Part shown: piece after piece, positions 1 to 64,000 of the stretch
How positions within the stretch are numbered: the stretch's first letter is position 1
How the letters are laid out: every line of letters starts with the position of its first letter
The notes under the pieces: model-generated
What the model was told of the DNA's origin: nothing
Database searches by the model: none
The model's input: the letters and a program-made list of their open reading frames with translations, nothing else
Program-made: the position numbers and the translations under genes
Assembly: GCA_019347675.1 (NCBI GenBank)
Contig: JAHWKW010000003.1
Span: 1 to 64,000 of the forward strand
Reading direction: 5' to 3'
DNA length: 64,000 nucleotides
From: Actinomycetota bacterium
Lineage (GTDB): Bacteria > Actinomycetota > Nitriliruptoria > Nitriliruptorales > JAHWKO01

Positions 1-1
1 C

Positions 2-211
2 CGGACGATCGGCCCGCCCGGGGCGGAACCGCGTCAACGCCAGGTCGTCCCGTCGGCCCTCCGCCTCTTCGAGACCGCGACCGGCCCGGGGACGGTCGTC
101 GACCTGCGACCTGCGACCGCGGCCTGGCACGCTGAGCGGTCGAGGCGGGAGCAGCGTCCGGCGCGTGGAAGCACGCGGGAGACGAACGGGTTAGACCTGT
201 GGAGGGATTGA
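2..211 (+). CDS. Possible 3' end of a gene entering from the left
   Basis: An open frame runs from the window edge to a TGA at 209-211, giving about 69 residues rich in Arg, Pro and Thr. It could be the C-terminal tail of an upstream gene. I recognise no domain, and in DNA this GC-rich open frames are common by chance, so the call is weak. Confidence 0.2.
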
Positions 212-236
212 TCCCGGCGATCGATGAGGGGCACGC

Positions 237-413
237 TTGGAGGAGATCCTCCAACCAAGGACGGATGGCGGTGTCCTCGCGCAGGGCGCCATCATCGCGC
301 TCGTGTTCGCTCTGGGCTTCATCCGCGTTCGCCACGACCGTGACTGGCGCCTGCTCCTCGCCGGCCTCGCGGTGTTCACCCTCGGCCTCTTCGCGCTCCG
401 CGCGACCCACTGA
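237..413 (+). CDS. Small single-span membrane protein
   Basis: A 58-residue frame starts at TTG 237, about six bases after a GAGGGG stretch. It encodes a hydrophobic segment ([12 protein letters not shown]), a short charged loop (RVRHDRDW) and a second hydrophobic segment ([16 protein letters not shown]), then ends. A two-segment hairpin with Arg/Asp in the turn is typical of small uncharacterised membrane proteins. The next frame starts 16 bases after its stop, behind its own ribosome site. The function is unknown, and the TTG start is the main doubt. Confidence 0.4.
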
Positions 414-428
414 CAAGGAGCGAATGTC

Positions 429-490
429 GTGACTGCCGCGCCGAACACCGGAGAACGTCCGCCTGAGTTCGACCTGCCCACCATCGAGGG
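429..490 (+). pseudogene. Truncated start of a peroxiredoxin-like gene
   Basis: GTG 429 follows a good ribosome site (AAGGAG at 415-420). The first residues, [20 protein letters not shown], match the usual N-terminus of AhpC/TSA-family redoxins (a PNxGxxAPDFxLPxxxG pattern). After about 23 residues the similarity stops and the frame runs into sequence belonging to a different gene remnant on the opposite strand. No CxxC or peroxidatic Cys region follows. I read this as a gene start cut off by a rearrangement near 490. Confidence 0.4.
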
Positions 491-529
491 CGGCGGTCGT
501 GTTCATCGCGTTCGACGACCCCCGACTCC

Positions 530-960
530 TGAGGTTGGCAGAGACGCCCAGGCGCACGACGTCTTTCGATTGCTCCCCGGTGGTGTGGTCGTTGCGCGCT
601 GCCCTGCAGTGCTGCGAACACGGCCCTATCGAGGGCGTTGACGTGCTCCTCGTCGCACAACAGCATGGCACCGCGGGGCCGGGCAGGGTGTTGTGCGTCG
701 TCGTTGAGATGACGGTGGCGTGGCCGACCGGTGAGGGGTGGGCACCGCCGACGATGAGCCTCGCGATGTGTGCGGTGTCGGCCACGAGGATCGTCTCGAC
801 CTCCCGGGGATCTCGGCGAAGGTGGCGAGGTCGATCCTGCGGGGAATGGCGGTGCCGCCGCACAAGATCGGCTTCGCTCGGTCGCGCTTGGCCACATCGC
901 GGACCTCTTCGATGTGGATGCGTCCGGTGCCGTTGTGGACCCCATAGGAGACGCAGGACC
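530..960 (-). pseudogene. glyA: Decayed serine hydroxymethyltransferase fragment
   Basis: Across shifting minus-strand frames, the middle third of SHMT can be read in order. It begins with [19 protein letters not shown] and [20 protein letters not shown], then [20 protein letters not shown], then [17 protein letters not shown]. After a frameshift it continues with [20 protein letters not shown]. The family motif TTTHKTLRGPRGG carries the lysine that binds pyridoxal phosphate; here that lysine is Asn, so the product could not be a normal SHMT even with the frame restored. Both ends of the gene are missing. SHMT makes glycine and methylene-tetrahydrofolate and is normally essential, so an intact copy is expected elsewhere. 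Confidence 0.8.
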
Positions 961-1149
961 ACGACGTCCACGGCCGCAAGGAAGGGCGCCGAGCCGGCCG
1001 GCCTACGGTCGCACCGAGCAGCGCGAACGCGAACGCCCCCGGGGATGCGGTCGCACGACGTCGTGCGACCGTCGGATCGATGTCAGCCCGGCGACGTAGT
1101 CCAGTGCGTTGAACGGCGCGAGTGGGACGAGTCGCAGCACGAGAAGTGC

Positions 1150-1437
1150 CTACCCAGCATCGTCCCGGTCGCCGCTCCGAACAGCGCCCCGCCCACGGTC
1201 GTCACCACCGATCCGGGGCGCCATGAGGACCGTGAGGGTCGCGCAGGCGGCGATGTCGGCGATCGGGGATGAGCGCGCCCGCGCGGCGACCCAGCCCTCG
1301 ACCGCCATGTCGGCAGAACCGCGGGCAACGATGGCCGCGACGGGACCTGCCAAGAGGAGCACGAGGACCACCATCCGCAACAGCGGCGACGTGACCAGCC
1401 GCACTGGTCGCTGGGGCGGGTCGTCGTGGAGGGTCAT
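1150..1437 (-). pseudogene. Probable broken membrane protein gene
   Basis: From ATG 1437 the minus strand encodes a short cytoplasmic leader, a strong membrane segment (MVVLVLLLAGPVAAIVA) and a loop containing WVAARARSSPIADIAA. The sequence then loses hydrophobic character. A likely continuation (VVTTVGGALFGAATGTMLG) lies in another frame from about 1215 downward, suggesting a frameshift. The loop faintly recalls the N-terminus of PAP2-type phosphatases, but no catalytic motif is present. No good ribosome site is seen. Confidence 0.3.
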
Positions 1438-1564
1438 CGGCACGGCAACGCCGCGCTGCTGAGGGTCCTTCCACGACGTGGTCCTTCCGCAACACCGATG
1501 GACGGACGCTTTCGCGGCGCGGCCGTGTTCCCTGCAAGGACGGCACCCGACACCAGGAGCAGAC

Positions 1565-2986
1565 GTGGGCGAGACGAGACGGTACGACGTCGTGGTCATC
1601 GGCGGCGGCTCGACAGGAGAGAACGTCGCGTGGTACGCGCGCGAGAACGATATGAGCGTCGCCCTCGTCGAGAGCGAACTCATCGGCGGGGAGTGCTCGT
1701 ACTGGGCCTGCATGCCGTCCAAGGCGCTCCTGCGACCCGGCGAGGCGCTCGCCGCGGCACGCCGGGTCCCCGGTGCGGAGCGGGCCGTCACCGGCCAGGT
1801 CAGCGTGAAGCGGACGTTGTCCAGCCGTGACTCGTTCGCCAGCAGCTGGGACGACACGTCCCAGGCCAACTGGGTCGAGTCGGTCGGCGCGGACATCGTC
1901 CGTGGTCACGGCCGCATCGCGGGAGAGCGGAGGGTCGAGGTCGAGACCTCAGAAGGCGACGCCGTGACGCTCGAAGCGTCCCGGGCGGTGGTTGTCGCGA
2001 CGGGAACGTTGGCGGCCCTCCCCCCGATCGACGCGATCCAGGAGGTCGGCGTCTGGGACAACCGCGACATCACCTCCGCTGAGCAGATCCCCTCCCGGCT
2101 GCTCGTCCTCGGCGGCGGGGTCGTCGGGGTGGAGATGGCCCAGGCGTTCCGCCGGCTGGGCTCGGAGAAGGTCACGATCGTGGAGATGACCGACCACCTG
2201 CTCCCTCCGGAGGAGGCGTTCGCCGGCCGGGAGCTGCGGGACGCGTTCGAACAGGAGGGGATCACCGTGCGCACTGATGCGCTCGGGACCGGCCTGCGAC
2301 GGAACGACGGCGGTGAGGTCGTCCTCACCCTGAAGAACGGCGACGAGGTCATCGGCGACGAGATCCTCGTCGCGACCGGACGCCGGGCCCGCACGCAGAA
2401 CATCGGGCTGGAGACCATCGGGTTGGAACCCGGCGGCTTCCTGGAGGTCGACGGCCACCTGCGCGTCACGGGCGTGGACGGCGACTGGTTGTACGCGGCC
2501 GGGGATGTGAACGGACGCGCGTTGCTCACCCACCAGGGCAAGTACCAGGCACGTGTCCTCGCCGACCTCCTCGGAGGCCGGGAAGGCCCCGAATGGCCAG
2601 GTACGGGCGCGTGGGCCGACGACCGCGCGATCCCCCGCGTCGTCTTCACCGACCCCCAGGTCGCCGCCGTGGGCCGCACCGAGCAGCAGGCCCGGGACGC
2701 GGGGCTGTCGGTGCGCACCGCCAGCTACGACATCGGCCACACCGCCGGCGGGGCGCTGCGCGGCAAGGGCGTCTCCGGCACCGCAAAGATCGTCATAGAT
2801 AGCGACCGCAACGTGATCGTCGGCGCGACCCTCGTCGGCCCTGACGTGGGCGAGATGCTCCACGCCGCCACGATCGCGATCGTCGGAGAGGTTCCGGTCG
2901 ACCGGCTCTGGCACGCTGTGCCCGCGTTCCCGACGATGAGTGAGATTTGGCTCCGCCTGCTCGAAGCCGACCGCGGCGTGTCGTGA
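1565..2986 (+). CDS. FAD-dependent disulfide oxidoreductase, lipoamide dehydrogenase/mercuric reductase type
   Basis: The 473-residue protein has the class I pyridine-nucleotide disulfide oxidoreductase layout. An FAD-binding GGGSTGENVA lies near residue 15, the redox pair is in GGECSYWACMPSK near 45, an NAD(P)-binding GGGVVGVEMA near 180, a second FAD motif (YAAGDVNG) near 310, and a C-terminal dimerisation domain follows. The His-Glu dyad usual at the C-terminus is partly kept (WHAVPAFPTMSEIW). The C-terminal Cys pair of mercuric reductase is absent, so the substrate is unknown. The GTG start is chosen because AGGAG lies seven bases upstream. It stands alone between remnant genes. Confidence 0.9.
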   Translation: MGETRRYDVVVIGGGSTGENVAWYARENDMSVALVESELIGGECSYWACMPSKALLRPGEALAAARRVPGAERAVTGQVSVKRTLSSRDSFASSWDDTSQANWVESVGADIVRGHGRIAGERRVEVETSEGDAVTLEASRAVVVATGTLAALPPIDAIQEVGVWDNRDITSAEQIPSRLLVLGGGVVGVEMAQAFRRLGSEKVTIVEMTDHLLPPEEAFAGRELRDAFEQEGITVRTDALGTGLRRNDGGEVVLTLKNGDEVIGDEILVATGRRARTQNIGLETIGLEPGGFLEVDGHLRVTGVDGDWLYAAGDVNGRALLTHQGKYQARVLADLLGGREGPEWPGTGAWADDRAIPRVVFTDPQVAAVGRTEQQARDAGLSVRTASYDIGHTAGGALRGKGVSGTAKIVIDSDRNVIVGATLVGPDVGEMLHAATIAIVGEVPVDRLWHAVPAFPTMSEIWLRLLEADRGVS

Positions 2987-3355
2987 TGGCACGTACGGGC
3001 AGCGGCGAAGGCACCCCGGCAGTCCCACACTGATCGCGCAGGTCGTCCACCGCGTGGTCCTCACGCTCCTCGAAAGCCTGGTTGTGCAGGCACTCACCAT
3101 CGGAAGTTGCGCTGCTGTGCGTCAGCGCGGCTCGATCCGCACGCCACCCCCCAGAAGGCCATGCGGTCGGATCTGGCGCGCCCGCCGGAACAGCGTCGGG
3201 TGCCACCAGGGGCTTTGCTGCCGGCATGCTCGATCCTGTCGTTGGTCTCGTCGTGGCAATCCGCCGCGGCAGTGGGCGCTCCGGCGGACGACGTGTGGCC
3301 GCAGCCGTGTTCCACTGCCGTGCGATGCGACGACCTCGACCTCGGACTCGATCTC
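2987..3355 (+). other. Intergenic stretch with no recognisable gene
   Basis: About 370 bases separate the oxidoreductase stop from the most likely start of the epimerase. Short open frames occur on both strands, but none has a ribosome site together with recognisable protein character. The epimerase frame itself stays open back to 3107, so part of this stretch could be coding if an earlier start is used. Confidence 0.4.
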
Positions 3356-4081
3356 GTGGACCCAGCCAGGGTCCCGTGGATCACGGTGGCCGCCATGCGG
3401 GAGATCGACCGGATCGCCACCGACGAGATCGGACTACCGCTGCTCCGCATGATGGAGGATGCCGGCCGCGGCGTCGCCGCGGTGGCTCGGCGGCTACTCG
3501 GGGATCGGGTGAGGGGTCGGAGGATCGCCGTGCTCGCCGGCTCCGGTGGGAACGGGGGCGGTGCCCTGGTCGCTGCACGTCACCTCGCAGAGGCCGGTGC
3601 GCAGGTCAGGCTGCACCTCGCCATGCAGCACCGAGACCCGATCAGGGCCACTGCGACGCAGCGCCGGCTCGCGGTCGCGGCCGGCGCCCGGATGGGCAAG
3701 CAACAGCCCGACGGCCACCTCGTGATCGATGGGCTGCTGGGATACGGGCAATCCGGCGCTCCCCGAGGTCGCCACGCCGAACTCATCGCCGCGGTCGAGG
3801 ACACGCACGTGGTCGCGGTCGACGTCCCGTCGGGACTGGAGCTCGCCACCGGCACAAGGCACACGCCATGCGTCACCGCGGACGTCACGGTGACGCTCGC
3901 ACTGCCCAAGCGGGCCCTTGCCTGGCATCCCGGCGTCGTCGGCCGGCTAGTCCTCGCCGACATCGGCATCCCGCCATCCGTGTATCGCCGAGCCGGCATC
4001 CCGTCACCGACCGTCCTCCCGGCGGGATCACTGGTCGAGATCGCGGCCAGCCTGACGGATCGAGAACCGCCGTGGCCCTGA
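3356..4081 (+). CDS. nnrE: NAD(P)H-hydrate epimerase (YjeF N-domain) protein
   Basis: NnrE interconverts the R and S forms of hydrated NAD(P)H so that a dehydratase can repair them. The YjeF_N fold is clear: VAAMREIDRIATDEIG at the start, LLRMMEDAGRG, the nucleotide loop AGSGGNGGGALVAARHLAE, then VIDGLLGYGQSG and AVDVPSGLE. The usual GNNGGDG loop reads GGNGGGA, so the Asp that binds the metal ion is replaced. This variant may be less active or use another ligand. The common fused C-terminal dehydratase domain is absent. GTG 3356 gives 241 residues; GTG 3320 is an alternative start. Confidence 0.75.
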   Translation: MDPARVPWITVAAMREIDRIATDEIGLPLLRMMEDAGRGVAAVARRLLGDRVRGRRIAVLAGSGGNGGGALVAARHLAEAGAQVRLHLAMQHRDPIRATATQRRLAVAAGARMGKQQPDGHLVIDGLLGYGQSGAPRGRHAELIAAVEDTHVVAVDVPSGLELATGTRHTPCVTADVTVTLALPKRALAWHPGVVGRLVLADIGIPPSVYRRAGIPSPTVLPAGSLVEIAASLTDREPPWP

Positions 4082-4289
4082 AGGTCGGAACAGCCGCGCG
4101 TTGTGCGTGACCAGCCGACACAGGAGGCGCGGTGGTCGCGGAGGAAACGGATTGAGGGGGCGCGGGGTTGGTCGCGACGATCGTCATGACGCTCATGATG
4201 AGGGATCCACTGCGGCGGGGATCACGGACATGCCCCCGATGCCGCTCGTGTTCCTGCCTCTTCACAAGGGAACGGTAAGGCGCGCGCGC

Positions 4290-4862
4290 TACCACGTGGG
4301 TAGCGGCGCTCGCTCAGCCGACGTCGGGGCTCGGCGCCCCAGCCGACCGTGGCTGTGGGTCCGCGTCGCGTCGCTCCACAGGATCCTCGCGAAACGAGCC
4401 TCGTCCACACCGAACTCGCCAGCGAGCGCAGGGAAGACCGAGAGGTCGGTGACGTCGACCCCTCGACGTAGAACGCGCGCTGGAGACGTGCCATCCACCG
4501 CACGGTCTTCTCGGGCCGGAGCCCGCGCATCGCGACGACGGCCGTCAGGACGGCTCCATGTCATGCACCCAGTCGCCACGTTCGAGCGACGCGGTCGTGA
4601 ACCGCTGCCCGGTCCGCTCGGCGACCTGCCGCCAGTAGCGTCCCAGGGACACACGGGCCGCCGGGCCCATCGGCTGGACGGCCGGTCCGGTGCACAGGCC
4701 GCCGACGACGGTGCGCACCGGCGCCCGGTAGCGCTCCAGGACCTCATCGAGGACCGGGGCGACCGCCCACCACCAGCTACACATCGGGTCGCCGACGTCG
4801 ACGAGCTCGGTGTCGTCGACGGTGGTGGCTCCCGACCCCGGCTCGGCCGCCTCTCGCTGCAT
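4290..4862 (-). pseudogene. Frameshifted DsbA-family (thioredoxin-fold) gene
   Basis: ATG 4862 follows an excellent ribosome site (AGGAGGT, six-base gap). The reading begins MQREAAEPGSG and soon shows VDVGDPMCSWWWAVAPVLDE, matching the DsbA/FrnE-like pattern DPMCSWCWG but with the second active-site Cys replaced by Trp. The frame stops after WVHDMEPS near 4545. The expected sequence then resumes one base out of frame (VVAMRGLRPEKTVRWMARLQ) and shifts once more to VDVTDLSVFPALAGEFGVDE. Two single-base deletions explain everything. They may be true decay or sequencing errors, but the lost Cys argues for decay. Confidence 0.75.
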
Positions 4863-4973
4863 GCCGTGACCTCCTGCTGCTCCGCCACGGAACCCGGCGT
4901 CCGGTGTCCGTGTTCGACGTGACGCCGCCGACGGGAGGAATGATGCCCACGGTCGCGGGGTTCCCGGACCACG

Positions 4974-5243
4974 ATGAGCAGATGGTGGAGCCCACGCAGC
5001 AACGGCCGCCCGGCGGATTGCCGGCAGGTCGCACGCGTCGTCCAGCAACACCTCGACGGGGAGTTGGACGAGCAGGCAGCGCGCGCCGTCGCGCAGCACC
5101 TCGAGGTGTGCCTGCACTGCGGGTTGGACGCCTCGACGTATCGGGAGCTGAAGCGACACCTGTCCCGGCTGCAGCACCCCGTCGATGACGCCGTCGTGAA
5201 ACGCCTACGCCGCTTCGTGGATCAGCTCAGCGTTGAGAAGTGA
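4974..5243 (+). CDS. Zinc-finger anti-sigma-factor-like protein
   Basis: The 89-residue product contains DCRQVARVVQQHLDGELDEQ, AVAQHLEVCLHCGLDA and a basic helical tail (DDAVVKRLRRFVDQLS). A Cys, a His and a CxxC arranged around a short helix pair are the signature of zf-HC2 anti-sigma domains, which bind ECF sigma factors and release them on redox or envelope stress. No sigma gene is adjacent, so the partner is unknown. A strong ribosome site (GGGAGGA at 4934) precedes ATGs at 4940/4943 in another frame. The true start may lie there, with a frameshift before the zinc finger, or at ATG 4974. Confidence 0.65.
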   Translation: MSRWWSPRSNGRPADCRQVARVVQQHLDGELDEQAARAVAQHLEVCLHCGLDASTYRELKRHLSRLQHPVDDAVVKRLRRFVDQLSVEK

Positions 5244-5385
5244 CCGCCCGAAGGCAGCTGCGAAGCCAGGGTTGCGCGCGGTCACGTAGCGACCAATGCC
5301 GCGGCGACCTCCGACGTGCCAATACGAGCGTGCTGATGGCGCCGCGCCTCGCCGGCGACATCTCGCGGCGGCAAATCAGTGTCGC

Positions 5386-6291
5386 TCAGCTGAAGGTGTC
5401 GCGGAAGACCGTGAAGGCCAGGAGGAACGTCACACCGATGATGAGGAACAGCCCGCTGAAGAAGAGGCGGGTCGCCCGCTCGGGGACCCGTCCTTGGAGC
5501 CACGTCCCGACCAGCGCCCCGACCACGGCGCCCGGCACGGCCCAGACGAGGAGGTTCCAGGGGATCGCCGCGAAGCCCCCTTCGATCGCGAGCTGAACGA
5601 TGTGAGTAACCGCCGCCCCCGCCACCGTGCCCGCGACCACCACTGTCGAGGTTGCTGCCGCGACCGGAACCGGGTACCCGGACCGCCGCACGAGCGCGGG
5701 GAGCGTGGCCTCGCCGACACCGGTGGATATCAGGCCGGCGACGAGGCCCCCACCGCCCGACAACACACGCTGTAGTCCGATGCCCCTGGCACAGAAGCGG
5801 TAGACCTCACCATCGGCCGTCTCGATGACCCGCTGTTCCTCGTCATCGCGACAGGGACGGTCGGGACCGCCGCCCCCCCGCGCGATCGTCTTCTGTGCGC
5901 CGTACCCGCTCGGTTCGCGCATCAGCAGCGCCGCCAGACCGACCATTGCGGCCCCGTACCCGAGCCGGAGGGCGTCGGTCGGGGCGGCCTGGGCGATGAC
6001 GGCGCCGAGCATCCCCGTCGGAATAGATACGACGACGAGGCGCTGGGCGGCGACCGTGTCGACAAGGCCACGACGCAGGTAGCGGTACAGGCCCGTGCCG
6101 AAGCCCGACGTCTCGAGGAAGAGGGACATCCCGATCGCAGCGACCGTGCCGATCGGCGGGACGTCGAGGAGTGGGAAGCCGAGGAGGAACAGCGGCATGA
6201 GCATCGCCGCTCCACTGATGCCGCTGAACATCGCGACGCTGGCGATGCCCACGCAGACCGGGAGCATGAACCAGTACACGGTCCAGTCCAT
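5386..6291 (-). CDS. TauE/SafE-family membrane permease
   Basis: The 301-residue polytopic protein has the two-halves design of sulfite/organosulfonate exporters. Hydrophobic segments GIASVAMFSGISGAAMLMPL and LLGFPLLDVPPIGTVAAIGM lie in the first half; GGGGLVAGLISTGVGEATLP and VVVAGTVAGAAVTHIVQL lie in the second, with a soluble loop of about 45 residues between. Family members move sulfite, sulfoacetate, taurine breakdown products or small anions across the cytoplasmic membrane. The start is firm: AAGGAGGT lies eight bases upstream of ATG 6291. The transported solute cannot be read from the sequence. Confidence 0.85.
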   Translation of the reverse strand: MDWTVYWFMLPVCVGIASVAMFSGISGAAMLMPLFLLGFPLLDVPPIGTVAAIGMSLFLETSGFGTGLYRYLRRGLVDTVAAQRLVVVSIPTGMLGAVIAQAAPTDALRLGYGAAMVGLAALLMREPSGYGAQKTIARGGGGPDRPCRDDEEQRVIETADGEVYRFCARGIGLQRVLSGGGGLVAGLISTGVGEATLPALVRRSGYPVPVAAATSTVVVAGTVAGAAVTHIVQLAIEGGFAAIPWNLLVWAVPGAVVGALVGTWLQGRVPERATRLFFSGLFLIIGVTFLLAFTVFRDTFS

Positions 6292-6388
6292 CCGCTCGGA
6301 CCTCCTTAGGGGTCCGTGTGCCGGCGAGGGGGGCGACTACGGGCATACGCTGGTCGGTGCGGTTGGCGGCGAGCCGGTACGACGCGCC

Positions 6389-7312
6389 TCACCGGTCGGG
6401 TGTGCTGGCGACGAGCGCGGGGTGGGAGTAGGCCCCGTCCTCGTGCATGTGGGGATGACCGGCCATCGCTCCGTCCGCCGGGGGGCCGGCGGTCGCGAGG
6501 AACTCCGATGTGAGGTGACGGGCGGGATCGATCAGCGTGGCGGCGCTGTCGAGATCGAGGGGATTCCTGTTCCGCGCGCACGGCCGCGGCAGGTAGACGA
6601 GAGGGACCCGGCGGGCGAGCAGCGGCGCTTCGAGCAGCACGCGCTGACGAATCGCCGTGTTCAGGGCGAGTACGATCCCCTCGGGTAGGGGACGCGGAGC
6701 GGTGTCGAGGTGACAGACGTCACCGGCATCGAGCACGACGATCGCCCTCGCACCGATTGAGACGGCGGGCACGAGCGGAACCTGGTCGGTCACGCCCCCA
6801 TCCCACAACGTCCTCCGGCCGACACGGACGGGTGGCAACAGACCCGGTATCGCCGTGCTCGCCAGCAGGGCAGGCAGCAGGGGACCCTCCACGAGGGTGA
6901 CGCTGTGCCCGGTACGCGCGTCCACAGCGACGACCGCGAGCGGGATGCGGAGCGTCTCGAACGATCGGACCGGGAGAGAGCGATCGATGAGGCGTCGCAA
7001 GCCCTCCGAGCTGTACAGGGTGCGCTGCCGTGTGAGGTTGCGTGCCTGTCGCAACACACCCCTGGGGAAGACATCAGCGGTCCGCAGTCCTTCCCACGTT
7101 GCTCTCAGTCGTCGGGCCGCGGCTCCCACATCGCCGCAACCGGCCAGCACTGCGCCGTTCAGCGAGCCGACCGAGCTGCCCACCACCACATCGGGCTCCG
7201 CCCCGACCTCGGCGAGTGCCTCCAGCATCCCCACCTGGGTCGCCCCGAGGCTCGCCCCTCCGGACAGCACGAAGGCGAGCGGGCGAGGCAGGTCGCCGAT
7301 CCAGTGGCTCAC
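6389..7312 (-). CDS. Patatin-like phospholipase, RssA type
   Basis: All elements of the Ser-Asp dyad hydrolase are present: the oxyanion loop LSGGASLGATQ near residue 17, the nucleophile motif VVGSSVGSLNG near 45, and the catalytic Asp in LWDGGVTDQVP near 170. The length of 307 residues is usual for bacterial patatin-like proteins without extra domains. No signal peptide is seen, so it should act in the cytoplasm or at the inner face of the membrane as a lipid acyl hydrolase. The GTG start is preceded by GGAGGG. It runs the same way as the TauE gene 98 bases downstream. Confidence 0.9.
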   Translation of the reverse strand: MSHWIGDLPRPLAFVLSGGASLGATQVGMLEALAEVGAEPDVVVGSSVGSLNGAVLAGCGDVGAAARRLRATWEGLRTADVFPRGVLRQARNLTRQRTLYSSEGLRRLIDRSLPVRSFETLRIPLAVVAVDARTGHSVTLVEGPLLPALLASTAIPGLLPPVRVGRRTLWDGGVTDQVPLVPAVSIGARAIVVLDAGDVCHLDTAPRPLPEGIVLALNTAIRQRVLLEAPLLARRVPLVYLPRPCARNRNPLDLDSAATLIDPARHLTSEFLATAGPPADGAMAGHPHMHEDGAYSHPALVASTPDR

Positions 7313-7399
7313 GGCACCCTCCGCCCGAGCAGCTTCCTCTCATTCGGCAACCCCGAACACGCTCCACCACTTCCGTCCGGAACCGAGACGCGGCCGCCC

Positions 7400-7565
7400 G
7401 TCGCGTCCACTTGGGAAGGCGGCGGCGCGCCCGCGGACGGCGGTCGCCGCGCGTCGCCGACGTTCACGTCGAAGCTGAAGAAGGCGCAGCAGCGCGACTC
7501 TCGCTGGACGAACGCTCGGATGTCTTGCTCCAGCGTTCTTCCGGTCGAAGGTGAGCCGGACGCTG
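7400..7565 (-). pseudogene. Remnant of a small Cys-pair protein
   Basis: Just after the stop at 7566 the minus strand reads SVRLTFDRK and then, one frame away, TLEQDIRAFVQRESRCCAFF followed by SFDVNVGDA. The pattern of a strand followed by a helix and ExxCCxFxxF is known from small uncharacterised proteins near heavy-metal resistance genes. The frame change in the middle and the missing N-terminal half show that this copy is broken. I do not assign a function. Confidence 0.35.
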
Positions 7566-7733
7566 TCAGGTGTCCGCTGTCTGTCGTGCAGGCTCCGTTG
7601 GACCACGGCGGTCGTCGCTCACTGTGCGCACGAGCCACACGATCCCCGCGGCCACAGCTGCGAGCACGAGGATCGTGATGATGAGCATGAAGATCATCAT
7701 CATCGGCCCGGCCATCATCATCCCGTCCTGCAT
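7566..7733 (-). CDS. Small Met-rich single-span membrane protein
   Basis: The product is 55 residues: a Met-rich start (MQDGMMMAGPMMMIFM), one long hydrophobic helix (LIITILVLAAVAAGIVWLV) and a charged tail ending RQTADT. Its ATG directly follows the TAG of the upstream frame (ATG-TAG-ATG at 7739-7731), so translation is probably coupled by termination and restart. Methionine-rich N-termini sometimes serve copper or other soft metals, but here the Met cluster continues into the membrane helix and may only be hydrophobic. The codon positions are GC-biased as in real genes nearby. Confidence 0.5.
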   Translation of the reverse strand: MQDGMMMAGPMMMIFMLIITILVLAAVAAGIVWLVRTVSDDRRGPTEPARQTADT

Positions 7734-7976
7734 CTACATCCGTTCCGTCATCGCGTCCGTGGTGGCAACCGTGGTCTCGCGGATGGTGCGCCAGGCCACC
7801 ACCCCGGAGGCGAACGTCAGTGCTGTGGCGACGTGGACCGCGGCGACCAGCGACACCAGGCCGGACACGATCCCGGCGATGAGGGGGTAGGCGGCCTTCA
7901 GCAGGTCGATGTCGTGTCGGACGGCGTCCCCGTCGTCGGGCCGGCGTGGGACCGACGGACGACGGGACCTGCGATG
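7734..7976 (-). CDS. Small membrane protein frame without a clear start
   Basis: The frame is open from 7976 down to TAG 7734-7736 and encodes RHDIDLLKAAYPLIAGIVSG, then LVSLVAAVHVATALTFASGV and a soluble tail ending DAMTERM. Two hydrophobic segments are evident. No ATG, GTG or TTG occurs before the first hydrophobic segment in this frame, so the gene is either 5'-truncated or starts in another frame. It lies between the divergent thioredoxin-reductase-like gene and the 55-residue membrane protein, to which it is linked by an abutting stop/start. Confidence 0.35.
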   Translation of the reverse strand, partial: HRRSRRPSVPRRPDDGDAVRHDIDLLKAAYPLIAGIVSGLVSLVAAVHVATALTFASGVVAWRTIRETTVATTDAMTERM

Positions 7977-8029
7977 TCACTGTCGAGGAATGCCTTAACG
8001 TCGCGTCGCAAAGCCGTTAGGAGCACTGG

Positions 8030-9001
8030 ATGGACTACGACGCGGTCGTCGTGGGCGGCGGGCCAGCCGGACTGACGGCGGCGGGCTGGCTCGGCCGGTA
8101 CCGGCGTCGGGTGCTGGTCGTCGACAGCGGCGAGTACCGCAACCGCTGGGTCGAACACGTCCACGGGTTGTTCGCCAACGACCCCGCCGACCCGGAGGAC
8201 CTGCGGGCACGGAGCCGACGCGACCTCCAGCAGTACCCGCACGTCGAGGTCAGCGGCGGACGTGTCATCGACGCCGAGCAGCTGGCCGACGGTGGCTTCG
8301 CGGTGATCCTCGAAGGCGACCGGATCCGTGCTCGTCGGGTCGTGCTGGCGTCCGGCGTCCGGGACGCGTTCCCCGACGTGGAGCGCTTCTTCGAGTTCTA
8401 CGGAGCCGACGTGTTCCACTGTCCGACGTGCGATGGGTTCGAGGCGCGCGGTGAGTCGGTTGCCGTATTCGGTTGGGAGCCGCACGTCGCAGGTTTCGCC
8501 GTCGAGCTGCTGGACTGGGCCGATCAGATCCGGATCATCACCGATGGCCGCCCGCTCGACATCGGGGAGCCTCGAGTTGCAGCCCTGGCCCGCTTCGGCA
8601 TCGACGTGATCGAGGATCGGGCAGTTGAGCTCCTCGGTGAACGTGGCGATCTTCAGGGAGTACGCCTGGGCAGCGGTGCGCGGATCGACTGCACGATGGG
8701 GTTCTTCACGATCGACCACGACCCGGTGACCGACCTCGCCCAGAGGTTGGGCTGCAAACTCGACGACGACGGCTACGTCGGCGTCGACGACGAGGCCGAG
8801 ACGACGGTCCGGGGCGTGTACGCGGCGGGCGACATCACGGGAGGGATGCAGCTGGTGGGGTTGGCTATCGGGGAGGGCACCGTTGCGGGTGTGGCATGCG
8901 CCCGCTCGCTCCGCGGCGACACGGCGCTTCCGCACATGCCGTCGCCGGCGCCATCCCCCCGCGAAGCGATGTCGCCGCGGCAGGTGGGCGATCAGCCGTG
9001 A
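8030..9001 (+). CDS. Thioredoxin-reductase-like NAD(P)/FAD oxidoreductase
   Basis: The 323-residue protein follows the class II (low molecular weight) flavoprotein disulfide reductase plan. The FAD motif VVGGGPAGLTAAGWLGRY is at the N-terminus, the redox pair sits in FHCPTCDGFEARG near residue 130, a pyridine-nucleotide region follows, and the second FAD motif GVYAAGDITGGMQL is near 265. It resembles stand-alone reductases often found near thioredoxin or heavy-metal genes; the NAD(P) loop (AVFGWEPHVAGFA) lacks the usual GxGxxA and so departs from true TrxB. AGGAG lies seven bases before ATG 8030. No thioredoxin gene is adjacent. Confidence 0.85.
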   Translation: MDYDAVVVGGGPAGLTAAGWLGRYRRRVLVVDSGEYRNRWVEHVHGLFANDPADPEDLRARSRRDLQQYPHVEVSGGRVIDAEQLADGGFAVILEGDRIRARRVVLASGVRDAFPDVERFFEFYGADVFHCPTCDGFEARGESVAVFGWEPHVAGFAVELLDWADQIRIITDGRPLDIGEPRVAALARFGIDVIEDRAVELLGERGDLQGVRLGSGARIDCTMGFFTIDHDPVTDLAQRLGCKLDDDGYVGVDDEAETTVRGVYAAGDITGGMQLVGLAIGEGTVAGVACARSLRGDTALPHMPSPAPSPREAMSPRQVGDQP

Positions 9002-9403
9002 CAGCTTTCTGAACCAGCCCCGTCGACGAGTGGGGGCTCCCTGACGACGGTGTCGTCATGTTGAGGAGTCGACGCAATGGTCGACCCGTCGTCCATGCGT
9101 GGAGTGAGCATCATCAGCGTCAAGGTGGACGGAGCCCGCCACGACGGACGTGGGTGATCTCACCTTCCAGGTCGACGACCGGCCGCATCCCGCCGGGCGC
9201 GTGCGGGAGACGACGATCCAGCGCCCCTCGAGTGAGGTCATCGAGCGAGTGACGCACGTCGTGCCGGGCCAGTCGACGCTGCGCGACAAGTTCGGCGCGG
9301 ACAACCGCGCGGTCACCGGCGTCCACGAGGGACACTCCGAGCGCTCCAGCGCCGTGCGCTGGTCGTGCTCCGCGGGTACGACGGGGACGAGCGAGGACGA
9401 CGG
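9002..9403 (+). other. Intergenic stretch, no recognisable gene
   Basis: Roughly 400 bases separate the flavoprotein stop from the end of moeZ. Short open frames exist on both strands, the longest about 85 codons, but none shows a ribosome site with a recognisable motif. It marks the border between the remnant-rich left part and the conserved block to the right. Confidence 0.4.
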
Positions 9404-10567
9404 CTAGTAGACCGGGATGCCGGGATCGATCTGCCGGGCGTAGGCGTTGATGCCGCCCCGCATCGAGCGGGCGCGGAAACCGGCGCCCCGCATGAGCTTC
9501 ACGGCCTCGAGCGACCGGACCCCCGACTTGCAGTGCACAACGTACTCCCGGGCCGGATCCAGCTCGCTCAGCTTTCCCGGCAGCTCACCCTTCGGGATCA
9601 GGGTGGCGGCGGGGATGCGGCTGATCTGGTACTCGTGAGGCTCGCGGACATCGAGGAGGACGACCTGGTCCTTGCGTTCCTCGTATTCGGCCGGCAGGAC
9701 CTCGAAGTCGACCAACGCGTCGATGACCTGCTCGCGATCGTGGGCGGGAACCCCGCAGAACTCCTCGTAGTCGATCAGCTCGGTGACGGTCGGGTTCTCG
9801 CTGCACACCGGGCAGTCGGGGTCCTTGGCCACCCGGACGTACGACCAGCGCGCATCGAGCGCGTCGTACAGGGCGAGCCTGCCGATCAGCGGCTCTCCGA
9901 CTCCGGTGATCAGCTTCAGGGCTTCGGTGGCCTGCGCTGAACCGATCGTCCCGCAGATGATCCCGAACACCCCACCCTCGGCGCAGTTGGGGACCATCCC
10001 CGGCGGGGGCGGCTCCGGGAACATGCAGCGGTAGCAGGGTCCTTCCCTGGCGTAGAACACCGCGACCTGGCCCTCGAAGCGGAAGATGGAGCCGTAGACG
10101 TTGGGCTTGCCAAGCAGCACGCACGCGTCGTTGACCAGGTAGCGGGTCGGGAAGTTGTCGGTCCCGTCGATCACCAGGTCGTAGGGCTCGATGATCTCCA
10201 ACGCGTTGTCGCTGGTCAGGTACGTCTCGTGGATCCGCACGTCGACGAACGGGTTCACCTCGTGGATCGACTCGCGGGCGGATTCGACCTTGCGTCGGCC
10301 GATGTCGGACTGGCCGTGGATGACCTGGCGGTGGAGGTTGGACTCGTCGACCAGGTCGGCGTCGACCAGGCCGATCGTGCCCACGCCCGCCGCAGCGAGG
10401 TACAGCGCCAGCGGGGAGCCGAGCCCGCCGGTCCCCACGAGCAGCACCTTGGCGGCCTTCAACCGTTCCTGACCGGCGATCGCGACCTCGGGGATGATCA
10501 GGTGGCGGCTGTAGCGCGCGATCTCGGCGTTCGTGAGCGGTTCGCGTTGTTCGACGAGCGGCTTCAT
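9404..10567 (-). CDS. moeZ: Adenylyltransferase/sulfurtransferase MoeZ (ThiF domain plus rhodanese)
   Basis: MoeZ adenylates the C-terminal glycine of ubiquitin-like sulfur carriers and loads sulfur on them for molybdopterin, cysteine or thiamine-type pathways. The 387-residue protein has the ThiF ATP loop LLVGTGGLGSPLALYLAAAG near residue 43, the Asp/Arg region DESNLHRQVIHG, and zinc-binding Cys pairs CYRC near 180 and CPVC near 255. A C-terminal rhodanese domain has the active Cys in VVHCKSGVRSLE. A desulfurase (SufS) encoded in the nearby suf operon could supply the sulfur; that link is inference. The next gene upstream on the same strand ends 1,050 bases... actually the neighbouring mrpD ends at 10655, 87 bases away. 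Confidence 0.93.
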   Translation of the reverse strand: MKPLVEQREPLTNAEIARYSRHLIIPEVAIAGQERLKAAKVLLVGTGGLGSPLALYLAAAGVGTIGLVDADLVDESNLHRQVIHGQSDIGRRKVESARESIHEVNPFVDVRIHETYLTSDNALEIIEPYDLVIDGTDNFPTRYLVNDACVLLGKPNVYGSIFRFEGQVAVFYAREGPCYRCMFPEPPPPGMVPNCAEGGVFGIICGTIGSAQATEALKLITGVGEPLIGRLALYDALDARWSYVRVAKDPDCPVCSENPTVTELIDYEEFCGVPAHDREQVIDALVDFEVLPAEYEERKDQVVLLDVREPHEYQISRIPAATLIPKGELPGKLSELDPAREYVVHCKSGVRSLEAVKLMRGAGFRARSMRGGINAYARQIDPGIPVY

Positions 10568-10654
10568 GGCCTCACTTCCGGCGGTCGCGTCCGTTAGTCC
10601 AACGTCTCCCCCGTCGCCGCGCTTCCCTGCCAGTGGGAACGGTGCGAACGCTCG

Positions 10655-12478
10655 TCAGCGCAGGACGAGCAGGTACGAGCCGCCGAGGGCCGCGGCCCCG
10701 ACCGTGATCCAGGCCACGTAGTCGCCCACGTGGCCACTTTGGATCCGTTCCAGGAAGGTCAGCGCCGGGACCGCGACGGCGGTCACCGGCCGGAGCAGTC
10801 GTTGGGGGATGCGGTCGCGGTTGAGCGCCCCCAGCGCGATGGCCACCGCCCCGCCGGCGGCGAGGGCGCCGAGGACCATCGCGGAGGCGTTCAGCGCGAC
10901 GCCCGGCCGTGGTTCGAGACGGACCGTCGCTCCGTCCATCACGGCGGCCTGGTACGCCTGGACGTCGACGAACCGTTCCGCCGCCGACTCGGCCGCACCG
11001 GCCAGTGGGGCAGCCAGGCCGATCGCCACGGCGATCACCACCAGCGCCGCGGCCGGAAGCAGCATCACGGCGGGGGTGTGCTGACGGCCCGTGCCGTTGT
11101 CGTCGGTCTCGGGCAACGGCTCCTCCGCCGCCTGTTCGACGTCGCGACGGGGCGGCGGACCCCAGCCGAAGAACACGCGTCCCGCAGCCCGGAGTACCGC
11201 CCCGGCGGTGAGAGCCCCGGCCACCACGAACACGGCACCCACCCACTCGTAGTGCAGGTGGGCTGCGGCCTCCTCGATCAGCTGCTTGCCCAACGTGGTG
11301 CCGAACGGTGGGAGGCCGGCGAGGCCCAGCCCACCGGCGATGAAGACGGCAGCGGTCACCGGTTGCGACCGGCCGCGACCCCGCAGCCGACCTTCGTCGA
11401 CGCTGCGATGGTGGTGCAGCAGGATCCCGACCGCCAGGAACAGCGCCCCCTTGACGGCGCCGTGGGCCAGCGTGTAGATCCCGGCGCCGGCCAGGGCGCC
11501 AGCGTCCAGCAGGCCGACGCCGATCAGGATCAACCCGGCGTGGCTCACCGACGAGAACGCCAGGAGGCGTTTGAGGTGCCACTGCGCCAGGGCCATGACC
11601 CCACCGACGATGGCCGTGAGCGTCCCGATGGCGACCAGGAGCACGCGCAGGTCCCCGACGTGCGGTTCGAGCTGGCCCGAGAACACCGTCCAGTACACCC
11701 GCGCCCAGCCGTACAGGCCGAGCTCGATCATCACGCCGGAGAACAGCACGCTCACCGGCGTGGGGGCCACCGCGTGCGCGTCGGGCAGCCAGAAGTGGAA
11801 CGGCACGATCGCGGCCTTGACGAACAGCCCGGTCGAGATCAGCAGGAACGCCACGATCACGGTCGCGTCGGGCGGGCCGTCACCGAGCTCGCGGCCGATC
11901 TCGGCCAGGTTGAGCGTGCCGGTGCGCCCGTACAGGAACCCGATGCCGTGCACCAGCAGGAACGCGCCGATGGTGTTGGTGACCGCGAAGTTCAACGACC
12001 CCTGCAGCGGTGCGGGACGCTCGACCTCGTAGGCGGTGAGCGCGTACCCGGTGGTCGTCAGCAGCTCGAAGAAGACGAAGAGGTTGAACATGTCTCCGGT
12101 CAGGGCGAAACCGACCATGCCTCCCAGGAACAGCAGCATCAGGGTGTGGTAGAGGGCACCGATCGCCTCGAAGTACCGCCAGGAGAACAGCAGGGAGGCG
12201 GCGGTCAGCACGGCGGCGAGCGCGGCCGTCCCCGCCCCGAACGGGTCGATCGCGAAGTTCTGCCCGATGGCCTCCCCGCCGAGCGGCTCCCACCCGCCGA
12301 ACCACGTCACCACCAGCGTGGAGGTCGTGGCCAGCAGCACGCACACCACCGCGGTGGCGGCTGCGGCCGCCGCCCCGGCGAGGTCGAGCACCGGGCGTCC
12401 GACCGCAGGTCCAACCGCCAACAGCGCCGTGGCCGACAGCAGCGGGATCACGACGGCCAGGGACGGGAGGGGCTCCAC
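10655..12478 (-). CDS. mrpD: Mrp-type cation/proton antiporter subunit D
   Basis: This 607-residue polytopic protein belongs to the proton-channel family shared by Mrp antiporters and complex I (NuoL/M/N). Diagnostic segments include LTGDMFNLFVFFELLTTTGY, the lysine helix STGLFVKAAIVPFHFWLPDA, SSVSHAGLILIGVGL and AHGAVKGALFLAVGILL, which carry the conserved Glu and Lys residues of the ion path. It is longer than a typical MrpD (about 500 residues) because of a C-terminal region with extra membrane segments ending SYLLVLR. It is the last gene of the operon, one base after mrpC, and the only large NuoL-like subunit in it. Confidence 0.92.
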   Translation of the reverse strand: MEPLPSLAVVIPLLSATALLAVGPAVGRPVLDLAGAAAAAATAVVCVLLATTSTLVVTWFGGWEPLGGEAIGQNFAIDPFGAGTAALAAVLTAASLLFSWRYFEAIGALYHTLMLLFLGGMVGFALTGDMFNLFVFFELLTTTGYALTAYEVERPAPLQGSLNFAVTNTIGAFLLVHGIGFLYGRTGTLNLAEIGRELGDGPPDATVIVAFLLISTGLFVKAAIVPFHFWLPDAHAVAPTPVSVLFSGVMIELGLYGWARVYWTVFSGQLEPHVGDLRVLLVAIGTLTAIVGGVMALAQWHLKRLLAFSSVSHAGLILIGVGLLDAGALAGAGIYTLAHGAVKGALFLAVGILLHHHRSVDEGRLRGRGRSQPVTAAVFIAGGLGLAGLPPFGTTLGKQLIEEAAAHLHYEWVGAVFVVAGALTAGAVLRAAGRVFFGWGPPPRRDVEQAAEEPLPETDDNGTGRQHTPAVMLLPAAALVVIAVAIGLAAPLAGAAESAAERFVDVQAYQAAVMDGATVRLEPRPGVALNASAMVLGALAAGGAVAIALGALNRDRIPQRLLRPVTAVAVPALTFLERIQSGHVGDYVAWITVGAAALGGSYLLVLR

Positions 12479-12479
12479 G

Positions 12480-12833
12480 TCACCCCCGCATGGTGCGCAA
12501 ATCGTCGGGATCGAGCGTCCCGGTGCGCTTGTGGGCCTGGATCGCCAACGCCAGGAGCAGCGCGGTGACGGTCGCGCTGACGACCGCGTCGGTGACCGCC
12601 AACGACTGCACGATCGGGTCGACGGCCGGCGTGTCCAGCGGGGCGTCGGGGAAGATGGGGGGGATCGCGCCGGAACGGAACCCGACGGCCAACAGCAGCA
12701 GGTAGGTCGACGACTGCACGACCGTGACGCACACGACCAGGTGGACGAGGTTGCGGCTGGTGACGATGCCGTAGAGACCGGCCAGGAGCAGCCACCCGGC
12801 CACCACGTACGGCAGAGCCTCGAGGGTCATCGC
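12480..12833 (-). CDS. mrpC: Mrp antiporter subunit C (NuoK-like)
   Basis: The 116-residue product starts at ATG 12830, which overlaps the mrpB stop in an ATGA arrangement. It has three membrane helices and the MrpC/NuoK signature: GLYGIVTSRNLVHLVVCVTV, STYLLLLAVGF, then AVTDAVVSATVTALLLALA with the Ala/Thr-rich third helix. The tail HKRTGTLDPDDLR is typical of MrpC. It forms part of the membrane arm that couples cation export to proton entry. The coordinate range given includes three bases shared with the upstream gene. Confidence 0.9.
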   Translation of the reverse strand, partial: AMTLEALPYVVAGWLLLAGLYGIVTSRNLVHLVVCVTVVQSSTYLLLLAVGFRSGAIPPIFPDAPLDTPAVDPIVQSLAVTDAVVSATVTALLLALAIQAHKRTGTLDPDDLRTMRG

Positions 12834-13588
12834 CGGGTGCGCTCGTGGATCCGGACGGTCTGTTCCAGGAAGTGGGAGAAGATCAGGAGGAACCCGGCGG
12901 TCACCTCGAACCAGATGATGATGTTCAGACCCACGATCGTGCCCGAGGACACCAGTTCCCCCAGCGTCCCCATCGGCCCGATGTTGGTGAGGAAAGATCC
13001 AGCGACGACCAGCCCGACCAGGCCGACCACGATGTAGGCGCCGGCGCTGGCCGCCTCGATCTGCTCCAGCACGCGTTCGGACGTCAGCCGTGCGAACGTG
13101 TCGTACTCGTCGGCGAGGTACAGCGCCAGCACTCCCCCGGCCGTCAGCACGCCCGACTGGAAGCCGCCTCCCGGGGTGAACTGGGCGTGGAGGATGACGT
13201 AGAGGCTGGTGAGGAGGGCGATGCCTGCCAGCGCCGTGCCCGCCAGCTGCAGCGCCCCGCTGGTGGGCGGGACGTCCCTCCCGGGCAGCGCATCGAGCGG
13301 CGGATCGTCGGTCTCGGTGCGCTGCATGCGTAGGAGGAGCGCCACGGCGGCCACCGACGCGAACAGGATCAGCTGCTCTCCCATCGTGTCGAGACCGCGG
13401 TAGTCGAAGATGACGGCGCTGACCAGGTTGAACGAGTTGCGGTCGCGCACGCCGACGTCGAGGTAGTAGTTGCTGACGAAATCCTCGAAGTCGATCGCGT
13501 CGGGCAGGGCCAGGAGCCCCCACAACAGGATCGCAGCGAACCCCGCGGCCCCGACCAGGAACAGTGCCCTGCGGGCCTGCTCGCTCAC
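12827..13588 (-). CDS. mrpB: MbhE-MrpB fused subunit of an Mrp/Mbh-type antiporter
   Basis: The 253-residue protein joins two units. Residues 1-90 (one helix plus NLVSAVIFDYRGLDTMGEQL) match the C-terminal tail of MrpA, which archaeal Mbh operons encode as a separate MbhE. Residues 110-253 form MrpB proper, with LYVILHAQFTPGGGFQSGVL and FEVTAGFLLIFSHFLEQTV. The GTG start at 13588 overlaps the preceding stop (GTGA). Having the MrpA tail on this gene instead of on a giant MrpA is the archaeal-style split arrangement. The boundaries of the two units are my estimate. Confidence 0.88.
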   Translation of the reverse strand: MSEQARRALFLVGAAGFAAILLWGLLALPDAIDFEDFVSNYYLDVGVRDRNSFNLVSAVIFDYRGLDTMGEQLILFASVAAVALLLRMQRTETDDPPLDALPGRDVPPTSGALQLAGTALAGIALLTSLYVILHAQFTPGGGFQSGVLTAGGVLALYLADEYDTFARLTSERVLEQIEAASAGAYIVVGLVGLVVAGSFLTNIGPMGTLGELVSSGTIVGLNIIIWFEVTAGFLLIFSHFLEQTVRIHERTRR

Positions 13589-13824
13589 CGCTGGTTCGCT
13601 CGCACCGCGGCCATGGTGAACAGCACCATCACCGGGACGGCGACGATCCCCACGACGATCATCGCCATCGCGACGCCCGGCGCCTCGAACAGCAGGAAGA
13701 GCACGGCCAGGGTGGACCCGAAGACGCTGGCCACGACCGATTGACGGACCGGGTCGCGGGTGGCCACGACCGCGGTCCCGGCCGCGGCGACCAGCAGCAA
13801 CGCCAGGACGTGCGCCGGCGTCAC
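13585..13824 (-). CDS. DUF4040/MbhD-type small antiporter subunit
   Basis: This 79-residue, three-helix protein reads AHVLALLLVAAAGTAVVATR, SVVASVFGSTLAVLFLLFEA, PGVAMAMIVVGIVAVPVMVL. It corresponds to the DUF4040 segment near the C-terminus of MrpA, stand-alone as MbhD in Mbh-type operons. The FEAPGVAM stretch is the family hallmark; its acidic residue is thought to take part in ion movement. It overlaps both neighbours by GTGA junctions, so it is part of a tightly coupled translation unit. Confidence 0.85.
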   Translation of the reverse strand: MTPAHVLALLLVAAAGTAVVATRDPVRQSVVASVFGSTLAVLFLLFEAPGVAMAMIVVGIVAVPVMVLFTMAAVRANQR

Positions 13825-14153
13825 GCGCTGCCCTCCTCGGCGACCTGCTCGTGGGGGCCGGCGAGCAACCTGCCGGTGCGCCGGATGCGCAGCGCCCGTG
13901 CCGTCGCACGGGTCAGGAAGGGGCTCGACAGCCACAGCACCGCACCGGTGGCCACCACCCGGGCCACGTGCGAGCCGGTGTGGGCGTCGAGCGCCACGGC
14001 CGCGACGATGAAGGCGGTCCCCACCACGGCGGCCGGCCCGACGAGATGCAGCCGGTCGAACGCGTCCGGTGCCAGCACAACGCCGACGGCGCAGATCAGC
14101 TCCGTCGCGACGCCGGCGGCCAGCAGCACGGCGACGATGACGGTCACAGCCAT
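13821..14153 (-). CDS. mrpG: Mrp antiporter subunit G
   Basis: The 110-residue product shows the MrpG pattern: a first helix, the motif DAFDRLHLVGPAAVVGTAFI in which DRLH is the family hallmark, a third helix (VVATGAVLWLSSPFLTRATA) and a charged tail. Family members are usually about 100-120 residues. The ATG at 14153 overlaps the stop of mrpF by 10 bases, and its own stop overlaps the next start. It helps assemble the small-subunit side of the Mrp complex in the cytoplasmic membrane. Confidence 0.9.
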   Translation of the reverse strand: MAVTVIVAVLLAAGVATELICAVGVVLAPDAFDRLHLVGPAAVVGTAFIVAAVALDAHTGSHVARVVATGAVLWLSSPFLTRATARALRIRRTGRLLAGPHEQVAEEGSA

Positions 14154-14395
14154 CGCTCCAGGAAGCGGGTGACGGTCAGCCCGCCGACGAGGATGATCAG
14201 CGCGAACACCAGCGCCACGTCGGAGTAGGAATCGTGCGCGTGGCGGGCGGACAGCACCAGCGTGATCAGGACGGCGATCACCCCGACCAGTTGTGCGGCC
14301 ACCAGCCGGGTACCGACGTCGCCGGTCAGCGCCCCGGCCCCCGCGATAGCCAGCGCGATCAGGAGTCCGACCACCGCCAGGTCGACCGCGGTCAC
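14144..14395 (-). CDS. mrpF: Mrp antiporter subunit F
   Basis: From GTG 14395 the product is 83 residues with three helices (VDLAVVGLLIALAIAGAGAL, LVAAQLVGVIAVLITLVL, SDVALVFALIILVGGLTVTR). The motif ending DVALVFALIxxxG is typical of MrpF/MnhF, where the conserved Asp lies in the third helix. The start is chosen because GTG overlaps the mrpE stop as GTGA, matching the style of the whole operon. A longer reading up to 14461 is possible but would overlap mrpE by about 70 bases. Confidence 0.88.
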   Translation of the reverse strand: MTAVDLAVVGLLIALAIAGAGALTGDVGTRLVAAQLVGVIAVLITLVLSARHAHDSYSDVALVFALIILVGGLTVTRFLERWL

Positions 14396-14880
14396 GTGGC
14401 CCACCGCGGGAACGAGCGCTTGGGGTCGGGTCGGGGCGCGAGCTGGTGCAGCAGCAGGCACTCCTGCCCTTCGATCAACGCCACGACGTAGGTGTTGGGT
14501 GCCACCGACGCCTCCAGGGTGATGGCCGCGTCCAGCGCCGCGTCGATGCGGTGGTCGACCGGGACGGCGATGAACCGCCCTTGCAGCGGCCGTCGCCGCA
14601 GCACGCGATCAGCGAGGGCTGCGGCCACCGCGCGCGTCTCGGCGATGAACACACGCGCGACCGCGGCGAGCCGGTGTAGCTGCGGCAAGGCGCCGGTGAA
14701 GCTGATCCCGGCTGCGCGGAGCGAGACCCGTGACAGCGCGACCGCAGCAGCAGCCACCAGGCTGGCGGCGATCAGCTCCTGCACCGACACCGACACGAAG
14801 AGCAGGTAGATCCCGGCGTAGGTGCCCCACCACACGACGTAGCCCCAGGGGAGCCGCCGCGCTGCACTCCGGTCGACCAC
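14392..14880 (-). CDS. mrpE: Mrp antiporter subunit E, first gene of the operon
   Basis: The 162-residue protein has two N-terminal membrane segments (LPWGYVVWWGTYAGIYLLFV, ELIAASLVAAAAVALSRV) and a cytoplasmic domain ending with the MrpE-like motif ITLEASVAPNTYVVALIEGQ. MrpE is needed for assembly and full activity of Mrp antiporters. GTG 14880 is preceded by GGAGGG; ATG 14916 is an alternative. The operon order E-F-G-DUF4040-EB-C-D continues down the minus strand with overlapping codons. The neighbouring suf operon ends 95 bases upstream, so co-transcription from suf is possible. Confidence 0.88.
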   Translation of the reverse strand: MVDRSAARRLPWGYVVWWGTYAGIYLLFVSVSVQELIAASLVAAAAVALSRVSLRAAGISFTGALPQLHRLAAVARVFIAETRAVAAALADRVLRRRPLQGRFIAVPVDHRIDAALDAAITLEASVAPNTYVVALIEGQECLLLHQLAPRPDPKRSFPRWAT

Positions 14881-14974
14881 GTCACCCTCCGGGTGGTGTC
14901 CCGGAGCATTCCACACCGTCGTCCACGCGCCAGGACGTGCAACTGTCCCGGTGGGCGCCGTCCGCGGCTTTCGC

Positions 14975-15451
14975 TCAGACGTTCATGCCCATCGCCTGCA
15001 GCTCGAGGCGCACCTCGTCGGAGATCATTTCCGGGCTCCACGGCGGAGTGAACGTGAAGTCGACGGTGACGTCCTCGACGCCCGGCAACGACCCCAGCAC
15101 GACCGAGACCTGCTGGTCGATCAGCTCGGTGAGCGGGCAGCCCATGCTGGTCAGCGTCATGGTGACGTGCACCCGACCGTCCGATGCCTTGGTGATCTCG
15201 TACAGCAGCCCGAGGTCGACCACGTTGTACCCGATCTCGGGGTCCATCACGGCCTTCATCGCCTCGCGCATGACCTCGACCGATGGCATGCCGTCGTCCT
15301 CGAGCGGGAACCCGGCCGGTCGGGGTGCCCGTTCGGCCGCTTTCTCGGCCTCCTGCTCGGCCTGTCGCTCGACGTCCGATCCCGGCCCGGCGCCGGGCGT
15401 TGGCGGCTCGTGGAGCGTCGTCTCCTCGGGCGGTAGCGCAGCGTCGCTCAT
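14975..15451 (-). CDS. sufT: SufT, DUF59/MIP18-type Fe-S assembly factor
   Basis: SufT-type proteins help place Fe-S clusters into target enzymes. The first 50 residues are a low-complexity acidic Pro/Glu extension; the DUF59 domain follows with VMREAMKAVMDPEIGYNVVD, LGLLYEI and the conserved Cys in TMTLTSMGCPLTELIDQQV. The C-terminal FTPPWSPEMISDEVR is also diagnostic. The ATG overlaps the sufU stop (ATGA), so it is the last gene of the translationally coupled suf set. Confidence 0.93.
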   Translation of the reverse strand: MSDAALPPEETTLHEPPTPGAGPGSDVERQAEQEAEKAAERAPRPAGFPLEDDGMPSVEVMREAMKAVMDPEIGYNVVDLGLLYEITKASDGRVHVTMTLTSMGCPLTELIDQQVSVVLGSLPGVEDVTVDFTFTPPWSPEMISDEVRLELQAMGMNV

Positions 15452-15924
15452 GTCTCCACCTCGTGCTCATGGGTCACCGTGTGTTGCGATCCGCCAGCGC
15501 GGTAGGTCTCCAACGCGTCGCGGAGCGCCATCCAGCCCAGCAGAGCGCACTTCACCCGCACCGGGAACTTCGCGACCCCCTGGAAGACGATCCCGTCGCC
15601 GAGGTCGTCCTCGCGGGCGGGCCGCTCGCCGTGCATCATCAGCCGGAACTGCTCGGCGAGGTCGAGCGCGTCGTCGAGCTCTCGACCCTTCACGGTCTCG
15701 GTCATGACGCTGGCCGACGCCTGGCTGATCGAGCAGCCATCCCCGTCGAACGCCAACGCGCGGACGCGGCCGTCCTCGACGTCGACGCGGAGGTCGAGTT
15801 CGTCGCCGCACAGGGGGTTGCTGTGGTGGACGTGCACGTCCTCACCCTCGAGCGCCGCGGCCCGGTTCTTCGGGCTGCGGTAGTGCTCGAGGATGATCTC
15901 CTGGTACAGGTCCTCGAGGGTCAC
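15448..15924 (-). CDS. sufU: SufU, zinc-dependent sulfur-transfer partner of SufS
   Basis: SufU accepts persulfide sulfur from SufS and passes it to the SufBCD scaffold. The 158 residues hold the three ligand cysteines in NPLCGDELDLRV, FDGDGCSISQASASV and FPVRVKCALLGW, plus the SufU-specific insertion between the second and third that separates it from IscU. The N-terminus LYQEIILEHYRSPKN is typical. It lies 23 bases downstream of the sufS stop and overlaps sufT by four bases. Confidence 0.95.
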   Translation of the reverse strand: MTLEDLYQEIILEHYRSPKNRAAALEGEDVHVHHSNPLCGDELDLRVDVEDGRVRALAFDGDGCSISQASASVMTETVKGRELDDALDLAEQFRLMMHGERPAREDDLGDGIVFQGVAKFPVRVKCALLGWMALRDALETYRAGGSQHTVTHEHEVET

Positions 15925-15947
15925 GCGGGTCTCCTAGCGCGAGAGGA

Positions 15948-17264
15948 TCAGGCCGGGCCGCCGATCGTCTCGGGGTCGCGTTCCTCGGTCACCGGCGCCA
16001 CCGCGTCCGGGACCCGGCGGAAGAAGTCCTTGGCGGCCTCGATGCCGCGGACCAGCGGTGCGATGTCGTCCTCGTCGTTGTAGACGTAGAAGCTCGCTCG
16101 TGCGGTGGCTGCCACCCCCAGGTGGCGCATCAGCGGCTTGGCGCAGTGGTGGCCGACCCGCACGCACACCCCCTCATGGTCCAGGACCGTCCCCACGTCG
16201 TGGGCGTGGACGCCGTCGACCAGGAACGAGATCGACCCGCCGCGGTGGTCAACGTTGGCCGGGCCGTGGACGGTGACCCCGTCGACCTGCTGGAGCGCGG
16301 CCAGTGCCGTGCGGGTCAGCTCGACCTCGTGGCGGCGGATCTCCTCGGGATCGAGGTCCAGCAGGTAGTCGACCGCGGCGCCCAGGCCGATGACCTCGGC
16401 GATCGGCATGGTCCCGGCCTCGAACTTGTAGGGCAGGTCGTTCCAGGTGGCGCCCTCCAGCGTGACGTCGCGGATCATCTCGCCGCCGGTGAGGAACGGC
16501 GGCATCGCGTCCAGCAGCTCCGGGCGCGCGATCAGGACACCGACCCCGGTCGGGCCCAGCATCTTGTGCCCGCTGAAGGCCAGGAAGTCCGCCCCGAGTT
16601 CACCGAAGCGCACCGGCAGGTGCGGCACGGATTGGGCGCCGTCCACCAGCACCTTGCATGCCGGATTCGCGGCTCGTGCCTGCCTGGCCAGTGCCGCGAC
16701 CGGGTTGATGGTGGCCAGCACGTTGCTCTGCTGGGTGATCGCCAGGAACGAGACCTTGCCGTCAGCCAGCAGGCCCGGGACGGCGTCCAGGTCCAGGTAG
16801 CCGGCGGCGGTCACCGGGATGAAGCGCAGCTCGAAGCCGACCTCCCGGGACGCCTCCAACCACGGCACCAGGTTGGCGTGATGCTCCATCTGGGTGGCCA
16901 GCAACGCGTCGCCGGGACCCAGCCGGCGCCGCACCCACGAGTAGGCCACCAGGTTGATCGACTCGGTGGTGTTGCGGGTGAAGACGGTCCCCTCGACCGG
17001 GGCGTCGACGAACGCGGCGACCTTCCGCCGGGCGTCCTCGTACGCGTCGGTGGCCTCGGTCGCGATCTGGTACACGCCGCGGGCCACGTTGGCGCGTCGC
17101 TGCTCGTAGTAGGCCGCCATCGCGTCGAGCACGGGCTGGGGGCTCTGGGCGCTGGCGGCGGAGTCGAGGTACACCAGCCGCTTGCCGTGCACCTGGCGGC
17201 GCAACGTCGGGAAGTCCTTCTTGATCCGGTCGACGTCGAAGCGGCCCATCAGCGTCCTTACCAT
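15948..17264 (-). CDS. sufS: SufS cysteine desulfurase
   Basis: SufS is a pyridoxal-phosphate enzyme that takes sulfur from cysteine as a persulfide. The PLP lysine is in LAFSGHKMLGPTGVG, the persulfide Cys in RVGHHCAKPLM, and the N-terminal YLDSAASAQSPQPVLDAM is typical of class II desulfurases. ATG 17264 is chosen because GGAGG lies five bases upstream; ATGs at 17249 and 17276 are alternatives. The product is about 438 residues with a short C-terminal extension (VPDAVAPVTEERDPETIGG) past the usual end. It sits between sufC and sufU. Confidence 0.95.
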   Translation of the reverse strand: MVRTLMGRFDVDRIKKDFPTLRRQVHGKRLVYLDSAASAQSPQPVLDAMAAYYEQRRANVARGVYQIATEATDAYEDARRKVAAFVDAPVEGTVFTRNTTESINLVAYSWVRRRLGPGDALLATQMEHHANLVPWLEASREVGFELRFIPVTAAGYLDLDAVPGLLADGKVSFLAITQQSNVLATINPVAALARQARAANPACKVLVDGAQSVPHLPVRFGELGADFLAFSGHKMLGPTGVGVLIARPELLDAMPPFLTGGEMIRDVTLEGATWNDLPYKFEAGTMPIAEVIGLGAAVDYLLDLDPEEIRRHEVELTRTALAALQQVDGVTVHGPANVDHRGGSISFLVDGVHAHDVGTVLDHEGVCVRVGHHCAKPLMRHLGVAATARASFYVYNDEDDIAPLVRGIEAAKDFFRRVPDAVAPVTEERDPETIGGPA

Positions 17265-17352
17265 CGTTGCCTCCATCGTGCCGCGGACCCCGCGCCCCGC
17301 CCACTCCCGGGCGGGGAAACCCTCCCGACGCGCGGTGTCGGCATGCCCGGCC

Positions 17353-18105
17353 TCACGCCGCGGGGGTCGCCGCCTCGCGGAACTCCTCGTAGCCCTTCTC
17401 CTCGAGCAGGTCGGCGAGCTCCGGGCCACCGGAGCGCACGATCCGCCCATCGAACATCACGTGCACCTCGTCGGCGTGGATGTAGCGCAGGATCCGGGTG
17501 TAGTGGGTGATCAGCAGCACCCCGAGGTCGGGGCCGACCATGCGTTTGACCCCCTCGGCGACGGTCTTCAGCGCGTCGATGTCGAGGCCGGAGTCGGTCT
17601 CGTCGAGGATCGCGACCGCGGGACGGATCAGCGCCATCTGCACGATCTCGAAGCGCTTCTTCTCGCCACCGGAGAAGCCCTCGTTCACGGATCGCTCGAG
17701 GAAGCGCTCGTCCATGTCGAGGTTGGCCATCTCCGTCTTCAGTCGCTGCATGAACTCGCGGACGGGGACGTCCTCGTCGCTCACGGCGTTCAGCGCCATG
17801 CGCAGGAAGTTGGTCAGCGACACGCCGGGGACCTCCACCGGGTACTGCATCGCCAGGAACAGCCCCGCCTGGGCCCGCTCGTCGGGGTTCATGGCCAGCA
17901 CATCGCGCCCGTCGAGGGTCACCGACCCGCCGGTCACCGCGTAGGCAGGGTGGCCGGCGATCGCGTACGCCAGAGTGGATTTCCCGGATCCGTTGGGACC
18001 CATCAGGGCGTAGGTGCGACCCTGCTCGATGTCGAGGGTCACGCCTTTGAGGATCTCCTTGCCGTCGACCTCGACGGTGAGGTCGCGGATCTCGAGGAAT
18101 GCCAT
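17353..18105 (-). CDS. sufC: SufC ATPase of the SufBCD scaffold
   Basis: The 250-residue ABC ATPase has a Walker A (LMGPNGSGKSTLAYAIAGHP), a Q-loop (LFLAMQYPVEVPGVSL), the signature NEGFSGGEKKRFEIVQMALI and Walker B plus D-loop in AILDETDSGLDIDALK. The Suf-specific signature with SGGEKKR separates it from transport ATPases. ATP binding by SufC reshapes SufB-SufD for cluster building. The ATG at 18105 gives the standard length. About 75 untranslated bases separate it from the Rieske gene and about 88 from sufS, the widest gaps in this operon. Confidence 0.96.
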   Translation of the reverse strand: MAFLEIRDLTVEVDGKEILKGVTLDIEQGRTYALMGPNGSGKSTLAYAIAGHPAYAVTGGSVTLDGRDVLAMNPDERAQAGLFLAMQYPVEVPGVSLTNFLRMALNAVSDEDVPVREFMQRLKTEMANLDMDERFLERSVNEGFSGGEKKRFEIVQMALIRPAVAILDETDSGLDIDALKTVAEGVKRMVGPDLGVLLITHYTRILRYIHADEVHVMFDGRIVRSGGPELADLLEEKGYEEFREAATPAA

Positions 18106-18179
18106 CTTTTGTCGTCTCCTTGAAGTCTGTTGAGGGTCTCCGGTGTGGTGACCGGCCGAACCGTGCCGGCCGCTGGTCT

Positions 18180-18524
18180 CTAGTGGTCGGGGATCGGTGC
18201 GTCGTTCAGCTGCTGGTCGATGTCGACCAGGACGTCGTCGCCGTCGACCTTCGCCGCGAAGATCGGGATGGGTTCGGTCGCGGGGAGGGTCTCGGCCTCG
18301 CCGGTCTCCAGGTCGAACGTCGAGCCGTGCAGGGCGCACTCGATCGAGCAGCCCCACACCAGCCCCTCGTGCAGGGGATAGTCCTGGTGCGAGCACACGT
18401 CGTAGGCGGCCCGCACCGAACCGTCGTCGCAGGCAACCACGCAGATCGGGTGACCGTCGAGCTTGACCTGCAGCCCCGTCCCGGGGATGAGGTCGTCACG
18501 GGTGGCGACCTTCTCGAACACCAC
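18180..18524 (-). CDS. Rieske-type [2Fe-2S] ferredoxin inside the suf operon
   Basis: The 114-residue soluble protein carries the Rieske pair of motifs: DVCSHQDYPLHEG (C-x-H) and IECALHGSTFDLETG (C-x2-H), so a [2Fe-2S] cluster with two Cys and two His is expected. It resembles the small subunit ferredoxins of dioxygenases and NirD. The GTG start overlaps the sufD stop by one base, so it is made with the suf proteins. It could deliver electrons for cluster assembly or repair; that role is inference from position only. Confidence 0.92.
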   Translation of the reverse strand: MVFEKVATRDDLIPGTGLQVKLDGHPICVVACDDGSVRAAYDVCSHQDYPLHEGLVWGCSIECALHGSTFDLETGEAETLPATEPIPIFAAKVDGDDVLVDIDQQLNDAPIPDH

Positions 18525-19912
18525 TACGCCGCACCTCGCTCGTTGGCTGCCACGCCGCGGCCTCGGCCGCGGCGGGCGATCGCCGTCAGGTCGGCGCGGT
18601 CGACCTCGGCCTCGATGTGCTGCAGCGTCCGTGCCTGCACCGCCGGCAGCGCGATGCGATCGAGCACCTCGGCGAAGAAGCCGAACACCACCAGGCGCAG
18701 AGCGTCGGCGGCGCTGATCCCCCGCGACTCGAGGTAGAACAGCTGCTCCTCATCGATCTGGCCGGTGGCCGAACCGTGCCCGGCCGTGACCTCCGCGCAC
18801 TCGATCTCCAGGAACGGGGTGGAATCGGCCTTGGCGCCTTCGGACAGGATCAGGCTCTTGTTCACCTCGTTGGACGCGCTCCCGATCGCGTCACGGTGGA
18901 CGAAGATGTGTCCGCGGAACACGGTGCGGCTGCGGCCCTGCAGCGCCCCCTTGTACAGCACCTCCGAGGAGGCGTGGCCGGCGACGTGCGCGATGAACGG
19001 ATGGTGCTCGAAGTGCTGTCCTTCGTCGGAGAAGTAGATCCCGAGCGGCTCGATCCGCGACCCCGCGCCGACCAGGTGGACCTCGGGGCGCAGACGGACG
19101 GTGTCCCCACCGATGGTGACGGTGAGGTGGCGGAGCTGGGCGTCACGGTGGAGCGCCGCGGCGTGCACGACCAGATGGCCGACCCGTCCCTGCCAGTCCT
19201 GGATCGTCACCAGATCCAGGTGGGCACCGTCACCGACGACCACCTCCGCGACCTCGTCGACCGTTGTTGGGGTGTCCAGATCAGCTGATACGTGCTCGAC
19301 GTACAGCTCGGCTCGGCTGTGGCGATCGGCGATGACCAGCAGGCGCGGCAGGTGCGCGCCGGACTGCGCCGCCTGGATCGAGATACCGATCGGTTCGGCG
19401 AGCTCCACCTCCGGCGGGATGTACACGAACACGCCAGCCGTCCACGCGGCGTCGTTGGTCGTCACCGTGCGGTCGTGGTCGGCGGTCAGCGAGCCGAGGT
19501 GCTGACCGACCAGGTCCTCGTGTGTGGTCGCGGCGGTGGCGAGGTCGGTGATGACCACGCCGAGCGCCTCGGCGTCGGAACAACCCATGACCGTCACCCG
19601 GCCATCGCGGAGCTCGACACGTCCGGCCAGGTCAACGTCGTCCAGGAGCGGCGACGGGACCGGCGCGGCCAGCTCCCCGTCGCCTGTGACGATCGGGACG
19701 TCGACGGCGAAGCGGGTGAACGGCGTGTCGCGCCACAGCTCCTCGCCGCGGAGCTGCGGCCATCGCTGGTCGACCCATGTCTTGAACGCCTCCAGGCGGC
19801 GGTCGCGGAGCCATCCGGGCTCGCCGGCCGCGTCGGCGCGACCAGCGAGGAACTCCTCGGTGAGGGCCTCGAGCGTGGTCCCCACTCGAGCGCCCGAGGT
19901 CGCGGAGGTCAT
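18524..19912 (-). CDS. sufD: SufD scaffold protein
   Basis: SufD pairs with SufB and SufC in the Fe-S scaffold. The 462-residue protein shows the SufB/D beta-helix with [49 protein letters not shown], and the C-terminal helix-rich end [20 protein letters not shown]. SufD is more divergent than SufB, as usual. The C-terminus adds about 20 Arg/Gly-rich residues ([15 protein letters not shown]). It overlaps sufB by four bases at the start and the Rieske gene by one base at the end. Confidence 0.95.
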
Positions 19913-21357
19913 CCGATCGCGCCCTCCATCTCCAGGGCGATCAACCGGTTGAGCTCGACCGCGTACTCCATCGGCAGCTCCGAGGCGATGTCGGACACGA
20001 ACCCGCGGACGATCATCGTCTTGGCTTCGTCCTCGGAGACGCCCCGGCTCATCAGGTAGAACAGCTGGTCGTCACCGATCTTGGACACGGTCGCCTCGTG
20101 CTCGATGCGGGCGTCGTCGGCCTCGATCTCCATGTACGGGTAGGTGTCGCTCCGCGAGTGGGTGTCCAGCAGCAGCGCGTCGCACTGCACGTTGGACCCG
20201 CAGCGCTTGGCCTGCGGTTCGATGTGGACCAGCCCGCGGTAGGACGTGCGCCCCTGACCCTTCGAGATGGACTTGGAGATGATCCGCGACGACGTGTCGG
20301 ACGCGTGGTGGACCATCTTCGCACCGGCGTCCTGGTGCTGACCGTCCGCGGCGTACGCCACCGACAGGACCTCACCCTGCGCGCCGCGGCCCATCAGCCA
20401 CACCGCCGGGTACTTCATGGTCAGCTTCGAGCCGATGTTCGCGTCGATCCACTCCATGCGGGCGTCCTCGTAGGCAGCGGCTCGCTTGGTCACGAGGTTG
20501 TAGACGTTGTTCGACCAGTTCTGGATCGTGGTGTACCGCACCTGCGCGCCGGGCTTGACGATGATCTCGACCACCGCCGAGTGCAGCGAGTCACGCGAGT
20601 ACACCGGAGCCGTGCAGCCCTCGACGTAGTGCACGTACGAGCCTGGCTCGGCGATGATCAGCGTCCGCTCGAACTGGCCCATGGACTCCTTGTTGATGCG
20701 GAAGTAGGCCTGCAGCGGGATGTCGACCTTGACGCCCTCGGGGATCCAGATGAACGACCCGCCCGACCACACCGCGGTGTTCAGCGCGGCGAACTTGTTG
20801 TCGTTGGGCGGGATCACCGTCGCGTAGTGCTCCTTGAAGAGATCCTCGTGCTGCTTCAAGGCGGTGTCGGTGTCGAGGAAGAGCACGCCCTGGCTCTCGA
20901 GGTCCTCGCGGACCTTGTGGTAGACGACCTCGCTCTCGTACTGGGCGGCCACGCCAGCGATCAGCCGCTGCTTCTCTGCCTCGGGGATGCCGAGCTTGTC
21001 GTAGGTGTTCTTGATGTCCTCGGGGAGCTCGTCCCACGACGTGGCCTGCTTCTCCGTCGCACGGACGAAGTAGTAGATGTCGTCGAAGTGGATCCCGGAC
21101 AGGTCACCGCCCCACGACGGCATGGGCCGTCGGGTGAACGCCTGGTAAGCGCGCATCCGCAGGTCGCGCATCCACTTGGGCTCGTCCTTGAGGAACGAGA
21201 TCTCCTCGACGACCTCGGCGGACAGCCCGCGCTTGGGCTCGAACACGTAGTTGTCTGGATCGTGCCAGCCGAACTTGTAACGGCTGAGCTCGTCGGCGAC
21301 CTGCTGCTGCTGTGTGCGGGGCGCGGTCAGCCCGATCTCTGCGGCGGTCTTCGCCAC
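19909..21357 (-). CDS. sufB: SufB scaffold protein
   Basis: SufB is the core Fe-S scaffold. The 482-residue sequence is highly conserved: [58 protein letters not shown] with the family-conserved Cys, and [19 protein letters not shown]; the C-terminal part contains [18 protein letters not shown] 21357 has a GAGGAGGA ribosome site. It is the first structural gene after the regulator sufR, 69 bases from its stop. No intein is present, unlike SufB of some mycobacteria. Confidence 0.97.
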
Positions 21358-21426
21358 GGTGGTCCTCCTCGGTGGTGTTCAGGTCTGTTCGGTGTTCCGG
21401 GTCGGTTGTTGTGCGCAGCTGTCGTC

Positions 21427-22119
21427 TCAGCAGCCGCAGTTGGCCGTGATGGTGCAGACGCAGGCGTTGGCGCCGCTCGCCAGCGTCTCGCGGCGCGAGA
21501 TCCGCACATCGCCCAGGACGCGCCGGAACGTCGCGGCCTCATGGGCGCACATTTCCGGGTTGTCCTTGGCGACGTCGAAGATGGCGCAGTGGCTCTGGGT
21601 CAGCTCGAACCCGTCTCCGTCGCTCGTGACGCTGGCCTCGTAGCCGGCTTCGTTGAGCGCGTCGACCAACTGATCGAGCCGCCCTGCCAGGTCGTCCGCG
21701 TCGACCGCGCGGGCGTACGCCTCGGTCTGGCGATCCTGCCGCCAGCGCAGGAACGCCTGCAACCCGGCCCGGCCCTGCTGGTCCGCGATGAAGGCCAGCA
21801 GGTCCTCGACCATCTCGGCGTACCGATGCGGGAAGAGCTCCTCCCCCCGCTCGGTGAGCCGGTACCGGGCGACGGGGCGGCCGCGTTCCTGGCGAACCGT
21901 CCGCTCGGTGATCATCCCCTCGCTGTGCAGCATCGCCAGATGCTTGCGAACCGCGACGTCGGAGATGCCGAGCGCGTCCGCCAGTTCGGGGGCGCTCCGC
22001 TCGCCCTCTCCCTTCAAGGTCCGCACGATGGTCGCCCGGGTCTCGCCGAGCAGTGCGGCGAGCGATCGCGACAGGGTCCGCGTCTCCGGGCCCTGCGCGT
22101 TCGTCGCCGCGCGCTCCAT
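21427..22119 (-). CDS. sufR: SufR, Fe-S-dependent repressor of the suf operon
   Basis: The 230-residue regulator has an N-terminal winged helix-turn-helix (TRATIVRTLKGEGERSAPEL, DVAVRKHLAMLHSEGMITER, RGRPVARYRLTERGEELF) and a C-terminal sensor with many Cys: QSHCAIFDVAKDNPEMCAHE and ACVCTITANCGC. SufR binds an Fe-S cluster and represses suf when clusters are plentiful. ATG 22119 gives the standard length; a TTG at 22170 in frame is less likely because it overlaps the repeat array. It begins the operon and is expected to act on the repeats just upstream. Confidence 0.93.
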   Translation of the reverse strand: MERAATNAQGPETRTLSRSLAALLGETRATIVRTLKGEGERSAPELADALGISDVAVRKHLAMLHSEGMITERTVRQERGRPVARYRLTERGEELFPHRYAEMVEDLLAFIADQQGRAGLQAFLRWRQDRQTEAYARAVDADDLAGRLDQLVDALNEAGYEASVTSDGDGFELTQSHCAIFDVAKDNPEMCAHEAATFRRVLGDVRISRRETLASGANACVCTITANCGC

Positions 22120-22163
22120 CGTGTGGTCCCCTGCCTCGAGCTTGTCGACCGCAGACTCAGTGC

Positions 22164-22221
22164 TTCTCAACGTCAGTGCTTCTCAACGTCAGTGCGCTTC
22201 TCAACGTCAGAGTTTCTCAAC
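22164..22221 (-). promoter_or_regulatory. Four direct repeats upstream of sufR, probable operator array
   Basis: The octamer TTCTCAAC (GTTGAGAA in the operon direction) occurs at 22164, 22180, 22198 and 22214, spaced 16, 18 and 16 bases. The first three copies extend to TTCTCAACGTCAG. The array lies between a possible -10 (TAATAT at 22239-22234, minus strand) and the sufR start, an ideal place for repression. The spacing of about one and a half turns suggests repeated binding of a regulator, most simply SufR itself. Confidence 0.6.
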
Positions 22222-22233
22222 TTCCTGGTTATG

Positions 22234-22239
22234 ATATTA
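22234..22239 (-). promoter_or_regulatory. Possible -10 element of the suf operon
   Basis: TAATAT on the minus strand is the best -10-like hexamer in an unusually AT-rich spot, 13 bases before the first repeat of the array. It would give a leader of about 105 bases that contains all four repeats. No convincing -35 was found. Confidence 0.35.
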
Positions 22240-22550
22240 CGCGCGGCGCACGACGCCCGCAACGGCCGCCCCGAGCGTCCGTCCCGAGCGTTCGCATGGC
22301 GCTGCTGGGGTTGCGCTCGCCGAAGACCCTGCGCCGTGGCAGGGCCATGCTCGGCCGGTCATGCGGCGCGGAAACGGCCCGCCGTCGGGTCACCCGGGGC
22401 CTGCGCCGTTCAAGGCACGGGGCTGGTCGGGCGGCTCCCTGGTCTTCCGCGCGACTCGGCGGACGTGCCGCCGCCCTAAAGCCGTCACGCAGCGTAACCG
22501 AACACTGCGGGGGGAGAACGTGGTCCCCGACCCGGCCATCGGAGGATGCC
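22240..22550 (+). other. Divergent intergenic region, no recognised gene
   Basis: Between the suf promoter area and the small gene at 22551 lie about 310 bases. Open frames on both strands lack ribosome sites or known motifs. A TAACCG hexamer near 22495 could be part of a rightward promoter for the small gene. Confidence 0.35.
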
Positions 22551-22778
22551 GTGGCACAGACGAAGGTCGCGGGCACACAGCCTGTGGGCACGGGGTCGCG
22601 CTGGCAGGGCGACGGACCGACGCGCGACGACGGTGGCCTGGTGCCGGTCGTCGACCGGCGCCGCGACGTGGTGCGTCGGCTGCTCGAGCGGGGCGTCGCA
22701 GTCCACGCCTTGCAGGTGCTGCTCCCGGGCTGGGACGACGAGATCAGGGCGGCGGTGGGCGACGGCGACAGGTCGTGA
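22551..22778 (+). CDS. Small hypothetical protein
   Basis: GTG 22551 follows GGAGGA with a four-base gap, a convincing start. The 75-residue product has a flexible Gly/Thr/Gln-rich first half and a second half with a regular helix pattern (VVDRRRDVVRRLLERGVAVH, LQVLLPGWDDEIRAAV). I recognise no family. The helix with alternating Arg and Leu could mediate protein contact. It lies alone, divergent from suf and 105 bases before the deacetylase gene. Confidence 0.5.
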   Translation: MAQTKVAGTQPVGTGSRWQGDGPTRDDGGLVPVVDRRRDVVRRLLERGVAVHALQVLLPGWDDEIRAAVGDGDRS

Positions 22779-22869
22779 CATCGATGTCGACCCCCACCTC
22801 GCTCGTGGCCCGGCAGGTCGCAGTCCTCGACCACTCCCCCACTCCGGCCGAGGCTGCGCGTCGCCTGCC

Positions 22870-22875
22870 TAGAGT
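22870..22875 (+). promoter_or_regulatory. -10 element for a leaderless deacetylase transcript
   Basis: TAGAGT ends eight bases before GTG 22884, leaving no room for a ribosome site, so transcription probably begins at the start codon. The TANNNT shape and this distance recur at several other genes in the window. Confidence 0.45.
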
Positions 22876-22883
22876 TGGCCCTC

Positions 22884-23669
22884 GTGAGGGTGGATCTGCG
22901 GCGGCTGACGGCGCGGCTCGCGCCGCTCGTGCCTGACGCCGTTCTCGATCGCGTGCTCGAGTTGCGGTCGCGGCTCGGTGAGGGGCCTGTGATCGGGCTG
23001 CCGCGCTTCGACCGGGTCCTGGTGGTGGCGCCCCATCCCGACGACGAAACGCTGCTGTGCGGTGGGACGGTGTCGGCGCTGGCAGACCGGGGGGCCGACG
23101 TGCGGGTCGTCGTGGCCACCGACGGCACGGCGTCGCGGGTGCCGCTGGCCCCCGGCGAGCTGGCCCGGCGCCGCCGCGAGGAGACCCGACAGGCGTGCGC
23201 GACCCTCGGCGTCGGCGACCCGGTGTTCGTCGGCCTGCGCGACGGAGACCTCACCGCCCAGGTCGGGGCGCTGACCGATGCCGTGCAGGACCAGCTGGAG
23301 GCGTTCGCCCCGCACCTGGTCCTGGTCCCGTGGTTCGGCGACGCCCACCCTGATCACCGCGCGTGCAGTGCCGCCCTGGTGCGCACCACTCCCCTCGACG
23401 AGGTCGAGGTCTGGGGCGGCGAGGTGTGGATGCCCGCACCGATCAACCGGCTGGTGGACGTGTCGGAGACGATCGAGCGGAAGCGCGCGGCGCTGGCGGC
23501 TCATGCCACCGCGCAGCAGGCGTTCGACCTGGAGGCGATGCTGGCGCTGAACCGCTACCGCAGCGTGCACGGCCTGCGAGGCCGCGGGTTCGCCGAGGGG
23601 TACCTGGCCGCCCCGTTCCCCGACTACGCACGCTGGACGACCCACGCGCTCGAGTCCGACGCTCGATGA
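22884..23669 (+). CDS. PIG-L/LmbE-family N-acetyl-sugar deacetylase
   Basis: The family removes N-acetyl groups from sugars such as GlcNAc-inositol or glycolipids using zinc. Motif one, VVAPHPDDETLLCGG, gives the zinc ligands His and Asp plus the catalytic Asp; the third ligand region is FGDAHPDHRACSAALV. The length of 261 residues is usual. MshB of mycothiol synthesis belongs here, but so do many exopolysaccharide and antibiotic enzymes, so no exact substrate is claimed. The stop overlaps the start of a GNAT acetyltransferase (ATGA), implying that the two act on the same compound. Confidence 0.88.
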   Translation: MRVDLRRLTARLAPLVPDAVLDRVLELRSRLGEGPVIGLPRFDRVLVVAPHPDDETLLCGGTVSALADRGADVRVVVATDGTASRVPLAPGELARRRREETRQACATLGVGDPVFVGLRDGDLTAQVGALTDAVQDQLEAFAPHLVLVPWFGDAHPDHRACSAALVRTTPLDEVEVWGGEVWMPAPINRLVDVSETIERKRAALAAHATAQQAFDLEAMLALNRYRSVHGLRGRGFAEGYLAAPFPDYARWTTHALESDAR

Positions 23670-24685
23670 GCGAGCGACGGCTGCGTCGGGCCGGCCCCCG
23701 AGACACCGATGCGCTGGCGGCCCTGTTCGACACGGTGTTCCCCGACAACCCCAAGGCGGACCCGGCCGTGCTGCGCTGGCAATTCTGGGACAACCCGTTC
23801 GGCCGGGCGGCGTCGTGGGTGTTCGACGACGATGGGGAGCTGGTCTGCCACTTCGCGGTCCTGCCGGTCCCCGCCCGGCTCGACGCACGCCCCATCACCG
23901 CCGCCAAGCCGGCTGACGCGGCGACGCTGCCCGCCTACCGCGGGCAGGGCCTGATGGGGCGGGCCGCGAACGCGGTGTTCACCGAGTGCGCCGAACGCGG
24001 GATCCCGGTCACCCTGTGCCTGCCCAACCGGCTGGCCCGCGGTGCGCTCAGCAAGATCGGGATGGTCGAGGTGGCGCCGGTCCGGGCCTACGTCGCGGCG
24101 CTGGACGACACGTGGCTGGCCGAACGGTTCGGGTTGCCCCGGCCGCTGGCTCGCCTGGTCCGCCGGGCGGTGTTCCGCCTTCCCGACGTGGGACGAGCCC
24201 GCGAGGTCGAGCAGCCGCCCGACCAGCTCGACGCGCTGTGGGCGGCCACGGCCGAACAGGTGCCCAACGGCGTCGTGCACGATGCTGCGTGGTGGCGGTG
24301 GCGGTACGTCGAGCGCCCCGGCGGTGACTACCGCTTCTTCGCGGTCCGCGACGCCGGTCGCCTGCTCGCCGCCGCCGCCACCACGACGCGGGAGGCGTTC
24401 GGGGGGCGGTTCGTGCATCTGCTCGACCTCCAGGCCGTTCACGCCGGGGCCGGCCGGCAGGTGGTCGGTGCGGCCCTGGCCGGCACGGATGCGGTCGGTG
24501 TGGCCACCGTCGCCCTCCCCGGGACACGCATCGCCGGGCTCGTCCGGTCGGCGGGGCTCCGCCTGCTCCCCCGCCGGCTCGAGCCGGCGGAGCAGATCCT
24601 CGGCCTGTTCCACAACGACCCGTCGCTGGGCGACCTCACCGACCGCCAGTGGTCGGTGGCGTGGACCGATCTCGACCACCTGTGA
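23666..24685 (+). CDS. GNAT-family N-acyltransferase
   Basis: The 339-residue protein begins ERRLRRAGPRDTDALAALFD, has the acetyl-CoA loop AYRGQGLMGRAANAVFTECA near residue 90, and a second half with WWRWRYVERPGGDYRFFAVR. This W-x-W-R-Y-x-x-x-P motif is typical of large GNATs found in glycan and secondary-metabolite clusters. It overlaps the deacetylase gene by four bases. Together they could deacetylate and re-acylate an amino sugar. Its last 50 bases overlap the convergent MATE gene. Confidence 0.85.
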   Translation: MSERRLRRAGPRDTDALAALFDTVFPDNPKADPAVLRWQFWDNPFGRAASWVFDDDGELVCHFAVLPVPARLDARPITAAKPADAATLPAYRGQGLMGRAANAVFTECAERGIPVTLCLPNRLARGALSKIGMVEVAPVRAYVAALDDTWLAERFGLPRPLARLVRRAVFRLPDVGRAREVEQPPDQLDALWAATAEQVPNGVVHDAAWWRWRYVERPGGDYRFFAVRDAGRLLAAAATTTREAFGGRFVHLLDLQAVHAGAGRQVVGAALAGTDAVGVATVALPGTRIAGLVRSAGLRLLPRRLEPAEQILGLFHNDPSLGDLTDRQWSVAWTDLDHL

Positions 24686-26105
24686 CGGCCTCGACCGGGG
24701 CAGCCGCCACGTCGCCCGCGGCCTGGCGCAGCCACCGCCCCGACCGCCACCACCGGCCCAGCAGCGCTGGTCGCACCACCGCATCGAGCACCACGCCGGC
24801 CTGGACCCCCACGGCGCCCCAACCCAGGACCAGCGCCATCAACGCCGACGAACCCAGCAGGAACCCGGCGATCCCCACCGCTGACGCGGCCAGCGGGAGC
24901 CGGGTCTCACCAGCTGCCTGCATGGCGCTCCGCAGGGCCTCGTAGACCGCGAGGAAGACGGTCGCCGCCCCGTACGTCCGCACCCAGCTCGCCATGACCG
25001 TGTGGACCTCGGGGTCACCGCCGCCGCCGAACGCGGTGGCGATCGGCCCGGCCGCGGCGACCAGGACCGCCGCGCCGGCCAGGCCGACGACCGCGGCCAG
25101 ACCCACCGCTCCGTCCCCGTACCGCTCGGCGGCGACCGCGTCGCGACGGCCGAGGTTGGTCCCGACCAGGGCGCTGGCGGCCACCCCGACGCCGATCGCC
25201 GGCACCCGCGCGAACAGGTGCACCCGCCGACCGACGTGGAACCCGGCGTTGGCGGCCGTCCCGAACGCCAGCGTCAGGGCGTTGAGGGGGATCTCGGCCA
25301 GCACGTACAGGGTGCGCTCGGCCACCTGCGGTGCCCCGATCCGCACGATGCGGCGGCCGACGTCCGTGGCGCGGAGCCCGGCACGGCGGAACCGGACCCG
25401 GGCCCGCCCCGACCACAGCACGACCGCCAGGGCGGTGCCGCCGAGGATGTTGCCGACCGCCGTTCCCAGCGCGGCGCCGACGACCCCCAGCGCCGGGAAG
25501 GGTCCGGGGCCGCCGACCAGCGTGACGGTCAGCCCGATGTTGACCACGGTGGCGGTCACCCGCACCACCATTGGGGTGCGGGTGTCGCCGGCTGCCTGCA
25601 GGACCCGCGCCAGCATGATCGCCAGCACCCGCGGGACCGCCGTCGCCAGCACGATCCGCAGGTACACGGTGCCCGGACCGGCCACGTCCGGGCCGGCGCC
25701 CAGCAGCCGGAAGAACGGTCCGGCACCCAGCAGGCCCCCCACCGTGGCGAGGGCCCCCAACGTGACCGCCAGCAGCGCGGTCTGCGTGGCCGCGTCGGCG
25801 GCCGCGTCGTGCGCCCCGGCACCGTAGCGCTGTGACACGGTGGCGACGGTCCCGGCGCTGAGGCCCAACGCCACCATCAGCACCAGGCGCGCAGCGGTGT
25901 CCGCCACACCGACCGCTGCGACGCCGCTGGCGCCCACGACCAGGCCGACCACGATCAGGTCGACGGTGCGCATGGCGATACGGACCATGCCCGTGGCCAC
26001 CGCAGGCCACGCCAAGCTGATCAGCCCTGGCCAGGTCGCCGGGACGCGGATGTTGTCCTCCAGTCCTCCGGGCTCGGTCGCGGGGAGCGGTCGCGACCGT
26101 CGCAC
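24636..26105 (-). CDS. MATE-family efflux transporter
   Basis: The 489-residue protein has about twelve membrane segments in two similar halves, with MATE features such as LISLAWPAVATGMVRIAMRT, RVLQAAGDTRTPMVVRV in the first half and SAMQAAGETRLPLAASAVGI in the matching place of the second half. MATE proteins export cationic drugs or metabolites in exchange for sodium or protons. It ends inside the 3' end of the acyltransferase gene on the other strand. The GTG start at 26105 gives a short Arg-rich lead; a later start is possible. Confidence 0.9.
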   Translation of the reverse strand: MRRSRPLPATEPGGLEDNIRVPATWPGLISLAWPAVATGMVRIAMRTVDLIVVGLVVGASGVAAVGVADTAARLVLMVALGLSAGTVATVSQRYGAGAHDAAADAATQTALLAVTLGALATVGGLLGAGPFFRLLGAGPDVAGPGTVYLRIVLATAVPRVLAIMLARVLQAAGDTRTPMVVRVTATVVNIGLTVTLVGGPGPFPALGVVGAALGTAVGNILGGTALAVVLWSGRARVRFRRAGLRATDVGRRIVRIGAPQVAERTLYVLAEIPLNALTLAFGTAANAGFHVGRRVHLFARVPAIGVGVAASALVGTNLGRRDAVAAERYGDGAVGLAAVVGLAGAAVLVAAAGPIATAFGGGGDPEVHTVMASWVRTYGAATVFLAVYEALRSAMQAAGETRLPLAASAVGIAGFLLGSSALMALVLGWGAVGVQAGVVLDAVVRPALLGRWWRSGRWLRQAAGDVAAAPVEAVTGGRDRSTPPTTGGR

Positions 26106-26189
26106 GCGCCGGCGGTCGCCACCCCCGACGGTCGTTCAACACCTGGCGGTCGCGGCCAGCGCCACGGCGGGGCGTGCCAAGATGCGCCG

Positions 26190-27191
26190 GTGCAACCGCG
26201 CCCCGACTCCACGACCGGCGAGACGCCCACCGAGACGCCCGCGCGACCACAGCACCGTGGGCGGCGGGCGCTGGGGTGGGCCGCGTCACTGGGACTGCTG
26301 GCGGTCGCCGCGGCGGTGGCCCGTTCCCGGTGGCAGGCCGTCGGAGAGGCCGGCGGGATCCCCGGCTTGGAGCCTGCGGCCGTGGCGGTGGTGGCCTACC
26401 TGGTCGGGAACACGCTCCTGGCGCTCAACTGGCGCGAGCTGGTGTCGCTGGGCGCGCCGCGTCCGCCCGCTCGCACCGCCGTGTGGATCTGGTCGGTGTC
26501 GCAACTGGCGCGGTACACGGTCACGCTCGGGCAGGTGGCCGGCCGCGGGGTCGTGGCCCGTCGCTACGGGCTGACGGCCACCGCCGGGGCGGTCAGCACC
26601 TTGCTGGAGCTGACCTTCTACCTGTCGGTCAGCTCCGCACTGTCCCTGGCGACGTTGCCCTGGTGGCTCCCGCTGGTGCGGGCACGGTGGCTTGCGGTGG
26701 TCGGAGCCGTGCCGTTCCTGGTGCTCGCCGCGACCCTCACCCACCCCGACGCGGTGCTGCGCGGCCTGTCGCGTCTGCTCGACACGCGCCTGGGCCGGTG
26801 GGTGACGCGCGGGCGCCTGCAACGCGTCGACGAGCGGGTCGAGGTCTCCCGCGCGCGCCTCGCGCGCGTCGCCGGGTTGTACCTGGCCAACAGCGCGGTG
26901 AGGTTGGCCGCGTTCCTGGTGCTGCTCACCGCGGTGGGTGGCGACCCGACCCGGATCGGGTTGCAGGCCGTCGGGGCATACGCGGTCGGTCACCTCGCCG
27001 GCGGGCTGGTGGTGTTCGCGCCGGGGGGGATCGGCGCGCGCGAGGGTGCCACGACGCTGGTGTTGGCCCCGGCGATGGGCGCCGACGCCACCCTGGTGCT
27101 GGTCGCGGCCGTGCGACTCTTGGAGATCGCGGCCGAACTGTTGCTGGTGGGGATCGCGAGGGCGCTGCGAGGACCAGCGCCGGCCGGTTGA
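26190..27191 (+). CDS. UPF0104/AglD-type membrane flippase-like protein
   Basis: The 333-residue polytopic protein resembles the membrane domain of lysylphosphatidylglycerol synthases and AglD-like proteins. It has GNTLLALNWRELVSLGAP, TVTLGQVAGRGVVARRYGLT and the C-terminal VVFAPGGIGAREGATTLVLA, whose PGGIGxREG motif is the best hallmark. Such proteins are linked to lipid or polyprenyl-sugar movement. CAAGAT at 26178-26183 ends six bases before GTG 26190, so the transcript may be leaderless. It is divergent from the MATE gene. Confidence 0.85.
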   Translation: MQPRPDSTTGETPTETPARPQHRGRRALGWAASLGLLAVAAAVARSRWQAVGEAGGIPGLEPAAVAVVAYLVGNTLLALNWRELVSLGAPRPPARTAVWIWSVSQLARYTVTLGQVAGRGVVARRYGLTATAGAVSTLLELTFYLSVSSALSLATLPWWLPLVRARWLAVVGAVPFLVLAATLTHPDAVLRGLSRLLDTRLGRWVTRGRLQRVDERVEVSRARLARVAGLYLANSAVRLAAFLVLLTAVGGDPTRIGLQAVGAYAVGHLAGGLVVFAPGGIGAREGATTLVLAPAMGADATLVLVAAVRLLEIAAELLLVGIARALRGPAPAG

Positions 27192-27217
27192 GGACCTGGC
27201 CGCACCGGCTGCCCTTT

Positions 27218-27631
27218 TCAGCCACCGCGCAGGACGTCAGCGACGGCCCCGAGCTCGTCGTCATCGGCGCGCAGCAACGGGCTCCACGGTCGCACGAGCT
27301 CCTCGGGGTCGTACCGGGGGACCACGTGCAGGTGGAGGTGGAACTCCGACTGGAAGGCGACCTCGCCGGTGGCCTGGAACAGGTTGACGCCATCGGCTCC
27401 CAGCCGGTCACGGACCAGCCGCGCGACGACCCAACCGGCGCGCATCACCCGAGCGGCGTCGTCCTGGTCGGCGTCCCACAGGTCGCGGACGTGACGCCGG
27501 GGGACGACCAGCGTATGCCCGCGCGTGGCGGGGTGGACGTCGAGGAACGCCACGGTGTGGGCGTCCTCGACTACCAGGTGGTGGGGTTGATCACCAGCCA
27601 CGATGGCGCAGAACGTGCAATCCCCGCTCAT
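27218..27631 (-). CDS. HIT-family nucleotide hydrolase (first copy)
   Basis: The 137-residue protein starts MSGDCTFCAIVAGDQPHHLV with the zinc-type Cys pair, continues FLDVHPATRGHTLVVPRRHV, and carries the histidine triad in SEFHLHLHVVPRY. HIT enzymes split nucleoside phosphoramidates or dinucleotides. ATG 27631 overlaps the recD2 stop (ATGA), so the helicase and this enzyme are coupled. A second HIT gene of similar length lies at 30575. Confidence 0.92.
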   Translation of the reverse strand: MSGDCTFCAIVAGDQPHHLVVEDAHTVAFLDVHPATRGHTLVVPRRHVRDLWDADQDDAARVMRAGWVVARLVRDRLGADGVNLFQATGEVAFQSEFHLHLHVVPRYDPEELVRPWSPLLRADDDELGAVADVLRGG

Positions 27632-29811
27632 GGCTGCACCGCCGGCCGCAGCCGTACGTCCAGCGCCGTCTGCCGGTTGCGCGGCCGGTCGTGCGCGGCC
27701 GCGGCCGCCAGCGCTGCGCTCTGGCCGACCACCACCAGCGCCTGCTGCGCCCGGGTGATGGCGGTGTAGGCCAGGTTGCGCCACAGCATCGCCCGGTGGG
27801 ATCGGTCACAGACGAACACGACCACCGGCCACTCACCGCCCTGCGCCTTGTGCACGGTGATCGCCCAGGCGTCGGTGAGGTCGCGGGTCTGGGAGCGGTC
27901 GTAGGTGACCTCTCCGCGGGGGAACGTCACGCGCAGCTGCCCACGACGCGCGTCGACGTCGACCACGTACCCGATGTCGCCGTTCGAGACGTCCAGCTCA
28001 GCGTCGTTGCGGGTCTGCATCACCCGGTCGCCGGAGCGGAACCCCGCCACGGCCGCACCGCGGGGCGGGTTCAGAGCCGCCTTCAACGCCGCGTTGAGCG
28101 CATCGACGCCGGCGTCGCCGCGGTACACCGGCGCGATCACCTGGATGTCAGCGACCTCGACCCCGAAGTAGGCCGGCATGCGGTTGGCGACCGCCTCGAC
28201 GACGCGCGGCACGATCCGCGCCCGCTTGGGCTCCTCCGCGACGATCACGTCGCCGTCGACGGCGCGGAGCTGTCCGAGGGTTCCGGTGTTGACCTCGGTG
28301 GCCAGCGACACGATCCGACTGGTGGCGGCCTGGCGGTGGACCTCCGTCAGCCTGACCGAGGGCACGAGCTGGGCGCGCAGCAGGTCCCGGACGACATCAC
28401 CGGTGCCGACCGGGGGCAGCTGGTCGGGATCGCCCACCAGCAACAGGTGCGCCCCGTCGTCGACCGCAGCCACCAGCGACGCCGCCAACCACGTGTCGCA
28501 CATCGACACCTCGTCGCAGACGACCAGATCGTGCGGCAGCCGCTCCCCCGCCCCGTAGCGGAACGCGAACCCCCGGCCGTGGCCGTCGCCGGAGGTCGTG
28601 GGACGCGCGTCGAGGAGGCGGTGCACGGTGGTGGCGGGGCGACCGACCAACTCCTCCAGGCGTTTGGCGGCCCTTCCGGTCGGCGCGCACAGGGCGACGT
28701 TGAGTCTGACGGCCTCGGCTGCGGCGACCACCTCCTGGACGGTGCGCGTCTTCCCGGTACCGGGTCCCCCGGTCAGGACCGTGACCGGCGCGTCGAACAC
28801 CAACCGGACGGCCTCGCCCTGGCCGGCCGTGAGCTCCGGCGACGGGCCGATCCCGTCGCGGTGCGGTCGCAAGCGGGAGCGGCCGGTCGCGTGGAGACGG
28901 GCCAGGTCGTCGGCCAGTGCCTGCTCGGACGCCAGACCGGCGGGGGTGTACACCGCTTTGATCACCCCCCCGTCGACCGTGATCTCCTCGACGGTGAGGT
29001 CACCGCCCGCCACGGCCCGCGTCAGGCCATCGACGGCTGCGTTCATGTCGACCTGCGCCAGGCGGGCTGCCTCCTGCAGGCACTGCTCGCGCGTCAGGTA
29101 CTGGTGCCCGTCACGGTGGCGTGCGGCGGCGTGGCCGGCGCGCGCTGCCGCCGCCAGGCGTCGCGGGTCGAGGCGATCCACGCCGAGGTGGCGGCCGAGC
29201 GTGTCGGCGTGCGCGAAGCGGCACCGGTCGGCGCCCAGCACTGCGTACGGATCGCGCCGGACGACCTCGGTCGCGTCCACGCCGAACCGGGCGAACACCG
29301 ACCGCACCACCTCGTAGGGCAACCCAGCCGGCTCGATCAGCCGGACGAGCGCCGCCAGCGCGGCGCCCTGCTGCCAACGGGCGTGGATCGCCTCGGCCAG
29401 GTCGGAGCGGATCCCCGCCTCGGCCACCAGCCGGTGCGGCTCGCGCTCGATCACCGACCCGGCCGAGGGTCCGAACGCCGCCACGATCCGATCGACGGTC
29501 CGGGGCCCCACCCCCGGGAACCGCTCGGTCAGCAGGAACGCCCGCAACCCCGCGACCGTGGTCGGGACGGTCTGCTCGTAGTAGGTCGTCTCGAAGGTCC
29601 GCCCGAACCGCGGATGGTGCTGCCAGCTGCCGACCAGCCGCACGGTCTGGCCCTGGACCAGGTCGGCGAGCGGTCCGGCGCAACGCGCACCGCCTGCGTC
29701 ACCACGCGGTTCGATGCCCAATTCCACGACGCCGAAGCCGGTCGCAGGGTCAGCGTGGTACACGCCGAGGACCTCGCCGTTCAGCTCGTCACCGGCGAAC
29801 AGCTGTGGCAC
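27628..29811 (-). CDS. recD2: RecD2-like ATP-dependent DNA helicase
   Basis: RecD2 is a 5'-3' superfamily 1B helicase in bacteria. The 727 residues show an N-terminal OB-like region (VYHADPATGFGVVEL), helix-hairpin-helix repeats (LLTERFPGVGPRTVDRIVAA), Walker A in VLTGGPGTGKTRTVQEVVAA, motif II around VCDEVSMCDTWLAASLV, GDPDQLPPVGTGDVVRD, and motif VI NLAYTAITRAQQALVVVGQS. GTG 29811 is chosen because GGAGG lies seven bases upstream. No recB or recC partner is near, as expected for RecD2. Confidence 0.93.
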   Translation of the reverse strand: MPQLFAGDELNGEVLGVYHADPATGFGVVELGIEPRGDAGGARCAGPLADLVQGQTVRLVGSWQHHPRFGRTFETTYYEQTVPTTVAGLRAFLLTERFPGVGPRTVDRIVAAFGPSAGSVIEREPHRLVAEAGIRSDLAEAIHARWQQGAALAALVRLIEPAGLPYEVVRSVFARFGVDATEVVRRDPYAVLGADRCRFAHADTLGRHLGVDRLDPRRLAAAARAGHAAARHRDGHQYLTREQCLQEAARLAQVDMNAAVDGLTRAVAGGDLTVEEITVDGGVIKAVYTPAGLASEQALADDLARLHATGRSRLRPHRDGIGPSPELTAGQGEAVRLVFDAPVTVLTGGPGTGKTRTVQEVVAAAEAVRLNVALCAPTGRAAKRLEELVGRPATTVHRLLDARPTTSGDGHGRGFAFRYGAGERLPHDLVVCDEVSMCDTWLAASLVAAVDDGAHLLLVGDPDQLPPVGTGDVVRDLLRAQLVPSVRLTEVHRQAATSRIVSLATEVNTGTLGQLRAVDGDVIVAEEPKRARIVPRVVEAVANRMPAYFGVEVADIQVIAPVYRGDAGVDALNAALKAALNPPRGAAVAGFRSGDRVMQTRNDAELDVSNGDIGYVVDVDARRGQLRVTFPRGEVTYDRSQTRDLTDAWAITVHKAQGGEWPVVVFVCDRSHRAMLWRNLAYTAITRAQQALVVVGQSAALAAAAAHDRPRNRQTALDVRLRPAVQP

Positions 29812-29927
29812 AGCGCCCCTCCGCGTGGTGCAGGGACGGAGCGTGCCATACGCGGGAGCCGGTGGACGCCTCACCGTGTCACGCGTTCACGCCGCCTTCA
29901 ACGGTCGGGCGCGTGGTCGCCGACCGG

Positions 29928-30437
29928 CTACCGGCTGCTGACCGCCTTGACAGGAGCCTGCGCGAGACCTTCCTCACGCTCGTCCCACTGCTCCCGGTCG
30001 CGGCGCGGGCGAGCGACCAGCCAGCCCAGCAGGAACCCGATGGTCAACCCCACCAAGGCGAAGGTCACCCGCGGCCCCCAGGTGCGTACGGTCTCCTCGT
30101 CGACGTGCTCGTCGACGAAATCCCCGACCCGCTCGGCCGTGGCGCGCGTGCGTTCGGCGAAGAGCTCGGCAGCGCGCTGGGCCTCCTGCGTCGCCTCAGC
30201 CAGGCTCTGGCGGGCGTTGGCCAGGGACTCCTGCATGCGCTGTGCAGCGGGTTCGAGCCGCTCGGATGCGGCTTCACGGGCCGGCTCGAGGCGGTCGTCG
30301 ACGGTCTCGGCGAGCTTCTCGGTGCGACTCTTGGTGGGTGTCACCTTGTCGACGAGCCGTTCGGCTGTGCTGGGGTCGGATCCGATCCGCTCCTGGACGC
30401 GCGTGCGCATCTTCTGCGCGGTTCCGCCGGATCTCAC
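29928..30437 (-). CDS. Coiled-coil protein with a C-terminal membrane anchor
   Basis: The 169-residue protein begins with a charged head, then about 90 residues of long amphipathic helix (LAETVDDRLEPAREAASERL, QRMQESLANARQSLAEATQE, ELFAERTRATAERVGDFVDE). One hydrophobic segment, FALVGLTIGFLLGWLVA, and a charged tail follow. The layout suggests a cytoplasmic coiled coil tethered to the membrane, as in DUF883/ElaB-like or Apolipoprotein-like bacterial proteins, but I do not assign a family. AAGGAG six bases before GTG 30437 supports the start. Its function is unknown. Confidence 0.7.
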   Translation of the reverse strand: MRSGGTAQKMRTRVQERIGSDPSTAERLVDKVTPTKSRTEKLAETVDDRLEPAREAASERLEPAAQRMQESLANARQSLAEATQEAQRAAELFAERTRATAERVGDFVDEHVDEETVRTWGPRVTFALVGLTIGFLLGWLVARPRRDREQWDEREEGLAQAPVKAVSSR

Positions 30438-30574
30438 GGTGGCTCCTTGTGTCGGCGCGGCGTGTGACGGTGTTGCGACCGACCGTAGCCCCCGGGACCG
30501 CACGACGCTGACCGCGGGGCGGCGCCTTCCGTCCAGTGGCCCGGATCCGCGGACGGTCGGGGTTGGCTGATCAT

Positions 30575-31012
30575 CTACGACACGGTGTCGGCTTGACGGT
30601 CCAGCGCGTCGCGGATCGCGGCGGCGACCTGCGCCGCATGCTGGTCGGAGTCGTACTCGTGGCGCGGCCAGAAGAACCCGCGAAGCCCGTCCTTGGGCGT
30701 GCGTGGCACGACGTGGACGTGCAGGTGCGGCACGCTCTGGCTGACCCGGTTGTTGATCGCCACGAACGTGCCGGCGGCGTCGACCGCGGCGGGCACCGCG
30801 GCGGCCAGCCTCTGCACCGCGCCGAAGAGGTCACCGAGCCGGGCCGGCGGGAGGTCGATCAGGGTGTGACGATGCTGGCGGGGAACCACGAGGACGTGGC
30901 CGGGGAACAGCGGACGTCGGTCGAGGAAGGCCACCACGTCCGGCTGATCCAGCACCGTGTTGGCGTCGGCCTCGCCGGCGACGATGCGACAGAACGCGCA
31001 CTCGCGGTTCAC
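30575..31012 (-). CDS. HIT-family nucleotide hydrolase (second copy)
   Basis: The 145-residue product reads MNRECAFCRIVAGEADANTV, then FLDRRPLFPGHVLVVPRQHR and the triad QSVPHLHVHVVPRTPKDGL. It keeps the N-terminal Cys pair like the copy at 27218 but differs in its C-terminal third (FFWPRHEYDSDQHAAQVAAA), so the two are paralogues rather than a recent duplication. Its start overlaps the stop of the saccharopine-dehydrogenase-like gene, so the pair forms a small operon. Confidence 0.92.
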   Translation of the reverse strand: MNRECAFCRIVAGEADANTVLDQPDVVAFLDRRPLFPGHVLVVPRQHRHTLIDLPPARLGDLFGAVQRLAAAVPAAVDAAGTFVAINNRVSQSVPHLHVHVVPRTPKDGLRGFFWPRHEYDSDQHAAQVAAAIRDALDRQADTVS

Positions 31013-32112
31013 GTGCCTCCCAGCGGCGGCGGCGGGCGGACCGACCAGCGCATCCGGGCCTCGACCGCCAGCTCGTCGAGGAGGTCAGCGGCGTCGAAGG
31101 CCTCGGCCGGAGCGACCACCCCCTGTGCGTGCGCGTCACCGGCCACCAGACGCGCAACGACCGTGGCGATCGCCTCGGCCGTGAAGCCGTAGACGTCGCG
31201 TCCGTGCGCCCACGCGCGCGCCACGTCTCCGTCGGCGCCGACCACCTCGGCCACACAGGCCCAGCGTGTCTGTCGTCGCCGATCGGGGGCAGGACCCTCC
31301 GGACCGGCCGCCACCAGACGGTCGAGCAGGGCCCGGGCAGGCGCCCACCGCAACAGCCACTTGCCCAGGGGCGCCAGGTCGGCGACCACACCCGGGATGG
31401 CCACGTACGACCTGACCTCACGTGCGTGCGGGACGTGCCGCGGGACGAGGACGGGTTCGCCGCCAGGGAAACCGACCACGTGATGGGGACCGATCGGACG
31501 CGGGAACCACGCCAGGCGGCGCACCTGCCCCGGTTCCTCCTGCTCCAGGCCGTCGACGTAGGCGAACCCGGGGGCGGCGAGCACGCCGACCATGGTGCGT
31601 CGGGTTCCGCGTGACGCCCACCCACCGGAGCCGCGCACGAGGTAGGCGACGTGTACGTCGCGGGCCGACTCGACCTGGGTCCCTGCGACGTCGGCCAGGA
31701 GATCGCCGGGCAGGTAGTCGAACCCGCAGGCGGGCACGGCCGTGGTGCCGGCACGAGCGGCCGCCGTGGCACGCTCGTCGAACGCCCACCGCAGGAACGG
31801 CTGCTCTCCGGTGCTATCGACGTAGTCGACACCGGCGCGGATCGCGGCGTCCAGCACCGGCGGTCCCAGATCGACGAACGGTCCGGCGGTACTGACGACC
31901 ACGTCGACCCCTGACAGCAGGTCGCCGAGGCCGTCCCGATCGGTGACGTCCACGGCGCGGACCTCGGTCACGGCTGGTAGGTGGCCGACAGCTCGCTGCA
32001 CGCGACCGGCGTCACGAGCCGCGGCGATCAGGTTCACGCGGCGGCGGTCGAGCGCCTGGGCCACCAACCGACCGGTGTAGCCACTGGCGCCGAGTAGGCC
32101 GACCTGCGCCAC
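31009..32112 (-). CDS. Saccharopine-dehydrogenase-like / trans-acting enoyl reductase family protein
   Basis: The 367-residue protein opens with a Rossmann motif, VGLLGASGYTGRLVAQALDR, followed by DVTDRDGLGDLLSGVDVVVS and TAGPFVDLGPPVLDAAIRAG, the pattern of saccharopine-dehydrogenase-like reductases. In mycobacteria a relative serves as a trans-acting enoyl reductase for wax-like lipids. Here no polyketide synthase is near, so the substrate is open. GTG 32112 has GGGAGGT upstream. A TACGGT hexamer on the minus strand near 32147 may be its -10. Confidence 0.85.
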   Translation of the reverse strand: MAQVGLLGASGYTGRLVAQALDRRRVNLIAAARDAGRVQRAVGHLPAVTEVRAVDVTDRDGLGDLLSGVDVVVSTAGPFVDLGPPVLDAAIRAGVDYVDSTGEQPFLRWAFDERATAAARAGTTAVPACGFDYLPGDLLADVAGTQVESARDVHVAYLVRGSGGWASRGTRRTMVGVLAAPGFAYVDGLEQEEPGQVRRLAWFPRPIGPHHVVGFPGGEPVLVPRHVPHAREVRSYVAIPGVVADLAPLGKWLLRWAPARALLDRLVAAGPEGPAPDRRRQTRWACVAEVVGADGDVARAWAHGRDVYGFTAEAIATVVARLVAGDAHAQGVVAPAEAFDAADLLDELAVEARMRWSVRPPPPLGGT

Positions 32113-32275
32113 GCCACCTCCCTCAAGACGGCAGCTGCGGGGAAGCGACCGTAGTTGACGCAACTGCGTGGACGCTCCGGGGTGCGGGCCGCGATCGGCG
32201 CCCGCATCTGCTCCGGGTACGTGACTCGGCGGCCCGGGGATGCCACCATCCCAGCCCCGCGCGTGGAAGGCCGGC

Positions 32276-32662
32276 ATGCGAACTCGCTGCGCATCGAGCG
32301 TCCCGACCGAGGCCACGTTGTTGCGTATCCCCGTGGTCGCGGACGGTTGGGTGGCTGCGCTCCCACCCGTCCCGGACGGCCACGACGCGTCGATCAGCGT
32401 CAGCGACGCCGGCTTGATCGGTGCGCGCAGCGACCTCGAGGCGCTCGGCTACACGCTCGTCGGGGTGAACGCCACCCTGGTTGGACCCGGGTGCCGCGTC
32501 GCGGACATCCTGGTCAGCGATGCCTCGGCGACCGCCCGACCGGACTGGTACCGCGACCTGGCACGGCAGGCCGAGCGTGCCTTCCCCCTGGCGATGGGTC
32601 CGGTGATGGCCGTGCTCGACGAGTTGGTCGCGATGCACCAGGCCAGCTGCAGTCGGATGTGA
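32276..32662 (+). CDS. Hypothetical protein
   Basis: The frame from ATG 32276 gives 128 residues: LRIPVVADGWVAALPPVPDG, SISVSDAGLIGARSDLEALG, VGPGCRVADILVSDASA, then a helical end (WYRDLARQAERAFPLAMGPV, MAVLDELVAMHQ). The third codon positions are strongly GC, as in real genes here, and the alternation of strands and helices looks like a folded domain. I recognise no family. The ribosome site is weak and the start uncertain. It is divergent from the reductase gene. Confidence 0.45.
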   Translation: MRTRCASSVPTEATLLRIPVVADGWVAALPPVPDGHDASISVSDAGLIGARSDLEALGYTLVGVNATLVGPGCRVADILVSDASATARPDWYRDLARQAERAFPLAMGPVMAVLDELVAMHQASCSRM

Positions 32663-32959
32663 CACGACCTCGATGAGGTGCTAACGTCAGCACGCAACGG
32701 GGTCCCTCCCCCGCCTCGGGTCGACCCGGCGCGCGGCCGTGAGGCCCGAGATCTCCCCGTCTCTGCGTCCGAAGGCGCCACCGCACACCCCCGTGCGCTT
32801 GCAATAGTTAGCGGAATGGGGTTTACTGGTGGCGAGACGGGACCGAGAGTCGGTCCAGCGCCGTCGGGAGCGGCCCGGTGTGGACCAGCCATCCCGGTCG
32901 CACCGGTGGCCGTCTCACGACCATGTCCCCGCACACCACATCAGATCGGAGAGCACCAC
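32663..32959 (+). promoter_or_regulatory. Leader and probable promoter of the Lys/Ala-rich protein gene
   Basis: About 300 bases without a convincing gene contain a locally AT-richer patch near 32797-32826 (TTGCAATAGTTAGCGG, then a G-run and TTTACT). TTGCAA could be a -35, with TTTACT near 32823 as the -10. If right, the gene at 32960 has a leader of about 125 bases. Confidence 0.35.
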
Positions 32960-33547
32960 ATGGCGACCCAGACCCAGACCAAGCAGACCGCCAAGCACGC
33001 CGCCAAGGCCAACACGACCAAGCGCACATCTGGTCGCCTGGCGGGCGTGCCCGTCCACGAACGTGACCCGAAGGTGATCGCCGTCGACACCGCCTACGTC
33101 TTCGCGGGGCTGGCCAACAACGCTGCCCAGCTCGCCGGCGAAGCGGTGACGGCCGCCCGGACATTCCCGGGTCGCATCCGCAGCACCGACGCCAAGCGCA
33201 CCCGCACCGATCTCGAGAAGCGGGTGCGCGACCTGCGCAACCGACTCGAGTCCCGCTTCGACGAGAAGGCCGCCGAGGGTCGGACCCTCGCCGACGACCT
33301 GCTCAAGGATCGCCGGGTGCGCAACGTCCTCGACCAGGCCGGCAACGCCCGCAGCCAGGTGAAGGCCGCGGTCACCTCGGTGCGCCGGACGGCCCGCCGC
33401 AGCGTCGAGGCCGGTGCCGCGGCAGGCCGCGACCAGGCGCAGACCGCCCGGTCGCAGACCAAGGCGGCGGTCACGTCGGTGCAGAAGACGGCCGATGCCG
33501 TGGTCGAGGCCGTGACCGGCTCCAAGACCGACGAGCAGGACAGCTAG
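32960..33547 (+). CDS. Lys/Ala/Arg-rich helical protein with internal repeat
   Basis: The 195-residue product starts with a basic tract (QTKQTAKHAAKANTTKRTSG). A middle region, VIAVDTAYVFAGLANNAAQL and KRVRDLRNRLESRFDEKAAE, is predicted helical. Two similar copies, ARSQVKAAVTSVRRTA and ARSQTKAAVTSVQKTA, lie about 37 residues apart near the C-terminus. Composition recalls mycobacterial heparin-binding haemagglutinin, phasins or histone-like tails, and I cannot choose between these. No signal peptide is present. It ends 66 bases before a strong hairpin and probably forms a single-gene unit with high expression. Confidence 0.75.
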   Translation: MATQTQTKQTAKHAAKANTTKRTSGRLAGVPVHERDPKVIAVDTAYVFAGLANNAAQLAGEAVTAARTFPGRIRSTDAKRTRTDLEKRVRDLRNRLESRFDEKAAEGRTLADDLLKDRRVRNVLDQAGNARSQVKAAVTSVRRTARRSVEAGAAAGRDQAQTARSQTKAAVTSVQKTADAVVEAVTGSKTDEQDS

Positions 33548-33613
33548 GCAGCCAGGAGCCTCCCCGGTGAGGCGATCCCCGCCCCGCCTCGCCCCCGCAC
33601 CCGCGCGGTGCCG

Positions 33614-33647
33614 CCGACCGCCCTCTCCCCGCGGAGAGGGCGGTCGG
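33614..33647 (+). terminator. Perfect 15-bp hairpin terminator
   Basis: Bases 33614-33628 pair exactly with 33633-33647 around a CCGC loop. The stem is almost all G and C; no U-run follows, which is common for actinobacterial terminators. It lies after the Lys/Ala-rich gene and before the yqeY promoter. Confidence 0.8.
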
Positions 33648-33698
33648 CTGTTCGCCCACGTCGTCGTCCGCCCACAGTTGGCGCGGCAGCTGCCTGGC

Positions 33699-33704
33699 TA
33701 CGAT
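33699..33704 (+). promoter_or_regulatory. -10 element for the yqeY-like gene
   Basis: TACGAT lies 22 bases before GTG 33727 and just behind a terminator. With a transcription start near 33711 it leaves a short leader holding the AGGA ribosome site. Confidence 0.4.
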
Positions 33705-33726
33705 CGTGTGCCATCCAGGAGTGCCC

Positions 33727-34185
33727 GTGTCCCTCCAGCAACGCATCCACTCGGACCTCACGGCGGCCATGAAGGCCCGCGACCGCCAGCGGGTCAGCGC
33801 GCTTCGGATGATCGTGGCCGAGATCAAGAACGCAGCGGTGGACGCCCGTGTGGGAGCGCAGGGCCAGCTCCCCGACGACGTGGTCGAGCAGCTGCTGCAG
33901 CGCGAGGTCAAGCGTCGCCGCGAGGCCGCCCAGACGTACCGTGACGCGGGCCGGCAGGAGCGCGCGGCCGCCGAGGCCGCCGAGGCCGACATCTACCGCG
34001 AGTACCTGCCGGAGCCGCTCAGCGACGAGGAGCTGCGCACGCTCGTCGACGCCGCCATCGCCGAGGTGGGGGCCGAAACGTCCCGAGACATCGGCAAGGT
34101 CATGGGCGTGGTGATGCCCCAGGTCGGCACCCGCGCCCAGGGTGCGCGCGTCACCACCATCGTCAGGTCGCGCCTGTCGGGCTGA
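33727..34185 (+). CDS. yqeY: GatB/YqeY domain protein
   Basis: The 152-residue helical protein matches the YqeY family, which resembles the tRNA-binding tail of the amidotransferase GatB. It has [79 protein letters not shown] and [20 protein letters not shown]. Family members are about 150 residues and not well understood. GTG 33727 is preferred since AGGA lies six bases upstream. GTG 33721 in the same frame is possible. Confidence 0.92.
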
Positions 34186-34284
34186 TCGTGCGGTCGTGGG
34201 GAAGCACCGGCCGCTGCTCGCGCCTGGCCACGGCCGGCGGCGCTCCACGCGGGGCGGGGCGCCGGGCGGTCATCGTGCGTGAAG

Positions 34285-34290
34285 TACCCT
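34285..34290 (+). promoter_or_regulatory. -10 element for a leaderless carboxylase transcript
   Basis: TACCCT ends eight bases before ATG 34299, and no ribosome site is present. A leaderless transcript starting at the ATG is the simplest reading. Confidence 0.45.
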
Positions 34291-34298
34291 CCTCGTCC

Positions 34299-35906
34299 AT
34301 GGCCGTTGTCCGGAGTCGGGTGGATCCGACGTCGGCTGCGTTCGCCGCGAACCGCGCGCACAACGAGGCCCTGGTGGCCGACCTCCGCGAACAGCTGACC
34401 CGGGCGGCGCAGGGCGGTCCGCAGCGGGCCCGGGAACGTCACGTCGACCGCGGCAAGCTGCTGCCACGCCAGCGGGTCGAGGCACTGATCGATCCCGGCA
34501 CCCCGTTCCTGGAGCTGTCACCGCTGGCGGCACACGGCATGTACGGCGGGGACGCGCCGGGCGCCGGGCTGATCACCGGGATCGGTCGGATCGCGGGGGT
34601 CGAGTGTGTGGTGGTCGCCAACGACGCGACCGTCAAGGGCGGGACCTACTACCCGATGACGGTGAAGAAGCACCTGCGCGCCCAGGAGATCGCCGCCGCC
34701 AACCACCTGCCGTGCGTGTACCTGGTCGACTCGGGTGGGGCGTTCCTGCCCAAGCAGGACGAGGTCTTCCCCGACCGTGACGACTTCGGCCGCATCTTCT
34801 ACAACCAGGCGAGGTTGTCGGCCGCCGGGATCCCACAGCTCGCGGTCGTGATGGGGTCGTGCACGGCGGGTGGGGCGTACGTCCCGGCGATGAGCGACGA
34901 GACGATCATCGTGGCGGAGCAGGGCACGATCTTCCTCGGCGGTCCCCCACTGGTGAAGGCCGCAACCGGCGAACAGGTCTCCGCCGAGGAGCTGGGAGGC
35001 GGAGACGTCCACGCACGTCGCTCCGGCGTGGCGGACCACCTGGCGGTCGACGACCGCCACGCCCTGCAGCTGGCCCGGGACGCCGTCGACAACCTCAACC
35101 GGAGCACGACCACGCGCCTCGACGTGTCGACGCCCGAGGACCCGGCGTACGACCCGAGTGAGCTGTACGGGATCGTCCCGCGCGACCTCAAGGAACCGTT
35201 CGACGTTCGGGACGTCATCGCCCGCCTGGTGGACGGCTCGCGGTTCCACGAGTTCAAGCACCTGTACGGCACCACGCTGGTCACCGGGTTCGCGCGGATC
35301 CACGGCTTCCCGATCGGGGTCGTCGCCAACAACGGGATCCTGTTCAGCGAGTCGGCGCTGAAGGGCGCCCACTTCATCCAGCTGTGCAACCAGCGCGCCA
35401 TCCCCCTGGTCTTCCTGCAGAACGTCACCGGGTTCATGGTCGGTCGGGAGTACGAGGCCGGCGGGATCGCCAAGGACGGGGCGAAGATGGTCTCGGCGGT
35501 GGCGTGCTCGTCGGTGCCGAAGTTCACCGTCATCATCGGCGGCTCCTTTGGTGCCGGGAACTACGCCATGTGCGGCCGCGCGTACGGACCGAGGCTGTTG
35601 TGGATGTGGCCGAATGCCCGCATCTCGGTGATGGGCGGCGAACAGGCGGCCACCGTGCTCGCCACGGTCCGCCGCGACAACCTGGAGGCACGGGGCGAGA
35701 GGTGGTCGAGCGACGAGGAGCAGGCGTTCAAGACGCCGATCCGCGAGCAGTACGAGCGGCAGGGCCACCCCTACTACGCCACGGCTCGGCTGTGGGACGA
35801 CGGCATCATCGACCCCGTGGACACCCGTGACCTCCTCGGGCTCGCGATCAGCGCTGCGCTGAACGCCCCGATCGCGCAGCCCACGTGGGGTGTGTTCAGG
35901 ATGTAG
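34299..35906 (+). CDS. Methylcrotonyl-CoA carboxylase carboxyltransferase (beta) subunit
   Basis: This subunit moves carboxyl from biotin to 3-methylcrotonyl-CoA in leucine breakdown. The 535-residue protein follows the MCC beta pattern: [35 protein letters not shown], the acyl-CoA site [54 protein letters not shown], and [20 protein letters not shown] in the C-terminal half with [16 protein letters not shown]. These features are closer to MCC than to propionyl-CoA carboxylase. An enoyl-CoA hydratase, the biotin subunit and HMG-CoA lyase follow, supporting leucine catabolism. Confidence 0.92.
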
Positions 35907-35963
35907 GGCTCGCGGCCCGGGGGCCCGATGAGTCCCAACTCGGTCGCGGCGGAGGTGGCGACG

Positions 35964-36761
35964 ATGCCAGACGCAGCGTCGGTGCGTGTGCAGCGAGACG
36001 GGCGAGGGATCGTGACGGTCACTCTCGAACGCCCCGAGGTGCGCAACGCCTTCGACGCCGCGCTCCTCGCGGGACTGCGCGCCACGTTCTCCGAAGTCGC
36101 CGATGACCACGGGGTCCGGGTTGTGGTGCTGACCGGGGCCGGGCCGACCTTCTGCGCCGGCGCGGACCTGCGCTGGATGCGCAGGGCCGCCGACCGTTCC
36201 GTCGACGACAACCTCCGCGACGCCCGGGAACTCGAGGCGACGCTCCGTACCGTCCACGACTGTCCGCACCCCGTCGTCGCTCGCGTCAACGGCCACGCGT
36301 TCGGCGGCGGGATCGGGCTGCTGGCCTGCGCCGACGTGGTGGTCGCGGGGCGCGGTGCCCGGTTCGGCTTCGGCGAGGTCCGGGTGGGTCTGGCGCCGGC
36401 GGTGATCGCTCCCTACGTCGTGCGACGCACCGGACCAGCTCGAGGCCGGCGCCTGTTCCTCACCGGAGAGCGTTTCGACGCTGAGGCCGGGGTCCGCTTC
36501 GGTCTGGTGGACCACGCCGTGGCTGACGACGAGCTCGACACCGCGGTTGCCGACGTGGTCGGCGACCTGCTGCGCGGCGGTCCCGAGGCGCAGCGAGAGG
36601 TGAAGGCGTTGGTGGCGCGGGTGACAGCCACCGCCAGCTTGGAGGACGCCGCTGCGATCACCACCGAAGCGATCTCCCGCCTCCGCGTCTCCGCCGAAGC
36701 GCAGGACGGCATGTTGGCTTTCCTGGAGAAGCGCCCCGCCGCGTGGGCCCCCGACGACTGA
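35964..36761 (+). CDS. Enoyl-CoA hydratase/isomerase, probably methylglutaconyl-CoA hydratase
   Basis: The 265-residue crotonase has the oxyanion-hole motifs GAGPTFCAGADLRWMR and NGHAFGGGIGLLACADVVVA, and the active-site region ARFGFGEVRVGLAPAVIAPY. The ADLRWM and GEVRVGLAPAVIAPYV patterns fit LiuC-type 3-methylglutaconyl-CoA hydratases. ATG 35964 is chosen for its GGAGGT seven bases upstream; ATG 35928 is an alternative. Its place between the two MCC subunit genes supports the pathway step between MCC and HMG-CoA lyase. Confidence 0.9.
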   Translation: MPDAASVRVQRDGRGIVTVTLERPEVRNAFDAALLAGLRATFSEVADDHGVRVVVLTGAGPTFCAGADLRWMRRAADRSVDDNLRDARELEATLRTVHDCPHPVVARVNGHAFGGGIGLLACADVVVAGRGARFGFGEVRVGLAPAVIAPYVVRRTGPARGRRLFLTGERFDAEAGVRFGLVDHAVADDELDTAVADVVGDLLRGGPEAQREVKALVARVTATASLEDAAAITTEAISRLRVSAEAQDGMLAFLEKRPAAWAPDD

Positions 36762-37029
36762 CAGCGCCGGCACCAGCCTCGGACGTCGGTCGTGCGGGCG
36801 CGACCGCATCACCTCTCCGTCGAAGGTGTGGCTGCGGGTCTCGCGGATGGTGATGCCTTCCACGGCCGAGAAGACGCCCGAAGCTGGGGGTGCGCGCACC
36901 CGCCAGCCGCGCCTCCGGTCCGCGCAAGGCCCGTCCGTTCGGGTGTCGCGGCGGGCTCCGGCGTCACGGTGAACCCGCGCCGAGAGGCTGTCCTAGCCTG
37001 GCCGTCCCAACACCGCTGCGGGAGGTGGT
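36762..37029 (+). promoter_or_regulatory. Intergenic region with a promoter for the biotin subunit gene
   Basis: This stretch of 268 bases holds TAGCCT at 36994-36999, a good -10, about 30 bases before the GTG at 37030, and a GGAGGT ribosome site. The rest shows open frames on the minus strand (for example GITIRETRSHTFDGEVMR near 36800) with no recognised family. The biotin subunit can thus be transcribed separately from the two genes before it. Confidence 0.45.
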
Positions 37030-39054
37030 GTGTTCGCCAAGGTGCTGATCGCCAACCGCGGCGAGATCGCCCGACGCGTGGTTCGAACCTGCCGCGAGCT
37101 GGGGGTCGCCACGGTCGCCGTGTACAGCGACGCCGACGCGCACGAGCCGCACGTCCACGAGGCCGACGAGGCGGTCCGGCTGGGTCCCGCCCCGGCCGCG
37201 GAGAGCTACCTGAACGTGCAGCGGATCGTCGCGGCCGCCGTGCGAACCGCGGTGGAGGCGGTCCACCCCGGTTACGGGTTCCTGGCCGAGAACGCCGACC
37301 TGGCCCAGGCCTGCGAGGACAAGGGTGTCGTGTTCGTGGGGCCGCGCCCGGCCACGCTGCGGCTCGTGGGGAACAAGGCGGCCGCCAAGCGGTCCGCGCA
37401 AGGCGCCGGCATCCCGGTCATACCGGGCGTGCACGATCCCGACCTCGATGATGGGGCCCTGGTCGCTGCGGCGCAGGCCGTGGGCTACCCGCTGCTCGTG
37501 AAGGCGGTCGCGGGCGGTGGCGGCCGCGGGCTGCGGCGCGTGGACCGGCCTGGCGATGTCGCAGATGCGCTCGTCGCCGCGCGGCAGGAGTCCCGCGCGG
37601 CGTTCGGTGACGACCGGCTGTTCCTCGAGAAGCTCGTGCAGCGACCACGCCACATCGAGATCCAGATCTTCGGTGACCGCCACGGTGACGTGGTGCACCT
37701 GTTCGAGCGCGAATGCTCGGTGCAGCGCCGCTACCAGAAGCTGGTCGAGGAGGCGCCGTCCCCGGCCCTCGACGAGGACCTGCGCCAGGCGATGGCCGAG
37801 GCCGCGGTCGCGGCCGCCCGGTCGGTGGACTACGTCGGGGCGGGCACTGTGGAGCTGCTGCTGTCGGACGTCTCGCGCGACTTCTGGTTCCTGGAGATGA
37901 ACGCCCGCCTGCAGGTCGAACACCCCGTGACCGAGGCGATCACGGGGATCGACCTGGTGGAGTGGCAGCTGCGGATCGCCGCTGGCCAACCCCTGCCGCT
38001 GCGGCAGGACGAGCTGTCCCGCGACGGACACGCCATCGAGGCCCGCGTGTACGCCGAGGATCCCGCACGGGGGCACCTGCCCCAGACCGGCCGGATCCTC
38101 ACCTTCGACGTCCCCGCCTCCCCCGGCGTCCGTGTCGACGCCGGCGTCGTCCCGGGCAGCCGCGTGACCCCCCACTACGACGCGCTGCTGGCCAAGCTGA
38201 TCGTGCACGGCCGTTCCCGCCGGGAGGCGGTGGCCCGCATGCGACGGCTCCTGGCGGATACCTCGGTGTTGGGCGTGACGACGAACGTGGCGTTCCTGCA
38301 CGACATCATCGACCACGGCGCGTTCACCGCCGCGGCGTTGACGACCGCCTTCCTGCACGACCACCTGCGCGGTTGGGTGCCTCCTGCCCCGCCGGTGGAG
38401 GCGTTGGCCGCCGCCGCAGCCGCGCTGGTTCGGCGGGGCGCTGGCCACGGTCGAGGCGGCGACCCGTGGGAGACGTTGGGCCCGTGGCGGGTCGCTGGGG
38501 TCGGGGGCTGGCGGGTCACCCTCCGCGACGACCGCGGCACAGCCCACGCGCTCGTCGTCGGTGGGCGTGGCGACCGTCTGCGCGTTCAGGTCGGCGGATC
38601 CTCACACGACGTCGTCGTCACCGCCGACGAGCCGCTCCTCAACAGGCTGGACCTCGAGGTGGACGGCCGCGAGGCCGCGACGCGGGTGGCGATCGACGTC
38701 AGTGACCGCCCCCACGGGGAGGGGGGTGAGGTGGTGTGGGTGCACACCAGCGGTGTCACGACCTGGTTCGGTGTCGTCGCCCCGACCCGCCACCCTCAGC
38801 GGCGTCTGCTGACGGCGGGCGCGGCGTTGACGTCGCCGATGCCGGGGACGGTGACATCGGTGCCCGTGACCGCCGGTGACCACGTCGACGGCGGCCAGGT
38901 CCTCGTCACGGTCGAAGCGATGAAGGTGCAGCATCCCGTCCGCGCGCCCGCGCCAGGGACGGTGACCGCCGTCCGCGTGGCGGCCGGCGACGTGGTGGAC
39001 GCGGACCAACCGCTGGTGGAGGTCGGGCCGGACATGGAGGGCGACGGGGGATGA
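37030..39054 (+). CDS. Biotin carboxylase/biotin carrier (alpha) subunit of methylcrotonyl-CoA carboxylase
   Basis: The 674-residue protein combines biotin carboxylase (residues 1-450) with KVLIANRGEIARRVVRTCRE, ATP-grasp lysine and glycine loop LLVKAVAGGGGRGLRRVD, EMNARLQVEHPVTEAITGID, a linker region, and a biotinyl domain at the end where Lys of TVEAMKVQHPVRAP is the attachment site. Length and order match MccA/AccA-type alpha subunits. The stop overlaps the HMG-CoA lyase start (ATGA). Together with the beta subunit it carboxylates an acyl-CoA, most likely 3-methylcrotonyl-CoA from leucine. Confidence 0.95.
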   Translation: MFAKVLIANRGEIARRVVRTCRELGVATVAVYSDADAHEPHVHEADEAVRLGPAPAAESYLNVQRIVAAAVRTAVEAVHPGYGFLAENADLAQACEDKGVVFVGPRPATLRLVGNKAAAKRSAQGAGIPVIPGVHDPDLDDGALVAAAQAVGYPLLVKAVAGGGGRGLRRVDRPGDVADALVAARQESRAAFGDDRLFLEKLVQRPRHIEIQIFGDRHGDVVHLFERECSVQRRYQKLVEEAPSPALDEDLRQAMAEAAVAAARSVDYVGAGTVELLLSDVSRDFWFLEMNARLQVEHPVTEAITGIDLVEWQLRIAAGQPLPLRQDELSRDGHAIEARVYAEDPARGHLPQTGRILTFDVPASPGVRVDAGVVPGSRVTPHYDALLAKLIVHGRSRREAVARMRRLLADTSVLGVTTNVAFLHDIIDHGAFTAAALTTAFLHDHLRGWVPPAPPVEALAAAAAALVRRGAGHGRGGDPWETLGPWRVAGVGGWRVTLRDDRGTAHALVVGGRGDRLRVQVGGSSHDVVVTADEPLLNRLDLEVDGREAATRVAIDVSDRPHGEGGEVVWVHTSGVTTWFGVVAPTRHPQRRLLTAGAALTSPMPGTVTSVPVTAGDHVDGGQVLVTVEAMKVQHPVRAPAPGTVTAVRVAAGDVVDADQPLVEVGPDMEGDGG

Positions 39055-39977
39055 GGCTGCCGGACCGCGTCACGATCGTGGAGGTGGGGCCGCGCGACGG
39101 TCTGCAGAACGAGCCGGCGACGGTCCCCACCGCCGTGAAGGTGGAGTTCATCGAGCGGCTGGCCCGGTGCGGGCTCGAGGTCATCGAGGCGACCTCGTTC
39201 GTGCATCCGGAGTGGGTGCCGCAGCTGGCGGACGCAGCCGATGTGATGGCCGCGATCCGACGCCTGCCCGACGTTCGTTACCCGGTGCTGGTCCCCAACG
39301 AGCGGGGGCTCGATGACGCGCTGGGCGCCGGGGCGGACGAGATCGCGGTGCTCACGGCCGCCAGCGACGCCTTCTGCAAGGCCAACCTCAACCGGACGGT
39401 CGACGGGAGCCTGAAGATGCTCGCCCCGGTCATCCAGCGGGCATCGGAGGCGGGAGTGCGCGCACGCGGCTACCTGTCGACCGTCCTGGGATGCCCCTAC
39501 CAGGGCGCGGTGCCCACCGCCGACGTGGTCCGCGTCACCGTGGCGCTGTTCGAGCTCGGCTGCGCGGAGGTCAGCCTGGGCGACACGATCGGCGTCGGGA
39601 CGCCCGGCGAGGTCCGCAGGCTCCTGGACACACTGCGGCGCCACGTGGCGCTCGACCGGCTGGCGGTGCACATGCACGACACGTTCGGGCAGGGTCTGGC
39701 CAACACCTTGGCGGCGTTCGATGCCGGCGTCACGGTCGCCGACACGTCAGCCGGTGGGTTGGGCGGATGCCCGTACGCACCGGGCGCCACGGGCAACCTC
39801 GCCACCGAGGACCTGGTGTACAGCCTGGAACGCAGCGGGCTCGACACCGGGGTGGATCTCGACGCTCTGGTCGACACCACAGCCTGGATGGCGTCGCAGC
39901 TGCGTCGTCCACCCGCGTCACGGGCCGCCCAGGCGATCCTGGCCCAACGCCGTCTGGCCGCAGCGCAGCGCCCGTAG
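39051..39977 (+). CDS. Hydroxymethylglutaryl-CoA lyase
   Basis: The enzyme splits HMG-CoA to acetoacetate and acetyl-CoA, the last step of leucine breakdown. The 308 residues contain the substrate and metal motif [13 protein letters not shown] near residue 10, [14 protein letters not shown], the metal histidines in [20 protein letters not shown], and the Cys motif [20 protein letters not shown]. These are all lyase hallmarks. Four-base overlap with the biotin subunit indicates coupled translation. An isovaleryl-CoA dehydrogenase, the missing upstream step, is not in this window. Confidence 0.95.
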
Positions 39978-40014
39978 CCTGCGCGCGGGACGCCACCGCG
40001 ACGAGGAGCGACAC

Positions 40015-41517
40015 GTGGGCAGCCACATCCTGGCGATCGACCAGGGCACGACCGGTACCAAGGCCCTGGTGGTCACCCCAGACGCCGATGTGGCCGGCCA
40101 GGCGTACTCGGAGTTCCGCCAGCACTACCCGCGGCCGGGCTGGGTCGAGCACGATCCGGAAGAGATCTGGGAAGTCAGCCGCCGGGTCGCCGAGCAGGCT
40201 GTCGACGCTGCCGGGCTCGACGCCGCGGACCTCGCCGCCATCGGGATCACCAACCAGCGCGAGACCACCGTGCTGTGGGACCGTGCCACCGGCGAGCCGG
40301 TTCACAACGCGATCGTGTGGCAAGACCGCCGCACCGCGGGGCTGTGCGAGCGGTTGAAGGCCGAGGGGCTGCAGGACCAGGTCCGCCACCGCACCGGCCT
40401 GGTCATCGACGCGTACTTCTCGGGGACCAAGGTCGCGTGGCTCCTCGACCACGTGGACGGGTTGCGGGGACGCGCGGAGGCCGGTGAGGTCTGCTTCGGC
40501 ACGATCGATTCGTGGCTGGTGTGGAAGCTCAGCGGCGGCCGCACGCACGTCACCGACTACACCAACGCCTCGCGGACGCTGCTGTACGACATCTACGAGC
40601 GGTGCTGGGACGGCGAGCTCCTCGAACACCTCGGGATACCCCACGCGGTCCTGCCGGAGGTCGTGGCCAGTTCGGGGCAGCTGGCCCAGACCGCCGACGG
40701 GGCGTTCCTCACCGACGGGATCCCGGTCGCGGGGATCGCCGGGGATCAGCAGGCTGCGCTGTTCGCGCAGGCCTGCTACGAGGAAGGCCTGGCCAAGAAC
40801 ACGTACGGGACCGGTTCGTTCGTGCTGATGAACCAGGGAACGGAAGTGGAACGGGTCACGCGTGGGCCGCTGGCCACGATCGCGTGGGGGATCGGCGACG
40901 AGCCGGTCGAGTACGCACTGGAGGGTGCGATCTTCGTCACGGGCTCGGCGGTGCAGTGGCTCCGTGACGAGTTGCGCATCATCGACGACGCCGCTGACAC
41001 CGAAGAGCTCGCGGCCAGCGTCGACAGCAACGACGACGTGTACTTCGTGCCGGCGCTCACCGGGCTCGGCGCCCCGCACTGGGACCCCTACGCCCGCGGA
41101 ACGGTGGTGGGCCTGACCCGTGGCACGAGCCGGGCGCACCTGGTCCGCGCCACGCTCGAGAGCATCGCCTACCAGACGCGCGACGTGGTGGTGTCCATGA
41201 CCGAAGAGACGGGGATCGCGGTGGACGAGCTCCGCGTCGACGGCGGGGCGGTCGCCAACCGGTGGCTGATGCAGTTCCAAGCCGACATCCTCGGTGTCCC
41301 GGTGGTGATCCCCCGGATCACGGAGACCACTGCGCTGGGCTCGGCCTACCTCGCCGGGCTGGCGACCGGTGTGTGGTCGGGGAAGGACGAGCTGGCGGAC
41401 CGTTGGACGGTGCAGACCCGGTACGAGCCGGCCATGGGCGCCGACCAGCGCGAGGCGCTGCACGCCCGCTGGCAGCAGGCCGTCGACCGCGCTCGCGACT
41501 GGGCCCGCCCAGACTGA
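40015..41517 (+). CDS. glpK: Glycerol kinase
   Basis: The 500-residue FGGY-family kinase phosphorylates glycerol to glycerol 3-phosphate. It has the N-terminal phosphate loop [15 protein letters not shown], the substrate region [70 protein letters not shown] and the C-terminal [18 protein letters not shown]. Length and motifs are standard. GTG 40015 has GAGGAG upstream, with TAGCCT at 39975-39980 as a likely -10 overlapping the lyase stop. No glpF or glpD lies beside it. Confidence 0.95.
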
Positions 41518-41519
41518 CG

Positions 41520-42647
41520 TCAGCGGCGACGCGACGCGACGTCGGCCAGCACCTCACCGGAGACGTCGAGGAACACGTCGAGCTCGTGGGGCGTGCCGAC
41601 GGTGACGCGGAAGTGGTGGTCGAGGCGGTAGGGCGCCAGCGTCCGGACCCCGACACCGTGGTCGGCGTATGCCGCGGCAACCGGCCCGGCCGGCTCCCCC
41701 GCGTCGACCAGGACGAAGTTGCCCAGCCCGTCAACGAACGGGACCCCGAGCTGTGTCAGCCCCGCGGCCAGGCGCCGCCGCCCCGCGACGGTGCCGGCCA
41801 CGGTGCGCTGCAGGTGTCCGTCGTCGCCGATCGCCGCGACGGCTGCCGCCTGCGCCAGCGCGTTGACGTTGAACCTGACCCGTGCGGTGTCCACGGCGGC
41901 GACCAGGTCGCGGGGGCCGAGGAGGTAGCCGACCCGCAAGCCCGCGAGCGCGTACGCCTTGGAGAACGTGCGCAGTGTGATCAGGCGGGGGTGGTCGACG
42001 CCGAGCTCAGCGACCGGCACGTACCCGCGGTGGCCGCGCGCGAACTGGTGGTAGGCCTCGTCGACCACGATCGTGACGTCGGCGGGGACGGCGTCGATCA
42101 CCGCGCGGAGCTGGTCGCCGTCCAGATGCGCGCCGGTCGGGTTGGCGGGGTTGTCGATCGTGACGATCCGTGTGTCCGCCGAGACGCGGTCGAGGAGCGC
42201 GTCGGCCGTCCGGGCGAAGCCGTCACCCAGCGGAGCCTCGTCGAACCGGGCGCGGGCGACCTGCGCGCCGAGCCGGTAGACGATGAACGCCCGGTCGTAG
42301 GCCAGGACCGACCCTGCGCCGCTCCCCCGGTCGGTGCGGCGTGCCTCGTGCGCGATCAGGTCCATCAGCAGCGCAGCCGAACCGTTCCCGACCACCACCT
42401 GCTCGACGCCGACGTCTTCGAGGCGGGCGATGACGGCGCGCAGCTCGGCGCTCTGGTCGTCGGGGTAACGGTTGGCGTCGCCGGCGCGGGTGGTCAGGAC
42501 GTCGACGACCGCGGGCGACGGCCCGAACGGCGACTCGTTCGATGACAACCGCACCTGCATGCCCGGTGGAGGGCCGACCGCCGCTGCCGATGCCACCGTG
42601 AGAGGCGGCGCTGCACGACCTCGATGCATCGGGCGGTCGTCGCTCAC
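41520..42647 (-). CDS. hisC: Histidinol-phosphate-aminotransferase-like PLP enzyme
   Basis: The 375-residue class II aminotransferase shows LSSNESPFGPSPAVVDVL, ANRYPDDQSAELRAVIARLE, VVGNGSAALLMDLIAHEA, NPANPTGAHLDGDQLRAVI and the Schiff-base lysine in LRTFSKAYALAGLRVGYLLG. Histidinol phosphate is the expected substrate, though paralogues act on phenylalanine. GTG 42647 overlaps the stop of the membrane protein gene before it (GTGA). It converges on glpK, with both stop codons inside the palindrome CTGACGTCAG at 41513-41522. No other his gene is adjacent. Confidence 0.88.
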   Translation of the reverse strand: MSDDRPMHRGRAAPPLTVASAAAVGPPPGMQVRLSSNESPFGPSPAVVDVLTTRAGDANRYPDDQSAELRAVIARLEDVGVEQVVVGNGSAALLMDLIAHEARRTDRGSGAGSVLAYDRAFIVYRLGAQVARARFDEAPLGDGFARTADALLDRVSADTRIVTIDNPANPTGAHLDGDQLRAVIDAVPADVTIVVDEAYHQFARGHRGYVPVAELGVDHPRLITLRTFSKAYALAGLRVGYLLGPRDLVAAVDTARVRFNVNALAQAAAVAAIGDDGHLQRTVAGTVAGRRRLAAGLTQLGVPFVDGLGNFVLVDAGEPAGPVAAAYADHGVGVRTLAPYRLDHHFRVTVGTPHELDVFLDVSGEVLADVASRRR

Positions 42648-43042
42648 CCCTTCACGTCGGTGCCGCCGCCGAACGCGCCGGTCTCGCGGTGGGCGCCGTG
42701 CCGGTCGCCTTCGCCGTCGGCGTCGCCGCGTCCCGGCAGGCGGCCCCGCACCTCGTCCAGGGCCCTCCTGCCGCGCCGGTCGCCCTCGCCGTCGGCGTCG
42801 CCGCGTCCCGGCATGCGGGCCCACACCTCATCCAGGACCTTCCTCGCCCATCGGAACTGCGTGGCCAGGATCGCCAGGCCCGCGGGGATCGCGAGGATGG
42901 CGGGACCCGGCAGGACGATCATCGCGACGCCCGCCACCAGGACCACGGATCCGACGATGCTGACGGCGACGCGCTTGCCTTCACGCCGGACGAGCGCGCG
43001 CATCCGACCTCCCCGCCCGTCTCCCTGCTGCGCGTCGGACAC
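42644..43042 (-). CDS. PGPGW-type putative transmembrane protein
   Basis: The 132-residue protein has a basic start, two close hydrophobic segments (VAVSIVGSVVLVAGVAMIVL, PGPAILAIPAGLAILATQF) containing the PGP turn typical of the TIGR02611/PGPGW family, and the following RWARKVLDEVW. The C-terminal half is a tandem duplication of about 25 residues (VWARMPGRGDADGEGDRRG and VRGRLPGRGDADGEGDRHG). GAGGAGGG precedes GTG 43042. The function of this family is unknown. Confidence 0.8.
   Translation of the reverse strand: MSDAQQGDGRGGRMRALVRREGKRVAVSIVGSVVLVAGVAMIVLPGPAILAIPAGLAILATQFRWARKVLDEVWARMPGRGDADGEGDRRGRRALDEVRGRLPGRGDADGEGDRHGAHRETGAFGGGTDVKG
42701..42835. repeat. Tandem 75-bp duplication inside a coding region
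   Basis: The stretch from CCGGTCGCC at 42701 repeats, with a few changes, from 42776. The period of 75 bases preserves the frame and gives two copies of a 25-residue Gly/Asp/Arg-rich block in the PGPGW protein. Confidence 0.75.
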
Positions 43043-43112
43043 GATCCCTCCTCGGTCGACCGCCGACCACGTCCTGCCCACCGCTGCGATGGACATCCCG
43101 CAGCCATCACAT

Positions 43113-43131
43113 GAAGGGTAGCCTTACCTTC
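43113..43131 (+). promoter_or_regulatory. Iron-box (IdeR/DtxR) site at the ABC ATPase promoter
   Basis: The 19 bases GAAGGGTAGCCTTACCTTC form an imperfect palindrome and agree at 13 of 19 positions with the IdeR consensus TTAGGTTAGSCTAACCTAA. TAGCCT inside it (43119-43124) can serve as the -10, and the ATG follows at 43133, so repressor binding would directly block a leaderless promoter. Confidence 0.65.
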
Positions 43132-43132
43132 G

Positions 43133-44221
43133 ATGGAGACCTCCACCGGCCTCCCCCCGGCGGCCACCGACGACGCGGCAGCTGCACTGCCGGCGGTGTG
43201 CTGCATCGACGTCAGCCGATCGTTCGGGGACGTGGTCGCGGTACGGGAACTCGACCTGAAGGTCGCGCGCGGTTGCATCACCGCGCTGCTGGGACCATCC
43301 GGTTGCGGCAAGACCACGACGCTCCGGCTGATCGCCGGGTTCGAGCAACCCGACGCCGGGCACATCGAGCTCGACGGCCACGTGGTCGCCACGCCCGCAC
43401 GATCGGTGCCTCCCGAGCGTCGCAAGGTCGGGATGGTGTTCCAGGACCACGCGCTGTTCCCGCACCTGACCGTCGCGGGGAACGTCGCGTACGGGTTGCA
43501 TCGTTGGCCCCGGCAGCAGCGGCGCGACCGGATCGCACAGGTGGTCGACCTGGTCGACCTGACCGGCCTCGAGCAACGCCTCCCGTCAGCGCTGTCGGGA
43601 GGTCAGCAGCAGCGTGTCGCGCTCGCGCGTGCTCTGGCACCCCGCCCCGAGGTGGTCCTCCTGGACGAGCCGTTCTCGAACCTCGACGCGGCACTGCGCA
43701 CGACGGTCCGCGCGGACGTGCGACGCATCCTCAAGGACGCCGGTGCCACCGCGGTGTTCGTGACCCACGACCAGGAGGAAGCGCTGTCGCTGGCCGACGA
43801 GGTCGCGGTGATGGGCGCGGGGCGCATCCACCAGGTTGCCGACCCTCACACCCTGTACACCCGCCCCGCCGACCGCTTCGTCGCGACGTTCGTCGGCGAC
43901 GCGGACGTGCTCCCCGCCGAGCGGGTCGACCGCTACCGGGTCGTGACCCCCCTGGGGATGGTGGCCACGGTCGGGCCGGTGCCGGCGTCGAGCGTCGAGG
44001 TGGTGGTCCGACCGGAGGCGCTGACACTGACCGCCAACAGCTCGGGTCGCGCACACGTCCAGGCGGTGTCGTACTTCGGACACGACCAGCTGGTGCAGCT
44101 GCAGCTGGCGGACGGGACGTCGCTGCGGTCACGGCTGGGACCCGAGCCACGTTTCCGCCCCGGCGACCGGGTCGACGTCGACGTGCGCGGTGCGGTGGTC
44201 ACGCTGGGCTCCGAGCGGTGA
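43133..44221 (+). CDS. fbpC: Ferric-iron ABC transporter ATPase (FbpC-like)
   Basis: The 362-residue ATPase has Walker A (LLGPSGCGKTTTLRLIAGFE), the Q-loop VGMVFQDHALFPHLTVAGNV, signature ALSGGQQQRVALARALAP, Walker B EVVLLDEPFSNLDAALRTTV and switch His in FVTHDQEEALSLADEVAV. A C-terminal TOBE-like regulatory domain follows (VRPEALTLTANSSGRAHVQA). FbpC-type ATPases power ferric import; the binding protein and permease are encoded at 46864 and 47963. An iron box ends one base before the ATG. GTG 43196 is an alternative start. Confidence 0.9.
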   Translation: METSTGLPPAATDDAAAALPAVCCIDVSRSFGDVVAVRELDLKVARGCITALLGPSGCGKTTTLRLIAGFEQPDAGHIELDGHVVATPARSVPPERRKVGMVFQDHALFPHLTVAGNVAYGLHRWPRQQRRDRIAQVVDLVDLTGLEQRLPSALSGGQQQRVALARALAPRPEVVLLDEPFSNLDAALRTTVRADVRRILKDAGATAVFVTHDQEEALSLADEVAVMGAGRIHQVADPHTLYTRPADRFVATFVGDADVLPAERVDRYRVVTPLGMVATVGPVPASSVEVVVRPEALTLTANSSGRAHVQAVSYFGHDQLVQLQLADGTSLRSRLGPEPRFRPGDRVDVDVRGAVVTLGSER

Positions 44222-44230
44222 GCGCCGCGA

Positions 44231-45844
44231 TCAGGCGGCGTTCAGCTCCCGGTACACGGCGGGGACCACCGCGCGCACGTACCGCCCGAGGCGGACGAAC
44301 GACTCGCCGGTCTCGCGGAAGCGGTAGCTGATCGGGACCTCGGCGTACCGGTAGCCCTTGGCCAGCAGGTCGAGGGTGAGGACCTGGGCGTAGTTGAAGT
44401 CGTGGACGATCTCCGCTGCGGCGGCTGCGGCCGGCGACAACGCCCGGTAGCCGCTCTGCCCGTCGCTGACCGGGTGGCGGGACACGATCCGCAGCAGCGC
44501 CGTGAGCACGAGGTTGCCGACGCGGCGGTGCGGGAGCATCCGCTGGATGCGGCCACCGAAGCGCGTCCCGACGACGTAGTCGGCGGTCGCGTCCAGGATC
44601 GGGGCGACCAGCGCCTCGAGCTCCTCGGGGGCGTACTCGCCGTCGGCATCGCAGAACGCCACCGCGGCCGCGTCGCGGTCGACGGCCTCGGCCAACCCGC
44701 GCCGCACCGCCGCGCCGAGCCCACGGTTGGCGGCGAAGCGCACCACGGCAGCGCCCGCGGCCGCCGCCCGCTCCGCGGTCGCATCGGTCGAGCCGTCGTC
44801 GACCACCACGACCTCGACCGGGTGGCCGCGCACCGAACTCGGCGCACGTGCGACGACCCCGGCGACGGTCGCCTCCTCGTCGTGGGCAGGCAGGAACAGC
44901 ACCACGGGGCGCTGGCGCTCAGCGGCGGGGGCGGGTTGCCTGCGGCGTGGCCGGTGGCGTTCCAGCCGCAGACGTCCCAGCATGCCCGGCGCGGGAACGA
45001 CGAGCGCGACGGCCCCTGCGGCCAGCGCGTAGACCGTCTTGACCGCGTGGGCGACGAGCGCCACGGCCAGCGCCGTCCCGGCAGGCAGCCCCAGAGCGAC
45101 GAGTGTCGTGGCGGCCGCGGCTTCGTAGGTCCCGAAGCCGCCGGGCGCCACCGCGACGACCTGCGCGGCGATCGTCACGGCGGTGACCAGCACCGCCTCC
45201 CGGATGCTGAGCGCGGCCCCCGCCCAACGGGCCGCCTGCCACACCACCGCGGCCTCCAGCAGCCACGAGACGACCGTGCCCAGCGCCACGGCCGGGCCCG
45301 GCGGACGGGTGCGGGCCGAGCCATGGGTCCGTCGCAGCCACCACGTGCCGGCGGCCACCCCGGCCGCCGCGAGCACCAGAACCCCCCCGGCCCCGGCCCC
45401 CACCACGCGACCGGCCACCGGGGCGCCGAGAGCGACCGCCAGGCTCCCCACCGTCAGGAGGTCTGCGGCCCGCAGCGTGACCACGGACGCAGCCGCGGGT
45501 CGCAGCGGCACGCCCGCCCGGCGCACCACGCTGGCCACGCGCAACGGCTCACCCAGCCGCAACGGCAGGACGTGGTTCCCGGCCAGGGAGACGTGCAGAG
45601 CGGCCAGGGCCTGACCGAACCGCAGCTGCGGCACGACCCGGCGCCACACCGCCGCGCGGACGACGAAAGCCGCGGCGTACGCGGCGAGCACCGCGGTCAG
45701 CGTCAGCGGGTGAACGACCGCTGCCCGCGCCGCTGTCTCCAGCGCCGCACCGTCCACGCTGCGCGCAACCACCACGAGCGTCACGGCTGTGACCGCGGCG
45801 GCGGCGACCCACGCTCCCCAGCGAGGACGGCGGCGTGCCCCCAC
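44231..45844 (-). CDS. Fusion of a flippase-like membrane domain with a GT2 glycosyltransferase
   Basis: Residues 1-300 form a polytopic UPF0104/AglD-like domain with HVSLAGNHVLPLRLGEPLRV and VVAVAPGGFGTYEAAAATTL. Residues 315-537 are a GT-A fold GT2 enzyme: VLFLPAHDEEATVAGVV, VEVVVVDDGSTDATAERAAA, the DxD-type FCDADGEYAPEELEALV, VGTRFGGRIQRMLPHR and SDGQSGYRALS. The GT2 half resembles dolichol/polyprenyl-phosphate sugar synthases. So the protein may make a polyprenyl-phosphate sugar and help turn it across the membrane. It is divergent from the epimerase-iron operon, with an iron box in between. The donor sugar is unknown. Confidence 0.88.
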   Translation of the reverse strand: MGARRRPRWGAWVAAAAVTAVTLVVVARSVDGAALETAARAAVVHPLTLTAVLAAYAAAFVVRAAVWRRVVPQLRFGQALAALHVSLAGNHVLPLRLGEPLRVASVVRRAGVPLRPAAASVVTLRAADLLTVGSLAVALGAPVAGRVVGAGAGGVLVLAAAGVAAGTWWLRRTHGSARTRPPGPAVALGTVVSWLLEAAVVWQAARWAGAALSIREAVLVTAVTIAAQVVAVAPGGFGTYEAAAATTLVALGLPAGTALAVALVAHAVKTVYALAAGAVALVVPAPGMLGRLRLERHRPRRRQPAPAAERQRPVVLFLPAHDEEATVAGVVARAPSSVRGHPVEVVVVDDGSTDATAERAAAAGAAVVRFAANRGLGAAVRRGLAEAVDRDAAAVAFCDADGEYAPEELEALVAPILDATADYVVGTRFGGRIQRMLPHRRVGNLVLTALLRIVSRHPVSDGQSGYRALSPAAAAAAEIVHDFNYAQVLTLDLLAKGYRYAEVPISYRFRETGESFVRLGRYVRAVVPAVYRELNAA

Positions 45845-45871
45845 GGACCTTCCCCACGTCGACTGGCCAGC

Positions 45872-45890
45872 TGAGGTTAGGCTCCCCTAA
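45872..45890. promoter_or_regulatory. Iron-box (IdeR/DtxR) site between two divergent genes
   Basis: TGAGGTTAGGCTCCCCTAA agrees at 16 of 19 positions with the IdeR consensus, the best match in the window. It lies 27 bases before the GT2-fusion start and 50 bases before the epimerase start. TAGGCT (plus strand) and TAACCT (minus strand) inside it could be the two -10 elements, so one bound regulator could shut both promoters. Confidence 0.78.
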
Positions 45891-45940
45891 GGTCACGCGT
45901 CCAGAGCGGCGGGGCGCCGCTCGCACGATCGGAGATCGAC

Positions 45941-46867
45941 GTGCCCCTGGCTGTGGTCACCGGCGCGTCCGGCTTCATCGGACGCCACCTCGTCGGCCGC
46001 CTGGCCGCGGACGGGCTCGACGTGTGCGGGGTCGACCGCCGGCCACCGCCCCGCGGCGCTCCCGGCTCGGCGGTCGTCGCCGACCTCGCGGAACACGATC
46101 CGGCGGTCGATGCGATCCTGCGCCGCGCCGACGTCGCCTACCACCTCGCCGGATGCCCCGGTGTCCGCGGTGACGGTCCCGGCGTCGCGGACCGCCGGTG
46201 GCGGGACAACGTGGTCGCCGCCGAGCACGTCCTCGACATCGTCGCCGAACGCGTGCCGGTGGTGGTCACGTCCTCCTCGTCGGTGTACGGGGGGGCCACC
46301 CACACGCCGGACGGCCTGCGTCCGTGCCGCGAGAGCGACCGGTTGCGTCCGCGCGGCGGGTACGCCCGGTCGAAAGTGGTCCTCGAACGCCGCTGCGCCG
46401 ACCGGGTGGCGCGCGGAGGGCTGGTCGCGGTCGCCCGTCCGTTCACGGTCGCCGGTGAGCACCAGCGCCCCGACATGGCCATCGCCCGGTGGCTGGCCGC
46501 AGCACGCACCGGAGGTCCGCTGGCGGTCTTCGGCTCGCTGCACCGGGTCCGCGACGTCACCGACGTGGGGCACGTGGTCGACGGGCTGGTGCGCTTGGCG
46601 GCGCTGCGCCGGCCCGCGACGGTCAACCTGGGGACCGGTGTCGGCCATGCCCTGGCCGGCCTCGTCGCCGCAGTGACCGCGGTCGCCGGTCGGGCGCCGG
46701 TCGAGATCCTTCCCGCACACCTCGACGAGGTTTCCGCGACGCTGGCGGACACCGAACGTTGCCAACGGCTGCTCGGCTTCCGACCGATGACCGACCTCGC
46801 GGATCTCGTCGCCCGCCAGTGGGCCGCCGCCCAGGTCCGTGCCCCGGACTTGGTGGAGGCACCGTGA
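45941..46867 (+). CDS. NAD-dependent epimerase/dehydratase, first gene of the iron operon
   Basis: The 308-residue short-chain-dehydrogenase-type protein has the Rossmann motif VVTGASGFIGRHLVGRLAAD at its N-terminus, the catalytic Ser in VVVTSSSSVYGG near residue 110 and YARSK (the Y-x3-K pair) near 140. Extended SDR enzymes of this size change nucleotide sugars. It is the first gene behind the strong iron box and overlaps the ferric-binding lipoprotein gene by four bases, which is unusual. I infer that it makes a sugar for the glycosyltransferases in the same locus. Confidence 0.88.
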   Translation: MPLAVVTGASGFIGRHLVGRLAADGLDVCGVDRRPPPRGAPGSAVVADLAEHDPAVDAILRRADVAYHLAGCPGVRGDGPGVADRRWRDNVVAAEHVLDIVAERVPVVVTSSSSVYGGATHTPDGLRPCRESDRLRPRGGYARSKVVLERRCADRVARGGLVAVARPFTVAGEHQRPDMAIARWLAAARTGGPLAVFGSLHRVRDVTDVGHVVDGLVRLAALRRPATVNLGTGVGHALAGLVAAVTAVAGRAPVEILPAHLDEVSATLADTERCQRLLGFRPMTDLADLVARQWAAAQVRAPDLVEAP

Positions 46868-47946
46868 CGCGACCCGAGCGTGGCACCACGCTGACCGGCG
46901 CGACCGGCCCACGTGCCCCGGGGCGATCCCCGCGCTGCCTCGGCCGCCGCCTCCGGCTGGGCGCCGCGGCGTTCCTGGCTGTCGGCCTGCTCGCGGCCGC
47001 ATCGTCTGCGTGCGCCGGGGGCGAGGATGCGCTCACGATCTACTCCGGCCGTGGCCGCAGCCTGGTCGGGCCGCTCCTGGACCGCTTCGCGCAGGAGGCG
47101 GGCATCCCGATCGAGGTCCGCTACGGCAACTCGGCGGAGCTGGCGCTGCTGATCAGCGAGGAGGGCGAACGTACCCCGGCGGACGTCTTCTACGCACAGA
47201 ACCCCGGCGCCGTCGGTTTCCTCGCCGAACGCGACCTGCTGCAACCCCTGTCCGACACGATCCTGGCGACCGTCGATGCGCGCTTCCGCAGCGATCGCGG
47301 GCATTGGGTCGGGGTGACCGGCCGCCAACGCGTGCTGGTGTACAACACCGAGCAGGTGGACGACCAACAGCTGCCACGGTCGGTGTTCGACCTGACCCAT
47401 GAGCGCTACCGCGGACGGGTGGGGGTGGCTCCCACCAACGGTTCGTTCCAGGACTTCGTCAGCGCGATGCAGCAGGTGTACGGCGAGGAACGCACGCTGC
47501 AGTGGCTGACCGCGCTGGCGAACAACGAACCCCGGACCTACGGGAACAACAACGCCATCGTCGAGGCGGTGGCGCGCGGCGAGGTCGCCATGGGACTGGT
47601 CAACCACTACTACAACCACCGCTGGCTCGACGAGGACCCGACCCTGCCCAGCCGCAACTACGTCTTCCCCGACGGCGACATCGGGGCACTGCTGATCGCC
47701 TCCACCGTCAGCGTGGTGTCCGACGATCCACGCGCGCAGCGGTTCGTCGGGTTCCTCGTCTCCGAGGAGGCACAGCGGTACTTCGCCGAGGAGACCTTCG
47801 AGTACCCGCTGGCCCGCGGTGTCCAGCCCGCTGCGGATCTGCCACCCCTGGGCAGCCTCACCCTCCCGAAGGTCGACATCGAGGAGCTCGGCGATGAGCT
47901 GCGCGCCACGATCGATCTGATCGAGCGCAGCGGGCTGCGCAGGTAA
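46864..47946 (+). CDS. fbpA: Ferric-iron-binding lipoprotein of an ABC transporter (FbpA/FutA type)
   Basis: The 360-residue protein has a long Arg-rich head, a signal helix and a lipobox-like ASSAC with Cys at about residue 50. The mature part begins LTIYSGRGRSLVGPLLDRFA and shows ADVFYAQNPGAVGFLAERDL, PTNGSFQDFVSAMQQVYGEE, and MGLVNHYYNHRWLDEDPT with the paired tyrosines that bind ferric iron in this family. It catches iron outside the membrane and hands it to the permease encoded 16 bases downstream. Its GTG overlaps the epimerase stop. Confidence 0.93.
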   Translation: MTRPERGTTLTGATGPRAPGRSPRCLGRRLRLGAAAFLAVGLLAAASSACAGGEDALTIYSGRGRSLVGPLLDRFAQEAGIPIEVRYGNSAELALLISEEGERTPADVFYAQNPGAVGFLAERDLLQPLSDTILATVDARFRSDRGHWVGVTGRQRVLVYNTEQVDDQQLPRSVFDLTHERYRGRVGVAPTNGSFQDFVSAMQQVYGEERTLQWLTALANNEPRTYGNNNAIVEAVARGEVAMGLVNHYYNHRWLDEDPTLPSRNYVFPDGDIGALLIASTVSVVSDDPRAQRFVGFLVSEEAQRYFAEETFEYPLARGVQPAADLPPLGSLTLPKVDIEELGDELRATIDLIERSGLRR

Positions 47947-47962
47947 GGGGTCGCTCTCAACG

Positions 47963-49612
47963 GTGGAACCGCTCACGTCCGCGCCGGCACCCGAACGCGC
48001 GCTGCGCCCGCACCGGGGCGTGGCACCCGGGACCCCGGGTCGCGCCCCGCGCTGGCTGGCCGCCGGCGTGGTCACCGTGGGGATGGTCTTCGCGGTCCCG
48101 TTCGGCTACCTCGTGGTGCGCAACCTCGCCGACGTCCGCCGGTCCGCTGCGTTGCTCATGGCACCCGCCGCGGTCGCGCCCCTGGCGCGATCGCTGGTCC
48201 TGGCCACGACGGTCGCGGCCGCCGCCGCGGCGGTGGGGACCGCCGCCGCGTGGCTGGTGACCCGCACGGACGTGCCCGCCCGGCGCCTGTGGCGCATCCT
48301 GCTACCGCTTCCTCTGGTGATCCCCTCGTTCATCGGGGCGTTCGCCTTGATCGCGGCGTTCGCGCCGGGAGGCCTGGCCGAGCGGCTGATCGGTGTGCGG
48401 GTCCCCGGTGGCCTGCGCGGCTTCGGTGGCGCGTTCCTGGTCCTGACGCTGCTGACCTACCCCTACGTCTTCCTCCCGGTCGCCGCACGCCTGCAGCAGC
48501 TCCCGTCGTCGCTTGAGGAAGCCGGCCGGCTGCTGGGGCGCCGACCCACGCGGGTGTTCGCGTCCGTGGTCGTGCCACAGATCCGCGGCGCCATCCTGGC
48601 CGGGGCGCTGCTGACGTTCCTGTACGCGATCAGCGACTGGGGCGCGGTCGAGCTGCTGCGCTACGACACCCTCACGCGGGTGATCTTCGTCAACGTCCTC
48701 GATCCGCCGACGGCACTCGCGCTCAGCCTGGAGCTCGGTGCGCTGGCCGTGGCGGTCGTGGTGCTCGAGCGGATGGTCACCGGCGGCCTGCGTCAGGTCG
48801 AAGGGGCCCACGCCACCCGCGGCCTGCAGATCTCCCTCGGGGGTTGGCGCCCGGTGGCGACGGGAGGCCTGGCCGCCCTGCTGTTCGCCGCGCTGGTCGC
48901 ACCGGTCGGGGTGCTGGCGTTCTGGTCGGTCCGTGGTCTGGCGCGGGGCGCGGCACGCGCCGGGGCGGTGGTCACCGATCCCGGGCAGCTGCTCGGGCCG
49001 GCGCTCAACACGGTCGGGATCAGCCTGGCCACCGCCGGGATCGCCGTGGCGGTCGCCGCCCCGGTCGCCTACCTCACGGTCCGCTACCGCAGCCGCGCCG
49101 GGCAGGCCGTCAACGCGGTGATCGTGGCCGGCTTCGCCCTACCCGGGCTGGTCATCGCGCTGGCCCTGACCTTCTGGACGCTCGGCGCCCCGGGCCCGAT
49201 CGTGACCGCCTACCAGACGCTGCACCTCCTCGTCACCGCGTACGTGATCCACTTCGGGGCGCAGGCACTGCGCGCTGCGGAGGTCACCGTCGCCAGCGTC
49301 CCGCGCAGGCTCGACGACGCCGCGCGGGCGCTCGGCGCGGGCCGTGGACGCCGGTTGCTGACGGTGGAGCTGCCGCTGATGACACCGGGGTTGCTGGCCG
49401 GTGGCGGGTTGGTGCTGCTGTCGACGATGAAGGAGCTGCCTGCCACGCTGCTCCTCGCTCCCCCGGGGTTCGACACGCTCGCGACCCGCATCTGGACCTC
49501 GGCCGAGGACGCGTTCCTCGCCGACGCCAGCGTCGCGTCGTTGCTGCTGATCGTGCTGTCCGGGGTGGTGATCTGGGTGCTCGGGGTCCGCCGCTCCGAG
49601 GTGCTGCGGTGA
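47963..49612 (+). CDS. fbpB: Ferric-iron ABC transporter permease (FbpB type, duplicated)
   Basis: The 549-residue protein has about twelve membrane segments in two similar permease units, as in FbpB/SfuB. Each has the loop that contacts the ATPase: SSLEEAGRLLGRRPTRVFAS near residue 185 and RRLDDAARALGAGRGRRLL near 455. The last helices are MKELPATLLLAPPGFDTLAT and SVASLLLIVLSGVVIWVLGV. It moves iron delivered by the lipoprotein with energy from FbpC. The stop overlaps the next start (GTGA), so the glycosyltransferase-like gene is translated with it. Confidence 0.93.
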   Translation: MEPLTSAPAPERALRPHRGVAPGTPGRAPRWLAAGVVTVGMVFAVPFGYLVVRNLADVRRSAALLMAPAAVAPLARSLVLATTVAAAAAAVGTAAAWLVTRTDVPARRLWRILLPLPLVIPSFIGAFALIAAFAPGGLAERLIGVRVPGGLRGFGGAFLVLTLLTYPYVFLPVAARLQQLPSSLEEAGRLLGRRPTRVFASVVVPQIRGAILAGALLTFLYAISDWGAVELLRYDTLTRVIFVNVLDPPTALALSLELGALAVAVVVLERMVTGGLRQVEGAHATRGLQISLGGWRPVATGGLAALLFAALVAPVGVLAFWSVRGLARGAARAGAVVTDPGQLLGPALNTVGISLATAGIAVAVAAPVAYLTVRYRSRAGQAVNAVIVAGFALPGLVIALALTFWTLGAPGPIVTAYQTLHLLVTAYVIHFGAQALRAAEVTVASVPRRLDDAARALGAGRGRRLLTVELPLMTPGLLAGGGLVLLSTMKELPATLLLAPPGFDTLATRIWTSAEDAFLADASVASLLLIVLSGVVIWVLGVRRSEVLR

Positions 49613-51219
49613 TCCGGCAACCGTCAGCGGGCGCTCACCACGCCGACGTGCGGCCGCTCACGCGGCGGCGCCTCGCGGTCGTCATCGCCGCGGTCGCGTG
49701 CGTGGCCGCTGCGGCCGCGGCGGGTGGGGCGGCAGGTCGGGCGACGACCGGCAACCACACCAGCGGGGACGAGCCGCACTACCTGCTCACCGCGCTGAGT
49801 CTCGCCCACGATCTCGACCTGGACGTCAGCGACGAGATCCACCGCGACGCGTACCGCCCCTTCCACGAGCAGACGCTGGTGCCCCAGGCGCGGCGTCGCC
49901 CAGACGGGACGATGGTGGTCCCCCACGACCCGCTTCTCCCGACGCTCCTCGCCGTCCCGATGCGCCTGGGGGGGTGGGTGGCCGCCAAGCTCGCGCTGGC
50001 GGTGCTCAACGCCGCCCTGGCCGGGCTGCTGGTGTGGACGATGGTGCGCCGCTTCGGCGTCCCGCTGCGCACGGCGGCGGTGACTGCCCTCGTGATGGGC
50101 GCCGCCGCCCCCCTGGCGGTGTACGGCCAGCAGGTCTACCCGGAGGTCCCGGCCGCCCTGGCGGTGACCGCGGCGATCGCCGGCCTGGCCGGGCCGCTGC
50201 GTCGGGGCGGGATCGCGGTCGTCGGCGGGGCGGTGGTGGCCCTTCCGTGGCTGTCGGCGAAGTTCGTTCCGGTGGCGGCCGCGCTGGCAGGGCTGGCGGT
50301 GCTCCGGGTGATCCGCCGCGGCGACCGCGCCACCGCCGGGATCGTGGTCGGGGTGCTGGCGGTCGCGGGGATCGCCTACCTGGCACTGCACCTGGCCTGG
50401 TACGGCGGGGCGACCAGCTACGCGTCGGGCGCGTTCTTCGCCGAACACGGTGGGCAACTGGCGGTCGTCGGGCTGGCCCCCCGCTACCTCGCGCGCAGCC
50501 AGCGGCTGCTGGGCCTGCTGGTCGACCGCGGGTTCGGGGTGGCCGCCTGGCAGCCGGCGTGGCTGCTGGCGGTGCCGGCGCTGGCGGCGCTGGCCCGCCG
50601 CAGCCGCCCCGCGGCTGCGGTGGTCGGCGTGCCGCTCGTGGCCGGGTGGTTCACCGCGGCGTTCGTCGCGGTGACCATGCACGGCTGGTGGTTCCCGGGC
50701 CGACAGGTCGTGGCGGTGCTGCCGTGCGCGGCCGTGGCGGTGGGCTGGTGGGTCGGCCGCGACCGGAGACGGCTGACCTTGCTGGCGGTGCTTGGAACCG
50801 TCGGCGTGGTCGCGCATGCCTGGCTGGCGGTGGAGGCCGCGCGTGGAGAGCTGACCTGGGTGGTGGACTTCGCCGCCACCGCCAACCCCTGGTACCGCGG
50901 CTGGCGGCTGACGCTCCCCGACTACCTCCGGCCGGGCGTCGCGACCTGGGTCCGCCACGGCGCTTGGGCGGTCGCAGCCGTGGCGCTCGCCGGGTGGGGC
51001 TGGGCGGGCGCCTCAGTAGGCGCCGCGAGTGGCGGGCGTGCCCGGCGCCGTCGGTGTCTGGGTGCCCGTCTGGGTGCCCGTCTGGGTGCCCGTCACCGTG
51101 TCGCCGCCCCCGTCGATCTCGCGGACACCGGCGCCGTCGTCGCCACCACAGGCGGCCAGCACGGCGAACACCAGACTGGCCGCCACGACGAGGCGGGGCG
51201 TGAAGCGACGCAAGCGTGA
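49609..51219 (+). CDS. GT-C type membrane glycosyltransferase-like protein
   Basis: The 536-residue polytopic protein has a first helix followed by an outside loop with NHTSGDEPHYLLTALSLAHD, the acidic DE motif expected of GT-C enzymes that use polyprenyl-phosphate sugars. About ten further helices follow (for example YPEVPAALAVTAAIAGLAGP, WYGGATSYASGAFFAEHGG, WWFPGRQVVAVLPCAAVAVG). Exact acceptor and sugar are unknown. It is the last gene of the iron operon. From about residue 470 the reading covers the entire antisense lipoprotein gene, and its Arg/Gly-rich tail has low protein character. Confidence 0.75.
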   Translation: MIRQPSAGAHHADVRPLTRRRLAVVIAAVACVAAAAAAGGAAGRATTGNHTSGDEPHYLLTALSLAHDLDLDVSDEIHRDAYRPFHEQTLVPQARRRPDGTMVVPHDPLLPTLLAVPMRLGGWVAAKLALAVLNAALAGLLVWTMVRRFGVPLRTAAVTALVMGAAAPLAVYGQQVYPEVPAALAVTAAIAGLAGPLRRGGIAVVGGAVVALPWLSAKFVPVAAALAGLAVLRVIRRGDRATAGIVVGVLAVAGIAYLALHLAWYGGATSYASGAFFAEHGGQLAVVGLAPRYLARSQRLLGLLVDRGFGVAAWQPAWLLAVPALAALARRSRPAAAVVGVPLVAGWFTAAFVAVTMHGWWFPGRQVVAVLPCAAVAVGWWVGRDRRRLTLLAVLGTVGVVAHAWLAVEAARGELTWVVDFAATANPWYRGWRLTLPDYLRPGVATWVRHGAWAVAAVALAGWGWAGASVGAASGGRARRRRCLGARLGARLGARHRVAAPVDLADTGAVVATTGGQHGEHQTGRHDEAGREATQA

Positions 51220-51222
51220 CAT
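51013..51222 (-). CDS. Small lipoprotein with TGTQ repeats, behind an iron box
   Basis: The 69-residue product has a basic start (MSRLRRFTPR), a signal helix (LVVAASLVFAVLAAC) with lipobox Cys at residue 25, then an Asp/Gly-rich part (GGDDGAGVREIDGGGDTV) and three TGTQ units before a short Thr/Pro tail. CAGGAG lies seven bases before ATG 51222, and an iron box lies 28 bases upstream. I infer a small surface protein made when iron is scarce. It lies completely within the 3' end of the glycosyltransferase gene on the other strand. Confidence 0.7.
   Translation of the reverse strand: MSRLRRFTPRLVVAASLVFAVLAACGGDDGAGVREIDGGGDTVTGTQTGTQTGTQTPTAPGTPATRGAY
51058..51093. repeat. Three 12-bp tandem repeats coding for TGTQ
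   Basis: CTGGGTGCCCGT occurs three times without change. On the minus strand it encodes Thr-Gly-Thr-Gln units of the small lipoprotein. Perfect short repeats can gain or lose copies, so the linker length may vary between strains. Confidence 0.85.
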
Positions 51223-51249
51223 CCGGGGCTCCTGGAACGTCGGCTGACG

Positions 51250-51268
51250 TGAGGTGAGCAGAACCTAA
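51250..51268 (-). promoter_or_regulatory. Iron-box (IdeR/DtxR) site before the small lipoprotein
   Basis: TGAGGTGAGCAGAACCTAA agrees at 15 of 19 positions with the IdeR consensus, with a perfect AACCTAA half. It is 28 bases upstream of the lipoprotein ATG (51222, minus strand) and 116 bases before the isocitrate dehydrogenase start on the other side. Confidence 0.65.
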
Positions 51269-51333
51269 TACAACGCCGTGCTCACGTGGCAACCCGCCCC
51301 GGGGCGACAGCGTCCGTCGGGTGCACCAGTGGC

Positions 51334-51339
51334 TAGCCT
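51334..51339 (+). promoter_or_regulatory. -10 element for isocitrate dehydrogenase
   Basis: TAGCCT lies 44 bases before GTG 51384. It would give a leader of about 37 bases that contains GAGGAG. Confidence 0.4.
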
Positions 51340-51383
51340 CGCTCCGAGCCTCGTCCGCCCGTCCCCCGCCGAGGAGACCACCG

Positions 51384-52685
<1,302 letters not shown>

Positions 52686-52749
52686 GCCCCAGCGAGCGGA
52701 AACCCCCTCTGAGACGACCTGGGGAAACGCTGTCAGGCGTCTTTCTCGT

Positions 52750-52915
52750 TCCGCGAGGATTCCGCGAGAGAACATAAGCGTCGTCGACCGCGGCGCGCGC
52801 CGGTCGTCGCTCGCGGGCATCACGTGCGCGTACGTGCACAGCGTGAAGCCTGGGTCGGAATGGCCGAGGTGCTCCGCGAGGGCCCGGATCGAGATCCGGC
52901 CGTCCGTATCGGTGG
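52750..52915 (-). pseudogene. C-terminal remnant of a tyrosine recombinase
   Basis: The minus strand reads RISIRALAEHLGHSDPGFTL followed by CTYAHVMPASDDR. This is the end of the catalytic domain of phage-type tyrosine integrases: LGHxD carries the second active His and TYxHxMP the nucleophilic Tyr. It then shifts frame to RAAVDDAYVL. The rest of the gene, including the catalytic Arg, is missing. It marks the scar of an integrated element and lies beside the toxin-antitoxin genes. Confidence 0.7.
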
Positions 52916-52934
52916 ACGGGCAGCCTCGATCCTG

Positions 52935-53195
52935 ATGGCACGCGCGACGACCACCGACCGCAAGGCCTCCGCCGAGGAGGTCCGCAAGCACGCGGACGGC
53001 CTGTGCTCGATGGCCGCCGAGCTGGGGGTCGCGCCGGTGGGTGTGCGCGACGACGGGACCGTCGTGGTGCACGCCGACGAGCCCGGGTACCGGCAGGCGC
53101 TGGAGATGTCGGAACGAGCCAGCGCACTCGTGGGCAGCTACGTCCACGTCATCACCGACGACGTTCCTGGCGCGGTCGACGCCCAGGAGTTGTGA
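52935..53195 (+). CDS. Putative antitoxin partner of a HepT-like protein
   Basis: The 86-residue protein reads KASAEEVRKHADGLCSMAAE, LGVAPVGVRDDGTVVVHADE, PGYRQALEMSERASALVGSY and VHVITDDVPGAVDAQEL. It has none of the GSxARG nucleotidyltransferase motifs of the usual MntA antitoxin. Its end overlaps the start of a HepT-like frame (TTGTGA), a typical toxin-antitoxin layout, so I infer an antitoxin of another kind. No clear ribosome site is present. Confidence 0.55.
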   Translation: MARATTTDRKASAEEVRKHADGLCSMAAELGVAPVGVRDDGTVVVHADEPGYRQALEMSERASALVGSYVHVITDDVPGAVDAQEL

Positions 53196-53665
53196 ACGGG
53201 CCGCTTCTGGTCGACCAACTGGTCGAGGTGCTCGACCAGATCGGTGATCTCCTGCCCGACGACAAAGCCACGTGGGACGACGACACGCGGACACGGCTGG
53301 CGGTCGAACGGCTGTGGATTACCGCCGGCAACGTCGCCGAAGTCCACCCGGCCGCCGCGGGCCTCGAGGTCGGCAATGAACCGTGGGCGGAGCTGTCCCG
53401 GTTCCGCAACCTGCTCGGGCACGCCCTGCCGTCCTGGGGCAAGGGCGCCACCCGAAGGCCTGTCCGTTCCATATCGCCCACGCCGAGAGGTCTCGACCCC
53501 CGATCAGTGGCGGGCGCTATGCACAGCAGGCGCCAAGCGCCCACCAGACATATGTGTACACGATGTGGTACACTCTGGGTATGCCGAAGACCGTGCCAGT
53601 CCGAGAGTTCCGCAGCCACCTCGCCGACCTTCTCGATGAGGTCGCGCAACGCCGTGAGCACGTGA
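53192..53665 (+). CDS. Truncated HepT-like (DUF86) ribonuclease toxin
   Basis: From GTG 53192 the sequence is HepT-like for about 80 residues: LLVDQLVEVLDQIGDLLP, RTRLAVERLWITAGNVAEVH, and SRFRNLLGHALPSW with the R-x4-6-H motif (RNLLGH) of the active site. After Trp it turns into a basic sequence without family character and stops at 53663, overlapping the next antitoxin in another frame. The normal C-terminal helices are gone. The toxin is probably dead or altered, yet the catalytic motif remains. Confidence 0.6.
   Translation: MNGPLLVDQLVEVLDQIGDLLPDDKATWDDDTRTRLAVERLWITAGNVAEVHPAAAGLEVGNEPWAELSRFRNLLGHALPSWGKGATRRPVRSISPTPRGLDPRSVAGAMHSRRQAPTRHMCTRCGTLWVCRRPCQSESSAATSPTFSMRSRNAVST
53554..53580 (+). 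promoter_or_regulatory. Operator and leaderless promoter of the Phd-RelE pair
   Basis: GTGTACAC (53554-53561) is a perfect palindrome, followed by GTGGTACAC (53565-53573). TACACT within the second (53569-53574) ends six bases before ATG 53581, so it can act as the -10 of a leaderless transcript that the antitoxin would repress by binding here. Confidence 0.6.
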
Positions 53666-53964
53666 CCATCACTCGCCACGGTCGACCCGAAGCCGTCTTG
53701 ATCCCGGTCGACGAGTACGAGGAGCTCGAAGAGACCGCCGAGATCCTCTCCGATGACGACACTCTCGCAGCGATCCAGCGAGGACTGGATGACCTAGCCG
53801 CTGGTGACCTCGTGCCACTGGACGAGGTGCGCCGTCAGTTCGAGCAACCGTCGAGTCCTAGTGGCGCGGGTCTTCCTGACCCGTTCCGCGCGGACGGCAC
53901 TCGAGGGGCTCGACCACCTACGGGCACAGGCCGTCCTCGACGCGCTCGCAGAGCTAGAACGTGA
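53581..53964 (+). CDS. Phd/YefM-type antitoxin with extended tail
   Basis: The protein begins MPKTVPVREFRSHLADLLDE, VAQRREHVTITRHGRPEAVL and IPVDEYEELEETAEILSD, a standard Phd/YefM DNA-binding and dimer domain, then the toxin-binding helix AIQRGLDDLAAGDLVPLDEV. Family members usually end around residue 90. Here no stop occurs and the frame goes on for about 35 low-complexity residues (RARRART at the end), overlapping the toxin gene by 104 bases. A lost stop or a one-base change near 53855 would explain it. Confidence 0.85.
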   Translation: MPKTVPVREFRSHLADLLDEVAQRREHVTITRHGRPEAVLIPVDEYEELEETAEILSDDDTLAAIQRGLDDLAAGDLVPLDEVRRQFEQPSSPSGAGLPDPFRADGTRGARPPTGTGRPRRARRART

Positions 53965-54124
53965 TCCGGGGGCCGGTTACCGACTCCGGCGGCGACTAGC
54001 CGGACTTCGGTCGCTGCGGGTCGGCGTGTACCGGATCATCTACGAGCTCCGCGACGACGACAAGACCGTGAGGGTCGTCGCGATCCGCCACCGGGGCCAG
54101 GCGTACGACACCGACCCTCGCTGA
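53861..54124 (+). CDS. RelE/ParE-superfamily toxin
   Basis: From GTG 53861 the 87-residue product reads ARVFLTRSARTALEGLDHLR, LDALAELERDPGAGYRLRRR, LAGLRSLRVGVYRIIYELRD and VVAIRHRGQAYDTDPR. These are the helices, the central strands with R-x-x-Y-R and the late H-x-x-x-x-Y of RelE ribosome-dependent mRNA endonucleases. It lies inside the 3' end of the antitoxin frame, so translation of the two is linked. Both members look complete enough to be active. Confidence 0.88.
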   Translation: MARVFLTRSARTALEGLDHLRAQAVLDALAELERDPGAGYRLRRRLAGLRSLRVGVYRIIYELRDDDKTVRVVAIRHRGQAYDTDPR

Positions 54125-54492
54125 AGCGGCCTGGAGCCGCCGCATCTCCGAGCGCGGTATGGGTGGACTTGCCGGGAGCGATACCAGCCGCCTACGACTC
54201 CGGCTCTGCTGGTCGAGGGACCCTTGACCTCCGGCATGTGCCGTCCAAGTACGGTCGGTCTCCTTGGCCATCTAGGACTTCGCGTGCAACATCAGACGCA
54301 CTCTGCAGTGAACAGACCCTTCGGTCCAGGCACGAGTCCGAGGACTTCCGACCGCTTTTCCCACGTCAGAGCGGGATTCGGGCCATCTCCCCAGGTCAGC
54401 GGGATTCCGTGTTCTGACCGAGAACATGTAGCCGCTTCAGCGGTCCTCGACACGCCACGGGGGATGTTCGACCGCGGTGGGGCCGGCGCTCG
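54125..54492 (+). other. Lower-GC intergenic stretch, no gene recognised
   Basis: About 370 bases between the toxin and the next gene have less GC than the surroundings and hold no supported gene. The direct repeat GCGGGATTC occurs twice (near 54370 and 54399). This could be a leftover of the mobile element whose integrase remnant lies 1.4 kb to the left. Confidence 0.35.
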
Positions 54493-54498
54493 TATCCT
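54493..54498 (+). promoter_or_regulatory. -10 element for a leaderless hypothetical gene
   Basis: TATCCT ends seven bases before GTG 54506, with no ribosome site between, which fits leaderless initiation. Confidence 0.4.
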
Positions 54499-54505
54499 GT
54501 TCAGC

Positions 54506-54910
54506 GTGGATCCCGACCGGCGGCCACCCGCCTACGCCTGGGACTGGTTCGCGCGGCAGCGGCTGCTGTGGCGTGAGGCCCGTCGACGGCTGGCGACCGG
54601 AGGCCACGCCAGCGCCGCACTGTTCCGGGAGGCCGAGACCCGCGGTGACGTCGTGGCACTGCTGCGTGTCGAGTACGCCCGCGACGAGGTGGTGCGGACG
54701 ACCGTCCGGCGGGTCATCGCGGAGCTGACGTTCTTGGGACGGACCGACGTCGCGTTCGAGAGCCTCAGGGTCCGCACTCCCCCGCGCGGCATGCGCTGGT
54801 GGTGGACCACGCTGACCGGCGAGGAGCTGGACGCGGCCGTGCCCCGCCCGACTCAGCCCGTCGCGACACAGCTCAGCCTCGACGAGGTCCACCAGGGCTT
54901 CGGCGGCTGA
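54506..54910 (+). CDS. Hypothetical protein with an Arg-rich helix and WWW motif
   Basis: GTG 54506 gives 134 residues: DPDRRPPAYAWDWFARQRLL, WREARRRLATGGHASAALFR, LLRVEYARDEVVRTTVRRVI, LTFLGRTDVAFESLRVRTPP and GMRWWWTTLTGEELDAAVPR, ending LSLDEVHQGFGG. It looks soluble, with helices first and strands later. I recognise no family. The frame is open further upstream to 54224, but that part lacks protein character. It sits just before the tRNA-Val gene, which is transcribed toward it. Confidence 0.5.
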   Translation: MDPDRRPPAYAWDWFARQRLLWREARRRLATGGHASAALFREAETRGDVVALLRVEYARDEVVRTTVRRVIAELTFLGRTDVAFESLRVRTPPRGMRWWWTTLTGEELDAAVPRPTQPVATQLSLDEVHQGFGG

Positions 54911-54971
54911 CGTCGTCAGGTCCCGGGCGATCGTTCAAGCGTATGGGTGAGGCGCGCGGGCAGGCGGAAAG

Positions 54972-55048
54972 TGGTGGGGCGCGAGGGAGTCGAACCCCCG
55001 ACCTCTTGCGTGTCGAGCAAGCGCTCTAGCCAACTGAGCTAGCGCCCC
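54972..55048 (-). tRNA. tRNA-Val (GAC)
   Basis: The minus strand folds as a full cloverleaf: a seven-base-pair acceptor GGGGCGC/GCGCCCC, D arm GCTC/GAGC, anticodon stem CTTGC/GCAAG, T arm GGGGG/CCCTC with TTCGACT in the loop, discriminator A, and an encoded CCA at 54974-54972. The anticodon loop reads TCGACAC, so the anticodon is GAC (valine). The base before the anticodon (position 33) is C instead of the nearly universal T. Confidence 0.9.
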
Positions 55049-55279
55049 GAGCGGAACGAGAAGGTACCAGAGCCCCCCGAGGGGGTCGAGCGCACCGGCG
55101 GCCCGCCCTGCGACGGCACCCGCGCGCCGACCCGTCGGGATCGTTCGACGTTGAAGCCACTGGCGCCACGCGACGCGAAGGCGGCCAACCCATGGACGTT
55201 CGGTCACTCCCGTGAACGCTGCGTGCTCGTCCACTCTTGCTGACGAACGCCCCAAACCGCGCGGCTGGATCAGGGGTCG

Positions 55280-55585
55280 ATGAGCGAGCTGCTGCACACC
55301 TTCGTCGGTTCGTACGGAGCGCTGACCACCGCGTGGCTCGACCGGGCGGCGTGTCGTCACGAGGACCCCGAGCTGTTCTTCCCCGCCGGCACGAGCGGGA
55401 CCGCGGGTTCCCAGGTCGCTGCGGCCAAGCAGGTGTGCGCCCGCTGCCCTGTCCGCACACCGTGTCTGCGGTTCGCGCTCAGCAACGGCGAGACCGACGG
55501 CATCTGGGGCGGGCTGACCGAGGACGAGCGCCGGGCGCTGCTCCGCGCCGAGCGCAAACGTCGTGCGCTGGCCGGAGCGCGGTGA
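55280..55585 (+). CDS. WhiB-family Fe-S transcription regulator
   Basis: The 101-residue protein has the four-Cys Fe-S layout: Cys in WLDRAACRHEDPELFFP, then VCARCPVRTPCLRFAL with the C-x2-C-x5-C set, followed by the G-I-W-G-G turn in GIWGGLTEDERRALL and a basic DNA-contact tail RAERKRRALAGAR. WhiB-like proteins bind sigma factors and DNA and are found only in actinobacteria and their phages. It stands after tRNA-Val. The subgroup (WhiB1-7) cannot be fixed by eye. Confidence 0.94.
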   Translation: MSELLHTFVGSYGALTTAWLDRAACRHEDPELFFPAGTSGTAGSQVAAAKQVCARCPVRTPCLRFALSNGETDGIWGGLTEDERRALLRAERKRRALAGAR

Positions 55586-55588
55586 CCG

Positions 55589-55813
55589 GTGGCTGCTGAC
55601 CAAGACCGTCAGGAACACCAGGACGACCTTGACGACCCTGACGACCGCCCCGACGACGAACGTCTCGACGAAGAAGGCACTGAGCCGGGTCCACGCCGCG
55701 ACGCCGACCCGGAGACGCAAGCCGACGCCGGCCTGACCGGTGGTGTGGCGGAGGCGGACGTCGGCGAGCGGGTCGGGACCGACGACGACGGCCACGGCAC
55801 CCGATCCGGCTGA
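55589..55813 (+). CDS. Short acidic hypothetical protein
   Basis: A GTG four bases after the whiB stop opens 74 residues, nearly all acidic or Gly/Thr (HQDDLDDPDDRPDDERLDEE, ETQADAGLTGG). It is probably disordered. Close linkage to whiB suggests co-transcription, but without a ribosome site or any family match it may not be translated. Confidence 0.4.
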   Translation: MAADQDRQEHQDDLDDPDDRPDDERLDEEGTEPGPRRDADPETQADAGLTGGVAEADVGERVGTDDDGHGTRSG

Positions 55814-55838
55814 GCCGTCGGGCAACGAGGGCCTCCGG

Positions 55839-55844
55839 TAGCCT
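55839..55844 (+). promoter_or_regulatory. -10 element for the iron regulator gene
   Basis: TAGCCT, 27 bases before GTG 55871, leaves a short leader with the AAGGAG ribosome site. No iron box overlaps it, so the regulator does not seem to control itself at this place. Confidence 0.4.
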
Positions 55845-55870
55845 GCTGGACTGGGCGGAAGGAGCCCGTC

Positions 55871-56572
55871 GTGACCAGCGACCTCATCGACACCACCGAG
55901 ATGTACGTGCGCACGGTGTGGGAGCTCGAGGAGGAAGGCATCCCGGCCATCCGGGCGCGTCTCACGGAACGGCTGGGTCTATCGGCCCCGTCAGTGAGCG
56001 AGACGGTCGCCCGTCTGCAGCAGGACGGCCTACTGCGTCTGAACGCCGACCGCACCCTCGAGCTCACCCACGACGGTCGTGAGCTGGCGGTGAGCGTCAT
56101 GCGCAAACACCGGCTCGCCGAGCGGCTGCTGGTGGACGTGATCGGCCTCGAGTGGGAACACGTGCACGTCGAGGCGTGCCGCTGGGAGCATGTCATCTCC
56201 GATGACGTGGAACACAAGCTGGTCGAGCTGCTGGAGCGACCGGAGCGCGATCCGCACGGCAACACCATCCCCGATCGGGAACGTGGGGACCACCCAGCGC
56301 ATGGTCTGCCGTCGCTGACGCAAGCGGCCAAGGACGGCGCCGGAGCCGTCCGAATCGACCGCATGTCCGAACACCTGCAGGCCGACATCGACGCGATGCG
56401 TTTCCTCGCCGGCCATCAGCTGCGCCCGGGCGCGGTCGTGTCGATCGAACGCACGGAGGGCGACGCGGTGGTGGTCGACGACGGCAGCGGCCCGGTTCGG
56501 GTGGACGATGTGCTCGCCAGCCTGGTCTACGTCACGGTGTCGAGCACCGCGCCAGCGGCCACCCACGCCTGA
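55871..56572 (+). CDS. ideR: Iron-dependent repressor of the DtxR/IdeR family
   Basis: The 233-residue protein has an N-terminal winged helix (EEGIPAIRARLTERLGLSAP, SVSETVARLQQDGLLRLNAD) and the metal sites of IdeR: MRKHRLAERLL (His79 and Glu83 equivalents) and VHVEACRWEHV (His98, Cys102, Glu105, His106 equivalents), plus Met at residue 11. A C-terminal SH3-like domain ends VLASLVYVTVSS. With ferrous iron bound, such proteins block promoters with iron boxes; three such boxes occur 4-13 kb upstream. An insertion (RPERDPHGNTIPDRERGDH) is standard. AAGGAG precedes the GTG. Confidence 0.93.
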   Translation: MTSDLIDTTEMYVRTVWELEEEGIPAIRARLTERLGLSAPSVSETVARLQQDGLLRLNADRTLELTHDGRELAVSVMRKHRLAERLLVDVIGLEWEHVHVEACRWEHVISDDVEHKLVELLERPERDPHGNTIPDRERGDHPAHGLPSLTQAAKDGAGAVRIDRMSEHLQADIDAMRFLAGHQLRPGAVVSIERTEGDAVVVDDGSGPVRVDDVLASLVYVTVSSTAPAATHA

Positions 56573-56613
56573 ACACGACCTCGGGGAGCCGCCACAGCGT
56601 GCATCCCCAGGGC

Positions 56614-56619
56614 TAGGAT
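56614..56619 (+). promoter_or_regulatory. -10 element for citrate synthase
   Basis: TAGGAT lies 63 bases before GTG 56677. The leader after it contains the direct repeat GGTTCTCCCCGC (twice between 56627 and 56652), which might fold or bind a regulator. Confidence 0.4.
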
Positions 56620-56676
56620 CGGGAACGGTTCTCCCCGCGGGGTTCTCCCCGCTCGCTCGTGACGGAAGGCCATCCT

Positions 56677-57795
56677 GTGCCTGCTAGTGGACTCGAAGGT
56701 GTCATCGCTGCCCAGACCGCGTTGTCGTGGATCGACGGCCAGCGGGGGATGCTCGTCTACCGCGGGTACACCATCGACGACCTGGCTCGCCACGCCACCT
56801 TCGAGGAGGTCGTCCACCTCCTGCTGGAGGGCAGCCTCCCCACGCGCGCACAACTCGATGAGACGCGGGCGCGACTCGCCAAGCTGGCGACGCTCCCACA
56901 GCGCGTCGTGGACAGTTTGCGCGCGTTGCCGGCCGAGACCACCCCGATGGAAGCGCTCCGCAGCGGCGTGTCGCTGCTCGGGACGGGCCTGCCGACGTTC
57001 GAACGGGTCGACATCGGGGCGGTCAGGGACGAGGCCTACGCGATCGTGGCCCGCATCCCCACCGTGATCGGCGCGTTCGAGCGGATCCGCAACGGCCTGG
57101 AGCCGCTCGACCCCGATCCTGATCGGTCGGCGGCCCACAACTTCATGGTGGGCATCACGGGGAAGGAACCGGATGACGAGATCGAGCGGGCCATGGACGT
57201 GGCCCTCGTGATCCACGCCGAGCACACGCTCAACGCATCGACGTTCGCTGCGCGGCTCAGCGCCTCCACCCTGTCCGACATCTACTCGGCGGTGACCGCG
57301 GCGATCGGGGCGCTGCGGGGTCCCCTGCACGGGGGCGCCAACGAACAGGTCGCCCGCATGCTGGACGAGATCGATTCGGTCGCAGCCGTGGCCCCGCACA
57401 TCGACGCCAAGCTGGCCCGCAAGGAACGCATCATGGGGTTCGGTCACCGCATCTACAAGACCGAGGATCCCCGCGCCCCGCACCTGCGCGACTGGGCCCA
57501 GCGCATCGCCGAGAACACCGGCCTGGCCGACACCGTGGCGAAGGCCCTGAAGGTGCAGGAGGTCGTCTTCGACCGCAAGGGCCTGTACGTCAACGTCGAT
57601 TTTTTCTCCGCGCCGCTGTACACGGCGATGGGGATCCCGCGGGATCTGTTCACCCCGATCTTCGCGGCGTCGCGGTCGGTCGGGTGGACGGCACACGTCC
57701 TCGAGCAGCAGTCCGACAACCGGCTGATCCGCCCGTCGTCGGAGTACGTCGGCGACCGCCGCAACGACTGGGTCCCGATCGACCAGCGCGACTGA
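56677..57795 (+). CDS. Citrate synthase family protein
   Basis: The 372-residue protein has the citrate synthase plan: VIAAQTALSWIDGQRGMLVY near the start, the catalytic His in VIHAEHTLNASTFAARLSAS, the second His in GFGHRIYKTEDPRAPHLRDW, the Asp in NVDFFSAPLYTAMGIPRDLF, and VLEQQSDNRLIRPSSEYVGD at the end. The length and the short N-terminus are those of the GltA2/PrpC-like group, so citrate or 2-methylcitrate formation are both possible. GTG 56677 has GGAAGG seven bases upstream; GTG 56659 is an alternative. Confidence 0.92.
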   Translation: MPASGLEGVIAAQTALSWIDGQRGMLVYRGYTIDDLARHATFEEVVHLLLEGSLPTRAQLDETRARLAKLATLPQRVVDSLRALPAETTPMEALRSGVSLLGTGLPTFERVDIGAVRDEAYAIVARIPTVIGAFERIRNGLEPLDPDPDRSAAHNFMVGITGKEPDDEIERAMDVALVIHAEHTLNASTFAARLSASTLSDIYSAVTAAIGALRGPLHGGANEQVARMLDEIDSVAAVAPHIDAKLARKERIMGFGHRIYKTEDPRAPHLRDWAQRIAENTGLADTVAKALKVQEVVFDRKGLYVNVDFFSAPLYTAMGIPRDLFTPIFAASRSVGWTAHVLEQQSDNRLIRPSSEYVGDRRNDWVPIDQRD

Positions 57796-57810
57796 CGGAA
57801 CACGACCAGA

Positions 57811-58677
57811 GTGGCGCGCATCGAGGATCGCCATCCCGGGAACGTCGCCGGTCCCTGGTACGTCGACCGGCGCTGCATCGACTGCGACGTGTCCCGCCAG
57901 ATCGCGCCCGGGCTGTTCGGCCGGGTCGACGGGCAGACCGTCGTGGTCCGTCAACCGCAGGGCGACGAGGAGGTCCAGGCGGCGTGGCGTGCTGCCGTCG
58001 CGTGCCCGACCCGCTCGATCGGTGTGGATCCTCCCGACCCGGTCCCGTCAGGCCTGTTCCCACAGCTGATCGTCGACGACGTGTACTACTGCGGGTACGC
58101 CTCGGCGAAGTCGTTCGGGGCCAACGCCTTCTTCGCTCGCCGCGCCGCCGGGAACGTCCTGGTGGACTCTCCGCGGTTCGCTCGCGCGATCGTGGAGGGG
58201 TTGCAGGAACTGGGCGGGATCGACCACATCCTGCTGACCCACCAGGATGACGTGGCCGATGCCGACCGGTTCGCCGAGCACTTCGCCGCGCGGGTGTGGA
58301 TCCACGAGGTGGAGCGTCACGCCGCACCGTTCGCGACCGACCTCCTGCGCGGTGTCGACCCCACCGAGATCCAACCCGAGCTGGTCGCGATACCGGTTCC
58401 GGGGCACACCCGCGGCAGCGTCGTCTACCTGCTGGAGGAACGGTTCCTGTTCACCGGCGACTCGCTGTTCTGGCACCGACGCCGCGAGGACCTGGCGGCC
58501 CACAGGGCGTTCACCTGGTACTCGTGGACGGAGCAGGCCGAGTCGCTGGATCGCCTCGCGCGCGATCATCGGTTCGAGTGGGTGCTGGCCGGCCACGGTG
58601 GTCGGGGCCATGCCCCGGCCGACGAGATGCACGACCGGCTGCTGCGCCTCGTGGAGCGGATGCGCACCGGTCGCTGA
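57811..58677 (+). CDS. Ferredoxin-like domain fused to a metallo-beta-lactamase-fold protein
   Basis: The 288-residue protein begins with a ferredoxin-like part of about 75 residues (YVDRRCIDCDVSRQIAPGLF, AACPTRSIG near 70) and continues with an MBL fold: AARRAAGNVLVDSPRFARAI, ILLTHQDDVADADRFAEHFA, VAIPVPGHTRGSVVYLLEER, LFTGDSLFW, and LAGHGGRGH near the C-terminus. The hallmark HxHxDH motif is replaced by THQDDVADAD, so metal binding must differ from glyoxalase II. The pair of domains points to redox or hydrolase activity. It follows citrate synthase by 15 bases and may share its operon. Confidence 0.88.
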   Translation: MARIEDRHPGNVAGPWYVDRRCIDCDVSRQIAPGLFGRVDGQTVVVRQPQGDEEVQAAWRAAVACPTRSIGVDPPDPVPSGLFPQLIVDDVYYCGYASAKSFGANAFFARRAAGNVLVDSPRFARAIVEGLQELGGIDHILLTHQDDVADADRFAEHFAARVWIHEVERHAAPFATDLLRGVDPTEIQPELVAIPVPGHTRGSVVYLLEERFLFTGDSLFWHRRREDLAAHRAFTWYSWTEQAESLDRLARDHRFEWVLAGHGGRGHAPADEMHDRLLRLVERMRTGR

Positions 58678-58710
58678 CCGGCTGGGTCGAAGGCCTGGAG
58701 ACGTCGCGAG

Positions 58711-58782
58711 AGGCGGGGGCGGGAATCGAACCCGCGTGTGAGCGCTTTGCAGGCGCTTGCCTTACCACTTGGCTACCCCGCC
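58711..58782 (-). tRNA. tRNA-Cys (GCA)
   Basis: The minus strand gives acceptor GGCGGGG/CCCCGCC, D arm with AAGTGGTAAGGC, anticodon stem AGCGC/GCGCT with loop CTGCAAA (anticodon GCA, T at position 33), T arm GCGGG/CCCGC with TTCGATT, and discriminator T, the cysteine identity base. No CCA is encoded after it. It is 72 bases long. Confidence 0.93.
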
Positions 58783-58851
58783 CGGATGGGGCGGTGCCGC
58801 GAACCAGCGCAGGGTACCGGACACGGCGAGACGGCGACCACCGTGACGGCG

Positions 58852-59070
58852 TCACTCGACGTGCGACGCCCGCCAGGCGCGGTACAGCGAGCCGCCGGTC
58901 AGGACCGCCCAGAAGGCGAACCCGGCCCACTTCCCGCACCTGGGGAGCGGACGGGCGCGCGCCGGGTCGATCGCGGCGAAGACGCCCCTGCGCGTGATCC
59001 GCTCGGCCAGTGGCCTCTCCGGACCCCACCGCGGCGCCTGGACGGGTGCGCCTCCCCGTCCTGCGCTCAA
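58852..59070 (-). CDS. Small membrane protein translated with pirin
   Basis: TTG 59070 overlaps the pirin stop as TTGA, so translation likely restarts there. The 72-residue product reads SAGRGGAPVQAPRWGPERPL, AERITRRGVFAAIDPARARP, PRCGKWAGFAFWAVLTGGSL and YRAWRASHVE, with one hydrophobic helix near the end flanked by Lys and Arg. The function is unknown. The regular conserved-looking middle and the overlap favour a real gene. Confidence 0.5.
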   Translation of the reverse strand: MSAGRGGAPVQAPRWGPERPLAERITRRGVFAAIDPARARPLPRCGKWAGFAFWAVLTGGSLYRAWRASHVE

Positions 59071-60056
59071 GAGCCGTCCAGGTCGCCGACGTTGCCCCCG
59101 GCATGGTGCGCCGGGATCCGGCCGAGCTTGCCCGCCTGGAAGTCGTCGAACGCCTGCTGCAGCTCGGCGCGCGTGTTCATCACGAACGGCCCGTACCAGG
59201 CGACCGGCTCGCGGATGGGGCGCCCGCCGAGGACGAGGACGTCCAACGTGGGCGCGCGGCTCTCCTGCGACCGTGTCGCGGCGAACGTGACCACGTCTCC
59301 CCGACCGAAGACGGCCAGCTGTCCGGCGCGGATCGGCCGCTGCTCCGCGCCGACCGTTCCCTGCCCGGCCAGGACGTACGCGACAGCGTTGAAGTCGGCC
59401 CGCCACGGCAGCCGCACGCGGGCGTCGGGTTCGACGGTCGCATGGATCATCGTGATGGGGGTCCGCGTCGAACCGGGGCCCTGCTGGCCGGCGAGATCAC
59501 CGGCGATCAGGCGCAGCAGCGCGCCGCCGTCCGGTGAGGTCAGCAGCGTCACGTCACCGCCACGCAGATCCTGGTAGCGGGGCGGACTCCACTTCTGGGC
59601 CGCCGGGAGGTTGACCCACAGCTGGAAGCCGTGGAAAAGCCCGCCCCGGACCACGACCTCCTCCGGGGGCGCCTCGATGTGCAGGATCCCGGCCCCGGCG
59701 GTCATCCACTGGGTGTCACCATCGCTGATCAGCCCCCCACCGCCGTTGGAGTCCTGGTGCTGGATGATGCCGTCGATCATGTAGGTGACGGTCTCGAACC
59801 CGCGGTGAGGGTGCCATGGGGTCCCCTTGGGTTCGCCGGGCGCGTACTCGACCTCTCCCATCTGGTCGAGATGGACGAAGGGGTCGAGATCGGCGAGGTC
59901 CACCCCGGCGAATGCCCGCCGGACCGGGAAGCCCTCGCCCTCGAAGCCGCGTGGGGCGGTCGTCACCGACCGCACCGGCCGGTCGGTCGCCGTGGCGACG
60001 TCGGGGGCGCTGACCCGCGGGAGGGTCAGCCGGTCGGCAACGGTCACGGCAGGCAT
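59067..60056 (-). CDS. Pirin family protein (bicupin)
   Basis: The 329-residue protein carries the pirin N-terminal cupin with DPFVHLDQMGEVEYAPGEPK, the metal motif GTPWHPHRGFETVTYMIDGI, HQDSNGGGGLISDGDTQWMT and AGAGILHIE, and a C-terminal cupin with AVAYVLAGQGTVGAEQRPIR and EPVAWYGPFVMNTRAELQQA. Pirins bind iron with the three His and one Glu of the first cupin and act as quercetinase-like or redox-sensing proteins. ATG 60056 gives the usual length. It is divergent from the thioredoxin-like gene across 160 bases, and both could share a redox response. Confidence 0.94.
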   Translation of the reverse strand: MPAVTVADRLTLPRVSAPDVATATDRPVRSVTTAPRGFEGEGFPVRRAFAGVDLADLDPFVHLDQMGEVEYAPGEPKGTPWHPHRGFETVTYMIDGIIQHQDSNGGGGLISDGDTQWMTAGAGILHIEAPPEEVVVRGGLFHGFQLWVNLPAAQKWSPPRYQDLRGGDVTLLTSPDGGALLRLIAGDLAGQQGPGSTRTPITMIHATVEPDARVRLPWRADFNAVAYVLAGQGTVGAEQRPIRAGQLAVFGRGDVVTFAATRSQESRAPTLDVLVLGGRPIREPVAWYGPFVMNTRAELQQAFDDFQAGKLGRIPAHHAGGNVGDLDGS

Positions 60057-60216
60057 GTGGGTGCTTCCTGGTCGCGGTCGGACAGCACGGTGTGTAACGC
60101 TGGACGGCGGGAGCGTCTTCCGCGCGGCGCTTCCGCCCCCAGGATGCTGCCCGGCCCGCCCGCCACGTGCCGGCGACGATGACCAGCTGCCCGAGCTCGA
60201 ACCGGAGGATCCAACC

Positions 60217-60789
60217 GTGCCAGTCACTTCCAAGATGCTCCCGCTTGGCACCCCCGCGCCGGCGTTCACGCTGCCGGCGATCGACGGGACGACCGTGTCG
60301 ATCGACGACTTCGACGGCGCTGCTGTCCTGGTGGTCGCGTTCCTGTGCAACCACTGTCCGTACGTGCGCCACGTCGAAGACGCGTTGGCCGCGCTGGCGC
60401 GTGAGTACACCGACCAGGGTGTGGCTTTCGTCGGGATCTGCAGCAACGACGCCGAGGCCTATCCCGACGACGCTCCCGCCGGGTTGGCACAGCAGGCTCG
60501 CCGCGCCGGGTTCACGTTCCCCTACCTCATCGACGAGTCCCAGGACGTGGCGCACGCCTACCGGGCAGCGTGCACGCCCGACTTCTTCGTCTTCGGGACC
60601 GACCGGACGCTTGCCTACCGCGGCGCGATGGACGGCGCACGACCGGGCAACGACGTCCCTGTCACCGGCGAGGAGTTGCGCGGCGCGCTCGACGCGCTCC
60701 TGGCGGGCGAGTCACCTCCGGCCGACCAGCGCCCGAGCATGGGCTGTTCGATCAAATGGAAGCCCGGCAACCAGCCCGAGCCGACATAG
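60217..60789 (+). CDS. Thioredoxin-fold redoxin (AhpC/TSA type)
   Basis: The 190-residue protein begins MLPLGTPAPAFTLPAIDGTT and has the redox motif VVAFLCNHCPYVRHVEDALA, where CNHC is the active pair, then FVGICSNDAEAYPDDAPAGL and FTFPYLIDESQDVAHAYRAA, CTPDFFVFGTDRTLAYRG. The NHCPYV pattern is typical of a group of thioredoxin-like proteins. A third Cys lies in the tail MGCSIKWKPGN. No signal peptide is present, so it acts in the cytoplasm. GGAGGA lies seven bases before GTG 60217. Confidence 0.9.
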   Translation: MPVTSKMLPLGTPAPAFTLPAIDGTTVSIDDFDGAAVLVVAFLCNHCPYVRHVEDALAALAREYTDQGVAFVGICSNDAEAYPDDAPAGLAQQARRAGFTFPYLIDESQDVAHAYRAACTPDFFVFGTDRTLAYRGAMDGARPGNDVPVTGEELRGALDALLAGESPPADQRPSMGCSIKWKPGNQPEPT

Positions 60790-60865
60790 CCCCGCAGCCG
60801 ACGTCGCCGCGGCGGCGTCGCGACGCTGCCCAGGAGGTCATGAGCGTCCGCGGCCGAGGCCCCGG

Positions 60866-61855
60866 CTACCAGCCGCCGTGGTCGCCACGGAGCGCGGCGA
60901 GGAAGCGCTGGTAGCTCCCGTAGCGTGCGCGGGACACCGTCCCTGCGAGCAGCGCCGGTACCGCGCATCCCGGCTCGCCATCGTGGAGGCACCCGGGCAG
61001 GTCGCACGGCAAGCCACGCAGCTCCGGGAAGGCGAACGCCAGGTCGTCGGGAGCCAGGTGCGCGATCCCGAACGACCGGACACCGGGTGTGTCCACCAGC
61101 CAGGCGTTGTCGACTCCGGGCACGCGTAGCGCCCGAGGACTGACCGTCACGTGTCGTCCACCGAAGCGTCCGAGCTCCCCGACCTCACGCTGACTTCCGG
61201 GGGCCAGCAGGTTCGACAGAGAGGTCTTCCCGACGCCGGAGTGGCCGGCGAGGACCGACCAGCGGTCGGTCAGCAGCGTGCGTAGGTCCTCCAGGCCCTC
61301 CCCGGTGTGGGCGCTGGTCGCCACGACCGGATAGCCCAGCGGGTCGTAGCGGTCCCGGATCCAGCCGACGTCGTCGTTCACGTCGATCTTGTTGACGCAG
61401 ATGGCACCGTCGAGGCCGCCTGCCTCGGCCGCGACCAGGATGCGGTCGGCGAACCGCGCGCCGATCTCGCCCTCGTCCGCAACGATCACCACGATCGCCA
61501 GGTCGACGTTCGCCGCGAGCGGCCTCTCCTCCGCCAGGGTGTCGTCGGCAGTGCGCATCAACACGCTGCCGCGCTCGAGCCGGGTGGTCACACGGGCTGT
61601 GTCGGTGTCGTGCCGTGTCAGGCGGACCCGGACGCGGTCTCCCACGACGACGTGTTCCCCGCGCATCGCCCCGCCGTACACGGCCGAGATCTCGTCGCTG
61701 TCGACGATGACGTCGACCCAGCCCTTGTGCAACCCGATGACACGCCCGACCGGATGCTCGGTGTGACGGGGACGCGGAGACGGTGGGCGCGTTCGGCGCG
61801 GTTCGTCCGCGTCCTCCCACTCGTGGGCGACTGCGTCGAGGTCGATGCGTGACAT
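60866..61855 (-). CDS. rsgA: Ribosome small subunit GTPase RsgA
   Basis: RsgA matures the 30S subunit. The 329-residue protein has an OB-fold start (HPVGRVIGLHKGWVDVIVDS), the circularly permuted GTPase order G4 (CVNKIDVNDDVGWIRD), G1 (VLAGHSGVGKTSLSNLLAPG), G2-like RFGGRHVTVSPRAL, G3 (WLVDTPGVRSFGI), and a C-terminal zinc site (LPCDLPGCLHDGEPGCAVPA). ATG 61855 starts it at the usual place. It is divergent from tldD across about 117 bases. Confidence 0.94.
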   Translation of the reverse strand: MSRIDLDAVAHEWEDADEPRRTRPPSPRPRHTEHPVGRVIGLHKGWVDVIVDSDEISAVYGGAMRGEHVVVGDRVRVRLTRHDTDTARVTTRLERGSVLMRTADDTLAEERPLAANVDLAIVVIVADEGEIGARFADRILVAAEAGGLDGAICVNKIDVNDDVGWIRDRYDPLGYPVVATSAHTGEGLEDLRTLLTDRWSVLAGHSGVGKTSLSNLLAPGSQREVGELGRFGGRHVTVSPRALRVPGVDNAWLVDTPGVRSFGIAHLAPDDLAFAFPELRGLPCDLPGCLHDGEPGCAVPALLAGTVSRARYGSYQRFLAALRGDHGGW

Positions 61856-61940
61856 AGGGGCATGGTGCCCGACGCGACGCCCGACCGCCGCGCTCAACAG
61901 ACGGTCACCGGTCGCCGACAGGTGCGACAAGGCACCCCGG

Positions 61941-61946
61941 TAGGGT
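61941..61946 (+). promoter_or_regulatory. -10 element for the tldD-pmbA operon
   Basis: TAGGGT, 27 bases before the TTG at 61973, leaves a short leader with the strong AGGAGGGG ribosome site. Confidence 0.4.
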
Positions 61947-61972
61947 GCGCCACGACCACCAGGAGGGGCAGA

Positions 61973-63412
61973 TTGTTCGACTACGCCGAGGCGGCCGTGC
62001 AGGGCGCCTTGGACGCCGGTGCCACCTACGCCGACGCTCGCGCGCTGCTCAGCCGCGAAGAGGCGGTCTTCGCACGCGACGGGCTGATCGAGTCCTTGCG
62101 CACCGACGAACACGCCGGGGTGGGCGTGCGGGCCTTGATGGGCGGGGCGTGGGGCTTTTTCGCGACCAACGACCTGACCGAGGCGTCCGCGCGCAGCGCC
62201 GGCCAACAGGCCGCAACGATCGCACGGGCCTCGGCGATGGTGCCCTTCCCGGACGTGTCCCTGACCGACGTGCCGGTGGTGCAGGACAGCTACGAGACCC
62301 CCCACGACGAGGACCCGTTCGCCGTCGCGATCTCCGAGAAGGCCGACCTGCTGGTCGGTGTGACCACCGCGATGCGTGAGGTCGACGGGATCGCGGTGGC
62401 CCGCGCGACACAGCGGTCGTGGTCGACGGAGAAGTGGTTCGTCTCCAGCCAGGGTCACCGCATCTCGCAGCGCCTCGTCGAGTGCGGCGGGGGGATGGAC
62501 GCCACTGCGGTCGGCGACAACGAGACCCAGCGCCGTTCGTACCCGCAGGCGTTCGGCCAGTACGCGACCGGCGGGTACGAGATCATCCGCGACTTCGATC
62601 TGCCTGCCCACGCCCCGCGCATCGCCGAGGAGGCGGTGGCGCTGCTGTCCGCCGAGGAATGCCCCACCGCGGAGAGCGACCTCGTGCTCGAGTCCAGTCA
62701 GCTGGCCCTCCAGATCCACGAGTCGGTGGGACACGCAATCGAGCTCGACCGGATCCTGGGTTGGGAGGCCGCTTTCGCCGGCACGTCGTTCCTGGACCTG
62801 GCCAAGCTGGGGTCGCTGCGGTACGGCTCGGAGCTGATGAACATCACCGCGGACGCCACCCTGCCCAGGGCGCTGGGCACGTTCGGTTACGACGACGAGG
62901 GCACGCCCGCCCAGCAGGTCGACATCGTGCGTGACGGCACGTGGGTGGGTGTCCTGTCCGGACGCGACTCGGCCCACATCGCGGGGCTGCCCCCCGGTGG
63001 GATGGTCCGCGCAGACGGCTACAACCGCTTGCCGATGGTGCGCATGACCAACGTGGGGATCATGCCCGGGGACTCCTCCCTGGACGAGATCATCAGCGAG
63101 ACCCGCGACGGGGTCTACATGTCCACCAACCGGTCGTGGTCGATCGACGACAAACGCCTCAACTTCCAGTTCGGCTGCGAGATCGCCTGGGAGGTCAAGA
63201 ACGGACGGCGCGGCCGGATGCTGCGCAACCCGACCTACACCGGCATCACGCCGGTGTTCTGGTCGAAGCTGGACATGCTGGCCGGACCCGACGAGTGGGT
63301 GGCGTGGGGCACGCCCAACTGCGGGAAGGGCCAACCGATGCAGGTGGCCCACACCGGCCACCCGGCCACACCAGCCCGCTTCCGCAACGTCCGTGTCGGG
63401 GTGAGAGGATGA
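61973..63412 (+). CDS. tldD: TldD family metalloprotease
   Basis: TldD and its partner PmbA (TldE) form a protease for unfolded peptides, as in microcin and CcdA processing. The 479-residue protein has the metal motif LQIHESVGHAIELDRILGWE (H-E-x3-H), then GSLRYGSELMNITADATLPR, SAHIAGLPPGGMVRADGYN and MVRMTNVGIMPGDSSLDEII, ending RNVRVGVRG. The TTG start at 61973 is chosen because AGGAGGGG lies just upstream and the longer reading has no family character. It overlaps the pmbA start (ATGA). Confidence 0.94.
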   Translation: MFDYAEAAVQGALDAGATYADARALLSREEAVFARDGLIESLRTDEHAGVGVRALMGGAWGFFATNDLTEASARSAGQQAATIARASAMVPFPDVSLTDVPVVQDSYETPHDEDPFAVAISEKADLLVGVTTAMREVDGIAVARATQRSWSTEKWFVSSQGHRISQRLVECGGGMDATAVGDNETQRRSYPQAFGQYATGGYEIIRDFDLPAHAPRIAEEAVALLSAEECPTAESDLVLESSQLALQIHESVGHAIELDRILGWEAAFAGTSFLDLAKLGSLRYGSELMNITADATLPRALGTFGYDDEGTPAQQVDIVRDGTWVGVLSGRDSAHIAGLPPGGMVRADGYNRLPMVRMTNVGIMPGDSSLDEIISETRDGVYMSTNRSWSIDDKRLNFQFGCEIAWEVKNGRRGRMLRNPTYTGITPVFWSKLDMLAGPDEWVAWGTPNCGKGQPMQVAHTGHPATPARFRNVRVGVRG

Positions 63413-64000
63413 GCGCGACGGACGGAGCCGGACCGGCAGCGGCCGCTGCCGAGGTCGTCCGACTCGAGCGCCTGTGCGACCAGGTCCTGGCGGGGCTGGG
63501 AGCGGGAGCCGGGATCGAAGCGCAGGTGATCGCCACGGCCAGCAGGTGGGGACTGACGCGCTTCGCGAACTCCGGCATCCACCAGCACGTCGGCGAGCAC
63601 ACGGTCACCGTGTCGCTGCAGGCGGCGTTCGATGGGCGCGTCGCCGCGGCGTCGACCAGCCGGACCGACGACGCTGGCCTCTACGAGCTGGTGCAGCGCG
63701 TGGAGGGCGCCGCAGCCGTCCGCCCCGTCGACCCCGAATGGCCGGGGGTCACGCCGCCGACCGACGTCGCCGACGTCGACCACGCCGACCCGGCCACGCA
63801 CGAACCCGCCCCCGCCGCCCGCGCGGCACACGTCGAGGCGTTCGTCGCGGCCGGCGAGAGCACTCGCGCTGCCGGGTACGTCGACGCCGCCGGGACCCGG
63901 ACGGTGTTCGCCAACTCCGCCGGACACCACGCGACGGGGTCGTGGACCCGAGCCACCATCGACGGCATCCACCAGACGACCACGTCGGCCGGGAAAGGCC
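63409..64000 (+). CDS. pmbA: PmbA/TldE partner protein, cut by the window end
   Basis: ATG 63409 overlaps the tldD stop. The first 197 residues are readable: EVVRLERLCDQVLAGLGAGA, EAQVIATASRWGLTRFANSG, IHQHVGEHTVTVSLQAAFDG, then TRTVFANSAGHHATGSWTRA. The FANSxIHQ motif is typical of PmbA N-terminal domains. The frame is open to the last base, so the C-terminal half lies outside. The protein is the inactive partner of TldD in the heterodimer. Confidence 0.92.
   Translation, partial: MSATDGAGPAAAAAEVVRLERLCDQVLAGLGAGAGIEAQVIATASRWGLTRFANSGIHQHVGEHTVTVSLQAAFDGRVAAASTSRTDDAGLYELVQRVEGAAAVRPVDPEWPGVTPPTDVADVDHADPATHEPAPAARAAHVEAFVAAGESTRAAGYVDAAGTRTVFANSAGHHATGSWTRATIDGIHQTTTSAGKG

Follow-up and report, generated by a model that had tools for sequence, protein, structure and literature searches.

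A stand-alone Mrp-type operon without MrpA from an Actinomycetota bacterium, with a single tailed large subunit and replaced charges along the proposed ion path

Sequence comparisons favor, on balance, the view that a seven-gene operon of an Actinomycetota bacterium encodes a stand-alone, MrpA-less group 3 Mrp complex of the Mbh type, probably a cation/proton exchanger whose ion site has been rebuilt. The operon lies in the window, by which we mean the 64,000-nucleotide stretch analyzed (contig JAHWKW010000003.1, positions 1 to 64,000), and is read on the minus strand from 14880 to 10655. The gene arrangement as such is an already known layout, that of group 3 or stand-alone Mrp, as the accessible text of PMC8415708 describes it. 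What is new here, judged from aligned residues, is the swap of the MrpC acid from TM2 to TM3, together with the loss of the TM8 Lys in the large subunit and, in the window, the change of MrpF D35 to Gln. With these charges along the proposed ion path replaced, the name "Mrp antiporter" does not, for this operon, imply "Na+/H+ antiporter."

Gene content and order

Open reading frames and family profiles gave the order E-F-G-MbhD-[MbhE+MnhB]-C-large subunit:

14392..14880, minus strand: MrpE/MbhA-like subunit, 162 aa, GTG start (weak NCBIfam MrpE match, E 2.9e-5; family HMM)
14144..14395, minus strand: MrpF/MbhB-like subunit, 83 aa (PF04066, 40 bits)
13821..14153, minus strand: MrpG/MbhC-like subunit, 110 aa (PF03334, 46.5 bits)
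13585..13824, minus strand: MbhD/DUF4040 subunit, 79 aa, equivalent to the opening part of the MrpA TM17-21 region (PF13244, 33.1 bits)
12827..13588, minus strand: MbhE + MrpB(MnhB) fusion, 253 aa (MbhE and MnhB Pfam matches in one protein)
12480..12830, minus strand: MrpC/MbhG-like subunit, 116 aa (PF00420; best PDB matches 6u8y_G and 6cfw_G)
10655..12478, minus strand: single large antiporter-like subunit, 607 aa (MrpD/MbhH-type 14-TM core plus C-terminal extension)
10658..10933, minus strand: C-terminal extension of the large subunit, aa 516-607 (NuoL/MrpA/MbhI-type tail)

Six of the seven proteins passed curated Pfam cutoffs (MrpF, MrpG, MbhD, MnhB plus MbhE, Oxidored_q2, and Proton_antipo_M), with cutoffs of 27.2 for MbhD and 27 for MbhE (29.3 bits found). 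The MrpE protein had no Pfam match at an E value of 0.001, and its best NCBIfam MrpE match fell below the cutoff; the MrpE family HMM recovers MrpE in related loci. The profiles bear out the Mbh-like order proposed in the initial annotation, its statement that the operon has no MrpA (none is encoded between 14880 and 10655), and its description of MrpA C-terminal pieces as split and fused: MbhD stands alone, and MbhE (aa 19-91) is joined to MnhB (aa 115-234) in a protein whose best PDB match is 6u8y_E (E 8.3e-18). The six overlapping codon pairs it counted are in fact five overlaps of 4, 10, 4, 4, and 4 nt and, between C and the large subunit, a 1-nt gap. A promoter and terminator scan found 0 and 0 and was uninformative.

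In the available portions of PMC8415708 and PMC5703873, group 3 Mrp is defined by the absence of mrpA, by mrpD in one or more copies, and by an irregular gene order. The operon has no mrpA, one mrpD-type gene, an irregular order, and all non-A subunits (B domains, C, D, E, F, and G, with E weak by sequence). It does not encode the full MrpA with N-terminal antiporter domain that marks canonical groups 1 and 2.

The nearest counterpart by genes is the stand-alone Mrp of Pyrococcus furiosus, mrpEFGBB'CD (Pf1147-53), a group 3 complex without MrpA whose deletion sensitized cells to acidification and lessened the stimulation of H2 production by Na+ (PMC8415708, from the text available). The two share subunits, order, a single antiporter-like subunit, and the lack of both MrpA and a redox module. 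However, MbhD and MbhE are fused there and MrpB is separate, whereas here MbhD is separate and MbhE is fused to MrpB; moreover, the subunit table in that source lists no MbhI counterpart, whereas the large subunit here has a predicted MbhI-like tail. This comparison was made at the level of genes. MrpA-less or irregular bacterial operons, and the E-F-G-B-C-D order, are also already in print. As given in the accessible parts of each source, Microbacterium sp. TS-1 has mrpFGBCDDAE (PMC5703873), the Solemya velum symbiont MrpEFGBBCDD (PMC4287430), NPL-UPA2 MrpEFGBBBCD and MrpDD (PMC6305446), and Verruconatronum MrpEFGBCD1D2D3 (PMC13274419). Unlike the present operon, with its one large subunit, each of these has at least two D-type subunits or an A.

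The operon was compared with 44 related loci from 7 phyla (L054-L097) and with 36 reference operons (L098-L133). Since the seven-gene order is complete in 33 of the 44 related loci and contradicted in none, we regard it as nonrandom. No second large subunit was found in the available flanks of the 44 loci, nor was a conserved partner gene: the largest neighbor clusters reach 6/44 loci, with flanks that are short in many of them. These largest clusters contain antisense reading frames and common families.

Large subunit and its C-terminal tail

The large subunit was noted in the initial annotation as longer than usual, and at 607 aa it is. Its core (about aa 1-515) is of the MrpD/MbhH type with 14 TM helices, and the best PDB sequence match of this core is MbhH (274.5 bits), followed by MbsH (234.8), MrpD (222-214), and MrpA (165 or less). 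The extra length comes from a unit of TM, short amphipathic helix, and TM appended to the 14-helix core. A single-chain AlphaFold model predicts TM15 at 531-552, the short amphipathic helix at 559-579, and TM16, with a conserved HSGxVxDYVxWL motif, at 584-606, with pLDDT values of 86-98 by blocks. That the extra length is, by this modeling, a tail of the NuoL/MrpA/MbhI type is one of the points the earlier reading missed, along with the known layout and the replaced charges.

NuoL chains align to the model up to 585-590, and the MrpD and MbsH chains among the matches listed end at 514-516. Profile-profile comparison of the tail gave 87.5% with MrpA-like tails and 24% with MrpD ends. When the tail profile was searched against the PDB with E values up to 10, MbhI (6cfw_I) was the sole natural chain recovered, weakly (E 0.36), and 7rmy_A, an unrelated helical protein made by design, ranked above it (E 0.1). 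The predicted tail thus resembles those of NuoL and MrpA and, weakly, MbhI, and by this likeness the operon looks collinear with mbhA-I. For that collinearity we assume the mbh gene order beyond what the subunit table in PMC8415708 gives. The length of the HL helix varies with how many antiporter subunits a complex has, and MBH has a short one, according to the available text of PMC7684303.

Set against P. furiosus MBH (mbhA-N; 6cfw) and MBS (6u8y), the operon appears collinear from mbhA as far as the N-terminal part of mbhI; the MBH membrane module A-H is present in mbh order. Its core is nearest MbhH, its MbhE+MbhF-type fusion is also seen in MbsE, and all share Gly at the MrpA E706 column. 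In contrast to MBH and MBS, the H- and I-like parts are fused here, the MrpC TM2 acid and the TM8 Lys are replaced, and the redox module J-N was not found beside the operon in the window or the 44 related loci. Canonical group 1/2 Mrp (6z16, 7qru, and 7d3u, and locus L013 of the same genome) has homologous E, F, G, B, C, and D subunits and MrpA C-terminal pieces, but the present operon lacks the MrpA N-terminal antiporter domain, carries an MrpA-type tail on its D-like subunit, and has replacements at the E706, H37, H40, D35f, and K250 columns.

Whether the large subunit is simply an ordinary MrpD, a point raised by the initial annotation, has a divided answer: in the tree, the large subunits of the clade form a group of their own (support 100/100), but AU tests did not reject ordinary MrpD as the sister (p 0.451 and 0.221). 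Nor did they reject Mbh/Mbs (0.27) or MrpA/NuoL (0.157), and as all four values exceed 0.05, we claim no descent for the large subunit, whether from an ordinary MrpD or from what is left of an MrpA.

Charged positions along the proposed ion path

Three codons are referred to below:

12588..12590, minus strand: MrpC Asp81, at the A76 column of solved MrpC; the same in every clade row
12714..12716, minus strand: MrpC Gln39, at the MbhG D37 column; never an acid in the clade
11723..11725, minus strand: large-subunit Glu252, replacing the TM8 Lys (MrpD K250; residue table)

The TM2 acid column of MrpC reads Q45 H5 gap1 in the 51 clade rows, with an acid in 0/50 readable relatives, and E30 D2 in the 36 reference operons, i.e., an acid in 32/36. 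At the Asp81 column in TM3, all 51 clade rows have Asp and none of the 36 reference rows does. The TM8 Lys occurs in 0/53 readable clade rows (E38 P8 Q3 D2 T2) and in 61/65 readable reference rows; as Pro, Gln, Asp, or Thr stands there in 15/53 rows, Glu252 itself does not count as a fixed functional residue. The MrpF D29f and D35f columns hold T29 and Q35 in the window; D35 has been described as invariably conserved in canonical Mrp, and the D29 column has Asp in about a quarter of the relatives, in an uncertain alignment. Ser and Tyr occupy the MrpC H37/H40 columns in the window, and most reference loci are themselves without these His residues. In MbhD of the window, M55 and G59 occupy the MbhD-E69 and MrpA-E706 columns. 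Gly at E706 is also found in Mbh and Mbs, which carry an acid four residues earlier (E69), and a simple loss of the E706 acid was dropped as a reading. Glu is kept at the E69 column in 15/49 clade rows; MrpC position 85 has Glu in 17/51, and the two occur together in 8/48 loci. As they are not mutually exclusive, we claim no compensation between them.

Other positions are kept. The large subunit has the TM5 Glu in 53/53 and the TM7 Lys in 52/53 readable rows, and MbhE D67/E71, at the MrpA D792/E796 columns of the Na+ path proposed for canonical Mrp, are D and E in 50/50; of the other residues of that path, E706, H37, H40, and D35 are replaced in the window. The MrpE P114 column has Pro in 43/45 rows, and MrpG His36 is present in 47/47.

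Another explanation for these data could be that the complex is an ordinary group 3 Na+/H+ antiporter whose residue changes are neutral drift. Its subunits and order are the same as those of the P. furiosus stand-alone Mrp in the source text available, the Lys/Glu pair and the MbhE D/E pair are kept, Gly at E706 also occurs in Mbh and Mbs, and part of the clade retains the E69 Glu. Nevertheless, the MrpC swap is not drift-like, with Asp81 in every row across seven phyla and the TM2 acid in no readable one, and MrpF D35 is replaced; we consider this explanation unlikely.

Proposed function and alternatives

In the exchanger reading, the seven proteins would correspond to MbhA and onward up to the N-terminal part of MbhI, E being fused to F and H to I, without a redox module, and the short amphipathic helix and TM16 would brace the antiporter-like subunit as MbhI braces MbhH. 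Exchange would be driven by the membrane potential or proton motive force and may serve pH or cation homeostasis. Within the large subunit, protons would follow the axis formed by Glu(TM5)/Lys(TM7) and His/Lys(TM11); the cation coupled to them would pass the MbhD/MbhE/MrpC interface, where MrpC TM3 Asp81 with MbhE Asp67/Glu71 may form a ligand set replacing the MrpC TM2 acid and, in this genome, also substituting for the MbhD/MrpA acid. Residue numbering and published descriptions suggest that Asp81 lies near the old site, the AlphaFold model being of one chain. Against exchange, the window lacks residues proposed or shown for Na+ transport in canonical Mrp, namely, E706, H37/H40, D29, D35, and the TM8 Lys.

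More tentatively, and as a single proposition that we rate somewhat short of probable, the operons may represent a distinct lineage, common in Actinomycetota and found here and there in six further phyla, in which one MbhH-MbhI fusion replaces MrpA and MrpD, the ion-coupling site is rebuilt by moving the MrpC acid from TM2 to TM3, the new acid adjoins a residue between the published sodium-loading Glu687 and the proposed exit, and a cation is exchanged by a new route. If this is true, the route, and perhaps the ion, would be one unused in studied Mrp complexes. Proton-sodium coupling in Mrp complexes is a matter of dispute; in the available text of PMC9568556, the authors of a 2.2-Å structure state that the passage of sodium through the hydrophobic stretch Glu687-Glu780 of MrpA is not yet clear. 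The lineage is a natural experiment, keeping the Lys/Glu pair and the exit-side acids without the Glu687-column acid and the TM8 Lys, and with an invariant MrpC Asp that adjoins this stretch. We found no publication on an MbhH-MbhI fusion or on this residue pattern in the largely open-access literature covered.

An improbable alternative is a proton-conducting or proton motive force-coupled module without cation exchange, for example as a controlled leak or as the energy source of another transporter. The loss of several cation ligands would fit it. DAB2 is related to these antiporter-like subunits. Mrp and antiporter-like proteins come up, in the accessible part, in a study of CO2 hydration by DAB2 that is coupled to the membrane potential (PMC13144422). 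However, the four subunits that make up the sodium translocation module in MBH (MrpE, F, G, and B; PMC8415708, available text) are all kept and conserved, and the 44 loci have no conserved partner gene beside them.

It is very unlikely that the MbhI-like tail serves as the docking site for a module, redox or otherwise, encoded away from the operon, giving an Mbh-like respiratory complex in trans. The tail does match the element tying the peripheral arm to the membrane arm in MBS and MBH, and the genome has three NiFe-hydrogenase large-subunit genes; yet its PF00346 matches are confined to C4 and C9, where they neighbor nuo-type large subunits, no neighbor family exceeds 6/44 loci, and MrpA and NuoL have the tail too.

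That the operon borrows MrpA from a canonical Mrp operon of the same genome is hardly credible, because 39 of the 44 related genomes have neither a full MrpA (search with the genome's own MrpA) nor a second MnhB domain (Pfam MnhB). A full MrpA elsewhere, which, if part of the same complex, the initial annotation had named as evidence against itself, does exist in this genome (P0008, 956 aa), but it sits in its own A'-C-D-E-F-G operon (L013) and carries an MnhB domain of its own, the MrpA-type tail is already on the large subunit studied here, and, as far as can be told, P0008 is not part of this complex. Full MrpA was found in only 5/44 genomes with a related operon, exactly those with a second MnhB domain; each of the remaining 39 has a single MnhB domain, that of the operon. 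Some Streptomyces-type genomes have open frames of ∼900 aa; at six places examined these end in a NuoL-type tail, with no MbhD/MbhE/MnhB ending.

In most of the genomes covered, no other Mrp complex bears MnhB, and the operon is without the MrpA half. The 39 genomes with neither a full MrpA nor a second MnhB domain include nine of the 14 isolate (NZ_) records. Since culturable Streptomyces, Arthrobacter, and Citrifermentans carry the operon, its deletion, expression, and mutation are practical.

Gene order and distribution of the operon

Seven ORFs lie on the minus strand at the positions given by the initial annotation, which had counted six overlaps between them; we count five (4, 10, 4, 4 and 4 nt), and the last junction, between the MrpC and large-subunit genes, is a 1-nt gap. 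Pfam identified MrpF, MrpG, MbhD, an MbhE plus MnhB fusion, a NuoK/MrpC family member and one Proton_antipo_M protein (the large subunit), while MrpE gave a weak match and by NCBIfam only. The flanking genes were named by eye from translations.

14975-19912, minus strand: gene run 94 nt upstream of the operon, resembling a suf iron-sulfur cluster operon with a DUF59-type gene last
14880-10655, minus strand: the operon, E-F-G-MbhD-[MbhE plus MnhB]-C-large subunit
9404-10567, minus strand: MoeB/ThiF-rhodanese-like gene, 87 nt downstream of the operon

A scan with the large subunit, based on six peptide patterns, confirmed 464 relatives among 512 stretches, and all counts of relatives refer to the best 80 of these 464. 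The first 44 (L054 to L097) show 40 to 50% identity in the best segment, and the match reaches at least residue 590 in all except L081 and L097 (42/44), which end earlier; among lower-ranked relatives identity falls to 29 to 38% and matches end at residues 407 to 520. The full order E F G MbhD MbhE-B C D was found in 33 of the 44 loci, the other 11 being truncated by contig ends, having a large gene split in two or carrying one extra MbhD match; no different order or second large subunit was seen in the available flanks. By NCBI rank, 35 loci are from Actinomycetota, 4 from Acidobacteriota and 1 from each of five more phyla, many of them metagenome-assembled genomes (MAGs). Eight more copies of the order (L018 to L025) come from the window's own phylum; in these the locus stops within the large gene. 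No neighbor cluster occurs in more than 6 of the 44 loci, and neither the suf-like run nor the MoeB/ThiF-rhodanese-like gene was found as a recurrent neighbor.

L081 has a second MbhD-like match (838-1053, 77 bits, in a 352-aa frame) upstream of a complete operon. L085 (2217-3863) and L091 (6016-8171) each have a split large-subunit gene, which may reflect sequencing error or decay. A Candidatus Aenigmatarchaeota contig (L116, 1145-4872) has the order E F G MbhD MbhE B C D with MbhE and B in separate frames; its large subunit is a 485-aa frame with Ser at the TM8 Lys column. Many candidate-phylum operons (within L099 to L132) split MrpA into an ∼600-aa N-terminal protein and a separate MbhD plus MbhE protein, between groups 1 and 3; 26 of these N-terminal proteins served as the MrpA-like set in the tail comparison below.

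Core, tail and phylogeny of the large subunit

Among solved chains, the core of the large subunit is closest by profile to MbhH (274.5 bits, versus 234.8 for MbsH, 222, 220 and 214 for MrpD and at most 165 for MrpA). Its AlphaFold single-chain model (pLDDT 92.3, pTM 0.94) predicts three helices beyond the 14-helix core (531-552, 559-579 and 584-606), the middle one with a hydrophobic moment of 0.58 and its flanking helices with 0.04 and 0.14. The MrpD and MbsH chains listed among the structural alignments stop at model residue 514 to 516, whereas NuoL-type chains extend to 585 to 590. Profile-profile comparison of the tail gave 87.5% (32 columns) with the tails of 26 MrpA-like proteins versus 24% with the ends of 36 MrpD-like proteins. 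We conclude that a NuoL/MrpA/MbhI-type tail accounts for the extra length; with it, the operon would be collinear with the mbh genes from mbhA into the N-terminal portion of mbhI. Against the PDB (E≤10), the tail profile matched two chains. One is a designed helical protein (E 0.1); the other, the sole natural chain, is MbhI of MBH (E 0.36; HsGvvGDYvaWL versus HTGLLPDYVSYL). According to PMC7684303, MbhI helix HL in MBH is short, extending over a single antiporter subunit. A specifically MbhI-like tail is likely.

In a 60-row tree, the window's clade and, from its phylum, L018 to L020, L023 and L024 fall into one group (100/100) that has a long stem and is separate from MrpD, MrpA/NuoL and Mbh/Mbs. 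AU tests of four possible sister groups rejected none (p 0.27, 0.451, 0.157 and 0.221).

Residue changes and a candidate coupling site

Clade rows (the window, L018 to L025 and L054 to L097 where readable) were compared with reference operons L098 to L133, most of which contain MrpA, are of a single kind and come from poorly characterized phyla, with MrpA-type and MrpD-type proteins taken together for the large subunit. Numbering follows PDB alignments, and residue roles are those given in PMC7419157 and PMC9568556. In the large subunit, the clade has the TM5 Glu in 53/53 rows (references E42 G22 of 64) and the TM7 Lys in 52/53, the remaining row having Arg. The TM8 Lys is found in 0/53 (E38 P8 Q3 D2 T2) versus 61/65 references, and the TM12 Lys in 29/44 versus 67/67. 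The MbhE D792/E796 columns are retained throughout (50/50 clade rows; 34/34 readable references). The MrpA-E706 column reads G39 S9 N1 of 49 in the clade and Glu in 30/32 references; Mbh and Mbs have Gly there too, with a Glu four residues before (MbhD E69), which 15/49 clade rows retain and the window does not. At the MrpF D35 column the window has Gln and the clade E19, Q18, S4, T2 and others of 46, with Asp in 32/33 references. Because most references lack MrpC H37 and H40, these two columns say little.

In MrpC, the TM2 acid (MbhG D37 column) is present in 0/50 clade rows versus 32/36 references, and a TM3 Asp (A76 column; Asp81 in the window) in 51/51 versus 0/36. Since the clade rows share descent, this charge swap may be a single event. 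Asp81 is missing from L026 and L027, two loci that share the gene order but whose large subunits fall with Mbh/Mbs in the tree. Counted from the PDB alignment, the Asp81 column immediately precedes B. pseudofirmus MrpC I77, described in PMC9568556 as one of two hydrophobic residues between Glu687 and a putative sodium-exit tunnel.

In mechanistic terms, the clade retains the Lys/Glu pair and both acids on the exit side, and its entry and coupling ligands are altered. Our reading of these sequences is that the complex would act as a cation/proton exchanger with its coupling site rebuilt around Asp81. The stand-alone Mrp of P. furiosus reportedly uses Na+ and has a role in the pH response (PMC8415708). 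Published work already describes stand-alone Mrp that lacks MrpA, as well as bacterial operons beginning E-F-G-B; our literature search found no description of the tail fusion or charge swap of this lineage.

MrpA, MnhB and complex-I-like genes in the window's genome and in relatives

The window's genome has 12 Proton_antipo_M matches, the large subunit included: six on contig C4 in nuo-type surroundings with adjoining PF00346 matches, three in a C9 complex-I-like cluster and two forming a canonical MrpA/MrpD pair (C9:86-90 kb). The canonical operon encodes a 956-aa A+B fusion, which holds the genome's second MnhB domain, and MrpC, D, E, F and G (C, E and G identified by eye), so that this MrpA has its own partners. 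It retains Glu at the MrpA E706 column and, by eye, His at MrpC H37 and Asp at MrpF D35, an internal control for the window's residue changes.

When this MrpA was used as query, five of the 44 genomes (those of L069, L072, L078, L080 and L094) gave 492 to 518 bits over most of its length; the other 39 gave at most 189 bits, to the NuoL-like part only among the matches listed. A Pfam MnhB search found two places in exactly those five genomes and one in each of the 39. That single place belongs to the operon itself, so these 39 genomes show no second Mrp complex with an MnhB domain; gaps in MAGs may account for some of these absences, and 9 of the 14 isolate (NZ_) records belong to the 39. A free-standing NuoL-like protein may also serve as a partner of the complex.

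Other loci of the window's genome were noted.

L014 2840-11283 (G000:C9 ∼106.8-115.3 kb): the C9 complex-I-like cluster, apart from the C4 nuo-type genes; besides its three Proton_antipo_M genes it has NuoA-like and NuoH-like genes and encodes a highly divergent 49-kDa-type protein (PF00346, 48.6 bits across part of the model)
G000:C7:54237, C1:119314 and C9:127168 (L047 to L052): three NiFe-hydrogenase large-subunit genes, none adjoining the Mrp operon of the window
L013 8015-9302: four short consecutive ORFs directly before the canonical mrp operon

Follow-up and report, generated by a model that had tools for sequence, protein, structure and literature searches.

The window analysed here, a stretch of 64,000 nucleotides (64 kb) of actinomycetotal DNA, contains a suf operon preceded by a short sequence that returns four times in the same orientation. 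Does this array represent a control site built from direct repeats, or does it belong to the inverted-repeat operators of SufR? The octamer GTTGAGAA occurs on the minus strand 5' of sufR at 22214-22221 (copy 1), 22198-22205 (copy 2), 22180-22187 (copy 3) and 22164-22171 (copy 4). The preliminary description had reported four direct copies with 16-18 base spacing, three of them in an extended form, between the likely -10 box and the sufR start. All of this held: the four matches are exact and follow each other in steps of 16, 18 and 16 bp, copies 2-4 consist of GTTGAGAAGC followed by ACTGAC/G, either directly or after GC, and the array lies between a -10 box at 22234-22239 and the ATG at 22119. 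The context of copy 1 reads GTTGAGAAACTCTGAC, unlike that of copies 2-4. The minus strand 5' of sufR contains the sequence CCGTTGCGGGCGTCGTGCGCCGCGCGTAATATCATAACCAGGAAGTTGAGAAACTCTGACGTTGAGAAGCGCACTGACGTTGAGAAGCACTGACGTTGAGAAGCACTGAG.

Apart from a fifth copy at 5232, no further GTTGAGAA was found in the window. The expectation from shuffled sequences was 0.39 copies per 64 kb, and five copies were reached by no shuffle. Tandem Repeats Finder described positions 22157-22221 as 3.9 copies of a 16-bp unit (88% matches), which makes the array the second-best tandem repeat of the window by score, after a 75-bp duplication at 42695. This top-scoring repeat (42695-42844) comprises its 75-bp unit twice with 89% matches. 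Because copies 2-4 have the look of duplicates, the four octamers do not count as independent evidence.

The gene following the array (21430..22119, minus strand) encodes a protein with a winged helix and a C-x12-C-x28-C-x-C motif. It is followed on the same strand by sufB (19909..21357; TIGR01980, 712 bits), sufD (18524..19912; TIGR01981, 241 bits) and, within 14975..18524, the genes for a Rieske-type ferredoxin, sufC, sufS, sufU and a sufT-like protein. Profile matches and the gene order sufR-sufB-sufD-ferredoxin-sufC-sufS-sufU-sufT, with sufR first, confirmed the earlier assignment of a SufR-like gene heading a suf operon. The ferredoxin gene (18180-18524, minus strand), of Rieske/NirD type, sits between sufD and sufC in the operon. 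Divergently upstream of sufR lies a gene for a PIG-L family deacetylase (22875-23669, plus strand; PF02585, with a weaker BshB1-like match).

The regulator is SufR-like and not the cyanobacterial equivalog as curated in TIGR02702: its match to this profile reached 112.8 bits, below the cut-off of 178.8. Its N-terminal winged helix matched PF01022 (HTH_5) and PF12840 (HTH_20) above their cut-offs, and the C-terminal cysteine motif is aligned and conserved in 25 homologues. Compared with the Fe-S cluster cysteines 203/216/244 of Rv1460 (PMC6034842), the spacing in the SufR-like protein of the window is one residue longer. A PDB search gave only weak ArsR-type matches.

Reading the promoter from the sequence, we predicted a -35 box TTGCGG (22257..22262) and a -10 box TAATAT (22234..22239), both on the minus strand and 17 bp apart, from which we infer a transcription start site (TSS) at about 22227. 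A generic sigma-70 promoter scan did not call TTGCGG-17-TAATAT. The same promoter also precedes sufR in one relative (L021). The primary SufR operator is predicted at 22212..22237 (minus strand) as ATATCATAAC-CAGGAA-GTTGAGAAAC. It scored 24.9 bits with an 80-site matrix and 23.3 bits with a matrix from 24 relatives of the order, the window being excluded from both. Its core, TAAC-CAGGAA-GTTG at 22231-22218, has one mismatch to the published CAAC-N6-GTTG and begins 2 bases past the predicted -10 box, within the range conserved in relatives. The TAAC-N6 directly before copy 1 had been overlooked in the preliminary description. Copy 1 thus has a left arm, TATCATAAC, which overlaps the -10 box. 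This left arm is imperfect, with TAAC instead of CAAC, and its departures from the consensus lie beside and inside the overlap with the predicted -10 box.

For comparison, we analysed the DNA upstream of SufR homologues at 88 loci from the same order, class and phylum. The motif matrix started from order relatives and was refined with the window left out, on an assumed GC-rich background. Its consensus is TT-N4-AAC-N6-GTT-N4-AA, with sites in 80 promoters from all three levels, and its core corresponds to the published SufR site CAAC-N6-GTTG. Within the order, the operator is conserved in 26 sufR promoters, where the left arm often reads TTTCTCAAC and the right arm GTTGAGAAA, with N6 between them. 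A TANNNT box precedes the operator core by 0-7 bases, mostly by 2-5, in 25 of these 26 relatives. Exactly the octamer GTTGAGAA makes up the right arm in 8 of the 26, and one of the 26 has TTCTCAAC as its left arm; outside operator arms, neither was found in 9,833 bp of the order relatives' promoters. Among further actinomycete-type promoters, 105 of 107 contained the dyad operator, and none of the 107 a second (tandem) dyad.

In several deeper class-level relatives (loci such as L033, L036, L037 and L048-L062), the right half of the operator drifts (e.g. GGTAGAACTAAT) and the left arm TTTCTCAAC is kept, which suggests asymmetric or altered SufR half-sites at these loci. With 2 mismatches allowed, a genome-wide scan for CAAC-N6-GTTGAGAA gave 168 matches against 45 with the reversed control and was not specific enough to delimit a regulon.

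The octamer very probably serves as a recognition element for SufR. With high probability, copy 1 represents the right arm of an ordinary, predicted inverted-repeat SufR operator, and copies 2-4 were derived from it. The preliminary description had suggested that the direct repeats would be a mode of control other than the inverted repeats of SufR. However, copy 1 completes TAAC-N6-GTTG and the octamer is an operator arm in relatives, so that the contrast between direct and inverted repeats disappears. To judge by its sequence, the control site is a SufR operator of the known kind to which tandem arms have been added, and does not represent control by direct repeats. The conservation in relatives that had been proposed as a check came out divided: the octamer itself is conserved, as a right arm, but the four-copy array was present in none of the 65 other genomes of the class.

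What, then, are copies 2-4? They carry G after GTTGAGAA, where relatives have A in 97% and copy 1 keeps A. Their right-arm scores are low (9.2 each versus 16.6 for copy 1) because G replaces this nearly invariant A. Since the arms are near-symmetric (TTN4AA) and the arms of a dyad are 16 bp apart, arms that follow each other at 16-bp steps make up a series of overlapping dyads. One such second dyad, GTTGAGAAAC-TCTGAC-GTTGAGAAGC (22196..22221, minus strand), is made by copies 1 and 2; it scored 11.4 bits with the order matrix, lies exactly 16 bp downstream of the primary dyad and shares copy 1 with the latter. Copy 3, after the 18-bp step, is out of register and has no left arm (full dyad -7.0); copy 4, taken with copy 3, reaches 8.1 as a full dyad. 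Copies 3 and 4 are poor dyads.

Of 66 promoters in which the operator was clear, only 3 had a second site above 5 bits, and each time the best one stood at exactly 16 bp (L008, 17.4 bits; L024, 14.2 bits; the window, 11.4 bits). Shuffle nulls gave maxima of 10.3 (1,320 cases) and 11.3 (1,630 cases). The second dyad of the window is at the edge of chance, and those of L008 and L024 are beyond chance. L008 (genome G014) and L024 (genome G001) belong to different genera of the order, the window to a third; the congeners of L024 (L025-L027) have a single dyad. The dyad units are identical at 11/16 positions in L008 and at 12/16 in L024; AAC/AAT and GTT are kept, and it is mostly spacer and outer bases that differ. 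These two dyad pairs apparently arose from independent 16-bp duplications of the operator, and tandem duplication of SufR operator units by 16 bp seems to recur in the order.

We propose that the array is an autoregulatory SufR operator of the suf operon whose right arm has been copied in tandem on the downstream side. As in the studied relatives, a SufR dimer loaded with an Fe-S cluster would bind TATCATAAC-CAGGAA-GTTGAGAAA (22237-22212), cover the -10 box and the start site, and block transcription. When clusters become scarce, cluster-free SufR would release the operator and sufRBDCSUT would be made. Copies 2-4 (about +23 to +64) would stem from a 16-bp tandem duplication. They may allow additional, weaker contacts, above all through an overlapping second site for a dimer on copies 1 and 2, with copies 3 and 4 as half-sites at best. 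The parts of this proposal differ in strength. The identity of copy 1 as an operator arm, its position after the -10 box and the 16-bp step of second dyads emerge from the comparison of sequences with relatives. Repression and cluster sensing by the predicted SufR are what we infer from known SufR biology. Occupancy of copies 2-4 by SufR is speculative, and we give accessory SufR contacts by these copies somewhat less than an even chance.

It is nearly an even bet that copy 1 functions as an operator arm and that replication slippage on a 16-bp unit produced copies 2-4 as neutral duplicates in the untranslated leader, with no regulatory effect. This explanation competes only with the accessory part of our proposal. 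Copies 3 and 4 are identical at 15/16 positions, as expected of recent slippage, and the A conserved in relatives is found only in copy 1. The absence of the four-copy array from the 65 other class genomes points the same way; the source genome is the sole representative of its family among the genomes compared, and a related-locus search of genome contigs found no relative. Paired octamers 6-12 bp apart were found neither elsewhere in the same genome nor in the 65 others. Among 84,980 genomes, 109 stretches carry three-copy octamer arrays. By tblastn, none of these 109 contained sufR, sufB or sufD, and the actinobacterial examples that we inspected were ordinary satellites, which also speaks for neutral duplication. 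On the other hand, GTTGAGAA is unmutated in all four copies, and two other genera have second dyads at the 16-bp step in which AAC/AAT and GTT persist, which suggests some retention of tandem sites.

That SufR or another regulator reads the direct repeats as such, distinct from the inverted repeat, is very improbable. The identical octamers in regular 16/18/16 spacing would fit such a reading, but equal spacing already follows from a dyad with TTN4AA arms 16 bp apart. Moreover, the octamer is an arm of a conserved inverted repeat whose left arm is present before copy 1, and the actinomycete-type promoters carry the dyad almost without exception and never the tandem. Least probable of all is an RNA element in the sufR leader, be it a regulatory structure or protein-binding mRNA repeats: copies 1-4 (+7 to +64) lie downstream of the predicted TSS and so would be transcribed, but the array is not conserved in relatives. 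Folding of the leader was poorer than that of each of 200 shuffled sequences (z +2.3), and no Rfam family was matched at gathering score; both results favour a role at the DNA level.

The proposed lengthened operator resembles known systems in different respects. According to PMC11995493, the SufR site CAAC-N6-GTTG of Streptomyces avermitilis overlaps the -10 box and ends at the TSS, and an operator of this type is proposed also for Corynebacterium glutamicum. The site in the window is likewise an inverted repeat at the -10 box and TSS of a sufR-led suf operon, autoregulated in S. avermitilis and, by our prediction, here. In contrast to the one dyad without extra arms of the S. avermitilis operator, the window has TAAC in its left arm and four successive right arms. 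The sites of cyanobacterial SufR (Synechocystis) share the CAAC-N6-GTTG palindrome (PMC8593673); there it is bound by [4Fe-4S] SufR, with high- and low-affinity sites in one region (PMC8593673, PMC6034842). However, the two cyanobacterial sites serve divergent genes, whereas the arms in the window overlap at 16-bp steps in one leader. Both repeated hexamers and a pair of overlapping 7-1-7 dyads have been used to describe the Fur box, which accommodates a single dimer, two dimers or an extended array (PMC11353095). Like the site in the window, this inverted repeat of an iron regulator also admits a reading as head-to-tail repeats (PMC11353095), but Fur belongs to an unrelated protein family and the analogy covers only overlapping dyads that look like direct repeats. 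By its sequence, the predicted operator of the window belongs to the actinomycete and cyanobacterial SufR operators; it would work like them and differs from them in arm number.

The SufR operator matrix, with its site directly after the -10 box, holds from the order to many genomes of the phylum and is usable to find suf control sites. A broader idea, which we consider possible but rather unlikely, is that SufR in this order occupies extended operators with arms at 16-bp steps, where at least two dimers would share arms on overlapping dyads and the number of arms would tune repression strength and the steepness of the Fe-S response, much like Fur boxes. Should SufR bind the extra arms, natural promoters that differ in arm number (one, two and more) would allow a test of cooperative [4Fe-4S] repressor binding on overlapping sites.
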